Source: Planctomycetota bacterium
GTDB lineage: Bacteria > Planctomycetota > Planctomycetia > Planctomycetales > Planctomycetaceae
Length of the DNA stretch: 64,000 nucleotides
Assembly (NCBI GenBank): GCA_030836185.1
Contig: JAURQH010000050.1
Coordinates: 186,001-250,000, forward strand
Direction: 5' to 3'
Shown here: positions 1-64,000 of the stretch, one piece after another
Numbering within the stretch: the stretch's first letter is position 1
Layout of the letters: every line of letters starts with the position of its first letter
Program-made: the position numbers and the translations under genes
The notes under the pieces: model-generated
Databases searched by the model: none
What the model saw: the letters and a program-made list of their open reading frames with translations, nothing else
Told to the model about the DNA's origin: nothing

Positions 1-217
1 CCAAATAAGTGGAAAGACCGGTTTCCACCGAGTTAAGGTCGACCTCACGAATGTTCGCCTTGATGGGTTCGATTTGGCACAACTCATCGAGGTCAATGCG
101 ATCATATTTCCGGTCAAGATCGCTGAAGGAATCACTACGGATGTATTCGATCTCTGGATGATGATCGAAAGGTGTTTCTTGTGTTCGGATCGCTCGAGTT
201 GATTTTGATGTCGACAT
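1..217 (-). CDS. Partial hypothetical protein, N-terminal part, runs off the left edge
   Basis: The minus strand is open from an ATG at 217 to the window edge, about 72 codons, and stays open some 25 codons further upstream of that ATG. The translation is hydrophilic and rich in Asp, Glu and Arg, with no signal peptide or membrane segment. I do not recognise a family. An open frame this long at mid GC content is unlikely by chance but not excluded. The start is uncertain because no clear ribosome binding site precedes the ATG. The rest of the gene lies outside the window. Confidence 0.35.
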   Translation of the reverse strand, partial: MSTSKSTRAIRTQETPFDHHPEIEYIRSDSFSDLDRKYDRIDLDELCQIEPIKANIREVDLNSVETGLSTYL

Positions 218-565
218 TTCAATTTCCAATTGAGTGTTCCCAAAATGACGTCTCGCTCTGGTCGTGTCGCGAGCACGAATTCCTCAACCTGTACTTGCTA
301 TTTATCGCCAATTTCAACATTAATAACAATAGATATAGAGAATATAAACGTCCATAACGTCCTTTTCAACTTCATGTTCTTCGTAAGTAATTCTAATATA
401 GTGACTTAAGCGTTTCGCAATTAGCTGGCTTTGATCTCTAATTAGGATAACATTGACTTCGACAGTTAGAAAACTGAGAAAATTATGCGTTTCCGCACCC
501 AATTCCCGGCTGAAACGATAATCACTCAGGCTGCATTTTTCTGGCTTCACTGCTACAATGCGTTT

Positions 566-597
566 GAGACACCGATTCCTTAGAAAATCGGTGTCTC
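566..597. repeat. Perfect 12-bp inverted repeat, 8-nt loop
   Basis: GAGACACCGATT at 566-577 is exactly repeated in inverse at 586-597. No T-run follows on either strand, so it does not look like an intrinsic terminator. It lies about 225 bases upstream of the aceE start, so it may be an operator or a leader hairpin. The remainder of 218-821 holds no gene I can support. Confidence 0.55.
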
Positions 598-821
598 TCA
601 ATTGGCGTAGGGTTGCACGAGGCAACGAGTTACGCTTTACTTCCGAGGCTTGTTTTCCACCCGGAAACCACGCCAATGACATATCGTTCTGGATTCGTTG
701 TCGACACCTCAATTTTGTGAGATCGCTCGGCTTCAACGGGTTCGAGAACATTCAATCATAGATACATCCCTTTATGCAGAGGTCAGGCTGTTCATACGGC
801 TGGCTGACGAGAGAAAATGCT

Positions 822-3500
822 ATGGCACAGGATTTATCACAGATTTCGAGCATCGACCCGAATGAGCTCGAAGAATGGTATTCCTCACTCGAAGACATCC
901 TGCATCGTTACGGACCACAGCGACTGCAAGAGCTTCTGGTGAACCTTCAAGAGCGGGCATATCTCCGCGGCGTGACGATGCCGTTCACTGCCAACACACC
1001 TTACGTCAACACCATCCCCGTTGATAAGCAGACACGTTTTCCAGGCAATCTGGAAATCGAACGCCGCATTAAAAGTATCATTCGCTGGAATGCCATGGCG
1101 ATGGTGGTTCGCGGAAACAAAGTTGCCGATGGTATTGGCGGTCACATTTCGACATTCGCTTCCTCGGCAACACTCTATGAGATCGGTTACAACCACTTCT
1201 TCAAAGCCCGGAATGAAAACCAGATCGGCGATATGGTTTACTTCCAAGGCCATGCCTCTCCCGGAATGTATTCTCGTGCGTTCATGGAAGGTCGTTTGAA
1301 CGAAGAACACCTGATCAACTTCCGTCGTGAAATTCCTCGTGGACAAGGACTCTCCTCGTATCCTCATCCGTGGTTAATGCCCGATTTCTGGCAGTTTCCA
1401 ACCGTCTCGATGGGTCTCGGCCCCATCTGTTCGATTTATCACGCACGATTCCTTCGATATATGGAACATCGTGGTTTGATCGACACCAGTGAGTCGCGCG
1501 TCTGGCAGTTTGGTGGAGACGGCGAAGTTGATGAACCCGAAACTCTCGGTGCCATCACACTTGCATCCCGCGAAAACCTCGACAATCTCACTTGGGTCAT
1601 TAACTGTAATCTCCAACGACTCGACGGCCCTGTCCGTGGAAACGGGAAGATTATTCAGGAACTGGAAGCCGCGTTCCGTGGTGCTGGCTGGAATGTCATT
1701 AAAGTCGTTTGGGGAGGAGACTGGGATCCGTTGTTGGCCAAAGATGCTGATGGAAAACTTGTCAAACGCATGGGAGAAATTGTTGACGGCCAGTATCAAA
1801 AATACAGCGTCGAAAATGGCGAATACATTCGCGAACATTTCTTTGGTATCGACCCGGACCTTGAAGGAATGGTCGAGCATCTGACCGACGAACAGATCCA
1901 GAAATTACGTCGAGGTGGTCACGATCCCGAAAAAGTTTACGCCGCCTTCCAATCTGCGGTCGAACATAAGGGAGCCCCCACTGTCATTCTTGCCAAAACG
2001 ATCAAAGGTTATGGCTTGGGTGAAGCGGGCGAAGGTCGTAACGTGGCCCATAATGTCAAGAAAGCAAACGAAGAAGAACTGCGAGCGTTCCGCACACGAT
2101 TCGGGATCCCCATTCCCGACGAGCAAGTCAAAGACATGCCGTTCTATCGCCCGCCTGAAGATAGCGATGAAATGCAATATCTGCGTGAACGCCGTGAGGA
2201 GCTTGGCGGTTTCGTACCTGCACGACATAAGCCAACGGAAACTCTCGATATCCCGGACCTTTCAACCTTTGACAAAGTTCTGAAAGGAACCGGCGACAGT
2301 CCTGTTTCGACAACTGGTGTTCTCGGTGCGGGAATTTTGCCAGCGTTGCTCAAAAACAAGTCGATTGGAAAACGTCTCGTTCCCATTATTCCCGATGAAG
2401 CACGAACATTCGGAATGGAGTCGTTGTTCATGCAGTGCGGCATCTACGCCAGCAAAGGACAATTGTACGAACCAGTCGACTCTGGCCAGTTGATGTTCTA
2501 CAAGGAAGCCAAAAGTGGGCAGCTTCTCGAAGAAGGAATTAACGAAGCAGGGGCAATGTCTTCCTTCGTGGCGGCGGGAACCGCGCATGCCAACCTCGGC
2601 ATGCACATGATCCCGTTCTATGTTTATTATTCGATGTTCGGCTTCCAGCGTGTGGGCGATCTCATCTGGCTGGCAGCAGATTCGCGAGCCAAAGGGTTCC
2701 TCTGTGGAGGAACCTCAGGACGCACAACACTCAACGGAGAAGGATTACAGCACGAGGATGGCCATAGTCATTTAATTGCAACGTCTGTTCCGAATCTGCA
2801 ATCTTACGACCCTGCCTATGGCTACGAACTCGCCGTCATTGTGCAAGATGGACTGCGAAGAATGTATGGCGAAGGCGAAGATATCCTTTATTATCTCAGC
2901 GTCTATAATGAAGCTTTCCCGCAACCTGAAATGCCGGAAGGGGTCGAGGATGGCATCATCAATGGAATGTACAAATTAAGCTCCAAAGAAGTTAAAGGAG
3001 CAATCGGTCGCGTTCAGCTCTTTGGCAGTGGTACGATCCTTCGCGAAGCATTGCGAGCACAAGAGTTGCTCGCTGATGAGTACAAAATTGCGTCTGATGT
3101 CTGGAGTGTTACGAGTTACAGTCAGATGGCGCGTGAAGCATCGACAGTTGACCGGTGGAACAAGTTCCACCCGAACGACGAAGCTAAGTCGACCTATCTC
3201 AGCACTTGCCTCGGCGATGTTGAAGGTCCGATCATTTCGACCAGTGACAATGTCCGCTTGGTTGGTGATCAAATTCGTCCGTGGGTCAAGCAGCAATACA
3301 TCGTCCTCGGAACCGATGGATTTGGACGCAGCGATACACGTCCGGCTTTGCGACGACATTTTGAAATCGACGCAGAAAATGTCGCTTACGCGGCCTTGTA
3401 CGGACTTGCCAACGAAGGCAAATACGACAAAGCCAAACTACCAGAAGCCCTCAAAGCACTCGATATTGATCCCGAAAAGGTCAATCCGCTGTATGCCTGA
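822..3500 (+). CDS. aceE: Pyruvate dehydrogenase E1 component, homodimeric type
   Basis: Thiamine-diphosphate-dependent decarboxylation of pyruvate and reductive acetylation of the lipoyl group of E2, in the cytoplasm. The protein is about 892 residues, the usual length for the single-chain AceE family. It has the expected N-terminal transketolase-like domain with a GDGEVDEPE stretch (ThDP/Mg binding region), a pyrimidine-binding domain and a C-terminal domain with the GTDGFGRSDTR segment. I prefer the ATG at 822, preceded by a GAGAG motif at good spacing, over the ATG at 774, which would add 16 residues and has no visible ribosome binding site. It is first in an operon with aceF (69 bases downstream) and lpdA, so one transcript encodes the whole complex. 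Confidence 0.95.
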   Translation: MAQDLSQISSIDPNELEEWYSSLEDILHRYGPQRLQELLVNLQERAYLRGVTMPFTANTPYVNTIPVDKQTRFPGNLEIERRIKSIIRWNAMAMVVRGNKVADGIGGHISTFASSATLYEIGYNHFFKARNENQIGDMVYFQGHASPGMYSRAFMEGRLNEEHLINFRREIPRGQGLSSYPHPWLMPDFWQFPTVSMGLGPICSIYHARFLRYMEHRGLIDTSESRVWQFGGDGEVDEPETLGAITLASRENLDNLTWVINCNLQRLDGPVRGNGKIIQELEAAFRGAGWNVIKVVWGGDWDPLLAKDADGKLVKRMGEIVDGQYQKYSVENGEYIREHFFGIDPDLEGMVEHLTDEQIQKLRRGGHDPEKVYAAFQSAVEHKGAPTVILAKTIKGYGLGEAGEGRNVAHNVKKANEEELRAFRTRFGIPIPDEQVKDMPFYRPPEDSDEMQYLRERREELGGFVPARHKPTETLDIPDLSTFDKVLKGTGDSPVSTTGVLGAGILPALLKNKSIGKRLVPIIPDEARTFGMESLFMQCGIYASKGQLYEPVDSGQLMFYKEAKSGQLLEEGINEAGAMSSFVAAGTAHANLGMHMIPFYVYYSMFGFQRVGDLIWLAADSRAKGFLCGGTSGRTTLNGEGLQHEDGHSHLIATSVPNLQSYDPAYGYELAVIVQDGLRRMYGEGEDILYYLSVYNEAFPQPEMPEGVEDGIINGMYKLSSKEVKGAIGRVQLFGSGTILREALRAQELLADEYKIASDVWSVTSYSQMAREASTVDRWNKFHPNDEAKSTYLSTCLGDVEGPIISTSDNVRLVGDQIRPWVKQQYIVLGTDGFGRSDTRPALRRHFEIDAENVAYAALYGLANEGKYDKAKLPEALKALDIDPEKVNPLYA

Positions 3501-3569
3501 TCGCGAGAAGGTCACAGGTCATACGCAACACCTACAAAGTTATTAACACAAGTTACGATAGACACCATC

Positions 3570-4868
3570 ATGGCTCAAGAAATCAAACTGCCTGAAGTTT
3601 CTGAAGGCGTGGAATCGGTCGACATTGGCGACATCCTGATCAGCGTTGGCGACACCGTTGAGGCCGGCCAAGAGATTATGGAACTCGAAACCGATAAAGC
3701 GGTTGTTCCGTTCGCCTCTCCTTCTGCGGGAACCATTACCAAAATCCTCGTCTCTGCCGGGGACACCGTGACAATCGGGCAACCGATTCTTGAGATTGAC
3801 GCCGATGGTGGTGGTGCTGCACCTGCTGCTGAAAAAGAGGAAACCCCCGCGGCTGCTCCCGCCAAAGAAGAACCAAAGGCCGAATCAAAACCGGCTCCCG
3901 CGGCAACTCCTCAGCCGGCAGAACCCGCGAAAGCGGTCGCTCCCGCAACCACTCCCGGACCTGACACTCCGCCTCCACCTGCGGGCCCAGCCACACGTCG
4001 GCTGGCTCGCGAACTTGGAGTCGATTTGCATCAGGTCAGCGGCACCGGGCCACACGGACGTATTACCATCGAAGATGTCCAGGCGTACGTCAAATCTCGC
4101 CTGGAAGGTTCAACAAGTGGTGGAGGTGGAGGGATTGCAGAACCGAGTCTGCCTGACTTTGGCAAGTTCGGAGAAACCGAACGCGAGAGGTTAAACAAGC
4201 TTTCACGGACGGCTGCCCAAAATTTGACGATGGCGTGGAATGTTATTCCTCACGTCACTCAGCACGATCAAATCGACATTACCGAAACCGAAAAACATCG
4301 TCGTCAGTTTGTGGCGAAAATGAAGGACGGCCCCAAAGTAACGATGACGGCACTCGCCATCAAAGCCTCGGTCGTGGCACTCAAAGAGTTCCCGCGATTT
4401 AACGCATCCTTCGATTCACAAAGTGGCGAAATCGTCTTCAAGAAGTATTACAACATCGGCGTTGCCGTTGACACGCCTAACGGCTTGGTCGTTCCGGTCA
4501 TCCGCGATTGCGACAAGAAAAGCGTTTTACAGATTGCCGGTGACGTCACCGATATGGCTGTCCGTGCTCGCGACCGCAAGCTCGACATTTCCGAGATGCA
4601 GGGAGCCACATTCACAATCACCAACCTCGGTGGAATTGGCGGAGTCGCCTTCACTCCGATTGTGAACTGGCCTGAAGTCGCCATTCTTGGCATGTCTCGG
4701 TCCCAGAAAACACTTGCTTATGTCGATGGAGAACTCTCCGAGCGGCTGATGTTGCCACTTTCGTTGTCGTACGATCATCGTGTCATCAACGGAGCGGAAG
4801 CGGCTCGATTTGTTGCCCGTCTTGGACGCATCCTCAGCGATCCGTTCCAATGGCTGGTCGAGAGCTGA
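3570..4868 (+). CDS. aceF: Pyruvate dehydrogenase E2, dihydrolipoamide acetyltransferase
   Basis: Transfers the acetyl group from E1-bound intermediate to CoA and forms the core of the complex. Domain order: a single lipoyl domain (residues 1-78, lipoylated Lys43 in ETDKA), a long Ala/Pro/Lys/Glu linker (about 80-130), a peripheral-subunit-binding domain (about 133-170), a Gly-rich linker, and the catalytic acetyltransferase domain (about 195-432) ending with the active-site [13 protein letters not shown] (His403). The single lipoyl domain contrasts with the three of Escherichia coli AceF. The protein has 432 residues. It sits between aceE and lpdA. Confidence 0.95.
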
Positions 4869-4902
4869 TCGATCATCACGAAGCATTTTGCTGACTCTGA
4901 AT

Positions 4903-4938
4903 ATTGATTCCCAACACAACATTGATTCCCAACACAAC
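4903..4938. repeat. Perfect tandem duplication of an 18-bp unit
   Basis: ATTGATTCCCAACACAAC occurs twice back to back (4903-4920 and 4921-4938) in the 90-base gap between aceF and lpdA. It looks like a replication-slippage duplication. It lies upstream of the lpdA start and could change spacing in the leader, but no regulatory role is visible. Confidence 0.9.
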
Positions 4939-4958
4939 CACGAAACGTAGATAGTTCC

Positions 4959-6386
4959 ATGTCAGAGACCGATTTGAGTCAAACACGAGTTGTCGTTCTG
5001 GGTGGTGGACCGGGTGGATATCCGGCTGCCTTCGCTGCGGCCGATCACGGCATGCAGGTCACCTTGATCGATGAAGGAATCGAACCGGGTGGAGTTTGTC
5101 TCCATCGTGGTTGCATCCCTTCCAAGGCCCTGCTGCATGTCGCGAAACTCATCAACGAGACCCGTGAATCTGAAGAGTGGGGCGTGACGTTTTCCGAACC
5201 GCAAATCGATCTCGATAAACTGCGAAACTTCAAAGGTGGCGTCGTTAAACAGCTCACTGGTGGAATCGCGGCTCTCTGCAAAGCACGCGGCGTCAAACTG
5301 ATCAAAGCTCGTGGAACATTTCTCGATTCAAAAACGATCTCGGTCGCTCACGAAGATGGAACGAACGAGAACATCGAATTCGATTACGGCATCATTGCGA
5401 CAGGCTCGTCTCCCGCGATGCCTCCCATTTTCGATCTCGGTGATGATCGCGTGATGGATTCTACCGGCGCGTTGGAATTGAAGGATGTCCCCGAAAAACT
5501 CCTCGTCGTGGGTGGTGGTTACATCGGCCTCGAAATGGGATCGGTTTACGCGGCGTTGGGGTCAAAAGTCACTGTGGTCGAAATGACCGACGGTCTTCTT
5601 CCCGGTGCTGACCGTGATCTCGTCAAGCCGTTGCAAAAAAGACTCGAAGCACAATTCGATTCGATCAACCTCAACACAAAAGTCGCTGCCCTCCAAGCGA
5701 CTGACGCAGGGATTGTCGCCAAACTCGAAGGCGATGGCGTCGAACCCGAACAAACTTTTGACCGCGTGCTGATTTCTATCGGTCGCCGACCAAACAGTCG
5801 AGGCTGCGGCTTTGAGAACACCAAAGCCGAGATCGATGAAAAGGGCTTTATCAAGATTGATCGCAATCAGCGAACAAGTGACTCAAGCCTGATGGCTATC
5901 GGGGATGTTGCCGGCGAACCAATGTTGGCCCACAAAGCGACACGAGAAGCGAAAGTCGCAATTGAGACTTTGGCGGGCGAACCCGCGGAGTTCGACAACA
6001 TTGCGATCCCGGCTGTCGTCTTCACCGACCCTGAACTTGCCTGGTGCGGCTTGACCGAAAACGAAGCCAAAGCCGCAGGAATCGACGTGCTCGTCACGAA
6101 ATTCCCTTGGGCGGCTTCGGGGCGCGCTCAAACTCTAGGGCGTACAGAAGGACTGACCAAATTACTGCTCGAACCCAAAACTGAACGCATTCTGGGAGTT
6201 GGCATTGTTGGCCCCGGGGCGGGTGAAATGATTGCCGAAGCAGTTGTGATGGTCGAAATGGGGGCAGTTGCTCGCGATATCGCGGATAGTATTCACGCAC
6301 ACCCCACGCTTTCAGAGACCATCATGGAAGCGGCGGAAGCCGGTTTTGGACAAGCCACTCATATGTATCGCCCCAAGCGAAAATAA
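4959..6386 (+). CDS. lpdA: Dihydrolipoyl dehydrogenase (E3)
   Basis: FAD-dependent reoxidation of dihydrolipoamide with NAD, closing the pyruvate dehydrogenase cycle; it may also serve other 2-oxoacid complexes. Visible marks: an N-terminal FAD-binding [10 protein letters not shown] (residues 15-24), the redox-active disulfide C47-L-H-R-G-C52 followed by IPSKALL, an NAD-binding [17 protein letters not shown] around 185, an [18 protein letters not shown] motif, and the C-terminal HAHPTLSET active-site His-Glu pair. The protein has 475 residues, normal for the family. It is the third gene of the ace operon. Confidence 0.95.
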
Positions 6387-6427
6387 GCTTTGCAAACGCC
6401 ACCTTCATCCCCAGCCGGATCGCCATT

Positions 6428-7489
6428 GTGAAACTCTTGCGGATGCTGATTCATCAACTGCGGCATCATTGGGTATGGTTAAAGTGGATCGTCGGCATTG
6501 CGATTCTGACTTGGCTCTTTCAGCAAAATCGCCAAGCTCTGTCTGAAATCGATTGGCGAGAACTGAACTGGTCATTCTTTGCCTTGGGTACTCTGCTCAC
6601 AGGCGCAGCATTTCTCGTCACATTTCTGCGTTGGTATTATCTGGTGTCATCCCAAAATTTACCCTTCACCATACGGGACGCCGTGCGTCTCGGCTTTATC
6701 GGGGTCTTGTTTAACTACGTTGCTCCGGGTGCAGCCGGAGGAGACATCGTCAAAGCGTTACTGATTGCCAAAGAACACCCTGAACGAAAAGCGGTTGCTG
6801 CTGCGACCGTTTTCCTGGACCGTTTGCTGGGGCTGATCGCTTTATTTTGTGTCGGGGCATTCGCCTCGCTCGCATTTTTACCGCTGGATGATCACCCACG
6901 TTTACAACTATTACTGACAGTGTTGTGGGGGGGAGCTTTGGGAGGAGTCACCGGCTTATTCCTGCTGCTGCACACATCCTTGCCAAAATCTCGTCTTGTT
7001 GCCTGGATGTTTCAGATCAAATTGATCGGACCGATTCTCGAAGAGATACAACGTGGAATCCTTCTTTATCAAACCCGTAAACGAATTCTCTGGGGAGCTG
7101 TTGGCCTGAGCCTCATCGGTCACTTGATGTTTCTGACAGTCTTTTACTGTGCCTCATTAGCGCTGGATTCTGGAACTGCTGCCCCGAGTTATCTCGGACA
7201 CTTGTTTTTGATTCCGGCTGCGGAACTGGTCGGTGTTCTCATCCCGACACCGGCAGGTATCGGCGCACTGGAGGGGACCGTGCAAGGCGTGTTTGTCATG
7301 GGGGCCGAGATTGCCACTACGCCCGTCTCCAAAGAACTGGCGGCAGCGGCGGGATTCAGCACGGCATTAGTTTTTCGGATGGCCAATATGCTCACCGCAC
7401 TCATTGGAGGCGCGTTTTATCTCATCAACCGGCGCGACATTGAAGAAGTTCTTGAAGAAGACGAACAGGCGGATTCAGAATCCGCATGA
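6428..7489 (+). CDS. UPF0104 / lysylphosphatidylglycerol synthase TM-region family protein
   Basis: Polytopic inner-membrane protein of 353 residues with about eight hydrophobic segments. It carries family features: a VTFLRWYYL stretch in helix 2, FNYVAPGAAGGDIVKALLIAKE after helix 3, and TPAGIGALEGTVQGVF near the C-terminus. Relatives are the membrane half of MprF-type flippases and many stand-alone proteins thought to move lipids. The soluble aminoacyl-transferase domain is absent, so it is not a full MprF; the substrate is unknown. The start is a GTG at 6428, 41 bases after lpdA, so it may be cotranscribed. The C-terminus is strongly acidic. It converges on citrate synthase with 7 bases between the ends. 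Confidence 0.8.
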   Translation: MKLLRMLIHQLRHHWVWLKWIVGIAILTWLFQQNRQALSEIDWRELNWSFFALGTLLTGAAFLVTFLRWYYLVSSQNLPFTIRDAVRLGFIGVLFNYVAPGAAGGDIVKALLIAKEHPERKAVAAATVFLDRLLGLIALFCVGAFASLAFLPLDDHPRLQLLLTVLWGGALGGVTGLFLLLHTSLPKSRLVAWMFQIKLIGPILEEIQRGILLYQTRKRILWGAVGLSLIGHLMFLTVFYCASLALDSGTAAPSYLGHLFLIPAAELVGVLIPTPAGIGALEGTVQGVFVMGAEIATTPVSKELAAAAGFSTALVFRMANMLTALIGGAFYLINRRDIEEVLEEDEQADSESA

Positions 7490-7496
7490 AAAGTCT

Positions 7497-8630
7497 TTAT
7501 CGTTCGCTAATGGGAACGTAAGAGCGTTCGTCGGGGCCTGTGTAATGTGATGAAGGCCGAATGATTTTGTTATCTGAAATTTGCTCCAGCACATGAGCGC
7601 ACCAACCAGCAATTCGACTCGATGCAAAAATGCAGGTAAACAAATCACCCGGTATGCCCATATAATGCTGGACCGAGGCAGAAAAGAAATCGACATTGCA
7701 CTGACGACCAATTTCAGCAACGACCTGCGATTCGATTTCGATAGAAAGGTCGTACCATTTTGTGTCGCCCGCTTCCTGACCCAGTTTTTGGGAATACTCT
7801 TTCAGGTGCTTGGCACGCGGGTCTTGCGTCTGATAAACGGCATGACCAAAGCCCATGAACTTTCCTTTGCGGCTGCGAACATCGGCCACCCAGCCAGCCA
7901 CGTCTTCGACACCACCCACAGACTGCAATGTCTTAAGGACTTCAGTATTTGCTCCGCCGTGAAGTTTCCCTTTGAGCGCACCAATCGCTCCGGTGATTGC
8001 TGAATACATGTCGGTCAACGTGGCAATAATCACACGAGCACTAAAGGTACTTGCGTTGAAACCATGCTCGGCATGCAGAATCAAAATCAGGTCCATCGCC
8101 TTGGCGGCATCTGCACTGGGTTCTTCACCATTCAGCATGTACATGAAATTGGCGGAAATCGAAAGTTCCGGTTTGGGAGCAATCGGTTCGTGACCGTCTC
8201 GCAAGCGACGAATCGCGGCTGTCAGAGTCGGCAACACGGCAATCAAACGGACTGCATTTTCTTTATTCGATTCATCAGACTCTTGTTCTGCCAAAGGGTC
8301 ATAATGTCCCAAGACGGAAACTGCCGTCCGTAGCGCTGCCATCGGAGCTACGTCTTTTGGCAATGCTTTCAGAGCGGCGAGAACTTCAGGAGGCGCGGTC
8401 GCATGAGCAGTAAGCGAATCGTGAAACTGATCGAGTTGCGTCTGATTGGGAAGCTCACTGTATAGCAGTAAAAAAGCGACTTCCTCGTAAGTGCTGTGTG
8501 CACAAAGATCATCGATGTTATAACCACGGTAGATCAGCTTCCCGATCTCTCCGTCAATCTCACAGATCGAGCTATCGGCTGCCTTGATCCCCTTAAGACC
8601 TTTAACAACAGTCTTTGCGTCCTCGCTCAT
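7497..8630 (-). CDS. gltA: Citrate synthase
   Basis: Condenses acetyl-CoA and oxaloacetate to citrate, the TCA-cycle entry step. 377 residues, typical of the shorter bacterial/2-methylcitrate-synthase-like type. Visible motifs: the N-terminal GIKAADSSICEIDGEIGKLIYRGY segment in parts, a catalytic His in ILHAEHGFNAST, the second catalytic His in GFGHAVY followed by DPRAKHL, and the C-terminal SRIAGWCAHVLEQ with SHYTGP. It lies convergent to the pyruvate dehydrogenase operon that supplies its acetyl-CoA, but on its own promoter. Activity as 2-methylcitrate synthase cannot be excluded; no prpB or prpD is nearby, which favours citrate synthase. Confidence 0.92.
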   Translation of the reverse strand: MSEDAKTVVKGLKGIKAADSSICEIDGEIGKLIYRGYNIDDLCAHSTYEEVAFLLLYSELPNQTQLDQFHDSLTAHATAPPEVLAALKALPKDVAPMAALRTAVSVLGHYDPLAEQESDESNKENAVRLIAVLPTLTAAIRRLRDGHEPIAPKPELSISANFMYMLNGEEPSADAAKAMDLILILHAEHGFNASTFSARVIIATLTDMYSAITGAIGALKGKLHGGANTEVLKTLQSVGGVEDVAGWVADVRSRKGKFMGFGHAVYQTQDPRAKHLKEYSQKLGQEAGDTKWYDLSIEIESQVVAEIGRQCNVDFFSASVQHYMGIPGDLFTCIFASSRIAGWCAHVLEQISDNKIIRPSSHYTGPDERSYVPISER

Positions 8631-8884
8631 CGATGAAATCCTCTAAGTGATAAATGGTTTAGCGTTCCGTCGAACGGTCCCTGCGAGCCTGTGTTCGGTG
8701 TCCGACCAAAACAAGGGTGAAAGGTCGATCCGCAAGCCTGCTGCGAAATCCACTCACATCCTGTGGATTGCTACAGTATAGACACCCCCCCGGAGAGGTT
8801 CAACGAAGCAGAACTCGTTACCAGCAATGATGTTTATGAACTTTTCGGAATATTATGTCTGTACAGATGGCAGAAACCAGGAAA

Positions 8885-8918
8885 GTTCAATTCTCTGGCA
8901 ATGTTCAATTCTCTGGCA
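8885..8918. repeat. 18-bp-period direct repeat at the stop codon of the next gene
   Basis: GTTCAATTCTCTGGCA occurs at 8885-8900 and again at 8903-8918, separated by two bases. On the minus strand this duplicates the last codons and the TGA stop (Pro-Glu-Asn-stop) of the degenerate protease. The first stop is used, so the second copy is untranslated. The rest of 8631-8904 shows no gene. Confidence 0.85.
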
Positions 8919-10038
8919 GCGGAGGAGGTTCGGGGAGGACCACTTCTTTGCGATCCGAGGTGTTCGAGACATATTCGACCTCAGGAAGGATATACATCGG
9001 TAAAGCGACTGCTAAACGTCCTGATTCGAGCTCCTCAATCCGTTCTTTTAATAATGAAACAGGGATCGCATAAGACTCGGTACGACCACCACGAGCAATA
9101 TTTAGCCCAATCACTTCACCGTCCAAATTGAGCAACGGCCCGCCACAGTTGTGGGACGACATCACCGAGTCATGCTGCATCACTCCGATAAAACCAGCCC
9201 TACGATTACTCAACTTTGCCCCCATCCGATTTTGGATCGCCTGCCGATGAAAAGCGTCTTTACCCCAGCGATCAAGTGTCACCTGAAAATTCTTATAGTC
9301 GCTGCCTCGTAAAACCCGCACGAACAATGAATCACCGGGCGTAAATTGCGACAACGCTGAAATCATTAGATCTCGAGTATCGACGACTTTGTCCGAAACC
9401 TGAAGGATCACGTCGCCGGTTCGTAGGCCTGATCGAGAGGCACTGCTGAAGGGCCGGATCGATTGAATTTTGGGCCGGTCTGTGGCGACATCCATCTCAA
9501 TTCCCAACCATGCTTTGCCACGCACTTTCGGAATATTAATCGAACGCACGCTCGACATCCCGATGGCTATGGGGGACTCATCAATTCCGGCAGTCACCAC
9601 CCATCGACCAATGTCGGCCAGATCCTCATTCGCCCACTTGATGGGTACCAGCTTGTCATGTTCGACATCGAGCAAGGCCAGATCGTATTCCCGGTCGGCT
9701 GCCAGAAATTTGGCCCGAACTTCGGTCTCGTCGGAGAATCGGCAGGTAATGTTTGATTGTAACTCACTCGCTTTGGTCAGAACGTGACCTTCATTATCGA
9801 GAACGACTCCCATCGCAACATGCTTGCTTCCGCACCAGATTTCCACGGTCGATTTCCGAACTTCGCTGACCACGGGTTGAAAGGCGGCTCGCAACTTTCG
9901 CCCACCTAATTGCAGTTCCACATCAAGATCTTTGGCCGGAGCAATAGCAGGGCTCAGAGCAAGAATTGATGCCACCAACATGGCCGGTAACAAGAGACGA
10001 TCAGAAAGTCTTGGCGGCTGGGAGAGGTTTTGATTCAT
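8905..10038 (-). CDS. HtrA-like pseudoprotease with a PDZ domain inserted in the protease fold
   Basis: 377 residues with an N-terminal membrane/signal segment (about 14-35). The first trypsin-like barrel (about 58-150) is recognisable, with GVVLDNEGHVLT, but the catalytic His position holds Ser91 (LTKASEL instead of LTAAHVV). The Asp is kept (Asp119, REYDLALL). A PDZ-like domain follows at about 175-255 (WLGIEMD, SGLRTGDVILQVSD). Only then comes the protease Ser loop, where the usual GNSGGPL reads HNCGGPLLNLDGEVIGLNIA, with Cys298 in place of Ser, and the final AIPV strand. The PDZ thus interrupts the second barrel rather than following it. It probably does not cleave peptides in the normal way; a scaffold or binding role in the periplasm is inferred. 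The intact relative lies next upstream on the same strand. Confidence 0.8.
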   Translation of the reverse strand: MNQNLSQPPRLSDRLLLPAMLVASILALSPAIAPAKDLDVELQLGGRKLRAAFQPVVSEVRKSTVEIWCGSKHVAMGVVLDNEGHVLTKASELQSNITCRFSDETEVRAKFLAADREYDLALLDVEHDKLVPIKWANEDLADIGRWVVTAGIDESPIAIGMSSVRSINIPKVRGKAWLGIEMDVATDRPKIQSIRPFSSASRSGLRTGDVILQVSDKVVDTRDLMISALSQFTPGDSLFVRVLRGSDYKNFQVTLDRWGKDAFHRQAIQNRMGAKLSNRRAGFIGVMQHDSVMSSHNCGGPLLNLDGEVIGLNIARGGRTESYAIPVSLLKERIEELESGRLAVALPMYILPEVEYVSNTSDRKEVVLPEPPPLPEN

Positions 10039-10093
10039 AACGGGTTACTCCAGTCGAGTTCTCATAAATACGTTTAGATCGGCACGTCGGGCT

Positions 10094-11146
10094 TCATCGA
10101 ATCCCCCGGTAGGGATCCTTTCTCGCCAAAGTCACTTCCAACTTGATCGTTTTGTTGTTTCGGACAATTTCCACTTCGATGGCTTTATTGGGAGCGTACT
10201 GAGACACGAGTTCCACTAGTTCTCGAAAATTCTTAATTGGTTTGTCATCAAACTTTTTGATGACATCGCGAACACGAACGCCGGCTTTGAAAGCCGGTGA
10301 ATTACCTGAAACTGAGGTAATCGTACAAGGCCCGTCACGATTATAGGGATCCCCGCCCACTCCGAGAAAACCGGCAGGTGAAGAGAGACTCTCCCAGTTT
10401 TCTTCATAGATACCGACGGGAACATGTAGGTTCCAGGAGGTAGAGACACCGATACGGCTATTGATACCAATGACGCGGCCTTTGAGATCGAAAAGAGGTC
10501 CGCCCGAGTCACCGCCAACCAGAGTCGCGTCAGTTCGGATCATGGCGGGAGTGACATTATTGATTCGACCGATACGAATCACGGGAGGCCGACCTTCACG
10601 ACGACCACCGGGATGACCGGTCGCAATGCACCAATCACCGACCTTGTAAGAATCCGGGACCGCCATTGCGCAAAATGGCCATTCTCCCTCTTCAACGATC
10701 CTCAGGATTCCCGCATCAGTTTCGTGATCGGTTCCTAGAGTTTCGGCTCGCGCGAGCGTTCCATCGGGAAACCAGACATTGGCCGCTTGCCCCCGTCTGC
10801 CGATGACATGTGCGGCGGTCAGAATGTAACCATCCTTACTGATGACCACACCACTGCCCTGCGAATTCCCAATCACGACCGCCACTGTGGCGTTCATCAT
10901 ACTCTTACGATGTTTCTGAACCTGATCTTCCAGAGCTTTTAAGTCCTCAATCGACTCAGGGAGTTCCTTATTAAGAACAGAAGCTGGTTCGCTTTCTGTT
11001 GATTTCGCCTCTTTTTGGAGTGCCGGGGCGAGTGCGGACCACGAGACAATCAAAGCAGGCAACAAAGCGAGTTGAATCAACTGCCTGATTGAGATCCGTT
11101 GAGACACTTTCCCAGCCATATTCTCTCCAATGATTAAAAAAACCAC
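10094..11146 (-). CDS. Trypsin-like serine protease with C-terminal PDZ domain (HtrA/DegP-like)
   Basis: Exported protease. A signal sequence occupies the N-terminus (hydrophobic stretch about 23-44). The protease domain runs from about 85 to 245 with an intact triad: His113 (ILTAAHVIG), Asp144 (HETDAGIL) and Ser214 (GGDSGGPLFD). One PDZ domain follows at about 255-345 (GFLGVGG, AFKAGVRVRDVIKKFDD). An ATG at 11119 preceded by GGAGAG is an equally plausible start, giving a clean signal peptide and shortening the protein by nine residues. Role by family: periplasmic protein quality control. It is 55 bases upstream of the degenerate paralogue on the same strand, so the two are likely cotranscribed. 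Confidence 0.88.
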   Translation of the reverse strand: MVFLIIGENMAGKVSQRISIRQLIQLALLPALIVSWSALAPALQKEAKSTESEPASVLNKELPESIEDLKALEDQVQKHRKSMMNATVAVVIGNSQGSGVVISKDGYILTAAHVIGRRGQAANVWFPDGTLARAETLGTDHETDAGILRIVEEGEWPFCAMAVPDSYKVGDWCIATGHPGGRREGRPPVIRIGRINNVTPAMIRTDATLVGGDSGGPLFDLKGRVIGINSRIGVSTSWNLHVPVGIYEENWESLSSPAGFLGVGGDPYNRDGPCTITSVSGNSPAFKAGVRVRDVIKKFDDKPIKNFRELVELVSQYAPNKAIEVEIVRNNKTIKLEVTLARKDPYRGIR

Positions 11147-11508
11147 AGGTATGCTTCACTTATCGTCAGGACAAACCTATTCAAAGTACCGCATTTGAAG
11201 GGTCATAAACAACCCCCGAGATAGAATTTTTGACGCAACTCTATTAGGAGAATAACCTTACGATTTTGTAACGTAACTAAAAACGAACTCGTCTTTCCTT
11301 ACGGATGATTCCGAACAGGCAAGATGAGTTCCAATAATGGTCGGCTATCAGGAATTACCCCCTCTCAAATCTCCCTATGCAGTATTTGGAACTGATGCTA
11401 GAATTCTCGGCCTAACCGTGAAGCATGACGCAATCGGTTATTATTAAACAACTTACTGCCTGATTGACACGCTTGCTGAGACCACATTCAGCGGGAAGGA
11501 TGCCGCCT
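11147..11508. other. Intergenic region between divergent genes
   Basis: About 360 bases separate the minus-strand protease from the plus-strand TIGR03009-like gene. I see no open frame worth calling. The region is AT-richer than its flanks and must hold the two divergent promoters, but no pair of boxes is convincing enough to mark. Confidence 0.5.
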
Positions 11509-12699
11509 GTGATCATTCTGACAAAATTTCGCAACTGCGTTTTGTTCTCGATCTTCGCCCTGATAACGCTCTGTTTGCCCCGAATTTCCTCGGGCCAACC
11601 CGGCACTTTGGAGATTCGTGATTCCGATGTGCAACGGAACCGTGAATTCAATGAAGGACTGGCTCCCGTTGCGCGCCAGCAGATAAATCCTCAACTGTGG
11701 CAGATCCTGAAGGATTGGGAGCAAACCACCAAAGTCTACAAAAAACTGTCGGGGACACATCGCCGTTTTGTGTACGACTCTGTGTTTCAGGTCGAAAAAC
11801 GAGCCGATGGCTCTTTCTACTACGAGGCTCCCGACAAGGGACGAATCGATATTGAGGAAGTGAAAATCCCGTCCGGGGCCAAAAGCCAAAAGCTGAATAA
11901 GCAAGGCAAGCCTTATTCACTGCAAAGCGATATTCCAGAAATCTGGATTTGTGACGGCAAGAGTATCGCTCAAGCGATTGTGCCTCAAAAACAGTACCAG
12001 GTTCACAATATCCCCGCTCAGGACCAGGGGATCAACATCATGGATGGCCCCTTGCCGTTCCTGTTTGGATTACCGGCCGACAAGGCTGTTGAACGCTATC
12101 ACTTTGAACTGCTCCCACAAACCGATCAAAAGATGGTCTGGTTAAAAGTCTTACCGAAACGAAAACAGGATGCGGCAAACTGGCGCGAAGCCGAAGTGAT
12201 TTTGGATCGCAAGAGTTATCTCCCGGTCGCAGTGAAATTGATCAACCCACCGGGAACAACCGAGACGGTTTATAGCTTCAAGGATCTCAAGGCGAATGAG
12301 AACGTCATTATCTCTTTCATTAAAGGAGATCGAGATCCCTTCAACATCGCGAAAGTTCTCAATGGATACAAAGAGATCAAGCAGGCACAAAACGGACCGG
12401 GGATGGGACCGGGGCAAGCTCCACCGAGAGTCCAACCCCAACAACCAAAATCTCCCGTTGCCGGACAGCCAAAACAACTGACTATGCCAAGAGTGGTGAA
12501 TTACCCTTGGAAAGACGTGCAAAAACTGTTTCAGGATCGTGGATTTGAAGTCGAATTCCGTAAAGCGGGGCCTGCCCCCGAGGAAGAACTGGTCTTCAAA
12601 GTCGCCACACAGGAACCGGTTGCTGGAGCCGCTTTGAAGTCGGGCCAGAAGGTGATCTTCTTTCTCTACGAAGAAGTTAAAGCCGCTTCACGGCCTTAG
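11509..12699 (+). CDS. TIGR03009-type planctomycete exported protein with a C-terminal PASTA-like domain
   Basis: Secreted or membrane-anchored protein of about 396 residues. A hydrophobic signal (FSIFALITLCLP) is followed by a Pro-rich stretch and the planctomycete domain TIGR03009 (about 55-290: LKDWEQTTKVYKKLSGTHRRF, later IWICDGKSIAQ and LPFLFGLPADKA). The fold resembles outer-membrane lipoprotein carrier proteins (LolA/RseB-like), which is family knowledge rather than something proven here. After a Pro/Gln-rich linker comes a PASTA-like module (about 325-392: MPRVVNYPWKDVQKLFQDRG, then QEPVAGAALKSGQ). I chose the GTG at 11509, with AAGG nine bases upstream; an ATG at 11500 and a TTG at 11464 are alternatives. 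The stop codons of this gene and the next, convergent gene overlap. Confidence 0.7.
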   Translation: MIILTKFRNCVLFSIFALITLCLPRISSGQPGTLEIRDSDVQRNREFNEGLAPVARQQINPQLWQILKDWEQTTKVYKKLSGTHRRFVYDSVFQVEKRADGSFYYEAPDKGRIDIEEVKIPSGAKSQKLNKQGKPYSLQSDIPEIWICDGKSIAQAIVPQKQYQVHNIPAQDQGINIMDGPLPFLFGLPADKAVERYHFELLPQTDQKMVWLKVLPKRKQDAANWREAEVILDRKSYLPVAVKLINPPGTTETVYSFKDLKANENVIISFIKGDRDPFNIAKVLNGYKEIKQAQNGPGMGPGQAPPRVQPQQPKSPVAGQPKQLTMPRVVNYPWKDVQKLFQDRGFEVEFRKAGPAPEEELVFKVATQEPVAGAALKSGQKVIFFLYEEVKAASRP

Positions 12700-13259
12700 T
12701 CGCTCCCTCTGCGTTGGCTGATGGAGTCCACCTTTGTCAACTCCACATAATCGGGACGATCAGCGGATGTTTTGCAGAAGTGAGACTTCAGCACCTCACC
12801 ACCTTCAATCAGGAAGACTCCCCCCAATTGAGAGACATCTCCTTGTGGCATACCGGGTGAATGTCCTTCCCACAGCGTACAGACGGCTCCTTTGAGCCAG
12901 ACGGCTGGCCCCAGATACTCGCTCAGACGTCCCTTTTTGATCTCCAACAGTGTATATAGCTCTTGATCAGGATCGGGGAGAGCTTCCAGTTCATCCAGGC
13001 CATAACGGGCGAAGAAGCTCTTTGCCTGATCCCTATCATCCATCATATGGACGAGCACAATCTTTGCTCCACTCGATTCGATCTCTGCACGGGCTGCCGC
13101 CACATCTCCCAGTGTCTGTTTGCAGAAAGGGCAACCGGAATGCCTGAGAAAGACCAGTAACCTCCGACCTGGCTGATTGAGCAGGTCAAACTTTTCTGGA
13201 AATGGCTGATTCAACACGGAATTTCCCCGAACCGAGGTCGATGGACTTCTCTCTACCAT
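12696..13259 (-). CDS. Peroxiredoxin-like (AhpC/TSA, SelL-related) thioredoxin-fold protein
   Basis: 187-residue thioredoxin-fold protein with a C43-P-F-C46 motif right after the first strand (LLVFLRHSGCPFC), then helix KQTLGDVAAARAEIE. This arrangement is typical of the AhpC/TSA-like branch that includes selenoprotein SelL, in which both Cys may be Sec; here both are ordinary Cys codons. It probably acts as a thiol oxidoreductase or peroxidase in the cytoplasm, since no signal peptide is visible. The substrate is unknown. It overlaps the convergent TIGR03009 gene by its stop codon. Upstream, 13260-13380 is a short gap before the tRNA. Confidence 0.75.
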   Translation of the reverse strand: MVERSPSTSVRGNSVLNQPFPEKFDLLNQPGRRLLVFLRHSGCPFCKQTLGDVAAARAEIESSGAKIVLVHMMDDRDQAKSFFARYGLDELEALPDPDQELYTLLEIKKGRLSEYLGPAVWLKGAVCTLWEGHSPGMPQGDVSQLGGVFLIEGGEVLKSHFCKTSADRPDYVELTKVDSISQRRGSD

Positions 13260-13380
13260 TATGGTCGTTCCAATAGATATTGTCAGTAGGCCATTTTCCT
13301 CTTAAATCGTGCTGGCGGTCGCTTGACGAACGCAAACCATGCCGACTATTCTATTTGTCGTCGGCAGAAATGTCGCTCAT

Positions 13381-13453
13381 GCGGGTGTAGCTCAGTGGCT
13401 AGAGCGTCTGGTTGCCATCCAGAAGGCCGGGGGTTCGACTCCCCTCACCCGCT
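13381..13453 (+). tRNA. tRNA-Gly (anticodon GCC)
   Basis: 73-nt cloverleaf without encoded CCA. Acceptor stem GCGGGTG pairs with CACCCGC, with discriminator T at 13453. The D arm is GCTC/GAGC, the anticodon stem TCTGG/CCAGA with loop TTGCCAT (anticodon GCC), and the T arm GGGGG-TTCGACT-CCCCT with one G-U pair. A T-rich stretch follows immediately and may end transcription. Confidence 0.95.
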
Positions 13454-13712
13454 CTTTTTCTCCTCATAACCGATCCAACAGATGACCTTTCGCTGACTTT
13501 GGCAGTCCCCCAATTATCGGGAGAAAGGTTGTTTGCTCGTTACTTTGGAGAGCCCTTTCAAGAATCTGCAAGACGCAGACACAAACACGACGAGAGCCGT
13601 AGCCTTACCCCAGCCATCGAGAACGATTGGCTTGTATCGGACACAAGGCCAGCGGCTCATTTCATGAGTGCCGAAACGGTATCGAAACCTGCTCGGCTCC
13701 AGAAGGACAGTT

Positions 13713-15209
13713 ATGACTGACACACCAGAAGAACAACTTGACGTCCCCGACATCGGCGATGCCGTTGCTGCGGTCGAAGTGCCTGAAATCTATGAGATGT
13801 CGCTTGATGTGACCATCGAAGAAGCGGGCCCTTGTCGCAAGCACGTCAAAGTGATCGTTCCCCGCAAAGACATCGACCACCACTTCGAGCAAACAACCGA
13901 AAAATTTCGTGGAGAAGCCGACGTTCCCGGTTTTCGTCCCGGCATGGTTCCCGCTCAACTGATCCAAAAGCGATTTCGTAGAGAACTCGCCGATCAGGTC
14001 AAGCAGGATATTTTGCTCGAAAGTCTCGAACAGATCTCCGAAAAGCACGACCTTGATCCGATTGATCAGCCCGACCTCGACTTGGAAACACTCGATCTCC
14101 CCGAAGATGGTGATTTCTCTTACGAGTTTGACGTGGAAGTACGACCAGAATTCGATCTGCCCGATTACAGCGGCTTGAAGCTGGATCGTCCGAGCAAAGA
14201 GATTGACGACGCGGAAATCGAAAAATCACTGGAACGCTATCTGTCACAGTATGCTTCCCTCGAAGAACGTGACGGGGCTGCGGAAGCGGACGACTATGTG
14301 GCTCTCAAACTGACCGCCGAACACGGTGGGAAAACGACTCGCGAAATCGACGAGTTCTACGTCCGTGTGAAACCCACTCTGCGATTCGAAGATGCAGAGT
14401 TGGAAGGCTTCGACAAAATTATTGTTGGTAAGGCCAAAGGAGACAAAGTCTCAACAACTGCGACCATCAGTAGCGAATCTGCCAACATCGAGATGCGTGG
14501 AGAAGAGATCGCTTTGAATTTGGAAGTTCTTGAAGTCAAAGCGATCAAACTTCCTGAACTCGATAGCGACTTCCTCGAACGTATTGAGATGGAATCTGCC
14601 GACGATCTTCGCGAAGCCATCAAGGATTCTCTCGAACGCCAGCTCAAACACGAACAACGACAGTCGGCGCGAAAGCAGGTTCTTGAACAGATCACTGCAT
14701 CCGCGGATTGGGAGCTACCCGAGAAATTGGTCCTCAACCAAACCGAAAACGCTCTGCGACGCGAAATGCTCGAGATGCAGCAAGCGGGCTACACGACACA
14801 ACAAGTTCGCAGCCGCGAAAACGAAATGCGTCAAAAAGCCGTTTCCGAAACTCGTCAAGCTTTGAAAGAACACTTTGTTCTCGACAAAATTGCGGAAGCA
14901 GAAGAGATCGAAGTCACACCCAGTGACGTCGAATCAGAAATCTTCATGATGGCAATGCAGTCGGGTGAAAATCCTCGTCGCGTGCGTGCCCGTCTGCAGA
15001 AGTCTGGTATGATCGACAATCTCGAAGCTCAAATCCGCGAGCGTAAGGCCGTTGATGTCGTCCTCGATCAGGCTGAGTTTAAAGATGTTCCGACAGAAGA
15101 AGACAGCGAATCGGACAATGTGGAAGCGGTTCGCTACTCTCTTTGTCAATCTGTGACCTCGGCTCAGACTGAAGAAGAAGAGCCAGAAGTCGAGGAATCA
15201 GAAGAGTAA
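13713..15209 (+). CDS. tig: Trigger factor, ribosome-associated chaperone and peptidyl-prolyl isomerase
   Basis: Ribosome-bound folding helper. The protein is about 498 residues: the N-terminal ribosome-binding domain carries the signature GFRPGMVPAQLIQKRF around residue 72 (family GFRxGKxP), followed by a PPIase-like middle domain (about 180-260) and a helical C-terminal domain (about 265-445). The N-terminus has an acidic extension of about 25 residues, and the C-terminus an acidic tail (EEEEPEVEESEE). The ATG at 13713, preceded by AGGACAG, is preferred over one at 13668. The middle domain lacks the clear FKBP GFG-type core, so isomerase activity is uncertain. Neighbouring clpP genes match the common tig-clpP arrangement. 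Confidence 0.9.
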   Translation: MTDTPEEQLDVPDIGDAVAAVEVPEIYEMSLDVTIEEAGPCRKHVKVIVPRKDIDHHFEQTTEKFRGEADVPGFRPGMVPAQLIQKRFRRELADQVKQDILLESLEQISEKHDLDPIDQPDLDLETLDLPEDGDFSYEFDVEVRPEFDLPDYSGLKLDRPSKEIDDAEIEKSLERYLSQYASLEERDGAAEADDYVALKLTAEHGGKTTREIDEFYVRVKPTLRFEDAELEGFDKIIVGKAKGDKVSTTATISSESANIEMRGEEIALNLEVLEVKAIKLPELDSDFLERIEMESADDLREAIKDSLERQLKHEQRQSARKQVLEQITASADWELPEKLVLNQTENALRREMLEMQQAGYTTQQVRSRENEMRQKAVSETRQALKEHFVLDKIAEAEEIEVTPSDVESEIFMMAMQSGENPRRVRARLQKSGMIDNLEAQIRERKAVDVVLDQAEFKDVPTEEDSESDNVEAVRYSLCQSVTSAQTEEEEPEVEESEE

Positions 15210-15233
15210 ATCAAAAAGAATTGATATGACCAG

Positions 15234-15259
15234 GCGGGGTCTCTCGGACCCCGCTTTTT
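15234..15259 (+). terminator. Intrinsic terminator after tig
   Basis: GCGGGGTC (15234-15241) and GACCCCGC (15247-15254) form a perfect 8-bp GC-rich stem with a 5-nt loop, followed directly by TTTTT. It lies 25 bases after the tig stop, so the clpP genes probably use their own promoter. Confidence 0.88.
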
Positions 15260-15380
15260 CATTGGTGTTTCAGGAATCCTGCGGTAGACAAACTCAATCT
15301 TTTTCACAGGGTTGACTTGCTGCCATATAATGAGCTATCCCACCAGCACAAACCTGCATACGCTCCAAGAAAGATTCACT

Positions 15381-16004
15381 ATGTTTGATTCGTTTGCACA
15401 GATGCCGGGCAACCCGCAAATTTCACGAGGGAGAGACGTTGCTCGTCAACGTCAGATGGGCATTGGCGACCTGCTCCTTGAAAACCGTATTGTCTTTCTG
15501 GACGGTGTCATCAATGATGCCTCGGCCAACCTGATCGTGATGAAATTGCTCTATCTGCAATCAGAAAACCGGCATCAGGACATTCACTTTTACATCAACT
15601 CTCCCGGTGGATCAGTCACATCGACTCTCGCCATTTATGACACAATGCAGTTCCTCGACTGCAAAGTCGCCACTTATTGTGTCGGACTGGCCGCCAGTGG
15701 TGGTGCCATCCTCGTTGCAGGCGGAGAGAAGGGGAAACGCTTCGCTCTCAAACACTCGAAGATCATGATTCACCAACCGTACGGACAGGTCGGCGGTCAG
15801 GTGTCTGACATTGAAATTCAAGCCAAAGACATCATCGCAACTCGTGAGTTACTCAATGAAATTTTGGCAGGACACACCGGCCAACCCATCGAACGAGTCG
15901 CAAAAGACACCGAACGTGACCACTACATGACGGCTACTCAAGGCGTTGAATATGGTCTCGTTGACGAAGTGCTGATCAAACCTCCCAAAAAAGAGGGTGA
16001 GTGA
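15381..16004 (+). CDS. clpP: ATP-dependent Clp protease proteolytic subunit (copy 1)
   Basis: Serine peptidase subunit of the Clp barrel, 207 residues from the ATG at 15381, where family homology begins; upstream in-frame ATGs at 15312 and 15330 would add an unlikely hydrophilic leader. The triad region is present: Ser in VGLAASGGAIL, His in IMIHQPYG, Asp in DTERDHYMTA. The Ser loop reads ASGGA rather than the usual ASMGA, a divergence from the second copy. INSPGGSV, the oligomerisation/active-site strand, is present. It is followed 125 bases later by a second clpP, so the two may form a mixed two-ring complex. No clpX or clpA is adjacent. Confidence 0.93.
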   Translation: MFDSFAQMPGNPQISRGRDVARQRQMGIGDLLLENRIVFLDGVINDASANLIVMKLLYLQSENRHQDIHFYINSPGGSVTSTLAIYDTMQFLDCKVATYCVGLAASGGAILVAGGEKGKRFALKHSKIMIHQPYGQVGGQVSDIEIQAKDIIATRELLNEILAGHTGQPIERVAKDTERDHYMTATQGVEYGLVDEVLIKPPKKEGE

Positions 16005-16129
16005 CTTCGTGCCACGAATCGATTCCTATTGATCGGAGCCGAATCGTGTGCTAACTACTGCTGGGCCATGATCGAATGTGTCCGGCAGACGGCAATTCAG
16101 GAAATCTGCATAAACTACGGAACAGTATC

Positions 16130-16732
16130 ATGACCGCACTTGTCCCATTTGTAATTCAAAAAAACGGCCGCGATGAGCGGGCGATGGATATCTATAGCCG
16201 ACTGCTGAGCGATCGAATCGTGATCCTCGGTAGCCAGGTGAACGACGAGGTTTCCAATAGCATTGTCGCGCAACTTCTGTTTCTTCAATTTGAAGACGCG
16301 GAAGCCGACATTCATTTTTACATCAATTCGCCGGGCGGTTCGATCACAGCCGGTATGGCAATTTACGACACGATGCAATACATCAGTTGCGATGTGGCCA
16401 CCTATTGTATCGGCCAGGCGGCCAGTATGGGGTCGGTCTTGTTAACCGCGGGCACCCCCGGAAAACGGAATTCTCTTCCTAACAGTCGCATCATGATTCA
16501 CCAACCACTCGCCGGCATGGAAGGAACAGCCACCGAACTCGATATCCACGCCAAAGAGGTTCTGCGTGTGAAGCAACGCATGAACGAAATTTACTTCAAG
16601 CATACCGGACATTCGCTGGAGAAAATCGAAGAGGACACAGATCGCGACAATTTTATGACGGCCGCAGAAGCGAAAGAGTACAACCTGATCGATCAAGTTC
16701 TCGAACACCTCGATCATGGACAAACCCCATAA
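16130..16732 (+). CDS. clpP: ATP-dependent Clp protease proteolytic subunit (copy 2)
   Basis: 200-residue ClpP from the ATG at 16130. Active-site segments match the canonical form closely: [11 protein letters not shown], the Ser loop [21 protein letters not shown] with the catalytic His, and [15 protein letters not shown] with the Asp. It is closer to textbook ClpP than the copy just upstream, so this is likely the main housekeeping subunit and copy 1 the divergent partner; that is inference. An upstream in-frame ATG at 16076 would add 18 residues without support. Confidence 0.93.
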
Positions 16733-16755
16733 TTGAATTTCATTGTTATGAGTAG

Positions 16756-16772
16756 GGCCGGTTCCACCGGCC
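16756..16772. repeat. Short GC-rich hairpin between clpP and the lipoprotein gene
   Basis: GGCCGGT (16756-16762) and ACCGGCC (16766-16772) form a perfect 7-bp stem with a 3-nt loop. No T-run follows on the plus strand, so it may be a weak or Rho-assisted terminator or a dispersed palindromic repeat. Confidence 0.5.
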
Positions 16773-16816
16773 ATTAAAATTACAACTTCAAAGTCATCGG
16801 TCAAGGACGACCACTG

Positions 16817-17704
16817 ATGCGAAAAGTCATTCTCCTGATTCTGACCACCGGAGCACTTCCGCTCTTGGGTTGCGCCAGTGGAGATGTCGATCTGCTCGAA
16901 GCACGTCTCCGCTCCAAAGATGCCGAACTACGGGCTCTCAACAATCAGCTCGAATCGTCAGAACGACGACTCTCCACTACCGAGCGGGAAATCACTCAGC
17001 TTCAACGACAATTGGCAGGTTCGAATCCAGAAGTCACCAGCCGCTTGGCGCGCATTGAATCGATTGAGATCAACAAACGGCTCACCGGCGCGCTCAATGA
17101 AGATGGTAAGCCGGGTGATGATGTCCTGAATGTCGTGATTGCTCCCATGGACGCAATGGGTGAAGTGGTGAAGCTGGAAGGTCGCATCGAAGTCGAAGCC
17201 ATTGATCCATCGCTCCCCGAAGCCAAACGTAAGTTGGGAGAATGGACGATCCCCTTAGAACAGTCTGCCGACAAGTGGCATGACGGCTTCCTCGGACAAG
17301 GCTATCAATTGACGGCACCGTGGCAACGAACGCCTCAATCGCAGGAGATCGTCTTATTAGCCCGGTACACAACTCCCGATGGTCGCTCGTTCTCGACGAC
17401 TCAGGATATCAACATCATCCCGCCAAGCGACTCAGATCAATCTCCCGAACTCTTACCTCTTCCTGCGGCACAACGAAAACCGGCCGATGAACCGATGGTC
17501 ATTCAACCCGCCAGCTTTGAACAGGAAAAGACGGCGGAAGCCAAGCCGTTTCCGATGACTGCTCCCGAGATCACGCCGAAGCCAATCTCGGCATCGCGAG
17601 AAGAGCCAAAACCGCTACCAATTCAAACGGGCAGCCGACCAATCTCGCTGGAAGAACTCTTGAAAACCCGCAACGAACGCGAAACACCACCGTTCGTCGA
17701 GTGA
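16817..17704 (+). CDS. Putative lipoprotein with N-terminal coiled coil
   Basis: 295 residues. A lipoprotein signal peptide ends in the lipobox LLGC (Cys19). A strong coiled coil follows (about 24-80, heptads of Leu with Arg and Glu), then a compact domain (about 85-205, starting INKRLTGALNEDGKPGDDVLNVV, containing many Val/Ile strands), then a Pro-rich, probably disordered tail. I do not recognise a named family. It is likely anchored in a membrane, facing outside the cytoplasm. AAGGA nine bases before the ATG supports the start. It converges on the next gene with 5 bases between the ends. Confidence 0.72.
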   Translation: MRKVILLILTTGALPLLGCASGDVDLLEARLRSKDAELRALNNQLESSERRLSTTEREITQLQRQLAGSNPEVTSRLARIESIEINKRLTGALNEDGKPGDDVLNVVIAPMDAMGEVVKLEGRIEVEAIDPSLPEAKRKLGEWTIPLEQSADKWHDGFLGQGYQLTAPWQRTPQSQEIVLLARYTTPDGRSFSTTQDINIIPPSDSDQSPELLPLPAAQRKPADEPMVIQPASFEQEKTAEAKPFPMTAPEITPKPISASREEPKPLPIQTGSRPISLEELLKTRNERETPPFVE

Positions 17705-17709
17705 GGGTT

Positions 17710-20103
17710 TCACTCTTCTGCTTCGTTTTCAAACGCCTCTCGTTCAGCGATTTCTCGGTTTTGTTCGTCAATTTCCTGCTGAAACTGCTTCATCAACCGC
17801 TGATCGTTCTCGATTTCTTCTGTGATCCCGTCGATTTTTTCGTGGAGATAAGAAGGATCAACAAGCCGCTGATACTTTTCTGAGTATTGTCGATCCATTA
17901 ATCGAGAGACATCGGGAATGGCAGCCAGATAGATGAGTGAGAAGAGAGCTGAAGCAATCAGGCAAGATCGGAGGACTGCGGTGCTCGCATCGTGTAGCCT
18001 CTGACGCAGTTTTCGAGAATCATTGCGTTCCGATTCATCCTCTTCATTTTTCTTTCCGCGACGCACCAATTGCCAGAAGAAGATAAGTCCCGCACTGAGC
18101 AAAATCGCGATCAAGTGAGCTTGGTACATCTCGGCTTGAAGAATCGACCAAAGCCAAGGCGAATCTTCCAATTTCAACTTGCTTTGAATTTCGTCCACTC
18201 CCAAATACATGCTTTGCATTTCTTTCGAGATGGCGGGAGAGACCCAGGCTTTTTTTGGCAATTCAGACGTGAGTACGTAAACTGAAACACTTACGAAAAC
18301 CGTCGCGCAAGAAATCAGGCACACACACCCCACGATTAACCACTTGCGACCTCTTGAGATGTTTGTCTCTCGAACGAATTGCAATACTTCACGAACACCG
18401 AGAATTAGCACACCGAGAACTGCGAAGATTCCAACGATTGAAACGAGAGGTGGGAGAGTCGCAAACTGCATCACAAGTGCTTTGACAAGTGACTCCTTAT
18501 TCAGAACAACGATGAGTGGAGCAAATGTTACAGCAACGAGAATGACAAACTGCCCCCCCGGACACCGAATCAATTTACTCAGCCAGTAAAACAGCCCACC
18601 CAGCAAAGTGACAAAACCGATCCATATGATTGCCGTGATAATCCATGTTTGCCACGCTGGCGAAATTAGTTTGGCTGGTAACATCCCAAACAGGACATAA
18701 CAGATTCCTGTCCCAACAATCCAACAGAGACAATGACGGCCCCATCTCAATCGACTCCGTTGCCACGCTTCGGAATCTCTGAACACTCGACCGACAATTG
18801 CAAAAATCAAGACAATCGAAATCGTGACGAGTAACATGGATTGAGTCATCTCCGATGCGAACGACGAAATCCAGGAGCGTGGATTCGCAGATCCCCTTCG
18901 ACGATCTGCCTCTTCAACCCGCTCTCCCATTTCCGTCATAACTTTCAGTTCCAACTGCGCGTCTGCATGATTGGCTTCGATTCGTGCGGTCTCTTCTTTG
19001 CTGAGGAGATCGGGATGATCTTCAATCAGATCTGTTTGATTCGCGAGACTCCAAATTCGAAGTACAAGCGATTCAAAAGAGTAATAGGGAAGATTCCCTT
19101 CCTCCGAAACCTGATTGACAATTGTAATCATCGTTTGCGCGTCGGCGTACGACTTCTCAATTTCACCTTGCCGTTGATGTTCATCGAGTTGGACGCGTTG
19201 CCAACGTTGAATGCCAACAAGAATCCTCACAGCTTTGGCCACGATGAGACGATTTTCGGCAATTTCCAGACATTCCGGTTTCGAGAGATCGGTTTTGTCG
19301 AGAAAAGCCAATGTTGCGATGTATCCCTCGGTTCCAAATTTCAGATTTGGTTTGGAAAGACCGACTTTTAGACGTTCGTTCCCTCGTGCTAACATTTCTT
19401 GGTTATTAATCTGCAGCACATACCCATCGAGATCGGAGTCGTATTTATAATTTGCCGAAGAACTCCACAACTCCATCGCAACTAAATAATCGTAAAGGGC
19501 ATTTTGGGAGTCGATTCGGGCACACTCATCAAGAATATCCAGCCAGTTGTCACTCCGCGCTTCAAGCTCCATACTTAAGTATTCGGATCTAAAAAGTAGC
19601 AAAGCTTGAGTTCGTCTCAATTCCACATCCTCAGGAGAGAGCTTTACCGCAGCTTCGATTATTGCCAGGCATTTTTCTCCGCAGCGGGACTCATACTCTT
19701 CGCAAAGTCTTCTCACCGTTTCTTGATCGATTTCTCTCCTCATATGGGCAAATTGAGGTTCAAGTGGGAAGTCGGAAAGATCATCCCGTTCGAGAATGTC
19801 GTGCTTGATGAAACTGGTGTCTGGAGCATCGAGCATCCATGCAGCTCCCTCCGCGATTTGAGGATCGCGTTCAATATCGATTCGTTCCACTTCCTTCAAC
19901 CAATACTCAGCCTGCTTTGAAGGGGGCTGCTCAGCCAAAGGTCGAGATGCACGCCCTAGTATTTCGAGAGGCGTCGAAACCCACGATTCGAGATGAGGGC
20001 TCCATCCGGTCTGCGAGACGGAGAGCGTCCATACGAGACGGATCCCCAACAGGACGAACAAAAACGAGAATAACAGGATGGGCCAATAGCGGCGATAAGT
20101 CAT
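17710..20103 (-). CDS. Large polytopic membrane protein of unknown function
   Basis: 797 residues. One N-terminal membrane segment (about 8-30) is followed by a large soluble part (about 50-410) that is alpha-helical, rich in Glu, Arg and Leu, and TPR-like in places (VELRRTQALLLFRSEYLSMELEARSDNW region). Then come about eight hydrophobic segments (about 430-740) and a C-terminal coiled coil rich in Glu and Gln, with five-to-six predicted heptads and an acidic end. I do not recognise it. The layout suggests an inner-membrane protein with a helical-repeat domain on one side and a coiled coil on the other. It stands alone; the upstream region is a long gap without genes. Confidence 0.7.
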   Translation of the reverse strand: MTYRRYWPILLFSFLFVLLGIRLVWTLSVSQTGWSPHLESWVSTPLEILGRASRPLAEQPPSKQAEYWLKEVERIDIERDPQIAEGAAWMLDAPDTSFIKHDILERDDLSDFPLEPQFAHMRREIDQETVRRLCEEYESRCGEKCLAIIEAAVKLSPEDVELRRTQALLLFRSEYLSMELEARSDNWLDILDECARIDSQNALYDYLVAMELWSSSANYKYDSDLDGYVLQINNQEMLARGNERLKVGLSKPNLKFGTEGYIATLAFLDKTDLSKPECLEIAENRLIVAKAVRILVGIQRWQRVQLDEHQRQGEIEKSYADAQTMITIVNQVSEEGNLPYYSFESLVLRIWSLANQTDLIEDHPDLLSKEETARIEANHADAQLELKVMTEMGERVEEADRRRGSANPRSWISSFASEMTQSMLLVTISIVLIFAIVGRVFRDSEAWQRSRLRWGRHCLCWIVGTGICYVLFGMLPAKLISPAWQTWIITAIIWIGFVTLLGGLFYWLSKLIRCPGGQFVILVAVTFAPLIVVLNKESLVKALVMQFATLPPLVSIVGIFAVLGVLILGVREVLQFVRETNISRGRKWLIVGCVCLISCATVFVSVSVYVLTSELPKKAWVSPAISKEMQSMYLGVDEIQSKLKLEDSPWLWSILQAEMYQAHLIAILLSAGLIFFWQLVRRGKKNEEDESERNDSRKLRQRLHDASTAVLRSCLIASALFSLIYLAAIPDVSRLMDRQYSEKYQRLVDPSYLHEKIDGITEEIENDQRLMKQFQQEIDEQNREIAEREAFENEAEE

Positions 20104-21056
20104 TGTATCTCATTGATTCGAGAGCAAAGCGATAGTATCGACTACGTATGGATCGCCTCGATAGATCGCCGAATTTGTGAGCATTCTCAATCAGACTGAG
20201 AAGTTTCCACACTCCCTGTCATACTCTCGGCCCTGGAAGCTCGCCAGTCAAGAAAGAAGATCGTACTCACGCAAAAACTGAAAGCCGACTATGGAATGAG
20301 CCATCGTTGGATCATGCCATGACGCAAAAGTGCAGAGAGCGCGACTAAGCTCGAAGAGTGGCACCGCCGATGACGCGGAGGCTACGAACAAGAGGATGCG
20401 TTCTTGTGTGCGAATTGTTCGTAGCTGGAAGGTTTGAACGGTCGAGTTCTAGGTCATGCTCCCGCTGGCTCCCTCATCAGATTCACTGTCTGACAACAAA
20501 CGGTCGTAGATGGGGAGGCAGGTTTTTCTCCCTTCCTCGGTAGCACTCTACCCTTTCGATCTTTGGCAATTTGAACGTCATTACAGACCGTTCGTGAAAT
20601 CTCGTATCACATCGCGTGTTTACCTATGACGACCGCTGCAACGTGAAAACGGAGGCAATTTCGCGTGGCGTGGAAAATGCGCACCGACATTGGGGTCATT
20701 TTTCACTTCCCACGCGATATGACACAAACTGAACGAAGCCAACAACTTGCTCAAGATTCGGGAAGATTCGGAATCAAGATTTGGGAAGATTTGATTTCAA
20801 GATTCGGAAATAGCACCCCCCCAAATCATCGAATCTTCAAATCTTGAATCGGCGGTTGAGCGTTTGGGAATCGACGGATCAATCCTGCAAGATTCACCAA
20901 TCTTGAACGATGTGACAAACTCAATGACAGTCACAAGTTGCTCGAGATTATCGTTGAAAGTATGGCCAGGGTATATGTCTCTCTCATACTCTTGAAGACT
21001 CTTGGGCGGCTGATTGTTTGAGAGTCGGTCTTCACATTATCTATTCACCGAAACGA
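20104..21056. other. Gene-poor stretch with clustered short repeats
   Basis: About 950 bases without a supportable gene. An imperfect inverted repeat spans 20661-20717 (TCGCGTGG at 20661-20668 against CCACGCGA at 20710-20717, with inner arms GTGGAAAATG and CATTTTTCAC). The repeat array 20753-20904 is listed separately. Short frames here have no convincing protein character. The stretch could hold a decayed gene or a small RNA, but I cannot show either. Confidence 0.55.
20753..20904. repeat. Phased AAGATT motif array with inverted copies
   Basis: AAGATT starts at 20753, 20763, 20776, 20786 and 20799, i.e. spacing 10, 13, 10, 13, so there are two imperfect 23-bp units plus part of a third. Inverse copies (AATCTT) start at 20832 and 20840, and a further direct/inverse pair starts at 20889 and 20899. 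The near-helical spacing suggests a protein-binding array; a decayed tandem repeat is the alternative. Confidence 0.7.
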
Positions 21057-21518
21057 TCAGACCTCCTTGCCGAATTTCCACCACAGAAAACTCAAACCAA
21101 TCCACGAGACAACGGCAATCACCAAGGTCATAAACATCTGTAATTGCTTGGCTCGATAGACCTTTTCCAACGGATTCTTGTGCATGCCCGAATGAATGTC
21201 ATCGTCATCGAAGCCACTCTCGGGCGTGGTTTTGTTCGGCCCCTTCGACATCACTCGAATGGTGCCATCCGGCAATGTCTACGTGATGTAAGGTTCTCCC
21301 CACGGGTCGTTTTGATCCGGATCATTCTTGTTGACTTCGATCACACCACTGAGAATTTGCTGTTGGTAGATGACTTCGTTGTATGCGGCTCCGACTCTGA
21401 CTTCACCGACACTCGACTCAACGTTTGGAAAGAAGAAATAGACCGAGATCACCAGACAGAGACCACCAAGAACGACTATCGTGCAGCCATCGATAAGATG
21501 AATTTTTCGGTCAGACAT
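21057..21518 (-). pseudogene. GspG-like pseudopilin gene interrupted by one in-frame TAG
   Basis: From the ATG at 21518 (AAGGA five bases upstream) the frame encodes 79 residues: an N-terminal membrane segment (LIDGCTIVVLGGLCLVISVYF) and a stretch ending DPWGEPYIT. A TAG at 21279-21281 follows. The same frame then continues without a gap: TLPDGTIRVMSKGP, ending in an acidic FDDDDI and a C-terminal membrane segment (about 73 residues). DPWG-PY followed by a short strand, S-x-GP and an acidic DDI is the C-terminal signature of type II secretion major pseudopilins (GspG), so the two pieces belong to one protein. The stop is a nonsense mutation, a sequencing error or, less likely, readthrough. 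The N-terminus lacks the classical GFTLIE motif, and a second membrane segment at the end is unusual. It follows fabI by 43 bases. Confidence 0.6.
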
Positions 21519-21561
21519 GAGAGTCCTTCGATCTACTACCGCGATCAACGTGTGATGATTC

Positions 21562-22374
21562 TCATTCTACATCGCTCACAATCGATTTATCGAAGTAATT
21601 CGTCGACATGCCGGCGTCGAGGACCAGTCCTTGAGAGTTGATGCCCGAAGAACGTGGACTGAGCAGAAACGCAATTGCGTCGGCCACTTCCTGAGTTTGC
21701 ACGGCTTCTTTGCGGAGTGTGGCTTTTTCGGCAAACAGGTAGCTGTCCACATAACCGGGAATGCCAGCCGAAGAAGCGGTTTTCAGCAGTCCGGGACAGA
21801 CGGCATTAAAACGAACTTTGGAGAACATCGAGAAGGACTTCGCCAGAAACGCGACCGATGAATCGAGGGCCGCCTTAACGGGGGCCATGTATCCGTAATT
21901 TTCAGCCGCCATGCGCGTGCTCGAGATGGAGACGGTCACAACGCTCCCCTGTTCCGGGTCGAGGATGTCTTTCATGGCTTGCGAAACGGCAGTCAGTGAA
22001 AAGCAGGAAATGTTGACCGCTTGCAAGAATGCTTCGCGAGGCGTCTCATTAAATGGCAACCAACCACCTGAGTAATCGGCGAAGGCGATGGAATGGACGA
22101 TGCCGTGGAGTTGGTCGGTCACTTCACTCACGGATTTGGCCAGCGCGTCGATCTGATCCTGCTGTTCGACATCGCAGATGATAACCGGCGTCTCTTCACC
22201 CAGCAGTTTTTTGACGCCGGCAATGCGTTCTTCCGAATGGACCGAGACGATCACGCTCGCACCGGCGTCTTGCAACACTTTGGCCGTGTGATAAGCGACA
22301 CTTTTGCGATTGGCGATTCCCATCACGAGAACCGACTTGCCAGCTAATTGAAGATAGTCTGCGGGCGTCGTCAT
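21562..22374 (-). CDS. fabI: Enoyl-[acyl-carrier-protein] reductase (NADH)
   Basis: Last reduction of fatty-acid elongation. 270-residue short-chain dehydrogenase-fold protein with FabI features: a cofactor loop at [13 protein letters not shown] (residues 19-31), [10 protein letters not shown], the catalytic Tyr...Lys spaced as YGYMAPVK, and [22 protein letters not shown] for the substrate loop. The start codon overlaps the stop of the upstream VCBS gene by one base (TAATG), so translation is probably coupled. The upstream partner has no obvious link to lipid synthesis. Confidence 0.92.
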
Positions 22375-23567
22375 TACGGCGTCTCTTTCTTGTTCATTCC
22401 CTGATTGAGATAGAGTTTGACATTATGAGTGTTGCGACCGCCGGCGAGGATATCGATATCACCGTCCCCATCGAAGTCGTGAGCGATAAGGTCTTCTACA
22501 GCGATCCCGCCGTTATCGAGAATATGTTTTTTCCACTCCGTTCCCGCTTCATTCTCTTTGGTGAAAATGTAGATGCCGGGCCCTTTGATGTCTCCGGTCG
22601 CCGGTTCGCTGTGACCGATGATGATTTCATGTCCTTTGACGCCGTCGATGTCAGCCAGCCAGAGGGCATGCCCGCGACCGAGAGTGTCGTCGAGGACAAC
22701 TCGTTTCCAAGTGTCATCGGGACGAGGATTCTTCAGATAGACGACGAGATTGTTGCCGTGCATTGGTTCGACGGCGGCGATAATCCATTTTGCACGCTTC
22801 GCAATTCCAAGTTTTACCTCGCCTGCTCCTGATTGAGCGGGAGAGTTTCCGTTCGCACCATGACTGATTTGTTGAACTTCAAATTCATCATTGGCAGAAT
22901 TCAGGAAATGAACACCTTCCTGACTGGCGGTAAGAGTTACTCCCAAAAAATGCCAGTGGTTGTGCATGCGGTTGAATTGATGTGACATGACGGTCATCGG
23001 CCAGCGTTCTGTTCGAGGGTCTTCGGGGATTTCGAACGCCAATAGTCGGGCACCGTCACCTTCGGTTTTGTTAAGAGGTGAAACCGTCAATTGAGGTTTG
23101 CCTGTTCCCAACACGTCGGCGAACCGCATGCGATGGACCCAGGGTTCGATGTGAATGGGATAAACCTTCCATAAGCCATCGGGGTTCTCTTTGTCACGTG
23201 AGATCCACTGGATCGTTCCTTTCTTGGTCCAACCGGCTCCCACCGCAAAATCGATCAATCCGTCGCCGTCAATATCGTGGGGAGCGAGACAAACGTGATC
23301 GAGATCGAGCTGGTTTTCCAGAATGACGTGCGGTTTCCAAGTGGGATTCTCGAACCAGATTAAACGGTTTTCGGACAACGCGACCGGGTCCGGTTTGCCA
23401 TCGTTGTTGACATCGGCCACAGTGACCGCGTAACAGACCTTGCCGATGTTGTCGTCGAGGACGATGTGCTTGAACTCGGGGATCTCTGCGGCGGGCAGGA
23501 TGGACGCAAGCTGCATGAGGAACAATGTCCCCAGGATGCAGAGGATCAATTTGATTTTTACTCGCAT
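22374..23567 (-). CDS. Exported VCBS/FG-GAP repeat protein
   Basis: 397 residues with a signal peptide (about 1-27: hydrophobic [21 protein letters not shown] in part). It carries several FG-GAP/VCBS-like calcium-binding loops: [49 protein letters not shown] and [16 protein letters not shown], spread over the length as expected of a beta-propeller. Such proteins are abundant in planctomycetes, and their ligands are mostly unknown. It lies 25 bases downstream of the phosphoglycerate mutase gene and overlaps fabI, so the three may form one transcript. Confidence 0.82.
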
Positions 23568-23592
23568 GACAATCGCCTTGTGTGAAAGGAGG

Positions 23593-24804
23593 CTATCCGA
23601 TCGATTGTTGATTGAGGAAGAACGGCATCAAGTCGGCTCCCGATTTGAAACCGATACTCGACGCGGCTGCCGAGATTTCATGATACTCGCTCGCTCCGTC
23701 CGGTGTGACACCCGATCCGCAGATTGTGAACGGGCAATCGCCGTGACTGTGAGTTTTCGTTCTGAGAAACGTGGGATGATCGGGAGAAATCAATAAACGA
23801 TAATCACCCTGCGACTTCAGGTATTCATGAACGGGACCGACGATTTTCTGATCAATCTGTTCCACGGCTTTGAGTTTCTCCTCAACTTCTCCTTCGTGAG
23901 ACGCTTCGTCGGTCGCTTCGACATGGACGACGACGAAATCGACATCCCCTTTCAGAGTTTCAATGGCGGCTTGTCCCTTGGCGGCGTAATCGGTATCGAG
24001 ATACCCGGTTGCTCCTTCCACTTCGATGATGTTCCAGCCGATCAACTTGCCGAGACCTCGTAACAAATCGACCGCCGTGATGACGGCACCCGTCTTACCG
24101 AACTTTTCAACAAACGGTTCGAGAGCCGGGGCTTTGCCTTCTCCCCAGAGCCAGATGTTCGAAGCGGCGTGTTCTCCACGAGACTGATTGCCGGCATGTT
24201 CGGCGAACAGTTTCTGACTTTCATCCATCAAACCTTTGAGCAGATCGGCACCGGGACCGCTGGGGAGTCCGGGGGCGACTGGCTGATCGGTCAGGTCGTG
24301 TGGAGGCGTCGTATTTGTCTCGGTCGAGAAAGGAGCTTCTTCGCCGCGTCCACGATAGACAAGAATATTGCGATAACTAACGCCGGGATAAAACTTCCAA
24401 TGCGTGTCGCCACAGTTTGACTTCTGCATCAGTTGGATCAGCTCGGCCCCGAGGTCGTTAGGGATCTGTCCCGCGGTGAACGATTTCATTAAGCCGTCGG
24501 CAATGGTGACCAAATTGCAGCGGATAGCCCAATCATCGGGGGCGAGTTCGATCCCGATCGCGGCGGCTTCAATGGGGGCGCGGCCGGTGTGATATTGCAG
24601 CGGGTCGTACCCGAACAGCGACATCGTACCGACATCAGAGCCAGACGGCATCGAAGCTGGGACGTTATCGGTTCGTCCGACGATTCCCTGTGCGGCGACC
24701 GCATCCATATGAGGGACATTGGCGGCCTGCAACGGAGTTTTCCCGTCGAGTGACTCTTGCGGTTCATCGGCCACACCATCGGGAATGACGAGGACATATT
24801 TCAT
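23593..24804 (-). CDS. apgM: 2,3-bisphosphoglycerate-independent phosphoglycerate mutase, archaeal type
   Basis: Interconverts 3- and 2-phosphoglycerate in glycolysis and gluconeogenesis. The protein is 403 residues from the ATG at 24804 (MKYVLVIPDGVADEP); an ATG at 24822 would add six residues. Alkaline-phosphatase superfamily features: the N-terminal metal-binding IPDGVAD, PSGSDVGTMSLFGYDP with the phospho-accepting Ser, FVVVHVEATDEASHEGE and LLISPDHPTFLRTKTHSHGDCPF with metal-binding Asp and His residues. Length and motifs match the ApgM family, not the approximately 510-residue GpmI. Some relatives were once annotated as homoserine kinase; phosphoglycerate mutase is more likely. Confidence 0.9.
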   Translation of the reverse strand: MKYVLVIPDGVADEPQESLDGKTPLQAANVPHMDAVAAQGIVGRTDNVPASMPSGSDVGTMSLFGYDPLQYHTGRAPIEAAAIGIELAPDDWAIRCNLVTIADGLMKSFTAGQIPNDLGAELIQLMQKSNCGDTHWKFYPGVSYRNILVYRGRGEEAPFSTETNTTPPHDLTDQPVAPGLPSGPGADLLKGLMDESQKLFAEHAGNQSRGEHAASNIWLWGEGKAPALEPFVEKFGKTGAVITAVDLLRGLGKLIGWNIIEVEGATGYLDTDYAAKGQAAIETLKGDVDFVVVHVEATDEASHEGEVEEKLKAVEQIDQKIVGPVHEYLKSQGDYRLLISPDHPTFLRTKTHSHGDCPFTICGSGVTPDGASEYHEISAAASSIGFKSGADLMPFFLNQQSIG

Positions 24805-24890
24805 GGATTGACCCAACATCAAAAAGAGGTTTGAGAGGCGCGATTCTGACAGGCTGAAGTGGTAATTTCCAGCGCAACCGTCCGCGCAAC

Positions 24891-24928
24891 AAAAAACCGG
24901 TCACAGGATTGCGGGATCCTGTGACCGG
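24891..24928 (-). terminator. Strong intrinsic terminator on the minus strand
   Basis: CCGGTCACAGGAT (24897-24909) and ATCCTGTGACCGG (24916-24928) form a perfect 13-bp stem with a 6-nt loop. On the minus strand the stem is followed by six T (A-run at 24891-24896). It would end transcription from the esterase gene upstream and insulate apgM. The rest of 24805-25209 holds no gene; a second small palindrome, GATATCG...CGATATC, lies at 25153-25172 without a T-run. Confidence 0.88.
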
Positions 24929-25209
24929 CGGGACTTGGGAATGCTTCAACTTGTCTCTTTGACTCTGGGGAATTCTCTGGGTCCGGGCCTGACTCCACTC
25001 AGGATGCGGTTGTCATAATTCAGGAAGCTTGTGGGAGTTTCGGGTCGATCACTCCACAAGATCAAAGAGAAGCGAACAGCGTGCCAAAGTGAACTCAACT
25101 TCTCTGCAATAGACGAGATCACTTGTTTTATAGGCTGAATCAATTGTGAGTAGATATCGTTAAGGCGATATCAGTGTAACTTCTACAAGAAAAGAACACT
25201 CTCTTTGCA

Positions 25210-27327
25210 TTATTCACTCGGAGTCGAACTCGGTAACTGTCGAATCTCCAATTGCTTGTCACCCAATTCGAGTCGCTCGGCAACTGTTTTGGAATATCCC
25301 CAAGGAGATTGATCAAGGCTGGCATCATAGATTCTCACCGCAGACTTCTCGGCCCCCAAGGCAACTGCTTGAGGAAGATCGAGATAGCGGAGGACATTCA
25401 GATAAACGGGGCCATCATGGTGCGATGCGGGGAGATGCCAGAGATCAAGGCGGGTAATGTCATCCTCGAACAAAGAAGCATACAGAGTGTTACCAGCCAT
25501 TGTCCGTTCGCTTTGCAACCACAAAGGAGTTTCTTGAAAGCCGTCAATGTCTCGTAGAGTGTGAATCGCCCGACGGATGTCCCAGACCTGCATGCCATCC
25601 AAAGTTTGCCCTAACAGCATAAATCGACGACGAATCTGAGTTTGATTCTTTTCATTCGCGTCCCAAGCGGAAAGCCCGACCCCACGGGGTGCGACATAGG
25701 CCATTCCCCATTTGAAGTTGGCAAACATCTTCTGCTGACTTTGATAATCGGCGGCGTTTCCTTCGGGAAGATTGCTGGTTGACAATTGTTTTTCAAAACC
25801 GGGACGGTATGTACTCAGGAAAGACTCCCAGCCTTGCTGATCGAGAACATTCATGACAACAAGATCGAGATCTTCAGGTTTCACGCCAGCAGGATGCCCC
25901 AGATACAAACGAAGCTTGATGGCTCCTTGAGCGGTGAAGTCGAACGCTGAAAGATTGATGCCATCGGCTTCAGAGGAAAAGACTTCTTTGACATTCAGAT
26001 CCTCATCAATGTTTTTTTCTGCCGGCCAACCACGGAATGATTTCTCACGAAGTTGCGACATCCATTCGGTTTTCATGGAACTCCATTCAGCGGAAGACTC
26101 GGGCAGTTTCGGCTCTGCTTTGACCGTGAAGGTCTCCGATATTTTCGTATTGATTTGATCGGCGGGAAGTTCGTCAAACACCTTGAGTTGTTCCGGTTCA
26201 AAGAATTTGACGGCTGTGGTTTCGATGAGTGGGTCTTCCCCTTTGAGATACTGATTCATCCAATGGAAGGCGTGAATGCGGAGTTCCTGCGTGTCCTGAT
26301 GCGGACCTTCGGTAATTTGCAGACCGAGTTTATCGGCTTCTCCATAAAGTTGATAAATCTTACGGACATCGAAATAGACATCGACGACACCATCGAGGGG
26401 AAAGATACGATCCTTGTCGGTATTTGAAATGAGTAGCGGACGAGGAGCAACCAATGCCGCCACCATCGCGTAATCCCAACGGTAAGTGTTAACCATGAAC
26501 ATGCAATCGCAATGCCCTTCGACGCAACCATCAACGACATGGTTTTGCAGGTTGGTAATTCCGGCAACAGGCACAGCAACTTTAATGCGTTCATCCAGAG
26601 CCGAGATCCACCAACTGTAAGCGCCGCCTCCCGAACGCCCCGTGACACCCATCTTTTGGGCATCTACTTCGGGACGAGTTTCGAGATAATCGAGCGCGCG
26701 AATACAGTTCCACGCTTCGACTCCCGCGGACGTGTATCCGCGAGCGTTCCACCACCACATTTTTTCTCGATATGTGCCGTGATGAATCCCTTCGATCTCG
26801 CCCAACTGAAGTGTGTCAATCGTCAGGCAGACATATCCGTTTCGAGCAAACCAGGCACCGTGATGTTGGTAATGTGTCTTGTTGCCGTAACTGATGCCGT
26901 CCTTTTTGACACGACCATGACCGCAAACATACAAAATGGCTGGCAATTTTTTATCGACCACTTTGGGTCGGTAGAGATTTCCGGTGACATACAATCCGGG
27001 ACGTGACTGGAAGTGAAGCTTTTCGACAATGAAATCTTCTTGCTCGATTGTCCCAGTGATCACCGGTTGGAGTGGTGTTTTTTCGGGACGAGGCGAGAGC
27101 CCCAACATCTCGAAGAGCTGCTCCCGAGCGACTGGTTTGTACGCTTCCCAATCTTCCAGTGTCTTGATGTTGGCAAACGTCTGTTGAGAAACCTCAGCGG
27201 TCTCCTGCTTAAAGTAGTCGGCGATCATCTTGTCGCCGGCACTCTGTGCAACCACAACCTGACTGGCACTGCAAACGACGATTGTAACAACGAGGAGAAG
27301 ACGGCAGAAATTGGCGATGGGTTTCAT
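25210..27327 (-). CDS. Secreted alpha/beta-hydrolase, acetylxylan-esterase-like
   Basis: 705 residues with a signal peptide (hydrophobic LLLVVTIVVCSASQVVVA, about 10-28). An alpha/beta-hydrolase core of the acetyl xylan esterase (AXE1-like) type lies at about 85-380: nucleophile Ser in GVTGRSGGGAYSW, Asp in LLISNTDKDRIFP, and His in ITEGPHQDTQ. A second, unassigned region of about 300 residues follows and is probably a duplicated, degenerate hydrolase-like domain (VALGAEKSAVRIYD near the end). It likely deacetylates plant or algal polysaccharides outside the cytoplasm; the substrate is unproven. It is monocistronic and followed by a strong terminator. Confidence 0.78.
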   Translation of the reverse strand: MKPIANFCRLLLVVTIVVCSASQVVVAQSAGDKMIADYFKQETAEVSQQTFANIKTLEDWEAYKPVAREQLFEMLGLSPRPEKTPLQPVITGTIEQEDFIVEKLHFQSRPGLYVTGNLYRPKVVDKKLPAILYVCGHGRVKKDGISYGNKTHYQHHGAWFARNGYVCLTIDTLQLGEIEGIHHGTYREKMWWWNARGYTSAGVEAWNCIRALDYLETRPEVDAQKMGVTGRSGGGAYSWWISALDERIKVAVPVAGITNLQNHVVDGCVEGHCDCMFMVNTYRWDYAMVAALVAPRPLLISNTDKDRIFPLDGVVDVYFDVRKIYQLYGEADKLGLQITEGPHQDTQELRIHAFHWMNQYLKGEDPLIETTAVKFFEPEQLKVFDELPADQINTKISETFTVKAEPKLPESSAEWSSMKTEWMSQLREKSFRGWPAEKNIDEDLNVKEVFSSEADGINLSAFDFTAQGAIKLRLYLGHPAGVKPEDLDLVVMNVLDQQGWESFLSTYRPGFEKQLSTSNLPEGNAADYQSQQKMFANFKWGMAYVAPRGVGLSAWDANEKNQTQIRRRFMLLGQTLDGMQVWDIRRAIHTLRDIDGFQETPLWLQSERTMAGNTLYASLFEDDITRLDLWHLPASHHDGPVYLNVLRYLDLPQAVALGAEKSAVRIYDASLDQSPWGYSKTVAERLELGDKQLEIRQLPSSTPSE

Positions 27328-27533
27328 GGCGGGAACCTGTCAGGGCAAAGAAATGGCGAGGATATCTATCCTGCGAGCAATTGTGCTGAGTGTCAAACAG
27401 ATTCCTTCCACGTGAACCACTTGACGCAAAAACCACCATAAAAACGTAAAGTCCCCATTCTCACACATTGAATCGCTCTTTACCTGATCAGGATCGTTTG
27501 GGACACTTCTGCCGCCTATAGATAAGGAAGAAA

Positions 27534-28103
27534 ATGCGTTCTCGAAGATGTCTGATCATCGGACTGCTGACGCTCATTGTTGGTGGTTGCCGTACATTTC
27601 CACATGTTGGCCAACCAGCTCCCGTGACGAATCCGATTCAGGTGCGCGCCAACAACTACGACTTGGTCTGGGAACGGACCATCGATACCTTGCACGAGTA
27701 TCAATTCGCCATCACCAAAGAAAACCGGTTGAGTGGCGAAATTGAAACGGACTACAAAACCGGTGCGGGTCTTTTTGAACCCTGGCACTATGATGCGGCT
27801 AACCCTAAAGAACGCATTGAAGGGACTTTCCAGTCACTTCGTCGCAGAATATTGGTGCATATTACGCAAGTTGAGGGTGGATACATGGTTTCTGTGGAGG
27901 CCTTCAAGGAGCTGGAAGACCTTCCGGGCCGGGCAGCAAACTCAGCCTCTGGGGCCACTTTTCAGGAAAGTGAACCGCTCAAACGAGATCTGAATCTCGT
28001 GGTTGGCCAAACCGCCCCCTCAGGCTGGATTTTCAAAGGCCGAGATCGGGCTTTGGAGCACGCATTGCTCTCAGATCTTGTGAGCAACCTGCAAGGCCGA
28101 TAG
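27534..28103 (+). CDS. Putative lipoprotein of unknown function
   Basis: 189 residues. The lipoprotein signal ends at the lipobox IVGGC (Cys19). The mature part begins with RTFPHVGQPAPVTNPIQV and contains one compact alpha/beta domain (VWERTIDTLHEYQFAITKENRLSGEIETDY), suggestive of a repeated strand-helix packing but not a family I can name. AAGGA upstream of the ATG supports the start. It stands alone between the divergent esterase gene and the DUF1559 pair. Confidence 0.72.
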   Translation: MRSRRCLIIGLLTLIVGGCRTFPHVGQPAPVTNPIQVRANNYDLVWERTIDTLHEYQFAITKENRLSGEIETDYKTGAGLFEPWHYDAANPKERIEGTFQSLRRRILVHITQVEGGYMVSVEAFKELEDLPGRAANSASGATFQESEPLKRDLNLVVGQTAPSGWIFKGRDRALEHALLSDLVSNLQGR

Positions 28104-28235
28104 TCGATCACTCTTCATTACAGTCAGTATTCCAGTCAGTTCTTCCCGTTTTGCTGGCGATATCGCGCATCGGGCTTGCTCCTCTCTAAAAATTCGTTGG
28201 ATTCCTAAAAATCTCTAACGATTTTCCTTATTCGG

Positions 28236-28263
28236 TTGCTTCCTGAAACTGAATTGCTATCCT
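28236..28263 (+). promoter_or_regulatory. Possible sigma70-type promoter for the first DUF1559 gene
   Basis: TTGCTT at 28236-28241 and TATCCT at 28258-28263 are separated by 16 bases, about 55 bases before the ATG. A small palindrome, TGAGAC-TCA-GTCTCA, lies at 28273-28287, just downstream, where an operator or leader hairpin could act. Confidence 0.35.
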
Positions 28264-28317
28264 AGGAGACATTGAGACTCAGTCTCAGTTCAACCATTTG
28301 CAAGTAAGGAACCCACC

Positions 28318-29331
28318 ATGACCTACTCCTCCCGCAGGAATCGCCCCGGATTCACTCTCATCGAACTGCTCGTTGTCATAGCAATTATTGCCGTCCTTGT
28401 TGCTTTACTTCTTCCAGCCGTTCAACAAGCTCGCGAAGCCGCACGTCGATCAAGTTGCAAAAACAACTTAAAACAACTCGGCTTGGCCATGCACAATTAT
28501 CATGACCTTTACACGGGGCTTCCCCCCGCAGCGTGCTATCCCGGGGATACCAATGTCACATTGAAGACATGGTCGGCACAGGCTCGGCTCTTACCTTTGC
28601 TGGATCAGGCAAACTTACAAAACCTGATTGACTGGAGTTTGACTTATGAAGCACAACCAGCGGTAACACAAACACGAGTTCCTACTCTCTTGTGTCCCAG
28701 TGAAGTGAACGATACCGCTCGACCCGATGGAAGCCTGACTCATTATCCGCTGACATACGGCGTGAATCATGGATCCTGGTTTGTCTACCAGCGTGGAACT
28801 TCGAACGGTGGAAACGGAGCCTTCACTCCCAATCGCTCGATTCGCATGCGAGACTTTACCGATGGAACCAGCAACACCTTGGCGATGATGGAAGTCAAAG
28901 CTTGGAATCCTTACTTCCGAAACAGTGAAAACCCCACCGGCGCCAATCAGGCACCTCCTGTCAATGAATCTGCCATTTCGGGACTCGGATCGAGTGGCGA
29001 TTTCAAAACTAACTCTGGACATACCGAGTGGGTCGATGGCCATGCTCATCAAAGCGGTGTGACGACAACATTTCCACCGAATTCGTTTGTTCCTCACACG
29101 CATAGTGATGGAGTGACCTATGATGTCGACTTCACATCGTGTCGTGAATCAGGTGCTGGCTGTGATGTCAACTATACTTATGGAGCAATCACCTCTCGAA
29201 GTTATCACACAGGTATTGTGAATGTGTTGGTGGCTGACGGCTCGGTCCACTCGCTCTCTGAGAACATCGATCTCGGCGTCTATCGCAATCTGGGACAACG
29301 CAACGACGGAAATGTGATTGGAGAATGGTGA
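28318..29331 (+). CDS. DUF1559 domain protein with prepilin-type N-terminus (copy 1)
   Basis: 337 residues. A type IV-like prepilin signal, [20 protein letters not shown], follows a short basic leader (cleavage expected after Gly12). A helix [26 protein letters not shown] comes next, then the DUF1559 (SBP_bac_10) domain to the end with its H-X9-DG motif ([12 protein letters not shown]). The family is hugely expanded in planctomycetes and verrucomicrobia; these are probably surface pseudopilin-like proteins of unknown function. AAGGA seven bases before the ATG supports the start. A second copy lies 144 bases downstream. Confidence 0.93.
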
Positions 29332-29362
29332 TGCTTCTTACCTTCAATCACAGACTTTCTCC

Positions 29363-29394
29363 AACGCCTCGATTTAACCGTCGGGGCGTTTTTT
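29363..29394 (+). terminator. Intrinsic terminator between the two DUF1559 genes
   Basis: AACGCCTCGA (29363-29372) pairs with TCGGGGCGTT (29381-29390), a 10-bp stem with one G-U pair and an 8-nt loop, followed by a T-run. Stem end and T-run together make six T. It separates the two paralogues into different transcripts. Confidence 0.82.
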
Positions 29395-29475
29395 GTATGG
29401 GGTGAATGTTAGAAATACTGAGCGACCGCGTCTTATGAGCAGCAAACTCGTCTCGCAACTTAGAAAGCCAAACTA

Positions 29476-30504
29476 TTGAAAATCATCCATCGTAGGTGTT
29501 CACAGGGATTCACTCTCATCGAATTGTTGGTTGTCATCGCAATCATTGCTGTACTCGTTGCTCTACTTTTACCGGCGGTCCAACAAGCCCGCGAAGCGGC
29601 TCGACGAATAAGCTGCAAAAACAACCTCAAGCAAATCGGACTCGCAGTCCATAATTACCAGACCGCCCATCGCACATTTCCTCCCGGTGCTGCCGTCAAC
29701 ACCAACCTCACATCAACAGGAAATAACGGTTCTTGGGGTGTTCACGGGCGGTTACTACCGTTCCTCGAACAAGGAAACACTTATGATCAAGTGGATCTCA
29801 CCGTTGCCTGGGACTTCCAAACAGCCATTGATGGTTTGAAGATTGATGTCTACTCGTGCCCGAGTGACCCCAAAGCAGGAGAACCTCGTGATCCCGGTAG
29901 CGGCAGAGTCAACCTCTGGCCAACCACCTACGGATTCAATTACGGCACCTGGTTTGTGTTCGACCCCACTACGGGGCGTGGCGGGAATGGTTTGTTCTAT
30001 CCCAACGCTAAATTATCTTTCCGCGATGCGACCGATGGAAGTAGCAACACGTTATTAGCGGCAGAAGTCAAAGCCTGGACACCCTACACGCGTAACGGCG
30101 GCCCCTCCTCGACGACCATTCCACAATCCATTGCCGATGCGCAAGCTGCCATCACCACGGGAACTTCACTCAAACTCGATCCCGCCACGGGACACACCGA
30201 ATGGCCGGATGGACGAGTGCATCACACAGGATTCACAGTCACGCTTCCTCCCAACACGAATGTGCCGTTCAATAATGGTGGGGTAACTTATGAAAATGTC
30301 GATTATAATTCCTGGCAAGAGGGACGAGATGGAAGTAGTGGTAGCCCCACTTATGCCATCATCACGTCACGCAGCTATCACACCGGAATCGTGAATGCTC
30401 TTCTGTTAGATGGTTCGACGAGATCGATCAGCGAAAACATCGATCTTTCAATCTGGAGAGCATTGGGAACTCGATCAGGCGGCGAAGTCATTGGGAGTTA
30501 TTGA
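29476..30504 (+). CDS. DUF1559 domain protein with prepilin-type N-terminus (copy 2)
   Basis: 342 residues, similar to copy 1 throughout: the prepilin motif [44 protein letters not shown], and the H-X9-DG motif [12 protein letters not shown] near the C-terminus. The start is a TTG at 29476, with a weak ribosome binding site, and the leader is shorter (Gly11 before the cleavage site). A tandem duplication with divergence is the likely origin. Copy 2 has an insertion in the middle ([16 protein letters not shown]). It has its own transcription unit after the terminator. The insertion-sequence remnants start about 40 bases after its stop. Confidence 0.9.
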
Positions 30505-30545
30505 ATCATCTGACTTTCAGACCTCACGACTCGATAAACTACGGT

Positions 30546-30776
30546 TCATCCGACTAATGCGTATTCAGATTGGTGAAGCGCCAAGATTTTCAGTTCGAAG
30601 TATCTTTCATTGCGATAGCCGTACGCCGCTCGCTTCAGTGTTTTGATCTTGTTGTTCACACCCTCAACGGCCCCGTTGAGATCGGATACTCGTACCACGC
30701 CAGGATGCCGCTGCGGTAGCCTTCCAGTGTGTTCGCGAACGTCATCAACTTCCTGATCCCGCTCGCCTGTAAACAT
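30546..30776 (-). pseudogene. ISL3-type transposase, C-terminal remnant
   Basis: The C-terminal piece reads NGAVEGVNNKIKTLKRAAYGYRNERYF, the conserved end of ISL3-family transposases (N-x-VEG-x-N-x-KIK-x-x-KR-x-AYG). The rest of the gene is missing. There is no intact partner frame and I see no terminal inverted repeats. Decayed insertion-sequence copy. Confidence 0.75.
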
Positions 30777-30954
30777 CAGTCAGAAAACGTAGCGATTATC
30801 GGAGTAAAAACGTAGCGCTGGTGGGAAATAATATTGCCCGAGACTGGTTCTTACTTCGAGCGAACGGAGCTCTTGTTTTGTTAATCGGCTTCTGGGGCGT
30901 TCCGCTTGAACGTTTCGTGTGACGGCCCTTCGCATCGCGTAATCGGTAACTGTC

Positions 30955-31161
30955 ACCCGTCGCTTCCAAAATATGGCAGCTCGGACGGCGGTCCGATACT
31001 GTCCGGTGATGAAAGAGTTCTATGAACGACTCCGGGAAAAAGGGAAGCCTTTCAAAGTGGCCATCATTGCATGCGCGCGAAAGATGCTGATTCGAGTGAA
31101 TACGCTTTTGAGTGAGCTTATGAAAAACACAAATTCACAAAATGAGGTACCAACAACTTGA
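30955..31161 (+). pseudogene. IS110-family transposase, C-terminal remnant
   Basis: About 65 residues of the C-terminal domain remain: RTAVRYCPVMKEFYERLREKGKPFKVAIIACARKMLIRVNTLL. This matches the end of IS110/IS116/IS902 transposases (NPVIxxFYxRLxxxGKPxKVAxxAxxRK). The N-terminal DEDD catalytic part is gone. It lies in opposite orientation to the ISL3 and IS21 pieces beside it. Confidence 0.75.
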
Positions 31162-31229
31162 CAAGCGACACAGTCGCTCTGCGTCTAAAAGTTGATCTTT
31201 CAAACTGATCTTGCCAAACGTGAGAAACA

Positions 31230-31540
31230 GAGCGATCTCTCGGGACACGGACCAGAATATTTCGGCGGGCGAAGTCGAGTAATCGCTCGACGTGTCGTTT
31301 TTCGTTTGGTCGCCGGACCAGACAGAAGTGAGTCTGTTGTTTCCAGGCCCGGACCACGTCGCTGACGATTGTCATGCCGCCTGTGTATCCATGTCGTCTT
31401 TCAGCCCCTGAATGATCTTTTGGATCGTATGCCGCTGCTTGCGATGCACCTGCCGGTCGCTCTGGAGGATTTCGTGAATGATCGGTCGGAACGGATCAAT
31501 CTTTGATTTGCGTTGTTTGGTCTGGCGATACCCGGGGAGG
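31230..31540 (-). pseudogene. IS21-family IstA transposase, internally deleted and frameshifted
   Basis: The minus strand shows three IstA-like pieces. First is PGYRQTKQRKSKIDPFRPII running on to KQRHTIQKIIQGLKDD. A frameshift follows, then GYTGGMTIVSDVVRAWKQQ. Next comes a jump straight to PNEKRHVERLLDFARRNILV, which in intact IstA sits near the C-terminus, so the catalytic core is deleted. No istB is nearby. This remnant lies directly after the end of flhB, where a further flagellar gene would be expected. Confidence 0.7.
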
Positions 31541-31604
31541 ATTCTGCAACCGATAGAATCCTCCGAAATTCAAGAGCTGAATTCTTGAATTGGACTTCCG
31601 CTTT

Positions 31605-32696
31605 TCATCCGACACGTACAGGTTTTTCAGGTTCAGTCTGAGATTTGTTGGCGTTTTGCTGTGACGACCGTTTTGCATAAATTTCAGCGATTTTTGGCCA
31701 CAGACTCGCCGGTATCACTGACCCCTTGTGATTCAGCAATTCTTGCTGCAACTCGACCGACTCGTGAATTTGAAGCTGAATTTGCATGCATCGTTGAAGT
31801 AAATGCACACCTGCTGAACCAGTGTGTCGCAAAACTATCATCGGGGCGGAGTCATTGTTGGCTTCATATCTCAACAAAACACTGGACGCCAGACCGTCGG
31901 TGATCAGTAGGTCTGTCTCACGATTCAGACTGATTTCGGAGGTCAACTGTTGGCGGAGACGATCCGCGCCCTGTTTGACATTCGGATCGGGTTCAAACTG
32001 TTTCTGGTCTTCGGCTAGCTCTCGTGCCGACATTCGTAGTTGTTTATCAAATCGGAAACGTCTCCAGAAGTAGTCAATGATTCCCCACGCCAGTAACCCT
32101 CCCGAAAGAGCAAACAAAAACGTGACCACTTGATCGAGTTCCGCTTGCGTTTGTTGGGCAAGGCTGGTGTGCGATTCTAGCTCATGCTGTTTCATGGTCC
32201 ATGTCCAGGCAATGAACGCGAGCCCTACCAACTTGATACTGACCACCAACATTCGCTGGCAAAGTTCAGCAGGAGCAAACTTCTTGATTCCCGTTGCGGG
32301 ATTGATGCGATTGATGTCTGGCTTGAGGCTAGCCCAGTGAATCAGTCCTCGTGTTTGAACAAACCCGGTCAAAATTACAGAGAGTGACAAAAGCCAAAAT
32401 GGCCAGAGCCTCACGAGAAAATATCGAGCTGACGAACCGAAACCCTCAACAAGCTGACCACGCAATTCTGAGGGGTCGGACAAAGACGTGACCTGAATTT
32501 GTTCCAACGACCATTGTAGATAGACGGCGGTATCCCCCAGAAGTCGATGTCCACAAAAATGGAGAACCGATGTCACAGCTAACAGAAATATTCCCGCTAA
32601 GAGATCTGGGCTGACAACGACTTGGCCATCTTCTCTGGCTTGCCGTCGCTTTCTGGAGGACGCAGGAAAGACTTTCTCCGCATGTGAAACTGTCAT
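31605..32696 (-). CDS. flhB: Flagellar export component FlhB, lacking the NPTH autocleavage motif
   Basis: 363-residue inner-membrane protein of the flagellar type III export gate. Four membrane segments (about 32-50, 92-112, 148-168, 190-207) are followed by the cytoplasmic domain. The family N-terminus SRKRRQAREDGQVVVSPD is present. In the C-domain, TDLLITDGLASSVLLRYEANNDSAP aligns with the Salmonella ADVIVNNPTHYSVALQYDENKMSAP region, so NPTH is replaced by DGLA (residues 267-270). Autocleavage at Asn-Pro cannot occur, and substrate-specificity switching must work differently or be absent. The C-terminus is otherwise full length. It is the last gene of the fli cluster, 3 bases after fliR. 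Confidence 0.88.
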   Translation of the reverse strand: MTVSHAEKVFPASSRKRRQAREDGQVVVSPDLLAGIFLLAVTSVLHFCGHRLLGDTAVYLQWSLEQIQVTSLSDPSELRGQLVEGFGSSARYFLVRLWPFWLLSLSVILTGFVQTRGLIHWASLKPDINRINPATGIKKFAPAELCQRMLVVSIKLVGLAFIAWTWTMKQHELESHTSLAQQTQAELDQVVTFLFALSGGLLAWGIIDYFWRRFRFDKQLRMSARELAEDQKQFEPDPNVKQGADRLRQQLTSEISLNRETDLLITDGLASSVLLRYEANNDSAPMIVLRHTGSAGVHLLQRCMQIQLQIHESVELQQELLNHKGSVIPASLWPKIAEIYAKRSSQQNANKSQTEPEKPVRVG

Positions 32697-32699
32697 GAC

Positions 32700-33569
32700 T
32701 TACACATCCTGACCGTTGAGACTGGAATGAAAGTTTTCCAGAATCAGAGGAATCTCCTGTGTGACGCGAGTGGTGATCCCTGACAGAGTTAATAGCAACA
32801 CCGTCAAACAGACAATTGTGCGTAAGGGAAAGCCAATCATCATTGTGTTGGCATCCGGGACGGATCGATTCACGACCGAAACAAACATGGCCACCAACAT
32901 CGCGCAAGCCAAAATTGGAGCGGCAACCAAGAGTGAGAGTGAAATCGAATGTTGGACCCAACCGATCACCACAGCGCCCATCGTATCGGGAAGATCACCA
33001 AATCCGGCTGGCAAGGTGTGAAATGTCTGCATAAAGGTATCGACAAATAACAGAAGCCCCCCCTGCTGACTGTTTCCGATGGCCGGTAATGACAGAAACG
33101 CTGCTGTCCCAGTCAGAAAAAGAAACTGTCCTGTGATGGATTGCCCGGAACCTTCCGATTGCAAAAGTATCTGTTGAGGCTTGAGGCCCATTTGCTGATC
33201 AATCAGTTCTCCCGCCATCTGGAATGCAGAGAGGCAGAGCATCATTCCCAACCCGATGGATGCTCCCAATGCGAATTCAGTGGTCATCGACCAGAGCCAA
33301 TCGGCACCGAAGGGCGCGGGTTGAGCGATCACAGGTGAGATTGAGACAGCGACTGGAGTCAGGATGAGTGAGAGCGTGAGTATTAAGAGGAATTGGAGAT
33401 GTCGAGCCATCTTCCCACCGGTTGCGAAGGGTAACAGCAGCACAACTCCGGCAAGACGGGCGGCCACATAGGAAAATGTTCTCAGGTAACCGGTTGCAGA
33501 TCGCGCAATCCAATCCGCCCCCTCCAATGAGGCGAATTGCGTCCAGAGATCGTTGGCTACATCGAACAT
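32700..33569 (-). CDS. fliR: Flagellar export component FliR
   Basis: Membrane component of the flagellar export gate, with FliP, FliQ and FlhB. The protein is 289 residues from the ATG at 33569. An upstream in-frame start at 33617 would overlap fliQ by 41 bases and adds 16 hydrophilic residues, so I prefer the shorter form. About six hydrophobic segments are visible; the family stretch AFQMAGELIDQQMGL and the IGFPLRTIVCLTVLLLTL region are present. Gap of 7 bases after fliQ. Confidence 0.9.
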   Translation of the reverse strand: MFDVANDLWTQFASLEGADWIARSATGYLRTFSYVAARLAGVVLLLPFATGGKMARHLQFLLILTLSLILTPVAVSISPVIAQPAPFGADWLWSMTTEFALGASIGLGMMLCLSAFQMAGELIDQQMGLKPQQILLQSEGSGQSITGQFLFLTGTAAFLSLPAIGNSQQGGLLLFVDTFMQTFHTLPAGFGDLPDTMGAVVIGWVQHSISLSLLVAAPILACAMLVAMFVSVVNRSVPDANTMMIGFPLRTIVCLTVLLLTLSGITTRVTQEIPLILENFHSSLNGQDV

Positions 33570-33576
33570 ATGTGAA

Positions 33577-33843
33577 TCAGAGCGTGCTTGGAATGTTTGT
33601 GATGAGTTGTGTGGCAAAGTCGATCAACTCTCCCAACGCCCAAGGCATCAGGACAAGAGTCGCCAGAAAAGTGGCAATGAGCTTGGGAACGTGCGAGATT
33701 GTTTGATCTTGAATTTGAGTGACCGTTTGCAAGACACTCACGAACAACCCCACAGCCATCGCAACGAGCAACAAAGGCACTCCCAGCTTCAATACCAAGA
33801 GTAACGTGTCACTTCCCAAATCAATAACAGTGTCAAAGTTCAT
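33577..33843 (-). CDS. fliQ: Flagellar export component FliQ
   Basis: 88-residue, two-helix membrane protein starting at the ATG at 33843 (MNFDTVIDLG), the canonical FliQ length. An upstream in-frame start at 33921 would overlap fliP and is unlikely. Characteristic VGLFVSVLQTVTQIQDQTISHVPKL (positions 33-57) is the conserved helix-loop region of the family. It forms the export gate with FliP and FliR. Gap to fliP of 23 bases. Confidence 0.92.
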   Translation of the reverse strand: MNFDTVIDLGSDTLLLVLKLGVPLLLVAMAVGLFVSVLQTVTQIQDQTISHVPKLIATFLATLVLMPWALGELIDFATQLITNIPSTL

Positions 33844-33866
33844 ATCGTATGAAAGATTCAAGAGAA

Positions 33867-34778
33867 CTAAACGGCCAACGGGCGAACGCTTTCCAACAAC
33901 ATTCCGACGATCAAATGCCAACCATCAATCAAAACGAACAACATCAGTTTCATCGGTAACGAAACCAATGCCGGTGGAAGCATCATCATCCCGCTGCTGG
34001 TCAGCACAGAGGCAACCACCAAATCAATTACCAGAAACGGAAGAAATATTCGCACGCCGATGAGAAACGCCGTCTTCAGCTCACTCACCAGGTAGGCGGG
34101 CAACAGAACAGAGAGAGGCAGTTCCTGATACGTCTGAGGTGCCTCAGCGTTTGCGAGTGAAACCGTTTGATCGGGATCGGTTTGTCGTTGGTATTCGTAG
34201 AACATCCAGACGGCATCCTGATTGCCGGTTTGTTCAATCTGTCCTCCCATGAATTCACGCACGGGAACCATTGTTTTTTCAAATGCCTGCATTTCGGTCA
34301 ATTTGACTTGACCGGCTGGAGGTTCTAAATACGGTTTGATGCCGGCTTCATATCCCTGCTTCCACACGGGCGACATGACCAGAAATGTGAGAAACAGACT
34401 GAGTGATGTCATCACTTGAGCCGGAGGGATGTTGGGGGTGCCAATCGCTTGCTTCAGCAAACTGGTCACAATCGTAAAACGAACGAAACAGGTCGTCATC
34501 ATCAGCAATGCAGGAGCGAGACTGAAGATCGATAATGTGACCATCAATTTCAACGAACTGGGAATCTCCGGGCCAGAAGTCTCCTCCTCGTCCGGTTGAG
34601 TGGCCATCACGGCTGGGTTTTCTGCGGTTTCGACAGGAAGAGTTTCGTCGATGACTGGTAGTCGGTTGGTTTGACTGGGAATCAACGGTGCTTGTGCGCT
34701 GACAGGATCGAGACATCTCCCCAGAAACAATACAGAGAACGTCAGAATGCAGATCCACTTGGTGTTCAGGCTACGCAC
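33867..34778 (-). CDS. fliP: Flagellar export component FliP
   Basis: 303 residues: a signal peptide (hydrophobic stretch about 9-20), a Pro/Glu-rich linker to about residue 75, then the FliP core. Core features: FVRFTIVTSLLKQAIGTPNIPPAQVM, and the C-terminal LVSELKTAFLIGVRIFLPFLVIDLVVASVL with SSGMMMLPPALVSLPMKLMLFVL. The core length is typical; the long linker after the signal peptide makes the protein about 55 residues longer than E. coli FliP. The start overlaps the fliO stop by 8 bases, suggesting coupled translation. Confidence 0.95.
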   Translation of the reverse strand: MRSLNTKWICILTFSVLFLGRCLDPVSAQAPLIPSQTNRLPVIDETLPVETAENPAVMATQPDEEETSGPEIPSSLKLMVTLSIFSLAPALLMMTTCFVRFTIVTSLLKQAIGTPNIPPAQVMTSLSLFLTFLVMSPVWKQGYEAGIKPYLEPPAGQVKLTEMQAFEKTMVPVREFMGGQIEQTGNQDAVWMFYEYQRQTDPDQTVSLANAEAPQTYQELPLSVLLPAYLVSELKTAFLIGVRIFLPFLVIDLVVASVLTSSGMMMLPPALVSLPMKLMLFVLIDGWHLIVGMLLESVRPLAV

Positions 34779-35337
34779 GTCGGGACTCCTCTGCCGAAGC
34801 GAGAGAGACCTGATTCGTACGGTTTTTCAATTTGTTGAGCAGATCACCGAAAGAGGTGGTTTCAGAATCTTTTGATGTCGTCTGGCACATCAGCATCAAT
34901 TGGGCGACTTCTTCGCCGTTCGTGATTTCAGAGAGCGTTTGCAATCCCTGGTCGGATTTCCCCAACACAAGTAATCGTGCCCCCACGCGCACAATCGTCA
35001 TTTGATATTTTTGATCGAGAGGAGCGGAACCCAGAACTTCCCAAGCGGTTTCCGGTAACGATTGACTGACTTGAGGATTCTGACGGCGCCAGATTTGAAC
35101 CAGTCCCAGAAACAATAACAGGATCGCCCCCAATGCGGCGAGAGTTGTTCCGATCGACCGTCCTTGCATTGACGAGTTTGCGTTGTTGTCCGATTCTGGA
35201 GAGGTTTCGGTTGTTGAGGGGGTTATGGTGCGCGCGACTGTCGGTGCTTGCGAAGTCGGTGCGGGATTCGGTTGAGCAGAGATCGTCTGTGTGAAACAGA
35301 CTCCCAGAACGAAAACAAGAACCAAGTGACGTTTCAT
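34771..35337 (-). CDS. fliO: FliO-like flagellar biosynthesis protein
   Basis: 188 residues: a signal peptide (about 1-21), a low-complexity Thr/Pro/Ser segment, a single membrane helix (about 66-84, TLAALGAILLLFLGLVQIW) and a small cytoplasmic domain (VLGSAPLDQKYQMTIVRVGARLLVLG, the FliO-type strand pair). FliO assists FliP assembly in model bacteria. Sequence identity in this family is poor, so the call rests on size, topology and position between fliN and fliP. It overlaps fliN by 4 bases (ATGA) and fliP by 8. Confidence 0.8.
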   Translation of the reverse strand: MKRHLVLVFVLGVCFTQTISAQPNPAPTSQAPTVARTITPSTTETSPESDNNANSSMQGRSIGTTLAALGAILLLFLGLVQIWRRQNPQVSQSLPETAWEVLGSAPLDQKYQMTIVRVGARLLVLGKSDQGLQTLSEITNGEEVAQLMLMCQTTSKDSETTSFGDLLNKLKNRTNQVSLASAEESRRA

Positions 35338-35636
35338 GAATTCACCTCTTGATGAGAATCCATGTCGTCTACAATTTCAGTCACTCGCCAAGCGAGTTCG
35401 CCATCGTGTTCAATTGGGACAGCCCGGGCGACGACTCGACTGCCGCGAACGACATCAACGGGTGATTCAACCGCATCTTGTAACCTGACCACTTGACCCG
35501 CATGCAATGAACTCAGTTCTTCAGCAGAGAGTTTAGTCCGTCCCAGAACAACGCGCAGAGAGTCCGGCACCATTATTTGTGGTGTCAGACGTGGCAACGT
35601 GTATTGCTCATTCGCAGTCGTGGGGGCGGCATCCAT
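35334..35636 (-). CDS. fliN: FliN-like flagellar motor switch protein (SpoA domain)
   Basis: 100 residues, mostly one SpoA/FliN domain (about 23-90: VPDSLRVVLGRTKLSAEELSSLHAGQVVRL, then SPVDVVRGSRVVARA). The ATG at 35636 has AGGAG eight bases upstream, so I take it over a start at 35657. The protein belongs to the C-ring that binds CheY-type signals and export cargo complexes. It is shorter than full FliN and could be a partner of FliM or FliY encoded elsewhere. First gene of the cluster. Confidence 0.85.
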   Translation of the reverse strand: MDAAPTTANEQYTLPRLTPQIMVPDSLRVVLGRTKLSAEELSSLHAGQVVRLQDAVESPVDVVRGSRVVARAVPIEHDGELAWRVTEIVDDMDSHQEVNS

Positions 35637-35785
35637 GCCGACATCTCCTGGAATCAAAATCGTTCACGCAGTGAAATCCCCAACAAAACAGGGGGAACAG
35701 CAGAGGTATAGTTCTCTCTGGAAAAATCGTCAAGATGACGCCTTCCTCCCAAGACCACCATCCTTCCTAATATGAAGCGCGGCAA

Positions 35786-36568
35786 TTAGTCAACTCGTTT
35801 GAGCGGATAGATTTCAACATCCACACCGGGAGAATAGGCCACATGCTCGGGCGAAAAGAGGATCTCGATACCTGATTGTTTTACCAATTCGTCATGACAC
35901 TCGACCAACTCCGCTCGGCAATATTGATAAGGTTTATGGTAAACCTGTCCTCGATAGAGATTTCCCGCTGACGGATTGCGGAGCGAATCCGACGCGTAAA
36001 GGTAATATCTCTCCACCAGAAAATGATCGAACGTATCGGGAGTGGCTGTTTGGAATGTTCGTTGATCCGCGGGTTGATCAAATTCGATGGTGAGATCTGT
36101 TCTAGCGGGAATCGGATCGGGCCAATAACGATTCGATTGATAGTGAATCTGATTTGCGTTCTTGTTGAGACTCATCCCGGCATAATAATAGGGAAGATTC
36201 CAGAACTTCCTGGCGAGTCTTACAGCCAGTGATTGAGAGGCTTCCAGAGAGAAAAACCAGACGCCGGGATCGCGTCCATCTTTATGCACATAAGTGCGAA
36301 CATTCGTCTCCAGAAAATTGGAGATTCCCGAAACGGAAGGCGACCACCAAGGCCTGACCTTTCGCATCGCAAACGGGACGAGACCAACCCATGCTGAGCC
36401 ATCAAACGTATCAACCATTAAAGGGTCTGGGAGCAACGCTTGAATCTCTTCAATGGGGACACGCCAATGGATGAAGGCAAGATCTCTCCACGATTGATAA
36501 CCGACTGGCGAACCGTCTGGCTGACGTGTGGGGGCGATCCGATCAATTTCGAGTGAGTGGCCGTTCAT
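35786..36568 (-). CDS. DUF2071 family protein (YqjF-like)
   Basis: 260 residues of the DUF2071 family, typical size. Marks: SWRDLAFIHWRVPIEEIQALLPDPL near the start, GSAWVGLVPFAMRKVRP, NVRTYVHKDGRDPGVWFFSLEAS, and YFQ-like RQ-rich later strands. Proteins of this family are probably beta-barrel, acetoacetate-decarboxylase-like in fold; function is unknown. It is 149 bases upstream of fliN on the same strand, but the gap speaks against tight coupling. No signal peptide. Confidence 0.8.
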   Translation of the reverse strand: MNGHSLEIDRIAPTRQPDGSPVGYQSWRDLAFIHWRVPIEEIQALLPDPLMVDTFDGSAWVGLVPFAMRKVRPWWSPSVSGISNFLETNVRTYVHKDGRDPGVWFFSLEASQSLAVRLARKFWNLPYYYAGMSLNKNANQIHYQSNRYWPDPIPARTDLTIEFDQPADQRTFQTATPDTFDHFLVERYYLYASDSLRNPSAGNLYRGQVYHKPYQYCRAELVECHDELVKQSGIEILFSPEHVAYSPGVDVEIYPLKRVD

Positions 36569-36691
36569 ATCAAATCACTATACTCCCGATCTTATGAGAT
36601 GGCGACATATGAGAAAGGAATTGTCTCACATCGAATTGTCTCACATCAATGAGATTTCCCAGTGATCAATTGAAGTGTCCGACGATTCGTA

Positions 36692-37120
36692 TCACTCAGC
36701 CGGAGCCGTTGCACAGGCGAAGTCGAGTCGTGTGGAAACCTTCCCCTCGACAGAGATTTTTCCGGTCATAAAGTACGCATTGGAAAGATTGTCGGTCAGT
36801 TCGACTTCGATATCGATGGTCTCTCCCGGCTTGACCATTTGGCGAAATTTGACGTTATTGATTCGTGTTGCCACGGGAACATCGCTTGTCGGCACTGGCT
36901 CGATTTTGGAGATCAGAATCGCTCCCGCCTGCAGAGCCGCTTCGCACTGCAATACTCCTGGGAAGACAGGATAATCGGGGAAATGCCCTTGAAAGACTGG
37001 CAACTCGGGATCGAGATAGGTTCGTGCGTGAATCGTCTTCTCATCTATGGAAATGACTTCGTCGATCCACAAAAAAGGAGCACGATGAGGGATCGCTTTT
37101 AAGATATCTTCACGGTCCAT
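36692..37120 (-). CDS. FabZ-like 3-hydroxyacyl-ACP dehydratase (hotdog fold)
   Basis: 142 residues from the ATG at 37120; an in-frame TTG at 37153 is less likely. FabZ-type active site: FQGHFPDYPVFPGVLQCEAALQAGA, with the catalytic His in GHFPDYPV and Glu in QCEAA. DREDILKAIPHRAPFLWIDEV is the typical N-terminus. It dehydrates 3-hydroxyacyl-ACP in fatty-acid synthesis or modifies lipid A-like substrates. Since fabI is elsewhere in the window and truB is adjacent, the genomic context does not decide the substrate. It may be translated with truB, whose stop is 39 bases upstream. Confidence 0.82.
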   Translation of the reverse strand: MDREDILKAIPHRAPFLWIDEVISIDEKTIHARTYLDPELPVFQGHFPDYPVFPGVLQCEAALQAGAILISKIEPVPTSDVPVATRINNVKFRQMVKPGETIDIEVELTDNLSNAYFMTGKISVEGKVSTRLDFACATAPAE

Positions 37121-37159
37121 TGCCGGGGGCTTTCCAATGTTTTGGGAGTTCAAGGGGCT

Positions 37160-38056
37160 TCACGGTTGTGTTGGAAAAACGTGTCGAGGCTTTAACAGAT
37201 CACTTTCTGCAATCGGTTCTGCCAGGCAGACAAGTTGGTCACTTTCATCATAGACGGCAATCGGTCCGCTGTCCTCCGTCAGAGATATTGATTCTGGCCT
37301 CAACAGCGGAACAAATTGTTTGCCATTCAGAATGTCTGTGTATTGTGACGTTTTTGTAATGGCGCGGGGAAGATGGCGAACGGCTTCTCCGGGTGGGACC
37401 AGATGTTCTTCGATCAATTCGTTCGTAAGCTGTTCGACAGACAAAGCATGATCAAGTTGAAATTCCCCAATGGCAGTCCGTGTCAGGTCGGTCATGTAGG
37501 CACCACACCCCAATGACTCTCCGAGGTCTCTCCCTAGCGAACGAATATAGGTTCCCGAACCACACACAATTTTCAGTGAAAATCTGGGAAAGGACCAATC
37601 TGTTAACTCCAGAGATTCGATAAAAACGGTTCTCGCATCCAGTTGGAAATCCTGATCTTGCCGAGCCAGATCATAGGCGCGTTTTCCGTTCACATGCACG
37701 GCTGAAAACCGGGGAGGGACTTGTTCGATATTCCCGAGAAACTGCGGCAACGACTCAGTCATGTCTTTGGCCGAAAGAGGGCCTGATTTTCCGGTCTCGG
37801 TGAGTTCGCCTTCACGATCACACGTCGTGCTGACCGTTCCCAGCTCAAATGTCCCCAAATAAGTCTTGGGGCGATCTTGGATGTATTGAATCAGCCGCGT
37901 GGCTTTACCGAGGCATAGGACCAGAACTCCCGTTGCGAAAGGATCGAGAGTCCCTGCATGTCCAACTTTCACTGGTCTGATCAATTTTTGCGCCCGATTG
38001 ACGGCATCTCGAGAGGTCATTCCCTCGGGTTTATTGAGATTGAGCAGACCGGCCAT
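37160..38056 (-). CDS. truB: tRNA pseudouridine(55) synthase
   Basis: Converts U55 in tRNA to pseudouridine. 298 residues. N-terminal NLNKPEGMTSRDAVNRAQK, the catalytic-Asp motif GHAGTLDPFATGVLVLCLGKATRL (Asp at position 38), and RTAIGEFQLDHA late in the sequence. Normal length for TruB; the C-terminal PUA-like part appears present (KQFVPLLRPESISL). Upstream is a 335-base gap with the divergent tadE-like gene. Confidence 0.94.
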   Translation of the reverse strand: MAGLLNLNKPEGMTSRDAVNRAQKLIRPVKVGHAGTLDPFATGVLVLCLGKATRLIQYIQDRPKTYLGTFELGTVSTTCDREGELTETGKSGPLSAKDMTESLPQFLGNIEQVPPRFSAVHVNGKRAYDLARQDQDFQLDARTVFIESLELTDWSFPRFSLKIVCGSGTYIRSLGRDLGESLGCGAYMTDLTRTAIGEFQLDHALSVEQLTNELIEEHLVPPGEAVRHLPRAITKTSQYTDILNGKQFVPLLRPESISLTEDSGPIAVYDESDQLVCLAEPIAESDLLKPRHVFPTQP

Positions 38057-38391
38057 TTTGGTTTTGTTCGCTGGTTGTGTATTGAGTGAAACGAGTCATC
38101 CGACATTGTTTCAAATTTTCAGCCCAAGTCGACCTTCCCGAAGGAAGCTCCATCAATGGAAACGGCGTATTAACTGATGAAGAATACGGAAGAACTGTGC
38201 AAAGTAGCACATGTTTTACGAGTGTGTCCCATCAAAAAATTTATTCAATCCTGTGAAATCTTCAATTTACGCACGTCACAGTAGAAACTTCCGACCTAGG
38301 TTCATTTATGTGAGTCTAAGTATTCTCACCTCCAAACTACCTCCCAGACTCAGGTGTTTCATAAAGAGTTACCAAATAAAGGTTTAATGTA
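38057..38391. other. Divergent intergenic region between truB and the Tad-like genes
   Basis: No gene seen. A small palindromic pair GTGAG...CTCAC lies near 38311-38330. The region must contain the promoters of truB and of the tadE-like operon, but no box pair stands out. AAAGG just before 38392 is the ribosome binding site of the tadE-like gene. Confidence 0.45.
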
Positions 38392-38844
38392 ATGAGAGCC
38401 GAGTTGTACCCTCCACTTATTTTCCCACATAAAGAGGGCAAATTCTCCACTCGGAAGGGGGCAACATTGGTAGAGTTTGCCTTCGTTGCGCCGCTTCTCT
38501 TCACTTTGATTTTTTCGATCATCGAGTTTAGCCGCATTCTGATGGTGCAAAATGCCGTCACCGATGGGGCAAGGGATGCTGCCCGAGAAGCTTCACTTGC
38601 AACCTCGCGAAATGCTTCCACGGTAGAGTCCAACCTGAGAGACCGTGTCTCCAAGTCTGTCCCAACAGGCACCGAGATGTCCGTGTCCGTGGTTCCTGCC
38701 GATCTGTCGCAGGCAAAGTCAGGTGACGAAGTGAGTGTACGGGTGGTATTGAGTTACAGCGATGTGAGTTGGGTTCCCGCGAGCCTGTTTAACATTTCGG
38801 GGAATTCTCAGTTGCGTGCCGAATCGCACATGGAACGAGAGTAG
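38392..38844 (+). CDS. TadE-family pseudopilin-like protein (copy 1)
   Basis: 150 residues. The TadE-type N-terminal motif follows a basic leader: RKGATLVEFAFVAPLLFTLIFSIIEFSRI (residues about 22-50), i.e. a prepilin-like hydrophobic helix with the conserved Glu. The rest is a small extracellular domain (SVVPADLSQAKSGDEVSVRV). Family role: minor pilin or pilus-assembly protein of Flp/Tad systems. The ATG at 38392 has AAAGG at good spacing. First gene of three on the plus strand. Confidence 0.85.
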   Translation: MRAELYPPLIFPHKEGKFSTRKGATLVEFAFVAPLLFTLIFSIIEFSRILMVQNAVTDGARDAAREASLATSRNASTVESNLRDRVSKSVPTGTEMSVSVVPADLSQAKSGDEVSVRVVLSYSDVSWVPASLFNISGNSQLRAESHMERE

Positions 38845-38883
38845 TGAATGATGACAGATTGTTAATCAAGAGATTTGAATACC

Positions 38884-39351
38884 ATGAAAAATCGCATTCC
38901 TGACAAACAGAAGAACAACCGACGCCAAGGGGTGGCAGCCGTAGAGCTTGCCTTGGCCCTTCCGTTGTTAGTTCTCATGATGTTGGGAACTATTGATTTA
39001 GGACAGTTTGTCAATGTAGGTCAGGTGATTAGTAATGCCTCCCGAGTTGGTGCCCGTAAGGCGGCTCTGTTCGACACGAAAACAGATTCTCAGGTCGAGA
39101 GTGAAGTGGTCAGTTATCTGAACAACTACTTCCCCAAACAGTCTGCAGCAACACTTCAAGGTGCAACGACGGTTTCTATCAGTCGAGCCGACGGAACTTC
39201 AGTTTCCGGGAATGCCTTGGGTTCAGTTCCAGAGGGTGAAAAACTCCAGGTCACCGTTCGTTTTAATTATGCCGCGACTCGTTGGATTCAGGGAATCACA
39301 AACCTGGATGGCAGATCGATCCAGGTGACAACCACCATTCGAAGAATGTAA
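38884..39351 (+). CDS. TadE/TadG-family pseudopilin-like protein (copy 2)
   Basis: 155 residues from the ATG at 38884 (a TTG at 38875 is less likely). N-terminal RQGVAAVELALALPLLVLMMLGTIDLGQFV resembles the first protein: positively charged leader, Glu-containing helix. The extracellular part includes SQVESEVVSYLNNYFP. Gap of 39 bases to the preceding gene and 44 to the next. Together the three make a Tad-like minor-pilin set. Confidence 0.82.
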   Translation: MKNRIPDKQKNNRRQGVAAVELALALPLLVLMMLGTIDLGQFVNVGQVISNASRVGARKAALFDTKTDSQVESEVVSYLNNYFPKQSAATLQGATTVSISRADGTSVSGNALGSVPEGEKLQVTVRFNYAATRWIQGITNLDGRSIQVTTTIRRM

Positions 39352-39395
39352 ATTTTCCGCAGGTCATCGGATCATTCGTATCTATGAGGTCAATC

Positions 39396-40553
39396 ATGCA
39401 GAAAACAGCATCTTCTCGACAACAATCGCATCACAAATCCGGTGCCGTCATTCCATTGCTGGCTATCTGTCTTGTTCCCCTGATGGGAATGTTGGCCTTC
39501 AGTATCGATTACGGGTTCTTGAGAGTCGTGAGCACAGACCTCCAGCGTTCTGCCGATGCGGCTTGTCTGGCCGCCGTCGTCGATCTTGTACCAAATCCCG
39601 ACGGGACACAAAACCTGGACATCGTGCGTGCTCGAGTTCGGGAATATGTGCAGAACAACATGTCCACAGCAACCGGAGGTATCTCGGGGTTTGTGGTACT
39701 CGATGCGGACATCGAAATTGGTAGGTACGACGAAAATACCATATATGACTCGGGGCCAGTGACTCTGCAACAAACGGGGATCATGGATGCCGTGCGTGTC
39801 ACCTTACGCCGTGATGGCTCAGCCAATGGAGAAGTCCCACTCTATTTTGCCAAAGTTCTAGGAGTAGATGAGAAACCAGTCACCGTCACAGCAACGGCCG
39901 TCTTACGCCGTGGTGTTGCCCTGAAAGGGGAAGGAGATATCCTTCCGTTTGCCTTACCGGAATCGTTCTGGGACACACTGGGCGACGGAGAGGAACTGAA
40001 TATCTACAACGACAACAAAATCGAAGACGGCTATGGAAATCAGGTCACTGTCTTAGATGCCTTGGGAAATTCCGTTCCCGGTAACTGGGGGACAGTCGAT
40101 ATTGGATTGGAGTCAAACAGTACACGCGATCTTTCTGATCAAATTATTCATGGACTCGATCAATCCGACTTGAATGCTCTTCAAGCCGATGGACGGATTC
40201 CAACAACGACCGAACTAAAAGCTCCTGTGAATTTCCAAGCGGAAACAGGGCTTTCAGTCGGGATGAAAGATGCTGTGCGACAAATACATGGGCAGACTCG
40301 AATCATTCCTATCTATGATACCGTTAATGGTGAATTTGTGGCGAACAGCGGGACAGGCAACAATGCCGAGTTCCATACGGTAAAATGGGGAGTCGTCGAG
40401 GTTGTTGATTCTCGCTGGAACGGGGACAAGAAGACCTGGATCCGCTCGATCAAAGCCTACACCTACGATGGTGCATTAGTTCCCAAAGAAGATCTTAGCG
40501 ACAAATCATCCGACTTTGAAAACGCCTTCGCTTCGCCCGTGTTGGTTCGATAA
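39396..40553 (+). CDS. TadG-like protein with N-terminal Tad domain
   Basis: 385 residues from the ATG at 39396, chosen for AGGT four bases upstream; an ATG at 39384 is also possible. N-terminal GAVIPLLAICLVPLMGMLAFSIDYGFL (about 16-42) is the Tad-domain hydrophobic helix, followed by STDLQRSADAACLAAVVDLVPNPDG (the adjacent helix of such proteins). The large extracellular domain then has VTLRRDGSANGEVPLYFAKVLG, typical of TadG-like proteins. A vWA domain, frequent in TadG, is not evident. The reading frame overlapping 39282 upstream is not supported. Confidence 0.82.
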   Translation: MQKTASSRQQSHHKSGAVIPLLAICLVPLMGMLAFSIDYGFLRVVSTDLQRSADAACLAAVVDLVPNPDGTQNLDIVRARVREYVQNNMSTATGGISGFVVLDADIEIGRYDENTIYDSGPVTLQQTGIMDAVRVTLRRDGSANGEVPLYFAKVLGVDEKPVTVTATAVLRRGVALKGEGDILPFALPESFWDTLGDGEELNIYNDNKIEDGYGNQVTVLDALGNSVPGNWGTVDIGLESNSTRDLSDQIIHGLDQSDLNALQADGRIPTTTELKAPVNFQAETGLSVGMKDAVRQIHGQTRIIPIYDTVNGEFVANSGTGNNAEFHTVKWGVVEVVDSRWNGDKKTWIRSIKAYTYDGALVPKEDLSDKSSDFENAFASPVLVR

Positions 40554-40562
40554 TGGTATTAT

Positions 40563-40670
40563 CGCGTCAACAGTGGACTGTTTTTCAAGGTGAATCACTA
40601 CGGAACCTTTGACGCGAGCGATAAAAAACAGGATCATGCAGCAGATTGTATCTGCACCCGACCATGATCC
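40563..40670 (+). promoter_or_regulatory. Structured intergenic region with nested palindromes
   Basis: CGCGTCAA (40563-40570) pairs with TTGACGCG (40609-40616). Next, GGATCATG (40631-40638) pairs with CATGATCC (40663-40670), ending exactly before the ATG at 40671, and encloses a smaller hairpin GCAGAT-TGT-ATCTGC (40641-40655). No ordinary ribosome binding site is visible in this leader. It could be a translational switch or a terminator/antiterminator; no known riboswitch class is recognised. Confidence 0.55.
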
Positions 40671-42269
40671 ATGATGATTGCCAAAACATCACATTCCGCT
40701 TCGTCTCCACCCTCCTCTGTGTGGTATTGGAACTTCGGAGCCATTGTCGTTTTTTGGACCGCCTATCTTGTCATTCAGGTTCCCGTTCCCGGCGTCAATG
40801 AGCCTCACTATCTCTGTAAGGCCAAGCATTTTTGGCAGCCGGGCTATTGCCGAGGAGATTTCTTTCTCGACTCGGCCAACACACACTATGTCTTTTACAC
40901 AGCCTTTGGCTGGCTCACATTGTTTTTTCCCTTGGGGACTGTCGCCATTGTCGGGCGAGTCATTTCGATCGGATTGTTGGCGGCAAGCTGGACATCATTG
41001 ACGCGGCGTGTTTCATCGGTGCAATGGGCGCCGGCAGGATCTGCGGCTCTCTTTCTCGGCCTGACCTCATTTCAGAATTTCTCCGGTGAGTGGATTGTCG
41101 GCGGTCTCGAATCCAAAGTGATCGCCTACGGCTCTCTTTTCTATGCCTGGAGTTGTCTGTTTGATCAAAAATGGTCTCTCGCAGCAATTTTAATGGGAGT
41201 GTCGATCAGCTTTCATCCCGTAGTGGCAGGTTGGGGACTGATCTCGACATGCTTGGGGACGGGTTTTTTCGTGTGGCAGAACGGAAGTGATGCTCTCAAT
41301 TTGTCCGCGAAGAAGTTCGGCCTTTGTTTCGTTTTGACACTGGTTTGTAGTCTGCCGGGATTGATACCGGCTCTGACAACACTCATGTCACCCATCAAGC
41401 GGGCTGATTTCGCTGACCAGTTACAGGTGTTTCGTCGTCTGGGGCATCACTTGAACCCCGTGCAGTTCCCAACTCAAGCCTATTGGGTTTATGGAGGTCT
41501 GCTACTTCTGTGGGGCATTCTCGTTTACCGTGAAGGCTCTCTTCGCAAGCAGAGCCAACACTCAGAAATGACAGTGAATCAACAGTTATGGCAGCGGATT
41601 GTTCTGGGAAGTTTATTAGTTGCCTTGGGCGGTCTCGCGGTTGGGTGGGGAAATCATTACGTCGGAAGCCCTGCGGTGAACCAGTTGCTTGTGAAACTGA
41701 TGAAGTTTTATCCCTTTCGACTGGCCGATGTTGTACTGCCACTCGCTGTCAGCCTGTTAATGATCAATTTGGCTCAAAGAGAAGGACAGATTGTTCGATG
41801 GCGAAGTGTCTCTCTGAAATTGTCCGGCCTGATAGCCGCGGCAACAGCGTTACTGCTGATACTTCCGAGTCGGAATGTCGACGGTTACTCCGCCTCGAAA
41901 ACAGAATCGTGGATTGATATCTGCCAATGGATCGAGGACAACGTCTCGAATGACGCGATTGTGCTGGCTCCTCGAAGTTCGGTGACGTTTCGTTGGTATT
42001 CTTCGCGTGCAGCGTATGTGACTTTCAAGGATTGCCCACAGGATGCGGCCGGGATTCTGGAATGGGATCGGCGTCTGAGCGTTTACAAAGACTGGGCATC
42101 GGAGTCATTTGAGAATGACAACCTATTCTCGGAAGACGAGTTACTCGAACTGGTCCAATTCACCCAGGCGACACATTTGCTGGTCAGTCGCATGGGGCCA
42201 TTCGAACGAGAACCAATCCATCGGAACGAGCATTACCGACTCTATGAACTTCCCAAACTTGAAGATTAG
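40671..42269 (+). CDS. Polytopic membrane protein, GT-C-like, unknown function
   Basis: 532 residues with about ten hydrophobic segments across the first 400 residues. The first outside loop has VNEPHYLCKAKHFWQPGYCRGDFFLDSANTHYVFY, with an acidic motif early in a loop, a feature of GT-C polyprenyl-phosphate-sugar glycosyltransferases and their relatives. A soluble C-terminal domain follows (WIEDNVSNDAIVLAPRSSVTFRWYSSRAAYVTFKDCPQDAAGILEW). It resembles planctomycete membrane proteins that I recall as DUF6798, but I am not sure. A start at the second ATG (40674) is equally possible. No partner gene identifies the substrate. Confidence 0.6.
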   Translation: MMIAKTSHSASSPPSSVWYWNFGAIVVFWTAYLVIQVPVPGVNEPHYLCKAKHFWQPGYCRGDFFLDSANTHYVFYTAFGWLTLFFPLGTVAIVGRVISIGLLAASWTSLTRRVSSVQWAPAGSAALFLGLTSFQNFSGEWIVGGLESKVIAYGSLFYAWSCLFDQKWSLAAILMGVSISFHPVVAGWGLISTCLGTGFFVWQNGSDALNLSAKKFGLCFVLTLVCSLPGLIPALTTLMSPIKRADFADQLQVFRRLGHHLNPVQFPTQAYWVYGGLLLLWGILVYREGSLRKQSQHSEMTVNQQLWQRIVLGSLLVALGGLAVGWGNHYVGSPAVNQLLVKLMKFYPFRLADVVLPLAVSLLMINLAQREGQIVRWRSVSLKLSGLIAAATALLLILPSRNVDGYSASKTESWIDICQWIEDNVSNDAIVLAPRSSVTFRWYSSRAAYVTFKDCPQDAAGILEWDRRLSVYKDWASESFENDNLFSEDELLELVQFTQATHLLVSRMGPFEREPIHRNEHYRLYELPKLED

Positions 42270-42278
42270 AGCGCGCAG

Positions 42279-42317
42279 AAAAAAACTCCCTATCGAACGT
42301 ATCGTCCGAAAGGGAGT
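42279..42317 (-). terminator. Intrinsic terminator after the sulfatase/heme fusion gene
   Basis: On the minus strand, ACTCCCT (from 42317-42311) pairs with AGGGAGT (42291-42285), extended by inner CG-rich pairs, and is followed by a seven-base T-run (A-run 42279-42285). It lies between the convergent genes ending at 42269 and 42344. Confidence 0.82.
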
Positions 42318-42343
42318 CATGAAATCTCGTGATGCTTCCACTT

Positions 42344-45300
42344 TTATTTCTTGAAGTACGGATGCTCTGGATCGCCTCGGGAGAGAAGATAGGCGAGAAG
42401 ATCGAGAATCTCGTCTTCGTTGAGTGTGTTCAATAATCCTGCCGGCATCATCGAGGATTTCGACGGAAACATCTCTTCGATCTTCTTACGATCCACGTTG
42501 GTCATTTTACCGGGATCCAACATGTTGGTAATGACGCGGAAATCGTCGCCGGCAAGATTGGCGATGCGTCCGATAATCACTTTTCCATCTGTCATGATAA
42601 ACTGGGTTGCCGCATATTGATCGCTGATTTCTTTATTCGGATCGAGCAGCGATTCAAGCATGTCTCGAGGGCTGAACCGTCCTCCCAGACCTGAGAGATC
42701 GGGACCGACAGCACCTCCTTCATTATTGAAGCGATGGCAGGCGTAACAGTTCGCAGCACCAAACATTCGCCGACCACGATCAAAGTCGCGTTCTTTTAGT
42801 TGACCGGGAACAAGCGGTGCTAAATGGTCCATGGTCCATTGTTTGACCACGGGACGATTTTCTTCCGCAAATGGATTCACATTCTTGGGAGGTGCCGCGT
42901 TCAGAACCTTTTCAAACTGTTTCATTTGTTCTGTTGAGAGTTTGGCAACGGCGTCCTTTTTGATGTTGTTCACAAAGATGCCGAAGCTGGCTCCTCCACC
43001 AAATCCTTGAGCTTTGGCAAACCAACCAAGAAATTGTTCTCGTAATTCAGGAGTCCAACCCGTTTTGAGATGCCGAAGGGATTTGGCATATGCAATTTGT
43101 TCTTCTTGAGTGGGAGCCGAGTTCAGCATAGCCACTCCAGCCGAAGCAGCATCCTCTGCTTCCAGATAAACGAGTAATTGTAAAAGTTCGATACGAAGCT
43201 CTGTTCCATTCACGGGGAGATAGGCATTAAATTTCTTACTCAAGGCGGCACGACCGGGGACATCGGGAGGCCCGAGTCGAGTAAAGGCGAGCGTATAGGT
43301 TCTCAGCAACTCCAATTTCTGTTGGTAATCGAGAGACGACCACTCGATCCGCTCTAATGCTTCCAGTACGCCCGGCAATAACTCTGGACGTGGCGGCATT
43401 GGCTCGTTCTTGCCGAGTTCTGGAATGGCCGGTGATTGCCCGTTAGCACGACAGTAAGCAATCAATGCAGTCATCGATGCTTGTGGACCTGTTTCAGACA
43501 GAGCTTTCTTGGTCCACGAGTCTACGGGTTGAAACTCAATCGCCACACGCGCCGCGTATCGCAAGAATCGATCTTCACTCCCGAGGTATGGCCACGCGGT
43601 TTCGACGGCTTTTGCGTCTTCATGGCCGTGAAAACTTTCCAGCATTTTTCGAGTTGCATGAGCTTCGGGAATGTTTTTGATATTCATGGGGGGGATCGCT
43701 TCAGTCGATTCGTTCCCTGAGTAGGTCACCCGATAAAGCCCCGACTGCACGCGCCGACCGCCGATTGTAAAGTACATCGCTCCATCCCCAGGATGGATGA
43801 TGACATCAGTTAATGGCAGCGGTGAACCGGTAATGAACTTTTCTTGTGTCGCTTTATAAGACGCACCATCTGGTTCCATGTGGACTGCGTAAAGAATCCC
43901 ATAACTCCAGTCAGCCGCGTAGTATGCTTTCTGGTATTTCTGAGGAAACTTGACGCCATAACCAAACGTGACACCTGTAGGAGATCCGGGACCAATATTA
44001 ATCGTCGGTGGGACGGAGTCCGCATAATATTCGGGGAACTTCGCACCGCTACTTCGCCAGCCAAACTCTCCGCCACTCACCACTTGAGAAATTCGGGTTG
44101 GGCGATACCAAGGAGTGTTCAAGTCCCATTCCATGTCGGCATCGTAGGTGAACAGATCGCCGAACATATTGACGGCTGCATCGAATTCGTTGCGGAATCC
44201 GGTCGTCATCAGTTCCCAGTTTTTTCCTTCGGGATCGATGCGAGCCACCCATCCACCGGGAGCCGGAACGCCGACCATAAAGCGGCCGATCACTCGATCC
44301 AGCAATTGATCTTCATTCCAAAGTGGTGGAACGCGAGTCGAATCATAGTTGGTGATTTTGGTTCCATTTCCACAAACGACGTAAAGTCCTTCTCCATCCG
44401 GCGTTTTCACGATGGCATGAGGCCCGTGTTCGCCGCGTCCGTTTAACTCACGCAGCATTTCAACCTTGTCGAGTTGATCGTCCTTGTCGGAATCCGTGAC
44501 TCGATACAAACCACTTTTGAATTTCCCACCCGTGTTGACCATGACATACAAACTGTCGAAGGCCCAAAGTAAGCCTTGTGCTTCTCCAATATCGACATTG
44601 ATCGGTTCAATCAAAAGTTCTTTGACCGACTTCGACAGATGGGGCAGAGTGACTCGGTAAAGCTTGCCGTATTGATCAGAAACGATCAGTCGTCCTTTGG
44701 GGTCGGTACACATATTGACCCACGATCCTTGCTCTTCTTTCGGGACAGTGTAAAGCAATTCAACATTGAATCCCTTTTTGATAATCATGTTCTCAATCGG
44801 CGTTGCGGTCGGTTCCCGCAACTTGACAACATTCACCAACGTCTCAGAATTCACTGAGGTCCAGGGACCAATACCGATCAGTCCTAACGAAACGGCATGC
44901 TTCCATTCGGCATCTTGATAGTTCGGGGCGTTCCAGTTTTTGGATGATTGGTTGGCGACTTTCCAGCTTTCGTCAGAGACCAATGTTTTTTGACCCTGAC
45001 TCCCAGTTTCAAGATCGAGCTTCAACAGAACGCCGGCAGCACTCGTCCCGTTTTTTCCTCGAACAGCAATGACGTTGCGTCCGGGTTTCAAATCATCAGA
45101 GAGGTCATGATAGGTCACCTGATCCCAGCCAATTGACTCACAAACCTGTTTCCCATTGAGAAATACCCGACACTCATCATCGCCGGTCACATACAAATTC
45201 CCGGTCGTTATTCGACCTTTGAGGGAAAACTCCTTGCGAAAATAGGCCTCTTCTCCATTACTGGCTGACTTCGATGTCCAAATCCAATGTGGCTTGGCAT

Positions 45301-46699
45301 CACCTGCCGAGAGTCCGTCACCGGAAAGGCGAGCGGGAGCCTGAAATGAAGTCGTCGTCGTAATGGGCCACCAAGCTTCAATCTTGGCTGTCAGTTCTTC
45401 CACACGGCCCGGCATTTCTGTAGAGAGATCGTTCTTCTCGAACGGGTCTTTTTTCAGATTGAACAATTCCGTTTTTGCATTGGGAAGTCGCTCTGAGAAC
45501 GGCAGAATCAGTTTGTAATCACCATCGATCACCCAGCGATACATCAAGCTGGGAACCGGATCGGTCATATGTTGGATGTCATGCTCAAGGATCTCACCAA
45601 AGATAGCCTTACGCGAGGCGACGGCGTTGGCATCCAACAAATTGATGCCGTCCATCTCAGGTGTGATTTCCTTCTCAAGCCCCAAAGCTGAGAGCACTGT
45701 CGGTACAAGATCAATTGAGCTTGCCAGATTTTCTTTGTCCATTTTGGGAGTGATCTTAGCTGGCCAGCGAACCATAATGGGAGTGCGCGTTCCACCATCA
45801 TATTGGGATCGCTTTGAGCGCGGAGCATAGGCCGATCGATCTTCAAGATTGATCCAGCCATTATCCGTTACATAGAGAACGACCGTGTTCTCGGAAACTT
45901 TCTTTTGATCGAGATGATCGAGTAATTGCCCACAAGTTTCATCGAACCATTCGCACATGGCCCAGTATTTTGCGACGGGAAGATGAGGCGTCTTTTTCTT
46001 GTACTTATCGAGCAAGCGTTTCGGTGGGTTATGGGGAGTATGTGGCAGGAATGGAGCATAGTAGACAAAGAAAGGCTTCTCTTCTTCCACGGCATCATCG
46101 ATGAAATTAAAAACCGGTTTCATTCCCTTACGGCCAATATCGAGTCCCTGATCTCCATGTCGACCACCTTTGGTGCGATCTCCATGAGTCATTCCGTGCG
46201 TAAATCCACCGCGAGAGAAGTGTCCTTCCCACCATTTTCCTGATTGATGGCTGACGTATCCGTGCGTTTTCAGAATTGCAGCCAGACGTGGATCATCATC
46301 GATGTGTTTGAGGTAATCGATACGCTGTTGGAGGTAGCGAGGATCTTGGCGTTGTTTTCCTTTGGGAAGATCGGCCAGATCAGACGGTGGTGGTGGATCA
46401 TTCCCGACGATGCCGTGTTGATGCGGATAGAGTCCCGTGACAATCGTCGCCAGTGAGGGACGACACAAGCTGTCGGGAACGTACCCACGAGTGAATGTGA
46501 GTGACTCTTTGGCGAGTTGATCGAGTCGCGGCGTCTCGATCTGCTCATGCCCCATAAAACTGTAATCGTTCCAGGCTTGATCATCGGAAATGATCAGGAC
46601 GACATTCGGCTGGCTGGACGGCTTCTTGGCTTGCAAAAATGCAGGTTGTATTAAGAAGGCCAGCAGCAGTGAAGATACTGCAATGAACATACGAAGCAT
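42344..46699 (-). CDS. Fused arylsulfatase and PVC-type heme-binding dehydrogenase, with cytochrome c
   Basis: 1451 residues with a signal peptide (about 1-24). Domain 1 (about 30-445) is an arylsulfatase A-like sulfatase: metal-binding Asp39-Asp40 and active-site C79-R-P-S-L83, where the usual Arg of CxPSR is Leu; Cys79 should become formylglycine. Domain 2 (about 455-640) is a beta-sandwich region ([36 protein letters not shown]). Domain 3 (about 650-1000) is a glucose/sorbosone-dehydrogenase-like propeller ([23 protein letters not shown]), followed by helical repeats. The C-terminal cytochrome c is C1318-Y-A-C-H1322, and its surroundings ([33 protein letters not shown]) match TIGR02603. 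The exported enzyme couples sulfate release to oxidation by inference only. Confidence 0.9.
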   Translation of the reverse strand: [1451 protein letters not shown]

Positions 46700-46867
46700 G
46701 AAAGATACTCCTGAATTGAAATACTCTGAATGTTGTGTGTGTCATCTGACCAGAACACGATTATGAGTGCTTGTGAGTCAGAAATTGTGGACGTTTCAGT
46801 ATAGCAAACTCGGGTATCGAATGCCTACTATGAGATCCCGACTCGTTTCTTGATCCCGTAGAGACAC

Positions 46868-47644
46868 ATGAATACGTCATCAACAGAACCCTCAGACAAT
46901 TTCCTCAAAAAGCTTCGGGACGACCATACGCCGGATGCAATTCGCGCTCGGCTGGAAGACGGTCCTCGACACAGCTATCTGAAAGACTTTGTCTACGGTG
47001 CCATTGATGGAGCGGTGACAACATTTGCAATTGTCTCGGGAGTCGCGGGAGCCGGGCTCTCTTCGGGTGTCGTGATTGTTTTGGGCATTGCGAATCTGAT
47101 TGGCGATGGATTCAGTATGGCGGCCAGTAATTATCTGGGAACAAGAGCCGAGAATCAGTTGCGAGAAAAAGCTCGACGAATCGAGGAGGAGCACATCGAA
47201 CTCTATCCTGAAGGAGAGCGCGAAGAGATTCGACAAATTGTCTCTCAAAAAGGTTTCGCCGGAGACGACTTGGATCGAGCCGTCGAGATTATTACTTCCG
47301 ACCGTCATCAATGGGTCGACATGATGATGCGAGAAGAACTCGGTCTTTCTTTGGAGAGTCCACCGGCCTGGAAAGCCGCACTCACGACCTTCATCGCATT
47401 CGTGGTTGTGGGGGCGGTCCCCTTGTGCGTCTTCATTCTCGACGCGGCGGAGATTTTTGAAATACCGTCTCTCTATTTGGTGAGCACAATGATGACCGGA
47501 GTTGCATTTTTCGCTGTGGGGGCCTTCAAGTCTCGTTTTGTTGACGAGAAATGGTATATCGCCGGATTCGAGACTCTCTTTGTCGGCGGCCTGGCCGCAG
47601 GACTCGCCTACTTTGTGGGGCTTCTACTCAAAGATTTTGTGTGA
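46868..47644 (+). CDS. VIT1/CCC1-family iron or manganese transporter
   Basis: 258-residue membrane protein. N-terminal cytosolic part, then FVYGAIDGAVTTFAIVSGVAGAGL (helix 1, with the family FGxxDG-like motif YGAIDG), GIANLIGDGFSMAASNYLGT (helix 2), a cytosolic metal-binding helical region rich in Glu (LREKARRIEEEHIELYPEGEREEI), and three further helices ending LAAGLAYFVGLLLKDFV. Family function: transport of Fe2+ or Mn2+ out of the cytosol. The region with E-x-x-E repeats matches the metal-binding domain of VIT1. Confidence 0.9.
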   Translation: MNTSSTEPSDNFLKKLRDDHTPDAIRARLEDGPRHSYLKDFVYGAIDGAVTTFAIVSGVAGAGLSSGVVIVLGIANLIGDGFSMAASNYLGTRAENQLREKARRIEEEHIELYPEGEREEIRQIVSQKGFAGDDLDRAVEIITSDRHQWVDMMMREELGLSLESPPAWKAALTTFIAFVVVGAVPLCVFILDAAEIFEIPSLYLVSTMMTGVAFFAVGAFKSRFVDEKWYIAGFETLFVGGLAAGLAYFVGLLLKDFV

Positions 47645-47848
47645 GTTGATGTTCTAAAGATTCGGATTATTCAGATTGGAGTATATAGGAATCCCTTTTC
47701 AATAATATCGAGACGGAATTATTGCGCTCGAATCTTAATTTTAGGGATATCGTTGCATCGTTGAATTGATTTTTTGAGGAAGCAATAATCGGCCACTGAA
47801 TGTCGCGTATCCTCCGCAGCATTTTCGACTGAAACGAAAGCTCGCGAC

Positions 47849-49093
47849 ATGATCCATCCATTTTTTATTTTTTGCTTTGTCTTCCTGACGATAAAAATGA
47901 CATCCCAATGGATGGCGATCAGGAAATACCTCAAACTCATCAGAACTTCCACAGTTCTGGCCAATAACGAAGAACTCCCCAAAGCTGCAATCCTATTGTC
48001 GGTTCGCGGAGGAGAGCCGAGTTTGGGCAATACTCTTAATGCCTTGTTGAGTCAGGATTATCCAGATTTCGAAGTTCACATAGTCGTTGATTCTGAATTT
48101 GATCCCGGGTGGATGTTGGCACGCGATATCTTGTCGTTGGACCAAACCAAACGACTGAAAATTCATGTCATGCAGGATCCTCTTCATACCTGCACTCTTA
48201 AATGTAGCTCATTATTACAGGCCTATGAATCGCTTGAGAACGATGTGAAATATTTGGCTTTCGTGGATAGTGATGTTGTCCCAGAGAAAAACTGGTTACG
48301 TTTACTGGTATCTCCGCTTACCAATGAAGGGGCTCTGGTGACATCAGGTCAACGATGGTACCAAGCAGTGCGTGGAAACAGTGCAAGTTATTCCCGAGCG
48401 ATGTGGAACGGAGGGGCTGTGGTCGCCATGGAAGTTTCCAACATTCCATGGGGAGGAAGCATGGCGATGTGTCGGGATTTCATGACTCGACACAAAATTT
48501 TGGAACGCTGGTCAGAAGCCTTTACTGAGGATGCCGTGTTCGGGAAAGCTCTCAAAGCCGAGAAGCGTACAGTCCGTTTTGTCCCTGAAGTTTCACTGAT
48601 CGACGAAAGCACAGTAAGCTGGCATAACTATTTTCGATTCGTGCGTCGGCAGATTTTTAATACTCGGCAAGAGGCGTTTTGGGCAATTTTAACCAGCATT
48701 ATTGTGATCTCGTCAGTTACACAATGGTCGCTATTGATTGCAGCCATCGGTTGCGTGTTCTTGAAAAATTTCTCGGTCGCTGCGATTCTGGGCGGCGGAT
48801 GGCTGTTCCATTTATTCTTTATGGCGTCAATTTGGATGTGGCATGAACGTGGAATTCGTACACACTGTCATCCTGAATTGGATCAACGCTGGGACTGGAA
48901 AATGTCGATTTCGAGCACGGTATCGACTTTGATGTACCTCTTGCCAGTGACCGCAATTGCTTCCGCATTTATCCGATTCGAAGTCTGGAGAGGAATTCAG
49001 TATGATGTCAGGCACGGCCCTTGGAAGCCAAAAATGCTGAGTTACAGGCCGTTCGGGTTTTCGACAGAGTTCTACAGCTCTAAAGTGGCCTAG
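47849..49093 (+). CDS. Family 2 glycosyltransferase, membrane-bound, processive type
   Basis: 414 residues. One N-terminal membrane segment, a GT2 catalytic core (about 48-265) and several C-terminal membrane segments. Motifs: AAILLSVRGGEPSLGNTLNALLSQDYPDF, LAFVDSDVVPEKNWL (D-x-D), a later acid in AFTEDAVFG, and FRFVRRQIF in place of QxxRW. The layout is that of ceramide glucosyltransferase-like or hyaluronan-synthase-like enzymes that build and may export a glycan. Acceptor and sugar are unknown. The gap of 204 bases upstream holds no gene. It converges on ispG with 7 bases between ends. Confidence 0.82.
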   Translation: MIHPFFIFCFVFLTIKMTSQWMAIRKYLKLIRTSTVLANNEELPKAAILLSVRGGEPSLGNTLNALLSQDYPDFEVHIVVDSEFDPGWMLARDILSLDQTKRLKIHVMQDPLHTCTLKCSSLLQAYESLENDVKYLAFVDSDVVPEKNWLRLLVSPLTNEGALVTSGQRWYQAVRGNSASYSRAMWNGGAVVAMEVSNIPWGGSMAMCRDFMTRHKILERWSEAFTEDAVFGKALKAEKRTVRFVPEVSLIDESTVSWHNYFRFVRRQIFNTRQEAFWAILTSIIVISSVTQWSLLIAAIGCVFLKNFSVAAILGGGWLFHLFFMASIWMWHERGIRTHCHPELDQRWDWKMSISSTVSTLMYLLPVTAIASAFIRFEVWRGIQYDVRHGPWKPKMLSYRPFGFSTEFYSSKVA

Positions 49094-49100
49094 CCAAAGA

Positions 49101-50249
49101 CTAAACTTTTTCAGAAGAGCGCTGTTCGATCAACGCATCCAGTTCCGCTTTCAGTTTTCCCAGAATTTCGTCGTACGGATAGGCGCCCAGTTCTTCTTCG
49201 CCTTTTTTCAAATTCACGAAGTTAGGTGCACACCACAATCCTAAGTCTGCGTCGTCGGTTTCACCGGGGCCGTTCACTCGGCAACCCATCACGGCAATCG
49301 TAATCTTGTGTTCTTTTGCGTACTCGGTCATATCGCGAACGTCTTCTGCCAATTCGACAAAGGCTTCATTTTCGACCCGAGAACAACTTGGACAACTGAT
49401 GATGTTTAGTCCCTTGAGGCCGAAATCGACAAACGAACGAACTCGACCGTTGGCGATGTCGTCGAGGATAGAACGTCCCGCTTCAATCTCTTCGTACTTA
49501 CGATCATTGGAGACTGTGAGTGAGACACGAATGGTGTCTCCGATTCCTTTGCTAATCAGTTGCTCAAATGCAATGCGTGTTTTGATCACTCCATCGGGAG
49601 GCATGCCAGCTTCGGTCACTCCCAGGTGTAACGGAACTTCTGGACGTTGCTCGGCAAACCGAGTGTTGACCTCGATGACTTTCTCAGGCTCAGAATCTTT
49701 CAATGACACGCAATAGCGTGTGAAATCAATCGAATCCAAATACTCACAATGATCGAGCGCACTTTCCAGCATGGGTGAGATCGAGTCGGCAGGATCGTAC
49801 TTGTCTTTTTTGGCGGGATCGACAGAGCCACAGTTCACGCCAACACGCATCGCACAGTCATTGTCTGCTGCCACTGAGGCGATGTAAGCGACTTTTTCCT
49901 GCCACGGTTTATCTCGTTCGTGATGATAGAGATGTCCGGGGTTATACCGTAATTTTTGAACATGTGGAGCAACCACTTCTGCCAAGCGATAGTTCTCTTG
50001 CAGGTCGATGCTCAGGTTGGCAGAGGTCTGCTTGCGAATCTCAATCAATGCTTCCGCTTCGCGGTTACTGTCCACAGCCACGCGAAGGATATCCGCCCCT
50101 GCTTCTTCGAGTTGGTGAATTTGTGAGACCGTTTTATCGATGTCGGTCGTTTTGGTGGCGGTCATCGATTGGACGGCAATCGGATTTCCGTCTCCAATTG
50201 TGAGGGAGCCAATGCGGACAGCGCGAGTTGGGTTGCGGGGTAATTCCAC
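49101..50249 (-). CDS. ispG: 4-hydroxy-3-methylbut-2-en-1-yl diphosphate synthase (flavodoxin)
   Basis: Penultimate step of the MEP isoprenoid pathway; a [4Fe-4S] enzyme. 382 residues, typical bacterial length, starting at a GTG at 50249. N-terminal [23 protein letters not shown], the TIM barrel with [15 protein letters not shown], and the cluster-binding region [11 protein letters not shown] with [18 protein letters not shown]. It is single-gene, divergent to the TPR lipoprotein. Confidence 0.95.
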
Positions 50250-50344
50250 GGTATTTCTGCTCGTAAGAGGTGAGTGACACGATTGTTACGTCTGATTCAT
50301 TGTAGCCGTTGGAGAGTCAAATGACGATTGTCGGCGGCCTGAGA

Positions 50345-50365
50345 AACCGGCACATCTTGCCGGTT
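50345..50365. repeat. Palindrome in the ispG/TPR divergent gap
   Basis: AACCGGCA (50345-50352) and TGCCGGTT (50358-50365) form a perfect 8-bp stem with a 5-nt loop. No T-run follows on either strand. It may be an operator for one of the divergent genes. Confidence 0.5.
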
Positions 50366-50447
50366 CGGGATTGACACATTTTTCTGACGGAACTACAAGC
50401 CCACCTTAAAGATAACTCTTTTTGGGACTTTCGGGAGACTGACCGCC

Positions 50448-51782
50448 ATGTGGCGTTACCTATTAATTTTGACTGCAACTTGTCTGCTCAACTCGGGTTG
50501 TGGCTCGAGTGATGGCTCAGTAACAACGGATGCTGAAGACCAAAAAAAGGCGGCAGAGTCCGTGGCGGCGGGCGACAAATCCACATCAAAACAACATGGC
50601 GAACTGCAAACGGTCATTGACCGAACCAACGATCTACTGAAAGTTGGAAACTTCGGTCAGGCGATGGATGTAATCTCGCGAGCCATGGTGAATCATCCTG
50701 AGAACTCATCTTTGCATCGTATCCGCGCCATTTTGCATCAGAAGACTGGCCAATCTTCATCGGCCATGACCGATTACACCCAAGCGGTTAGGCTCGATCC
50801 GAAAAATGCACAGTTGCAGGATGAGGTTGGATTTTACCTGTTTTCGGTCGGGGAAATTGCTGCTGCTCAAAAACATATTGAACAAGCTGTCGAAATTGAT
50901 CCACAATTTGTTGCGGCATGGAATCATTTAGGGCTCATCCAAATCACATCGGGTGAACTCACTAAGGCACGCAAAACTCTCTCGAAAGCGATCAAAATCA
51001 AACCCGACTATGTTGATGCTCTTATCAACCGAGGCTTTGCCGCCTATCAACTCAAACAGTTCGACAAAGCACTTGCCGATTACAATGCCGCTTTGAAAAT
51101 CAATCCCGATGCCGTCAACGCACATAATAATTTGGGCTTGATTGATTATGAAAAAGAAGACTTTGAATCGGCAGTCGCCAATTTCACAAAATGTATCATG
51201 CTCGAACCGAAGAATCCCAAATACTTCGAGCATCGACGAATGGCGTATCTCAAACTCGGAATGAGCATCGAAGCGCTGAATGACGCCAACCAATGGAAAC
51301 AACTTCAGCAGCGATCTCTCGTGAACCAGCAGATTGCTCGTCAGCCTGCGAACGCGATCGGATATCTGGCCCGCGCAGAGTTGGCATTTCGCGAGGGACA
51401 ACACAAAGCCGCCTTGTTGGACTTTGATCGTGCCGTACAACTCAATAAAAACCTGCCTCAAGCGTGGTACGGCCGGGCGAAAGCTCGCTTTGAACTCGAA
51501 GAATACAATCTCGTCATTGATGATTGCTCGCGTGCTCTTTCGCTAAATGCAGCTCAACCGATCTACTCTCTGCGAGGGGAAGCATTCCTGAAACTGGATA
51601 AAATCGACCAGGCTTTGAAAGACTTTCACGCAGCCAAGCGTCTTGATCCCACGGTCGCCGAGGCTTTCTTACGCAAAGCAGACGAGCTGGAATCGCTCGG
51701 CCAAAGTGACGCAGCGACAGAGTATCGCGAAAAAGCAAACAGCCTGTTCCCCGATCTCAAGCTGACTCCGAATGCGAACTGA
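50448..51782 (+). CDS. TPR-repeat lipoprotein
   Basis: 444 residues. Lipoprotein signal with lipobox NSGC (Cys18). About ten TPR units fill residues 55-435, for example SSAMTDYTQAVRLDPKNAQLQDEVGFYLFSVGE and AALLDFDRAVQLNKNLPQAWYGRAKARF, with regular 34-residue spacing. Such proteins are scaffolds for protein complexes at a membrane; the partners are unknown. GGGAG ten bases before the ATG supports the start. Convergent with typA, 12 bases between the ends. Confidence 0.88.
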   Translation: MWRYLLILTATCLLNSGCGSSDGSVTTDAEDQKKAAESVAAGDKSTSKQHGELQTVIDRTNDLLKVGNFGQAMDVISRAMVNHPENSSLHRIRAILHQKTGQSSSAMTDYTQAVRLDPKNAQLQDEVGFYLFSVGEIAAAQKHIEQAVEIDPQFVAAWNHLGLIQITSGELTKARKTLSKAIKIKPDYVDALINRGFAAYQLKQFDKALADYNAALKINPDAVNAHNNLGLIDYEKEDFESAVANFTKCIMLEPKNPKYFEHRRMAYLKLGMSIEALNDANQWKQLQQRSLVNQQIARQPANAIGYLARAELAFREGQHKAALLDFDRAVQLNKNLPQAWYGRAKARFELEEYNLVIDDCSRALSLNAAQPIYSLRGEAFLKLDKIDQALKDFHAAKRLDPTVAEAFLRKADELESLGQSDAATEYREKANSLFPDLKLTPNAN

Positions 51783-51794
51783 AGTCGGTGGTCA

Positions 51795-53612
51795 TCATCC
51801 GCCGCGATGTTGACGCTTACGGTCCTGTTCGGTGAGATAGATTTTACGCAGCCGAATCACTGCAGGAGTGATTTCCACGTATTCGTCGCTCTCGATGTAT
51901 TCTAAACAGGCTTCGAGTGACATGTCTCTCGGCGGTTTGAGCATGATGTTGTCATCGGCTCCAGACGACCGGACATTCGTCAGCTTCTTCTCGCGGATCG
52001 GATTGACGGTCATATCATTATCGCGAGAGTTTTCACCCACGATCATGCCGACATACAAATCGTCCCCCGGCTTCACAAACATATCGGCACGGTCTTGAAG
52101 CTTCCACAGGGCATAGCCAACCGCCTTGCCTCGTTCCTGCGAGATCAGCACGCCGTTGGCGCGAGATGGAACATCGCCTTCCATCGATTGATAACTATCA
52201 AATTGATGGTGGATGACGGCTTCTCCGCGTGTGGCATTCAGCAATCGAGTTCTCAAACCGATGAGGCCGCGAGCGGGGATCAGAAATTTCAAATGTGTGA
52301 GATTTCCTTCTCCGGCAGTCATTTCTTCGATCTGTCCGCGACGAGCGCCGACAATTTCCATGACCGGACCGACTTCATTACTGGGGACATCGACATGCAG
52401 AAGTTCAAACGGCTCCTGCCATTGCCCGTCTTCGCTTTTCTTGCGGATGACTTCCGGCTTACCGACACAAAATTCATAACCCTCGCGACGCATTTGTTCG
52501 ATCAGAATCGATAAGTGCAAAATCCCTCGACCGGCAACATTGAAACTCTCTTTTTCATCCCGTTCAGTGACTCGTAAGGCGACATTCGATTCCAACTCTC
52601 GCATCAAGCGGGCTCTCAGGTGGCGACTGGTGAGAAACTTACCGCTCTGCCCGGCAAGAGGCGAGTTGGAGACCGTAAAGACCATCGACAATGTGGGTTC
52701 GTCAACTTTGATCCGTTTGAGCGCGACTGGTTTTTCCACATGCGCGACGGTATCGCCAATTTCAGGTGTATCGAGTCCCACCAACGCAACAATGTCGCCC
52801 GCTCTGGCTTCGGTCGCTTCGACCTTTCCGAGCTTGTCAAACAGATAGAGTTTCTCGATCTTACATTTGATGTTTTCGTCGTTTTCTTTCATCAACAAGA
52901 CCGGGTCGCCTTGTTTGACCGACCCAGAGTTAATGCGTCCTGTGGCAATTCGCCCCACATATTCAGACCACTCAAGTGATGTGACCATCATCTGCAATGG
53001 TTGGTCCGGTTCCACATCGGGTGAAGGAACTTCTTTCACAATCATATCGAGCAGTGGTCGAAAATCCCCTTCCAAAATAGTGGGGTCGTCTGTTGCGTAA
53101 CCATCACGAGCCGACGTGAAAATGTAAGGGAAGTCGAGCGTTTCGTCATCGGCACCCAATTCGACAAACAGATCAAACGCTTCGCTGAGCGCTTCTTCGG
53201 CACGGGCATCGGGCCTGTCAATTTTGTTGACGATCACAATGAGTTTGAGGCCGACTTCGAGAGCCTTTTGCACCACAAATCGGGTTTGTGGTTTTGGTCC
53301 TTCAAACGCATCGATGAGAATGAGCGCGGCATCTGCCATTTGCAGCACTCGTTCGACTTCTCCGCCGAAATCCGCGTGACCGGGTGTATCGATAATGTTG
53401 ATGCGAACATCGTTCCAAGCCAAGGCAATATTCTTGGCCAGAATAGTGATGCCTCGTTCGCGTTCCAGGTCGTTCGAGTCGAGGATGCAATCCTGTGTCA
53501 GTTGCGACTCTCGAAACTGGCCGCTCTGCTTGAGCAGACAGTCAACCAGGGATGTTTTGCCGTGGTCAACGTGGGCAATAATGGCAATGTTACGTAAATC
53601 TGGACGTTGCAT
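51795..53612 (-). CDS. typA: Ribosome-associated GTPase TypA/BipA
   Basis: Translational GTPase of 605 residues involved in ribosome assembly and stress response. G-domain: G1 AHVDHGKTSLVD, switch region ERERGITILAKN, G3 DTPGHADFGGEV, G4 NKIDRPDAR. Elongation-factor-like domains 2 to 5 follow: LQMMVTSLEWSEYVGRIATGRI, GQSGKFLTSRHL and RLLNATRGEAVIHHQFDSYQ, with the C-terminal TypA-specific domain (LTNVRSSGADDNIMLKPP). Full length. It stands alone between the TPR gene and the GH57 gene. Confidence 0.96.
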   Translation of the reverse strand: MQRPDLRNIAIIAHVDHGKTSLVDCLLKQSGQFRESQLTQDCILDSNDLERERGITILAKNIALAWNDVRINIIDTPGHADFGGEVERVLQMADAALILIDAFEGPKPQTRFVVQKALEVGLKLIVIVNKIDRPDARAEEALSEAFDLFVELGADDETLDFPYIFTSARDGYATDDPTILEGDFRPLLDMIVKEVPSPDVEPDQPLQMMVTSLEWSEYVGRIATGRINSGSVKQGDPVLLMKENDENIKCKIEKLYLFDKLGKVEATEARAGDIVALVGLDTPEIGDTVAHVEKPVALKRIKVDEPTLSMVFTVSNSPLAGQSGKFLTSRHLRARLMRELESNVALRVTERDEKESFNVAGRGILHLSILIEQMRREGYEFCVGKPEVIRKKSEDGQWQEPFELLHVDVPSNEVGPVMEIVGARRGQIEEMTAGEGNLTHLKFLIPARGLIGLRTRLLNATRGEAVIHHQFDSYQSMEGDVPSRANGVLISQERGKAVGYALWKLQDRADMFVKPGDDLYVGMIVGENSRDNDMTVNPIREKKLTNVRSSGADDNIMLKPPRDMSLEACLEYIESDEYVEITPAVIRLRKIYLTEQDRKRQHRGG

Positions 53613-53820
53613 GGGGTGGAAAGCTCAATAATCGAAGGTGGCAATCGGACGGAGCAGTCGTCTTTCGGTATCCGTTGAAAGACTGGGACCGATTGTTGGA
53701 ATCCGAAAAGTGTAGCAATCCTGCTGCAAAAACAGAATCAACGAGCACTGGATTTCACACAGATCTGGCAATCTTTCACTGTTTATCGGGATCATGAAGA
53801 TTCCGAGAGGAAAGATTCGT

Positions 53821-56013
53821 TTATCGAGGCGTGGATGCGGCTCCTGTTTCTGCTAAATGCTTGGCCTGTGCCATCGATGTATCAATCGACAGAGCGATTT
53901 CCACTTCCCAACGGCCATCCTCTGAGACCGGGAATTCCCAGTGAGTCAGCATTGAGCAACTTTGATAAACCAATTCATACCCCCCCTCAGACTGACTGAC
54001 TGTCTGAATTGGGATCGACCAAATTCCAGCAGGTTTTGAAAACTCAAGTGAGGCATCGACCCCCAGCCATTCATCGACCAGTCCGATTCGAGGTACATCA
54101 CTCCAATCCAGTCGCGAATTAATCGGACCGAATTGACGACCATTACTGTCGTAGAAGTAGCGATCTTCGGAATCTGCGGCGATGCCTGCAAAGTTAAATT
54201 CAATGCCGAAGTGGATCGTTTCATTGGGTGGCAGATTGTCAAACGCATAGGAAATATGCAAAGTCCCAGAATCTTCATTGGTAATTTTGAGAGACTTCGT
54301 GAAAGAAACAGGTCGGCCCATCCAATTGATCCGAGTGATCATTTCCGCGCGCACTTCGTTCTCGTCTCGGTCAGTGACGAAATCGAATTGTTTCTGATGA
54401 AGGTTGGCAATTCGCGCGCGGCCATCAAGAAGTTGATCGAAGCTGGCCCCTGGCAACAACAAATGATCGACGAGTGACTTCCGAGGCCACGTGTCATAAT
54501 TGAGTTGTTTGTCCAGATCGGGTTGCTTGAACTTCACCATCGAATTGAGATCTTCGATGCTTCCTTCGGATTGATTCCTTGCGGCGGCTGCTTGTTTCAC
54601 TTTTTCGTGATAAGGCTCCGGGCGTCGATTGAGAGTCGCCAACAGATTGTGCTGAATCTTGCGGAGATCGAGTTCGTACATCACGCCACCGCGTGAAGGT
54701 TTAATGTAAGCGGCGAGGCTGTCACTGGAAAGTTTGATTTCTTCCTCATCGTCGAGGTCGTAATCATCAAACTCGACCCGCGTCCAACGCCCTTCCAAGC
54801 CTTCTCCGGCGAGTAATGCGTTTTCTGATTTGATGAGATTTTTGTAGACGGCATTTCTCAGGTGAGGTAGGTAGAGTCCTCCAAATGCGCCGTGCCAGTA
54901 CGCACAATTGCATTGTCCCCGATAGAGTTCCGCACGGGCGTCGGCCAGCATTTGTGGATTTTCTCGAACTGCAGGCGACATGCGAAAGTTTTCGACATGC
55001 TCGCTAATTTCCTGCATGCGAGCGTACATTTCGTTCGCTTCTGAGTATTTTGTACGGAAGTTTCGCCAGAAGCCACCTCTCATAAACTGTTGAATTTTGG
55101 ACCAGTCATCCCGAACGGAATGCTCATTGACGACGGATTGATATGAGAGTTGTTTTTCGGTCGGAAGTACCCATTCGGTCATCTCACGATAGGCACAATC
55201 AGGAAGATAACAGCGTCCGGTGGCCGCGTCTCGGTCGACGACTTCCCCCAGAGTCACCAGTTCGATCCACTCGTCATTTTCTTTGAGTATCGCGAAGAAT
55301 CTCTCCAACCAGCCATCTTCATAAACATGCTTGAAGGTTTCCGGCCAGGATCCGAACTTCTCACTATCATCACCAAACACGACCACCGGGTTCTTCACTT
55401 TTTCGGCAATGTTTCGTAACTCGTGGACGATGTCGTAAGGATTTGAAAACGGAATCAGATACCGCAATTTTTCGTTGTCCGGGAACACACGCAATAATCG
55501 GCCTTCGTCCTCTGTTAAATAGTATCCGTGTAAATCATCGACGGAGTACCCCGCGTTGCGGAAGTGAAAGTCATCTAGAAGCGTGTATTCCATCCCTGCG
55601 TTGGCAAGGTCGCTGGCGAAGCCTTGTTCCCAAACTCGTTCAGGCATCCACATCCCACGAATGTCGGTTTCGAAAACATTTTCGAGATAGCGGGTATAGG
55701 CGGTAATTTGCCCGTGTCGATCTCGTTTGGGGATACCGCCAAGGATGGGTTCGTAAAACGGCCCCCCCAAGAGTTCGATTCGTTCTTCTCGAATCAGTTG
55801 CTTCACGTCGTCAATATATTCGGGATGACGTTTCACCAGCCATTCCAACAAGCTTCCCGAGTTGTGCAGCACGCAACGGATATGTGGATGAGCGATCAAC
55901 GCATCCAAAAACGGCCGATAGGCCGTTTGGTACGCATCTTCGAAGACATGATCAAAATTTCCGACCGGCTGATGGTTATGCAAGACTAGCGCAAGCCGTA
56001 CGCGTCGACTCAT
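53821..56013 (-). CDS. Glycoside hydrolase family 57 alpha-amylase / 4-alpha-glucanotransferase
   Basis: 730 residues without a signal peptide, so cytoplasmic. The GH57 catalytic domain (1 to about 310) carries HNHQPVGNF (motif 1), the catalytic nucleophile Glu in GMWMPERVWE, and the acid/base Asp in VVFGDDSEKFG. The middle and C-terminal beta domains follow the DUF1925/DUF1926 arrangement of amylopullulanase or 4-alpha-glucanotransferase-like members. It probably remodels glycogen or maltodextrin. AAGGATG nine bases before the ATG supports the start. The galT gene lies upstream on the same strand, so both may act in sugar-phosphate and glycan turnover. Confidence 0.88.
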   Translation of the reverse strand: MSRRVRLALVLHNHQPVGNFDHVFEDAYQTAYRPFLDALIAHPHIRCVLHNSGSLLEWLVKRHPEYIDDVKQLIREERIELLGGPFYEPILGGIPKRDRHGQITAYTRYLENVFETDIRGMWMPERVWEQGFASDLANAGMEYTLLDDFHFRNAGYSVDDLHGYYLTEDEGRLLRVFPDNEKLRYLIPFSNPYDIVHELRNIAEKVKNPVVVFGDDSEKFGSWPETFKHVYEDGWLERFFAILKENDEWIELVTLGEVVDRDAATGRCYLPDCAYREMTEWVLPTEKQLSYQSVVNEHSVRDDWSKIQQFMRGGFWRNFRTKYSEANEMYARMQEISEHVENFRMSPAVRENPQMLADARAELYRGQCNCAYWHGAFGGLYLPHLRNAVYKNLIKSENALLAGEGLEGRWTRVEFDDYDLDDEEEIKLSSDSLAAYIKPSRGGVMYELDLRKIQHNLLATLNRRPEPYHEKVKQAAAARNQSEGSIEDLNSMVKFKQPDLDKQLNYDTWPRKSLVDHLLLPGASFDQLLDGRARIANLHQKQFDFVTDRDENEVRAEMITRINWMGRPVSFTKSLKITNEDSGTLHISYAFDNLPPNETIHFGIEFNFAGIAADSEDRYFYDSNGRQFGPINSRLDWSDVPRIGLVDEWLGVDASLEFSKPAGIWSIPIQTVSQSEGGYELVYQSCSMLTHWEFPVSEDGRWEVEIALSIDTSMAQAKHLAETGAASTPR

Positions 56014-56188
56014 AGTTTCTCATCCTTAAGGGACTTCACCAAGGACTCTCGACACACCGCTGGTGTGTTTACCCTCTATCAAACCTCATTCTCGCTGGCA
56101 TGCCAAGCGGAATATGGAAGAGTTCGTTCGGGATCCACAAACCGCGCAGGCATCTGACCGACATGGCAAGATAGGGGAACTATACGCC

Positions 56189-57229
56189 TTATTCTTCAGC
56201 CGGGATTTCGATTTTCCTCAGAAAACTGGCGGCTTCCTCGGGAGGGACCGGGTTGATATAAAATCCGCTTCCCCACTCAAAACCAGCCGTTCGTGTCAGC
56301 CGAGGGAAAATTTCAATATGCCAGGAGTAATGCGACAATTCTTTTTGATCGAAGGGGGCAGAGTGGATGACATAATTGAACGGAGGATCGTCGAGTGCAA
56401 TTTCCAGTTTCAGCAAGAGATTTTTGAGCACTTCACCCAGTTCCTGAATCTCCTGACGCTGAATATTTTCGTAATGACTACACGACCTCTTGGGAATGAT
56501 CCAGGTTTCAAAGGGGAAGCGACTGGCATACGGACACACCACGAGAAATCGAGGAGTGTCGAGGACCACTCGTGAACCGGTCGCGATTTCCTGTTGAATC
56601 AGGTCGTCAAAAATATTCCGTCCACGGTAGTTGAAGAACTCTTGCGCTCCTTTGATTTCTTCCTGAACATAGATCGGTACCACCGGGGTCACGATCAATT
56701 GTGAATGCGAATGAGGCAACGAGGCTCCGGCAAGGAGTCCTTTATTTTTGAAAATGAGTCCATGTGCAAATCGGGAATCTTTCTTCAGGTCCACCAGACG
56801 ATCTCGATAGATCCACAAAACCTCTCGAACATTATCCACCGGCAGTCGTGACATGTTCGTTTCCATCTGCGGACATTCAATGATCACTTCATGTGCGCCG
56901 ATACCCTGCATCATGTCGAACATTCCCTCTCCACGCTTCATCAGTTCTCCTTCGACCTGGAGAGCCGGGAACTTGTTCGGCACTACGCGCACACGCCAGC
57001 CGGGTTGATCGGCTTCGGTGCCTGCCGTCCGATAGGCGATGATCTCGTTCGGGGTTGCTTCTTCGTTTCCTTCCAGAAACGGATCGTAGGCATCAAGCGA
57101 CAGTTCTTCTTCGTCCTTGAAGTCGTAAGGGCGTTGAGCTCGTTCGGGGGCAATAATGACCCAGCGTCCCACAATCGGATCTTTGCGTAATTCTGGCATA
57201 GTCAGCACGTTTCGAAATAGGATGTTCAT
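56189..57229 (-). CDS. galT: Galactose-1-phosphate uridylyltransferase
   Basis: Leloir-pathway transfer of UMP from UDP-glucose to galactose-1-phosphate. 346 residues. HIT-superfamily motif [12 protein letters not shown] carries the nucleophilic His-x-His-x-Gln; the N-terminal [21 protein letters not shown] is typical. Later [15 protein letters not shown] belongs to the C-terminal half. An ATG at 57199 is an equally good start, because family homology begins there; neither has a strong ribosome binding site. The gap to the GH57 gene is 175 bases. Confidence 0.9.
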
Positions 57230-57277
57230 AATAATCCAGCGCTGCTTACACTTTGAACAATTCTGTGGGTACAGAAA

Positions 57278-57315
57278 AGTCTCGTTGCCGACAATCTCGG
57301 CAAGAAATTGAGACT
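57278..57315. repeat. Composite inverted repeat upstream of galT
   Basis: TTGCCGA (57285-57291) and TCGGCAA (57297-57303) form a 7-bp hairpin, and AGTCTC (57278-57283) and GAGACT (57310-57315) add flanking arms. It lies 49-86 bases upstream of the galT start at 57229 (minus strand), in the position of an operator or of a structured leader. Confidence 0.55.
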
Positions 57316-57600
57316 AATCGACCGAAGAGACAAGGGATTTAGCCACGTTTGCAAAAACTAGTTGGTTTCTCCTGTTTAATCTGATCAGTGTTCTCTCCGT
57401 GAGCCTCCCCATTCTTGTTTAGCCGGGCAGTTCTGTCAGTGAATGTGTTTCAGCATCACACTGCGTTCCCCGGCTGAAGGAATACCGTGTTTTTTCTTGC
57501 ACCTTTGGTCTGACTCCTCACTGATCGCTCGGTGGCCTTCGGTGACACGTCGACAGAGGAAAGTCGAACGAGTCGTAAGGAAGAATAAGACAACGATATT

Positions 57601-57780
57601 CCAATACGCGATCCCCGACGATCTTCTGACCGTCTCCACTTCTGGGACATCAAAACCGGCGAGATTCTCCGTAAGTATGATTTGACTCGACACCATGAGT
57701 ACCGAGTGAGCGTTTCTTCAAATGGTCGCTATTTGTTCGCTGTTCTCTCTGCTGAATCGGGTAAAGCGCTGATTGCAGGC
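57601..57780 (+). pseudogene. WD40-repeat protein remnant
   Basis: The plus strand reads RLHFWDIKTGEILRKYDL followed by TRHHEYRVSVSSNGRYLFA, one clear WD40 blade with the usual WDxxTGxxLR strand and the H...V.xSxxGR turn. The frame then runs into sequence without repeat character. There is no start, no other repeat in frame, and no signal peptide. The rest of 57230-57976 shows no supportable gene, so this is the relic of a larger protein. Confidence 0.55.
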
Positions 57781-57976
57781 TTGGAACGCGTTAATTATGA
57801 CAATGGGTTGGGATTACCATCAAACTCCTCTTACAGTCTAAAAGATCTCGTATCCCTTAAGTGTATATGGCACTCCACGAAACCAAGAAAATCGAACAGG
57901 GCGTGCGAACATTCGTATTGTTGACGCCGAGGATCGTCGTCCAAGAGGAAGAGGAGGAATTACTTGAGGTTCGGAA

Positions 57977-59011
57977 TTAGTCCACGGTATAACCATAATC
58001 CCTGAGAGGAATGTTGAATTCAGATTCTATGATTTGGCATTGCGAACGTGTGAGGTCTAAGATTTTCTCTTTAAACTCGGGAGAAATGTTGGCTTTTGCT
58101 TTTTGAGAATTCTCCGATGTGCTATTAATACCTAAGGCTTTTTCACGCCATTCTTTACTCCGCTGGCGGAAGTACCAACGTCGTATTGCAAACGACCGCT
58201 GATACTGTTTGATTCGATTGAGGGGAACTTCAGTCCAGCGAAAGTTCCGTATGCGATCTTTCGATAGTTGGTTGGCCTCTTCGAAATCAATCTTCATAAA
58301 ATCACACAATTCTCGATAAAAATCATCGGAGTTCGATTGAAGTTGTTCAAACAACATCACTTTCACATTCGCTTTTCCAAGAACACGTGCATAGTGCAAC
58401 GCGGTTTCTCCAAATTTCAATTGCCTCAGTAAAACCGTTGGCTTTTGCTTCACTTTTAATGTGGTTTGAATATCAAACCATTGATCAAAGTCAAAATAGC
58501 GGGGAGGAAGACCGAGTGTTTTCTGGATCGATGCATATCGGCCGAACTGATAGCCTTTGAGCTGTTGAAAATAAAGTGATTCTACAAATGATAATGGTTC
58601 ACGGATCGTGAGTAACACTCGGGGCGCGAGAAAGGTCTTTTGAACGAAAGTCGAAACACGTTCTCGGTGGAATTCGGGGAGAGCACACAGCCCTTCGCGT
58701 GAGAGTATGGAAATATGTCCCTTTCTCCTCGCCTCGGTCACCAGTTTTAAGAGTGCTTTCGATTCATCAGTTGTTGGTTGATAGGGATTCTTGTCATCAT
58801 ATTTATAAAATAGTTGTGTTGCCGGAGGACGTATTCCAGGTCTTATGAGATTGAATTTACCGAGGTAGTTCACCTGCGAATGTTCGTAAAACAAACAATG
58901 CTGCAAAGTTGTAGTCCCTGTCTTCGGCATTCCGATGTGGAGGCAAAAATCTGGCCGATCAGTTCGATTGCTTATCGTTACGGACTGTTGAGAATCCGGT
59001 TTCGTGATCAT
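57977..59011 (-). CDS. PAPS-dependent sulfotransferase (sulfotransferase family, copy 1)
   Basis: 344 residues from the ATG at 59011 (AAGGT nine bases upstream); a TTG at 59050 would add 13. The 5'-phosphosulfate-binding loop is CLHIGMPKTGTTTLQHCLF (residues about 22-40 from this start), and the 3'-phosphate-binding part is VLLTIREPLSFVESLYFQQLK. Family role: transfer of sulfate from PAPS to a hydroxyl or amino group of a glycan or other acceptor. No membrane segment, so probably cytoplasmic. Last gene of the minus-strand sulfated-glycan operon, 54 bases after the next sulfotransferase. Confidence 0.85.
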   Translation of the reverse strand: MITKPDSQQSVTISNRTDRPDFCLHIGMPKTGTTTLQHCLFYEHSQVNYLGKFNLIRPGIRPPATQLFYKYDDKNPYQPTTDESKALLKLVTEARRKGHISILSREGLCALPEFHRERVSTFVQKTFLAPRVLLTIREPLSFVESLYFQQLKGYQFGRYASIQKTLGLPPRYFDFDQWFDIQTTLKVKQKPTVLLRQLKFGETALHYARVLGKANVKVMLFEQLQSNSDDFYRELCDFMKIDFEEANQLSKDRIRNFRWTEVPLNRIKQYQRSFAIRRWYFRQRSKEWREKALGINSTSENSQKAKANISPEFKEKILDLTRSQCQIIESEFNIPLRDYGYTVD

Positions 59012-59065
59012 AACCTGTTGACCTTGGTGTAGGGTTGTACTGGAGATCAATCTGTTTACGGAAGA

Positions 59066-60079
59066 TTACATTGGGTAGTCATACTTTTGCAGCGGAACTT
59101 GCCACGTTTTTGCAAGTTCTCGATTCCCTTCCGCAGTTTTCTCTGCAATTATTGATCGCCATGCGTCACTTAATACTGCCTTAGCAGGCCCCGATTTGTC
59201 GTCGGAGGGCCACATATTGTTCTCAAGAATACCAAGCTTCATTTTTCGATTATTCCGTGATGAATATTGAAACTTGAGGCTCTTTACAAATGACTCGCTG
59301 ATCGACTTTAATCTCTCGATTTGATCGACCGTCCAGCGTTGATTTTGTTTCTCGCCGGAAACATGTTGCCAAGCCGACGTGGCGTCGACTCCCGTAAATT
59401 CACAAATGGAACGATAGTATTCTTCGGGGGTATTGACGAGATCTTCAAAGAGAAACAATCCCACGTTTTCTTGACCAAATACTTCGGCAAACATCTGAAT
59501 TGATTGTGCGTATTCCAGATGGACTTTCGGGGGTAATGCCTCGGTCTCCCACGTTTCAGTCAACCATTCATCAAGTGATTGATAACGAATCGGAGAACCA
59601 TATTTTGCGTGGCTACCGACATTATCTCGCTTAAGAAGTTGCAGATAAAGTGATTCGATAAGCTTGAAGGGATGACGTACCGTCACGATGATGCGACAAC
59701 TCCCCAATGCTTTTTTTAGATTCTCTGCGCGAAGCCGTTGGACGCGATGAGAGTTTTCAATCAACGATTCCCACGACCAGACGGGCACCAAGCCTTGGTC
59801 TTTCATGGGAGTAATCGATTCGCGGACAATACGGTGGCATAATTCCCAATCAGGACTTTCAGAGTGATCCCAAAGCAATTCTGCCATCAGGCTTTCGATT
59901 TCCGAGTCGCGACATTGTCGAAACGGAGTGCCTTTACCAGTATATGTCCCGAGGTAATCGACTTGTGCGTGACGGGAAAGCAGACACCTTTGCAATGTCT
60001 TAGTCCCTGTTTTTGGCATACCAACATGAACAACGCATTGTCGATCCACATTCATCGATTTATGCGGCTTCGAAGTCAC
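59066..60079 (-). CDS. PAPS-dependent sulfotransferase (sulfotransferase family, copy 2)
   Basis: 337 residues, a paralogue of copy 1. 5'-PSB loop VVHVGMPKTGTKTLQRCLL and 3'-PB part IIVTVRHPFKLIESLYLQLLK. The start is a GTG at 60079 with GGAGA seven bases upstream, inside the end of the ABC gene (20-base overlap), so it is probably translationally coupled. Differences from copy 1 suggest that the two sulfate different positions of the same product; this is inferred from tandem arrangement. Confidence 0.86.
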   Translation of the reverse strand: MTSKPHKSMNVDRQCVVHVGMPKTGTKTLQRCLLSRHAQVDYLGTYTGKGTPFRQCRDSEIESLMAELLWDHSESPDWELCHRIVRESITPMKDQGLVPVWSWESLIENSHRVQRLRAENLKKALGSCRIIVTVRHPFKLIESLYLQLLKRDNVGSHAKYGSPIRYQSLDEWLTETWETEALPPKVHLEYAQSIQMFAEVFGQENVGLFLFEDLVNTPEEYYRSICEFTGVDATSAWQHVSGEKQNQRWTVDQIERLKSISESFVKSLKFQYSSRNNRKMKLGILENNMWPSDDKSGPAKAVLSDAWRSIIAEKTAEGNRELAKTWQVPLQKYDYPM

Positions 60080-61934
60080 GATTTATCTCCTTCGATCTTG
60101 TGGGATCTGATTTATCTCTTTCTACATTCTCAAAAAATCCTTGATGAATGTTGGCCATCGTTGAATAGACACCTTGATGGTTAATCAGTTCTGTATGAGT
60201 CCCTTCCTCGGCGATCTGCCCATCTAGTAACACGATGATTCGATCAGCCATTTGTACTGTCGAAAAACGGTGGGAGATCAAAATCGTGGTTCGACCGTGT
60301 AACAGTTTTCGGATTCGATCATGCATGGCTTTCTCGGACATCAAATCTAAGCTGGCAGCCGGTTCATCCAGAATAATGATGGGAGAGTTGGCGGCCATCG
60401 TTTGGGCTTGCACCATTTTCTGCCATTGGCCGCCCGAGAGATCACACTCTCCCAAAACTCGCCCGAGATGAGTTTGATACTGATTGGGTAATGCGTTGAT
60501 CATCTCTTCGAGGCCAGCTTCCTGGGAAATTTTACGAATTTCTTCAGGATTGTTTTCCAATCGATCCCAGTCGCCGAAAGCAATAAATTCCTCGACAGTC
60601 GATTCGAACCGTGGAACACGCTGGTGTACGAAGGAGATTTGCTTCTGTAAATGAGTGAGCGAAAGCGAACTGATTGAATGTCCGTCAAAGAGAATATCAC
60701 CTTCTGTCGGTGCATAGAGTCCGGCGAGTAATTTTGCCAATGTGCTCTTACCCGCACCGTTATGTCCGACTAACGCAACGATTTCCCCCGATTCAATTGA
60801 GAGTGACACATTTTTCAGAACTTCCGGTAAATGAGGAGCAAAGCGGAACGATAAATTATCGACTTTAATTTGACCACTGAGTGAACGTATCGAAGTCCCG
60901 AAGTGTGGCATCTCGGGTGTGAGCTCAAAGAAAACTTGCAAGTCGTGAAGGTGATATCGCGACTTGAGCAGGGTGGATAACGAACTTCCAATTTCACGTG
61001 CTGCTCGAAAAAATTGAAATGCCGCCGCCCAGAAGGCTGCGAATTGTCCAACTTTTAATGTTCCATCGAGTGCTCGGTGGACCGCAAACCAAATGGCTCC
61101 TGCTAATGCGCTCGTCATCACAAGTGAAGCAAACAGATTACAAATGACTTCAAGTTTGGCAACGCTTTGATTGTCCTCAACGATTTCTTCCATTTGTTGA
61201 TCATGTCGACATAACATGAGATCTTTAAGTCCCAACATCGTGGTTGCAAGATTCCAATCTCGATGCGTCAAAAGCTTTGCGTAATATCGAGACCATCGAC
61301 GTTGAGATGTTTTCAGGATGAGATGCTGGTGACGAACTTTTGAAAGCCAAAATGAAAGGAAAAGCATTGGACAGACAGAGACAGCCAGTACCAATGTCCA
61401 TACCGGCTCGATCCAGATCATCACAGCGCCCAGCGAAACAAATTTGATTACACCAGACATCGTTTTGATGGTGCCGTCCAAGAGAGACAGGATTGTCTGG
61501 CCGGGGCCTTTGTTCGCCCTTTCCAAGATCTCTTGGTTCGTCGGATTTTCAATGGCTGCTTGATCGAGAGTTGATGCGTGTGATAACACTTCACGCTGCA
61601 TTTTGAGTGTCAACGAGTCATTCATTCGTAGACGTGAATACCTTCGAAGGCTACCAAGTATGGTGCTTACGAAAATGGTCACACTCACCCAAAACACCCA
61701 ATGAGTGAGTGTTGTCCCAACGGCTGCCCCGGTGTTGAGCGCCGCACTTATTTCTGAGACGATGAGTCCCATCAGGACCACCGCTAATGTTCCCAGAAGT
61801 GCGCTGACAATCGAAGAAATTCCCATCACAACTGCGTGGTTCGGTGCCACGGACCGTATGATGGAGACGCCGTACTTAAAAGCAGACCAAAGAGGCAGTT
61901 TGCCTTGATTCATTTTTTTCGATTTACGCCGCAC
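60060..61934 (-). CDS. ABC transporter, fused permease and ATPase
   Basis: 624 residues. Transmembrane domain with about five or six hydrophobic segments (about 35-310), then the ATP-binding domain (about 355-600): Walker A GHNGAGKSTLAKLLAG (from residue 390), signature LSGGQWQKMVQAQ, Walker B IIILDEPAASLD and H-loop LISHRFSTV. Type I half-transporter exporter fold, acting as a homodimer. GTG start at 61934 with GAGGGAG six bases upstream; the start overlaps the upstream gene by 11 bases. Position between a glycosyltransferase and sulfotransferases suggests glycan or glycolipid export. Confidence 0.9.
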   Translation of the reverse strand: MRRKSKKMNQGKLPLWSAFKYGVSIIRSVAPNHAVVMGISSIVSALLGTLAVVLMGLIVSEISAALNTGAAVGTTLTHWVFWVSVTIFVSTILGSLRRYSRLRMNDSLTLKMQREVLSHASTLDQAAIENPTNQEILERANKGPGQTILSLLDGTIKTMSGVIKFVSLGAVMIWIEPVWTLVLAVSVCPMLFLSFWLSKVRHQHLILKTSQRRWSRYYAKLLTHRDWNLATTMLGLKDLMLCRHDQQMEEIVEDNQSVAKLEVICNLFASLVMTSALAGAIWFAVHRALDGTLKVGQFAAFWAAAFQFFRAAREIGSSLSTLLKSRYHLHDLQVFFELTPEMPHFGTSIRSLSGQIKVDNLSFRFAPHLPEVLKNVSLSIESGEIVALVGHNGAGKSTLAKLLAGLYAPTEGDILFDGHSISSLSLTHLQKQISFVHQRVPRFESTVEEFIAFGDWDRLENNPEEIRKISQEAGLEEMINALPNQYQTHLGRVLGECDLSGGQWQKMVQAQTMAANSPIIILDEPAASLDLMSEKAMHDRIRKLLHGRTTILISHRFSTVQMADRIIVLLDGQIAEEGTHTELINHQGVYSTMANIHQGFFENVERDKSDPTRSKEINRDFEAA

Positions 61935-64000
61935 GTCGTTCTCCCTCTGACATATCCGGTTGAGAACGCGGAAACGATATGGTTGAACTTTCAGGAGTGT
62001 TTATGGATTGGTCGATCACTCTCTCGTAGTTCTTCAGGGTAAGCTCGGCAACTTTTTTCCAGTTCACCTCGAGTGAGTGGTTGATGGCTCTTTGTGCCAA
62101 CTCGTGTCGCAAATTGGAATCACTTGCGAACTGATACAACCCTCGCGACACATCACTGACATCATCCGCATCAACAGAAATTCCAGAATTACCTGCAACC
62201 TCTGGCATCGAAGAGTTGTTCCCGTAAAGGGCAGGTGTGCCGCAAGCCATCGACTCAAGAATGGGGAGTCCGAAGCCTTCATATTTTGAGATGTAGCACG
62301 TTGCGATGGCTGCTGTGTACAAGGTTGGCAAATCGTTGTCATCAACAAAACCGATGTAATGAATTCGTGGCGATTCCATCACCTTCTGTTCGATGATTGG
62401 CATCTTTTCCCAGCCGGCGGCCCCTGCGAGAACCAGATTGACGTCGAGTTCAGGGTGTTCTTCCACCAATTGATTAAAAGCGTCGATCAGAGTATGAATG
62501 TTTTTTCGTGGCTCGATTGTTCCCACAGAGAAAAAATACGGCCCACTCGGAATCGAATGACTTTTGCGGACATCATCAATGGTTTTTTGCTCCACGACGG
62601 GTTTGCACCAGTCGTGGCTGACAGAATTGGGAATCGTTTCGATCCGATCTCCGTCAATCGCCAGTTCGTCAACCATCGCTTGCCGCGTCGCTTCAGAAAC
62701 CGCAATGTACTGAGATCGCCGTTCTTCGACATAATTGAGCCCCATCAGTAATGTTCTGACGTTGGCAGGAGCCTGCAGTTCTGGACAAGCAATATGGGAC
62801 AAATCATGAACGGTCGTGATGAGATGGCCGGAGAAATGCTTAGAAAATTCGAAATTATTGGGTAAGGTCAGATGAATGATATCGTATTTTGTCGACTGCC
62901 CCGCGAGCAGGTTGCGTACCTTCTGAATTCTCTTGTGGGCCGAAAAAATGAGTTTCAGACAAAATAAACGAATCGACCGTGAGAGAATTGCTCGTACTTG
63001 ATTTGCTGCTTTTGCTTCTCGTCGTCGCTCACTGGCATGAATGATCCGATCCTGCATGCGGTTGCATTGCACAAAACTCTCTTCAGAAGATTCCGGTGGC
63101 CTTTTCTCCAAAATCTCTTCCTTGCACTCTTTGAGGGAGAGTATTCCAAAGCCCCCTAACGAAAGATCGAATTGCCATTGGTCATCATCCGCGGTGAGCT
63201 CTAAAATGGCGGCCAGCAACTCTTTGATGTATCTTCCGATACCATCTTGGTGGTTTCCCATGAGCTTTGAAGCATCAATGAGGACTCGTTTCTTACAGGG
63301 CTTTCGCTCATTTGTAGTGAGGCTACTTGAGATATCAGCAGAGGGCTCGACAGGGGGTGTTTGAGAGATTGAGAATTCCCGAGACGACGTGTTTGGCTGC
63401 CAATACCCCATCTCTTTCAACTGCAATCCATGTTGAGAATAATAGGCCAACTGAATATTCTCGGGCATCTCATCGAGCCAAGCTCCCACTTTTCCTCGTC
63501 GAAATTTTCCTTCGCGCCATCGTTTCCGATCTTGCTGATCGAAACCATGTTCTAACCCACTGCCGTAGGTAAAGTCTTTCGATCTTAAGTCATCGAACTT
63601 CGGTAGCTTGTCATAAGACGGTTTGGGTAAATCGATCCAGGGCCGTAATCGTTCCAGACATTCAATCGGCTTTTCAATCAATTCCTCAAACTTGATAATC
63701 AACACCGCTTTCGTTTTCCACTCACGAACATGCTCGCTCCAGCCACCAAAATATGATCCGTGAGAAGCCTTTGTGGCTTCAATCAAGTTTGTTTGAAGAT
63801 CGGATGTTGGTTCGAGCAATTGCTTCTTGTACCAGGCGAGTGAAACTGCACAGTCCCGACCATCTCTGACAAGATAAATCGCTGGAGCATCGCCCAAATT
63901 GTGTGGGAGTTGAGAGGGGCGGAGATGAGTCTTTACGATTGGATATTTGTGAAAGTCAGCGTCGAGTGGGTAGTCGGTTTCATCGTGATATGTACTCGAC
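61924..64000 (-). CDS. Sulfotransferase fused to a family 4 glycosyltransferase, N-terminus outside the window
   Basis: The frame is open to the right window edge, so the gene is partial; at least 690 residues are visible. The first about 180 residues belong to a sulfotransferase: IYLVRDGRDCAVSLAWYKKQL (3'-phosphate binding), IIKFEELIEKPIECLERL, and later GKVGAWLDEMPE; its 5'-PSB loop would lie beyond the edge. After a short linker the GT4 domain begins (KKRVLIDASKLMGNHQDGIGRYIKEL), with TTVHDLSHI, FSVGTIEPRKNIHTLI, and the nucleotide-sugar site EGFGLPILESMACGTP. One chain may therefore both glycosylate and sulfate. Its end overlaps the ABC transporter gene by 11 bases. Confidence 0.88.
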   Translation of the reverse strand, partial: SSTYHDETDYPLDADFHKYPIVKTHLRPSQLPHNLGDAPAIYLVRDGRDCAVSLAWYKKQLLEPTSDLQTNLIEATKASHGSYFGGWSEHVREWKTKAVLIIKFEELIEKPIECLERLRPWIDLPKPSYDKLPKFDDLRSKDFTYGSGLEHGFDQQDRKRWREGKFRRGKVGAWLDEMPENIQLAYYSQHGLQLKEMGYWQPNTSSREFSISQTPPVEPSADISSSLTTNERKPCKKRVLIDASKLMGNHQDGIGRYIKELLAAILELTADDDQWQFDLSLGGFGILSLKECKEEILEKRPPESSEESFVQCNRMQDRIIHASERRREAKAANQVRAILSRSIRLFCLKLIFSAHKRIQKVRNLLAGQSTKYDIIHLTLPNNFEFSKHFSGHLITTVHDLSHIACPELQAPANVRTLLMGLNYVEERRSQYIAVSEATRQAMVDELAIDGDRIETIPNSVSHDWCKPVVEQKTIDDVRKSHSIPSGPYFFSVGTIEPRKNIHTLIDAFNQLVEEHPELDVNLVLAGAAGWEKMPIIEQKVMESPRIHYIGFVDDNDLPTLYTAAIATCYISKYEGFGLPILESMACGTPALYGNNSSMPEVAGNSGISVDADDVSDVSRGLYQFASDSNLRHELAQRAINHSLEVNWKKVAELTLKNYERVIDQSINTPESSTISFPRSQPDMSEGERRAA

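Follow-up and report, generated by a model that had tools for sequence, protein, structure and literature searches.

A planctomycete contig (Planctomycetota bacterium, GenBank assembly GCA_030836185.1, contig JAURQH010000050.1, positions 186,001 to 250,000) carries, directly downstream of an HtrA protease gene, the gene for a second HtrA-like protein that has a degenerate catalytic site and a PDZ domain inside the protease fold. This whole stretch of 64,000 nucleotides is called the window here. Why is such a protein kept beside a protease with intact catalytic residues, and what might it do there? Based on domain searches, a structure model, 80 homologous loci and surveys of related genomes, we propose that the pseudoprotease, itself probably exported, is likely to be a dedicated non-catalytic partner of the HtrA encoded just upstream.

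The features of the two genes are given in Table 1. By our reading, a GGAG sequence is located 9 nt upstream of the pseudoprotease ATG. The upstream open reading frame encodes, according to Pfam, an HtrA with its domains in the ordinary order.

Table 1. Features of the protease pair in window coordinates; the 81 rows (A3) are the window protein and its 80 homologues
Feature	Coordinates	Strand	Details and basis
Pseudoprotease gene	8905..10038	-	377 aa, ATG start; ORF, domains, residues, alignment with 80 homologues
Probable signal peptide, hydrophobic N-terminus (residues 1-36)	9931..10038	-	Own sequence reading
First barrel and beginning of the second (residues 45-171)	9526..9906	-	Pfam, phmmer, model
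Nested PDZ domain (residues 172-258)	9265..9525	-	PDZ_2 178-255; PDZ_2 in 81/81 A3 rows
Rest of second barrel, Ser-site loop, C-terminal helix (residues 276-342)	9013..9213	-	phmmer, model
Ser91 at catalytic His position	9766..9768	-	S in 78/81, His in 0/81
Asp119, retained catalytic Asp	9682..9684	-	D in 80/81
Cys298 at nucleophile position	9145..9147	-	C in 78/81, else A, V, M
Intergenic gap, partner stop to pseudoprotease start, 55 nt	10039..10093	-	
Active HtrA partner with triad H113/D144/S214; C-terminal PDZ after the barrel	10094..11146	-	Triad in 78/78

In the pseudoprotease, Pfam places Trypsin_2 at residues 76-159, covering only positions 2-98 of the 144 in the profile, then PDZ_2 at 178-255, and finally a Trypsin match at 297-328 that falls below the cut-off. 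The PDZ domain is not C-terminal to a complete barrel; it lies between barrel parts at 76-159 and at about 283-337. Searches of the PDB with phmmer recovered the same pieces in an order foreign to HtrA, namely barrel start, PDZ and barrel end: residues 74-152, 272-338 and 198-282 matched residues 97-177, 193-262 and 304-387, respectively, of the DegP-like chain 22kg, and residues 75-176 and 283-335 matched 58-166 and 168-224 of T. maritima HtrA (1l1j). The two latter parts adjoin, and therefore the PDZ insert sits in one loop. TIGR02037 matches the protein in three stretches. Circular permutation is ruled out, the barrel halves being in normal order with only the PDZ nested (phmmer, VIA-align). 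A PDZ_2 match is present in all 81 dead proteins, a set gathered with a profile that includes the PDZ.

An AlphaFold2 model built from 81 sequences has a mean pLDDT of 86.6 and a pTM of 0.79, and all ten-residue blocks from 51 to 340 have a pLDDT of at least 87, except residues 261-270 (75). In this model the two flanks of the PDZ domain form one complete two-barrel HtrA fold. Among the 50 matches listed, VIA-align superposed 169-189 residues on HtrA entries (Z 22.4-24.3, rmsd 2.0-4.3 Å), and in most of the alignments only the protease domain of the entry is covered, by about 48-342 of the model, as with AlgW (51-342 on 53-276). The 50 Foldseek matches listed were all HtrA-type chains, with whole-model TM scores of 0.23-0.28; such values would be expected if the barrel matched and the PDZ sat elsewhere. 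The first-pass annotation, made from the letters of the window, had claimed that the PDZ interrupts the protease fold and that the segment after it is the second half of the barrel. The first claim agrees with the domain order in Pfam and phmmer and with the closure of the two flanks in the model, and the second is borne out by the AlphaFold model and VIA-align together.

In Deg5, loop L3 is given as residues 241-251 and the catalytic Ser as 266 (PMC3640471), which places L3 25 to 15 residues before the Ser; counted back from Cys298, the insert ends there. L3 is described as a sensor loop between the protease and PDZ domains (PMC5003398). From these positions, the PDZ insert would occupy loop L3 of HtrA. 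The LG pair of the nested PDZ, which we take to be its carboxylate-binding loop, is invariant in a 16-row alignment (L139 and G140 there), and the Gly (179) is invariant in all 81 rows; this conservation is in keeping with peptide binding by the nested PDZ.

The state of the catalytic site was read from the alignment of the window protein with all 80 kept loci. The three rows without Ser at the catalytic His position have Asp, Asn and Thr, respectively, and no row has Ser at the nucleophile position, where the exceptions to Cys are single cases of Ala, Val and Met. Gly is found in 0 of the 81 rows at position 296, the oxyanion Gly site of active HtrAs. Other positions are strongly conserved: Asp290 in 81/81, and His289 and Lys89 in 80/81 each. 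Asn313, Arg316 and Arg319 are present in every row, an invariance that follows from their position within the motif used to find the loci; in A1, a set of 28 rows gathered without that motif, the N, A and R of the NIAR motif after the Ser site are likewise invariant (28/28). An earlier set of 30 gave Ser 28 times and Thr and Asn once each in the His column, and Cys in all 29 readable rows of the Ser column. A further 21 domains, most of them from fusions, have Ser (20) or Asn (one) in the His column and Cys (15), Val (five) or Ala (one) in the Ser column; His289 and Arg316 are kept in 15 and 17 of them, respectively. Thus the reading of the site first made in the window protein alone (Ser91, Cys298 and a kept Asp119) extends to the family, and a search for homologues with intact His and Ser found none among the 81 rows.

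Compared with L018, the closest relative available (86% identity), the pseudoprotease has a dN/dS of 0.10-0.11 over 297 codons and the partner 0.11-0.13 over 350 codons; against L066, silent sites proved saturated. A ratio of about 0.10, together with the open frames, rules out a decaying pseudogene, and sequencing error or chance is ruled out by the recurrence of this dead site across the 81 aligned sequences. Judged from these sequences, the dead site is a family trait under constraint, and the gene product probably cannot cut proteins.

The family is widespread. In the window's own family, at least 83 of 150 sampled genomes, from 36 of 58 genera, have the pseudoprotease at E 1e-10 or better, a lower bound because the score was computed for 13 candidates in each genome. 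Across the phylum, 392 genomes with a completeness of 80% or more were searched, and 67 of them, in 45 of 264 genera, match the 16-row profile at E 1e-30, with five candidates scored and the weakest matches covering only part of the profile. Genome contigs yielded 246 stretches matching one motif, of which 245 encode relatives; the best 80 of the 245 were kept, and loci found in this way are uninformative on members without the motif. The same domain order, sought in other planctomycetes, recurs in that PDZ_2 is found in all 80 fetched loci, and the dead site is shared. The record titles of these loci are mostly of Planctomycetota lineages, including Gimesia (L129 and L136, which hold the pair), and several metagenome-assembled genomes are titled Verrucomicrobia or kin. 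The records L082, L087, L108, L114 and L142-L145, titled Verrucomicrobia/Verrucomicrobiales, Akkermansia, Pedosphaera or Kuenenia, hold the pair, and may represent transfer, a wider distribution or mislabelled bins. PDZ proteins are reported to occur in multiple copies in planctomycete genomes, according to an excerpt of PMC6411480.

In 69 of the 80 loci the partner gene immediately precedes the pseudoprotease gene on the same strand, and in eight the two are fused into one chain; the median gap between partner and pseudoprotease, measured to the first Met, is 57 nt in 70 separate pairs. The triad H113, D144 and S214 is kept in all 78 partners aligned. The three remaining loci (L085, L094 and L109) have no local partner, and in each case it appears on another contig of the inferred genome (G115, G085 and G122, respectively); in G115 a partner end is also seen at a contig edge (L031). 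No other cluster of neighbouring genes (ORFs of at least 110 aa, flanks up to 4 kb) occurs in more than 11 of the 81 loci, apart from reverse-strand readings, which we take to derive from the protease pair itself; a larger conserved operon was rejected on these grounds.

We then consider genomes rather than loci. A search for the partner in 18 chosen genomes included seven in which it is not beside the pseudoprotease but elsewhere, and it was found in 7/7, at E 1e-53 to 1e-76 (G004, G060, G085, G011 and G063, judged by 1.5-kb flanks; G122, by a short flank; and G103, by different contigs only). In six of the 18 no pseudoprotease had been found in the family survey, and their best partner matches were 5.3e-23 in one, 3.7e-21 in one and none in four. 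Among the 150 family genomes, 74 have both proteins, nine only the pseudoprotease, one only the partner and 66 neither, at a partner cut-off of E 1e-30 that was chosen after the results were seen and excludes four matches in the range 1e-25 to 1e-30 (G034, G049, G068 and G079); at 1e-25 the numbers are 75, eight, four and 63. When the 31 genomes assigned to the fusion-sized class are excluded (G099, whose ORF is cut, was assigned by kinship), they are 48, four, one and 66 at 1e-30. Long ORFs of fusion size occur in five of the nine pseudoprotease-only genomes; the remaining four are fragments or come from fragmented or incomplete assemblies. Twelve partner matches at 1e-30 contain one or two stops inside the matched stretch; in G038, G096 and G149 the open frame spans most of the partner profile, and the stop is therefore near the N-terminus. 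These counts overstate independence, given the kinship among the 150 genomes, and the correlation between the distances of the two families (r 0.76, 0/1000 permutations) is one that shared descent would also give. Three findings speak for the earlier suggestion that the pseudoprotease serves its active neighbour: the upstream adjacency or fusion seen in 77 of the 80 loci, the 7/7 non-adjacent partners and the 150-genome table.

The natural fusions appear to come in two architectures. In each of the eight fusions taken from named records, whose tails were left out of the scan, a single PDZ region is seen, inside the dead half; the fusions L046 and L047 have two PDZ regions each. The five fusions included in the tree form one clade within the dead family (100/98), so that at least two fusion events are likely. 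PDZ_2 was found in 69 of 78 partners; the nine partners without it are presumably the eight fused rows, cut before the nested PDZ, and L084. In the latter (L084:1318-4737), a PDZ is retained in the dead protein but not matched in the partner; each of the two ends in a C-terminal PPC-type domain, which in the dead protein scores 25.3 bits, slightly below the cut-off of 25.9. In 20 further fused-type ORFs (two separate, non-fused ORFs being left out), the partner part reads H/D/S in 16, H/E/S in one, T/D/A in one (L064) and is unreadable at Ser in two. Three fused proteins, L060 (837 aa), L061 (1188 aa) and L063 (804 aa), contain three barrel-like regions, of which, by reading, the front one is degenerate in L060, the middle one keeps His and Asp, and the dead barrel with the nested PDZ is last; L060 has three Trypsin_2 stretches. 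A model of the natural fusion L100, made from 28 rows, has a pLDDT of 86.5 and a pTM of 0.55, too low for the relative position of its barrels to be relied on; VIA-align rows of the fused chain that run to about residue 426 have an rmsd of 14-17 Å.

A barrel tree was made from 22 picked rows per family plus six other proteins of the window's genome. The dead and active families each form a single clade (100/98 and 100/100), and the dead family joins L003 at 99/94 on long branches, a grouping that is possibly due to long-branch attraction. The tree does not separate the deeper order of the active family, other HtrAs and the dead family, and support in a PDZ tree is too weak to place the source of the nested PDZ. 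With separate clades, and with L003 nearer the dead family, a recent tandem duplication of the neighbour is unsupported; as L003 falls between the two families, a simple recent tandem duplication with retention of the oligomer interface does not account for the pseudoprotease. The first-pass annotation had called the upstream protein an adjacent paralogue with a full triad in ordinary order; its triad and order stand, and 'paralogue' applies only in a broad sense. L003:1258-3264 (contig C46) is itself a second degenerate HtrA of the same genome, 669 aa long, with Trypsin_2 at 83-212, NYGG in place of NSGG, no TAAH motif, two PDZ stretches and an esterase/DLH-like domain.

Around the pair, a scan of the window for promoters and terminators gave one promoter-like and three terminator-like sites, no more than in shuffled sequences. 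Rfam at gathering cut-offs detected only a tRNA at 13381-13453, and the three tandem repeats are short and lie outside the protease pair. A planctomycete protein resembling TIGR03009 (60.8 bits, cut-off 90.5) is encoded divergently from the pair at 11464-12699 (+), and a SelL-related redox protein (NF040769, 131.4 bits, cut-off 120) at 12696-13259 (-).

HtrA proteases are known to be homotrimers that are switched by their own PDZ domains. The best reading of our data is that the pseudoprotease is a subunit that regulates the upstream HtrA or feeds substrates to it. Both proteins would be exported to the same compartment, where, as we are somewhat inclined to believe, the dead barrel forms a mixed complex with active barrels. 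The nested PDZ may bind damaged or signal proteins by their C termini, and, since it replaces L3, the described sensor loop of HtrA, ligand binding might switch the active neighbour or deliver substrate to it. We infer both the physical binding of the partner and the direction of regulation, and judge activation or substrate delivery likelier than inhibition. In its most specific form, which we put forward only tentatively, this would be a mixed active/dead HtrA oligomer in which the dead PDZ in L3 is a ligand sensor that switches or feeds the active subunit in trans, and is in some lineages the only PDZ left.

The complete fold of the model and the strong linkage to an active protease would also suit a pure scaffold or chaperone, in which the dead barrel sets the oligomer size or holds unfolded protein without any switching, and the inactive domain of plant Deg7 is reported to mediate trimerization (PMC3473262, in excerpt). 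However, a PDZ present in 81/81 rows (gathered with a PDZ-containing profile) and fixed in one loop suggests a ligand-dependent role, and we consider a pure scaffold unlikely. A dead barrel could instead compete for substrates or cap the active trimer, as decoys and inhibitors are a common role of dead paralogues, and the NIAR motif kept after the Ser site (N, A and R in 28/28) is compatible with it; but fusion in 8/80 and adjacency in 69/80 loci point to a fixed stoichiometry, which is commoner among subunits than among adjustable inhibitors, and a decoy or inhibitor role seems quite improbable.

Whether the protein is dead at all may also be questioned, as Cys298 could be a nucleophile served by another base: Cys, His289 and Asp119 are kept in 78, 80 and 80 of the 81 rows. 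Against this stand the lack of a base-site His and of an oxyanion Gly in 81/81, and the loss of His289 in six of the 21 further domains. Moreover, some members lack the Cys, with Ala, Val or Met in three of the 81 rows and Val or Ala in six of those 21, a loss that speaks against concealed cysteine protease activity, which we regard as very improbable. The reading as a non-catalytic subunit of the neighbouring HtrA is preferred. If it is true, a widespread dead HtrA that accompanies one active HtrA and has a PDZ in the sensing loop would be a natural experiment on HtrA allostery; the pair offers a concrete target for reconstitution and the natural fusions targets for structure determination, and the pair marks a likely protein-quality-control device of planctomycetes.

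Neither a PDZ nested in an HtrA barrel nor a planctomycete HtrA pseudoprotease was found in the literature searched, which excludes most subscription journals. An HtrA-family protein of V. cholerae has been modelled with an atypical site, with no nested PDZ according to the abstract (PMC3575494). A regulatory PDZ inserted into a protease domain is described for the S41 proteases Prc/Tsp and CtpA/B (PMC6686036, in excerpt), but these have another fold and are active enzymes, whereas the host domain here is Trypsin_2. In the trypanosome AdoMetDC prozyme, a dead paralogue is reported to activate its active partner as a heterodimer (PMC5201418, in excerpt); the enzyme is unrelated and serves as an analogy only.

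Deg7 combines an active and an inactive HtrA domain in one chain, the inactive one reportedly for trimerization, in the order PD-PDZ-PDZ-PDia-PDZ-PDZ, with the PDZ domains after the barrels and none nested in the order given in the excerpt (PMC3473262). In our family, by contrast, separate genes are the rule (two ORFs in the window) and both barrels share a chain in 8/80 loci; PDZ pairs of the Deg7 type after each barrel were not found in the pseudoprotease or the scanned fusions. The pair also resembles MamO and MamE, the HtrA pseudoprotease and protease of magnetosomes, where a degenerate HtrA barrel and an active HtrA work in one pathway. MamO is reported to promote MamE-dependent proteolysis non-catalytically and to need its own TauE transporter domain, and the excerpt states that no MamE-MamO contact was detected (PMC4794232). 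The pseudoprotease has no Pfam match to TauE at E up to 1 and scores 28.2 bits on the NCBIfam MamO model (cut-off 800); it also differs from MamO in the position of its PDZ, within the barrel, and in being encoded mostly next to its partner or fused with it. With DegP, DegQ and DegS it has the barrel fold (Z 22-24) and the Pfam family of its PDZ in common, but its triad has been lost and its PDZ is located inside the barrel, not after it.
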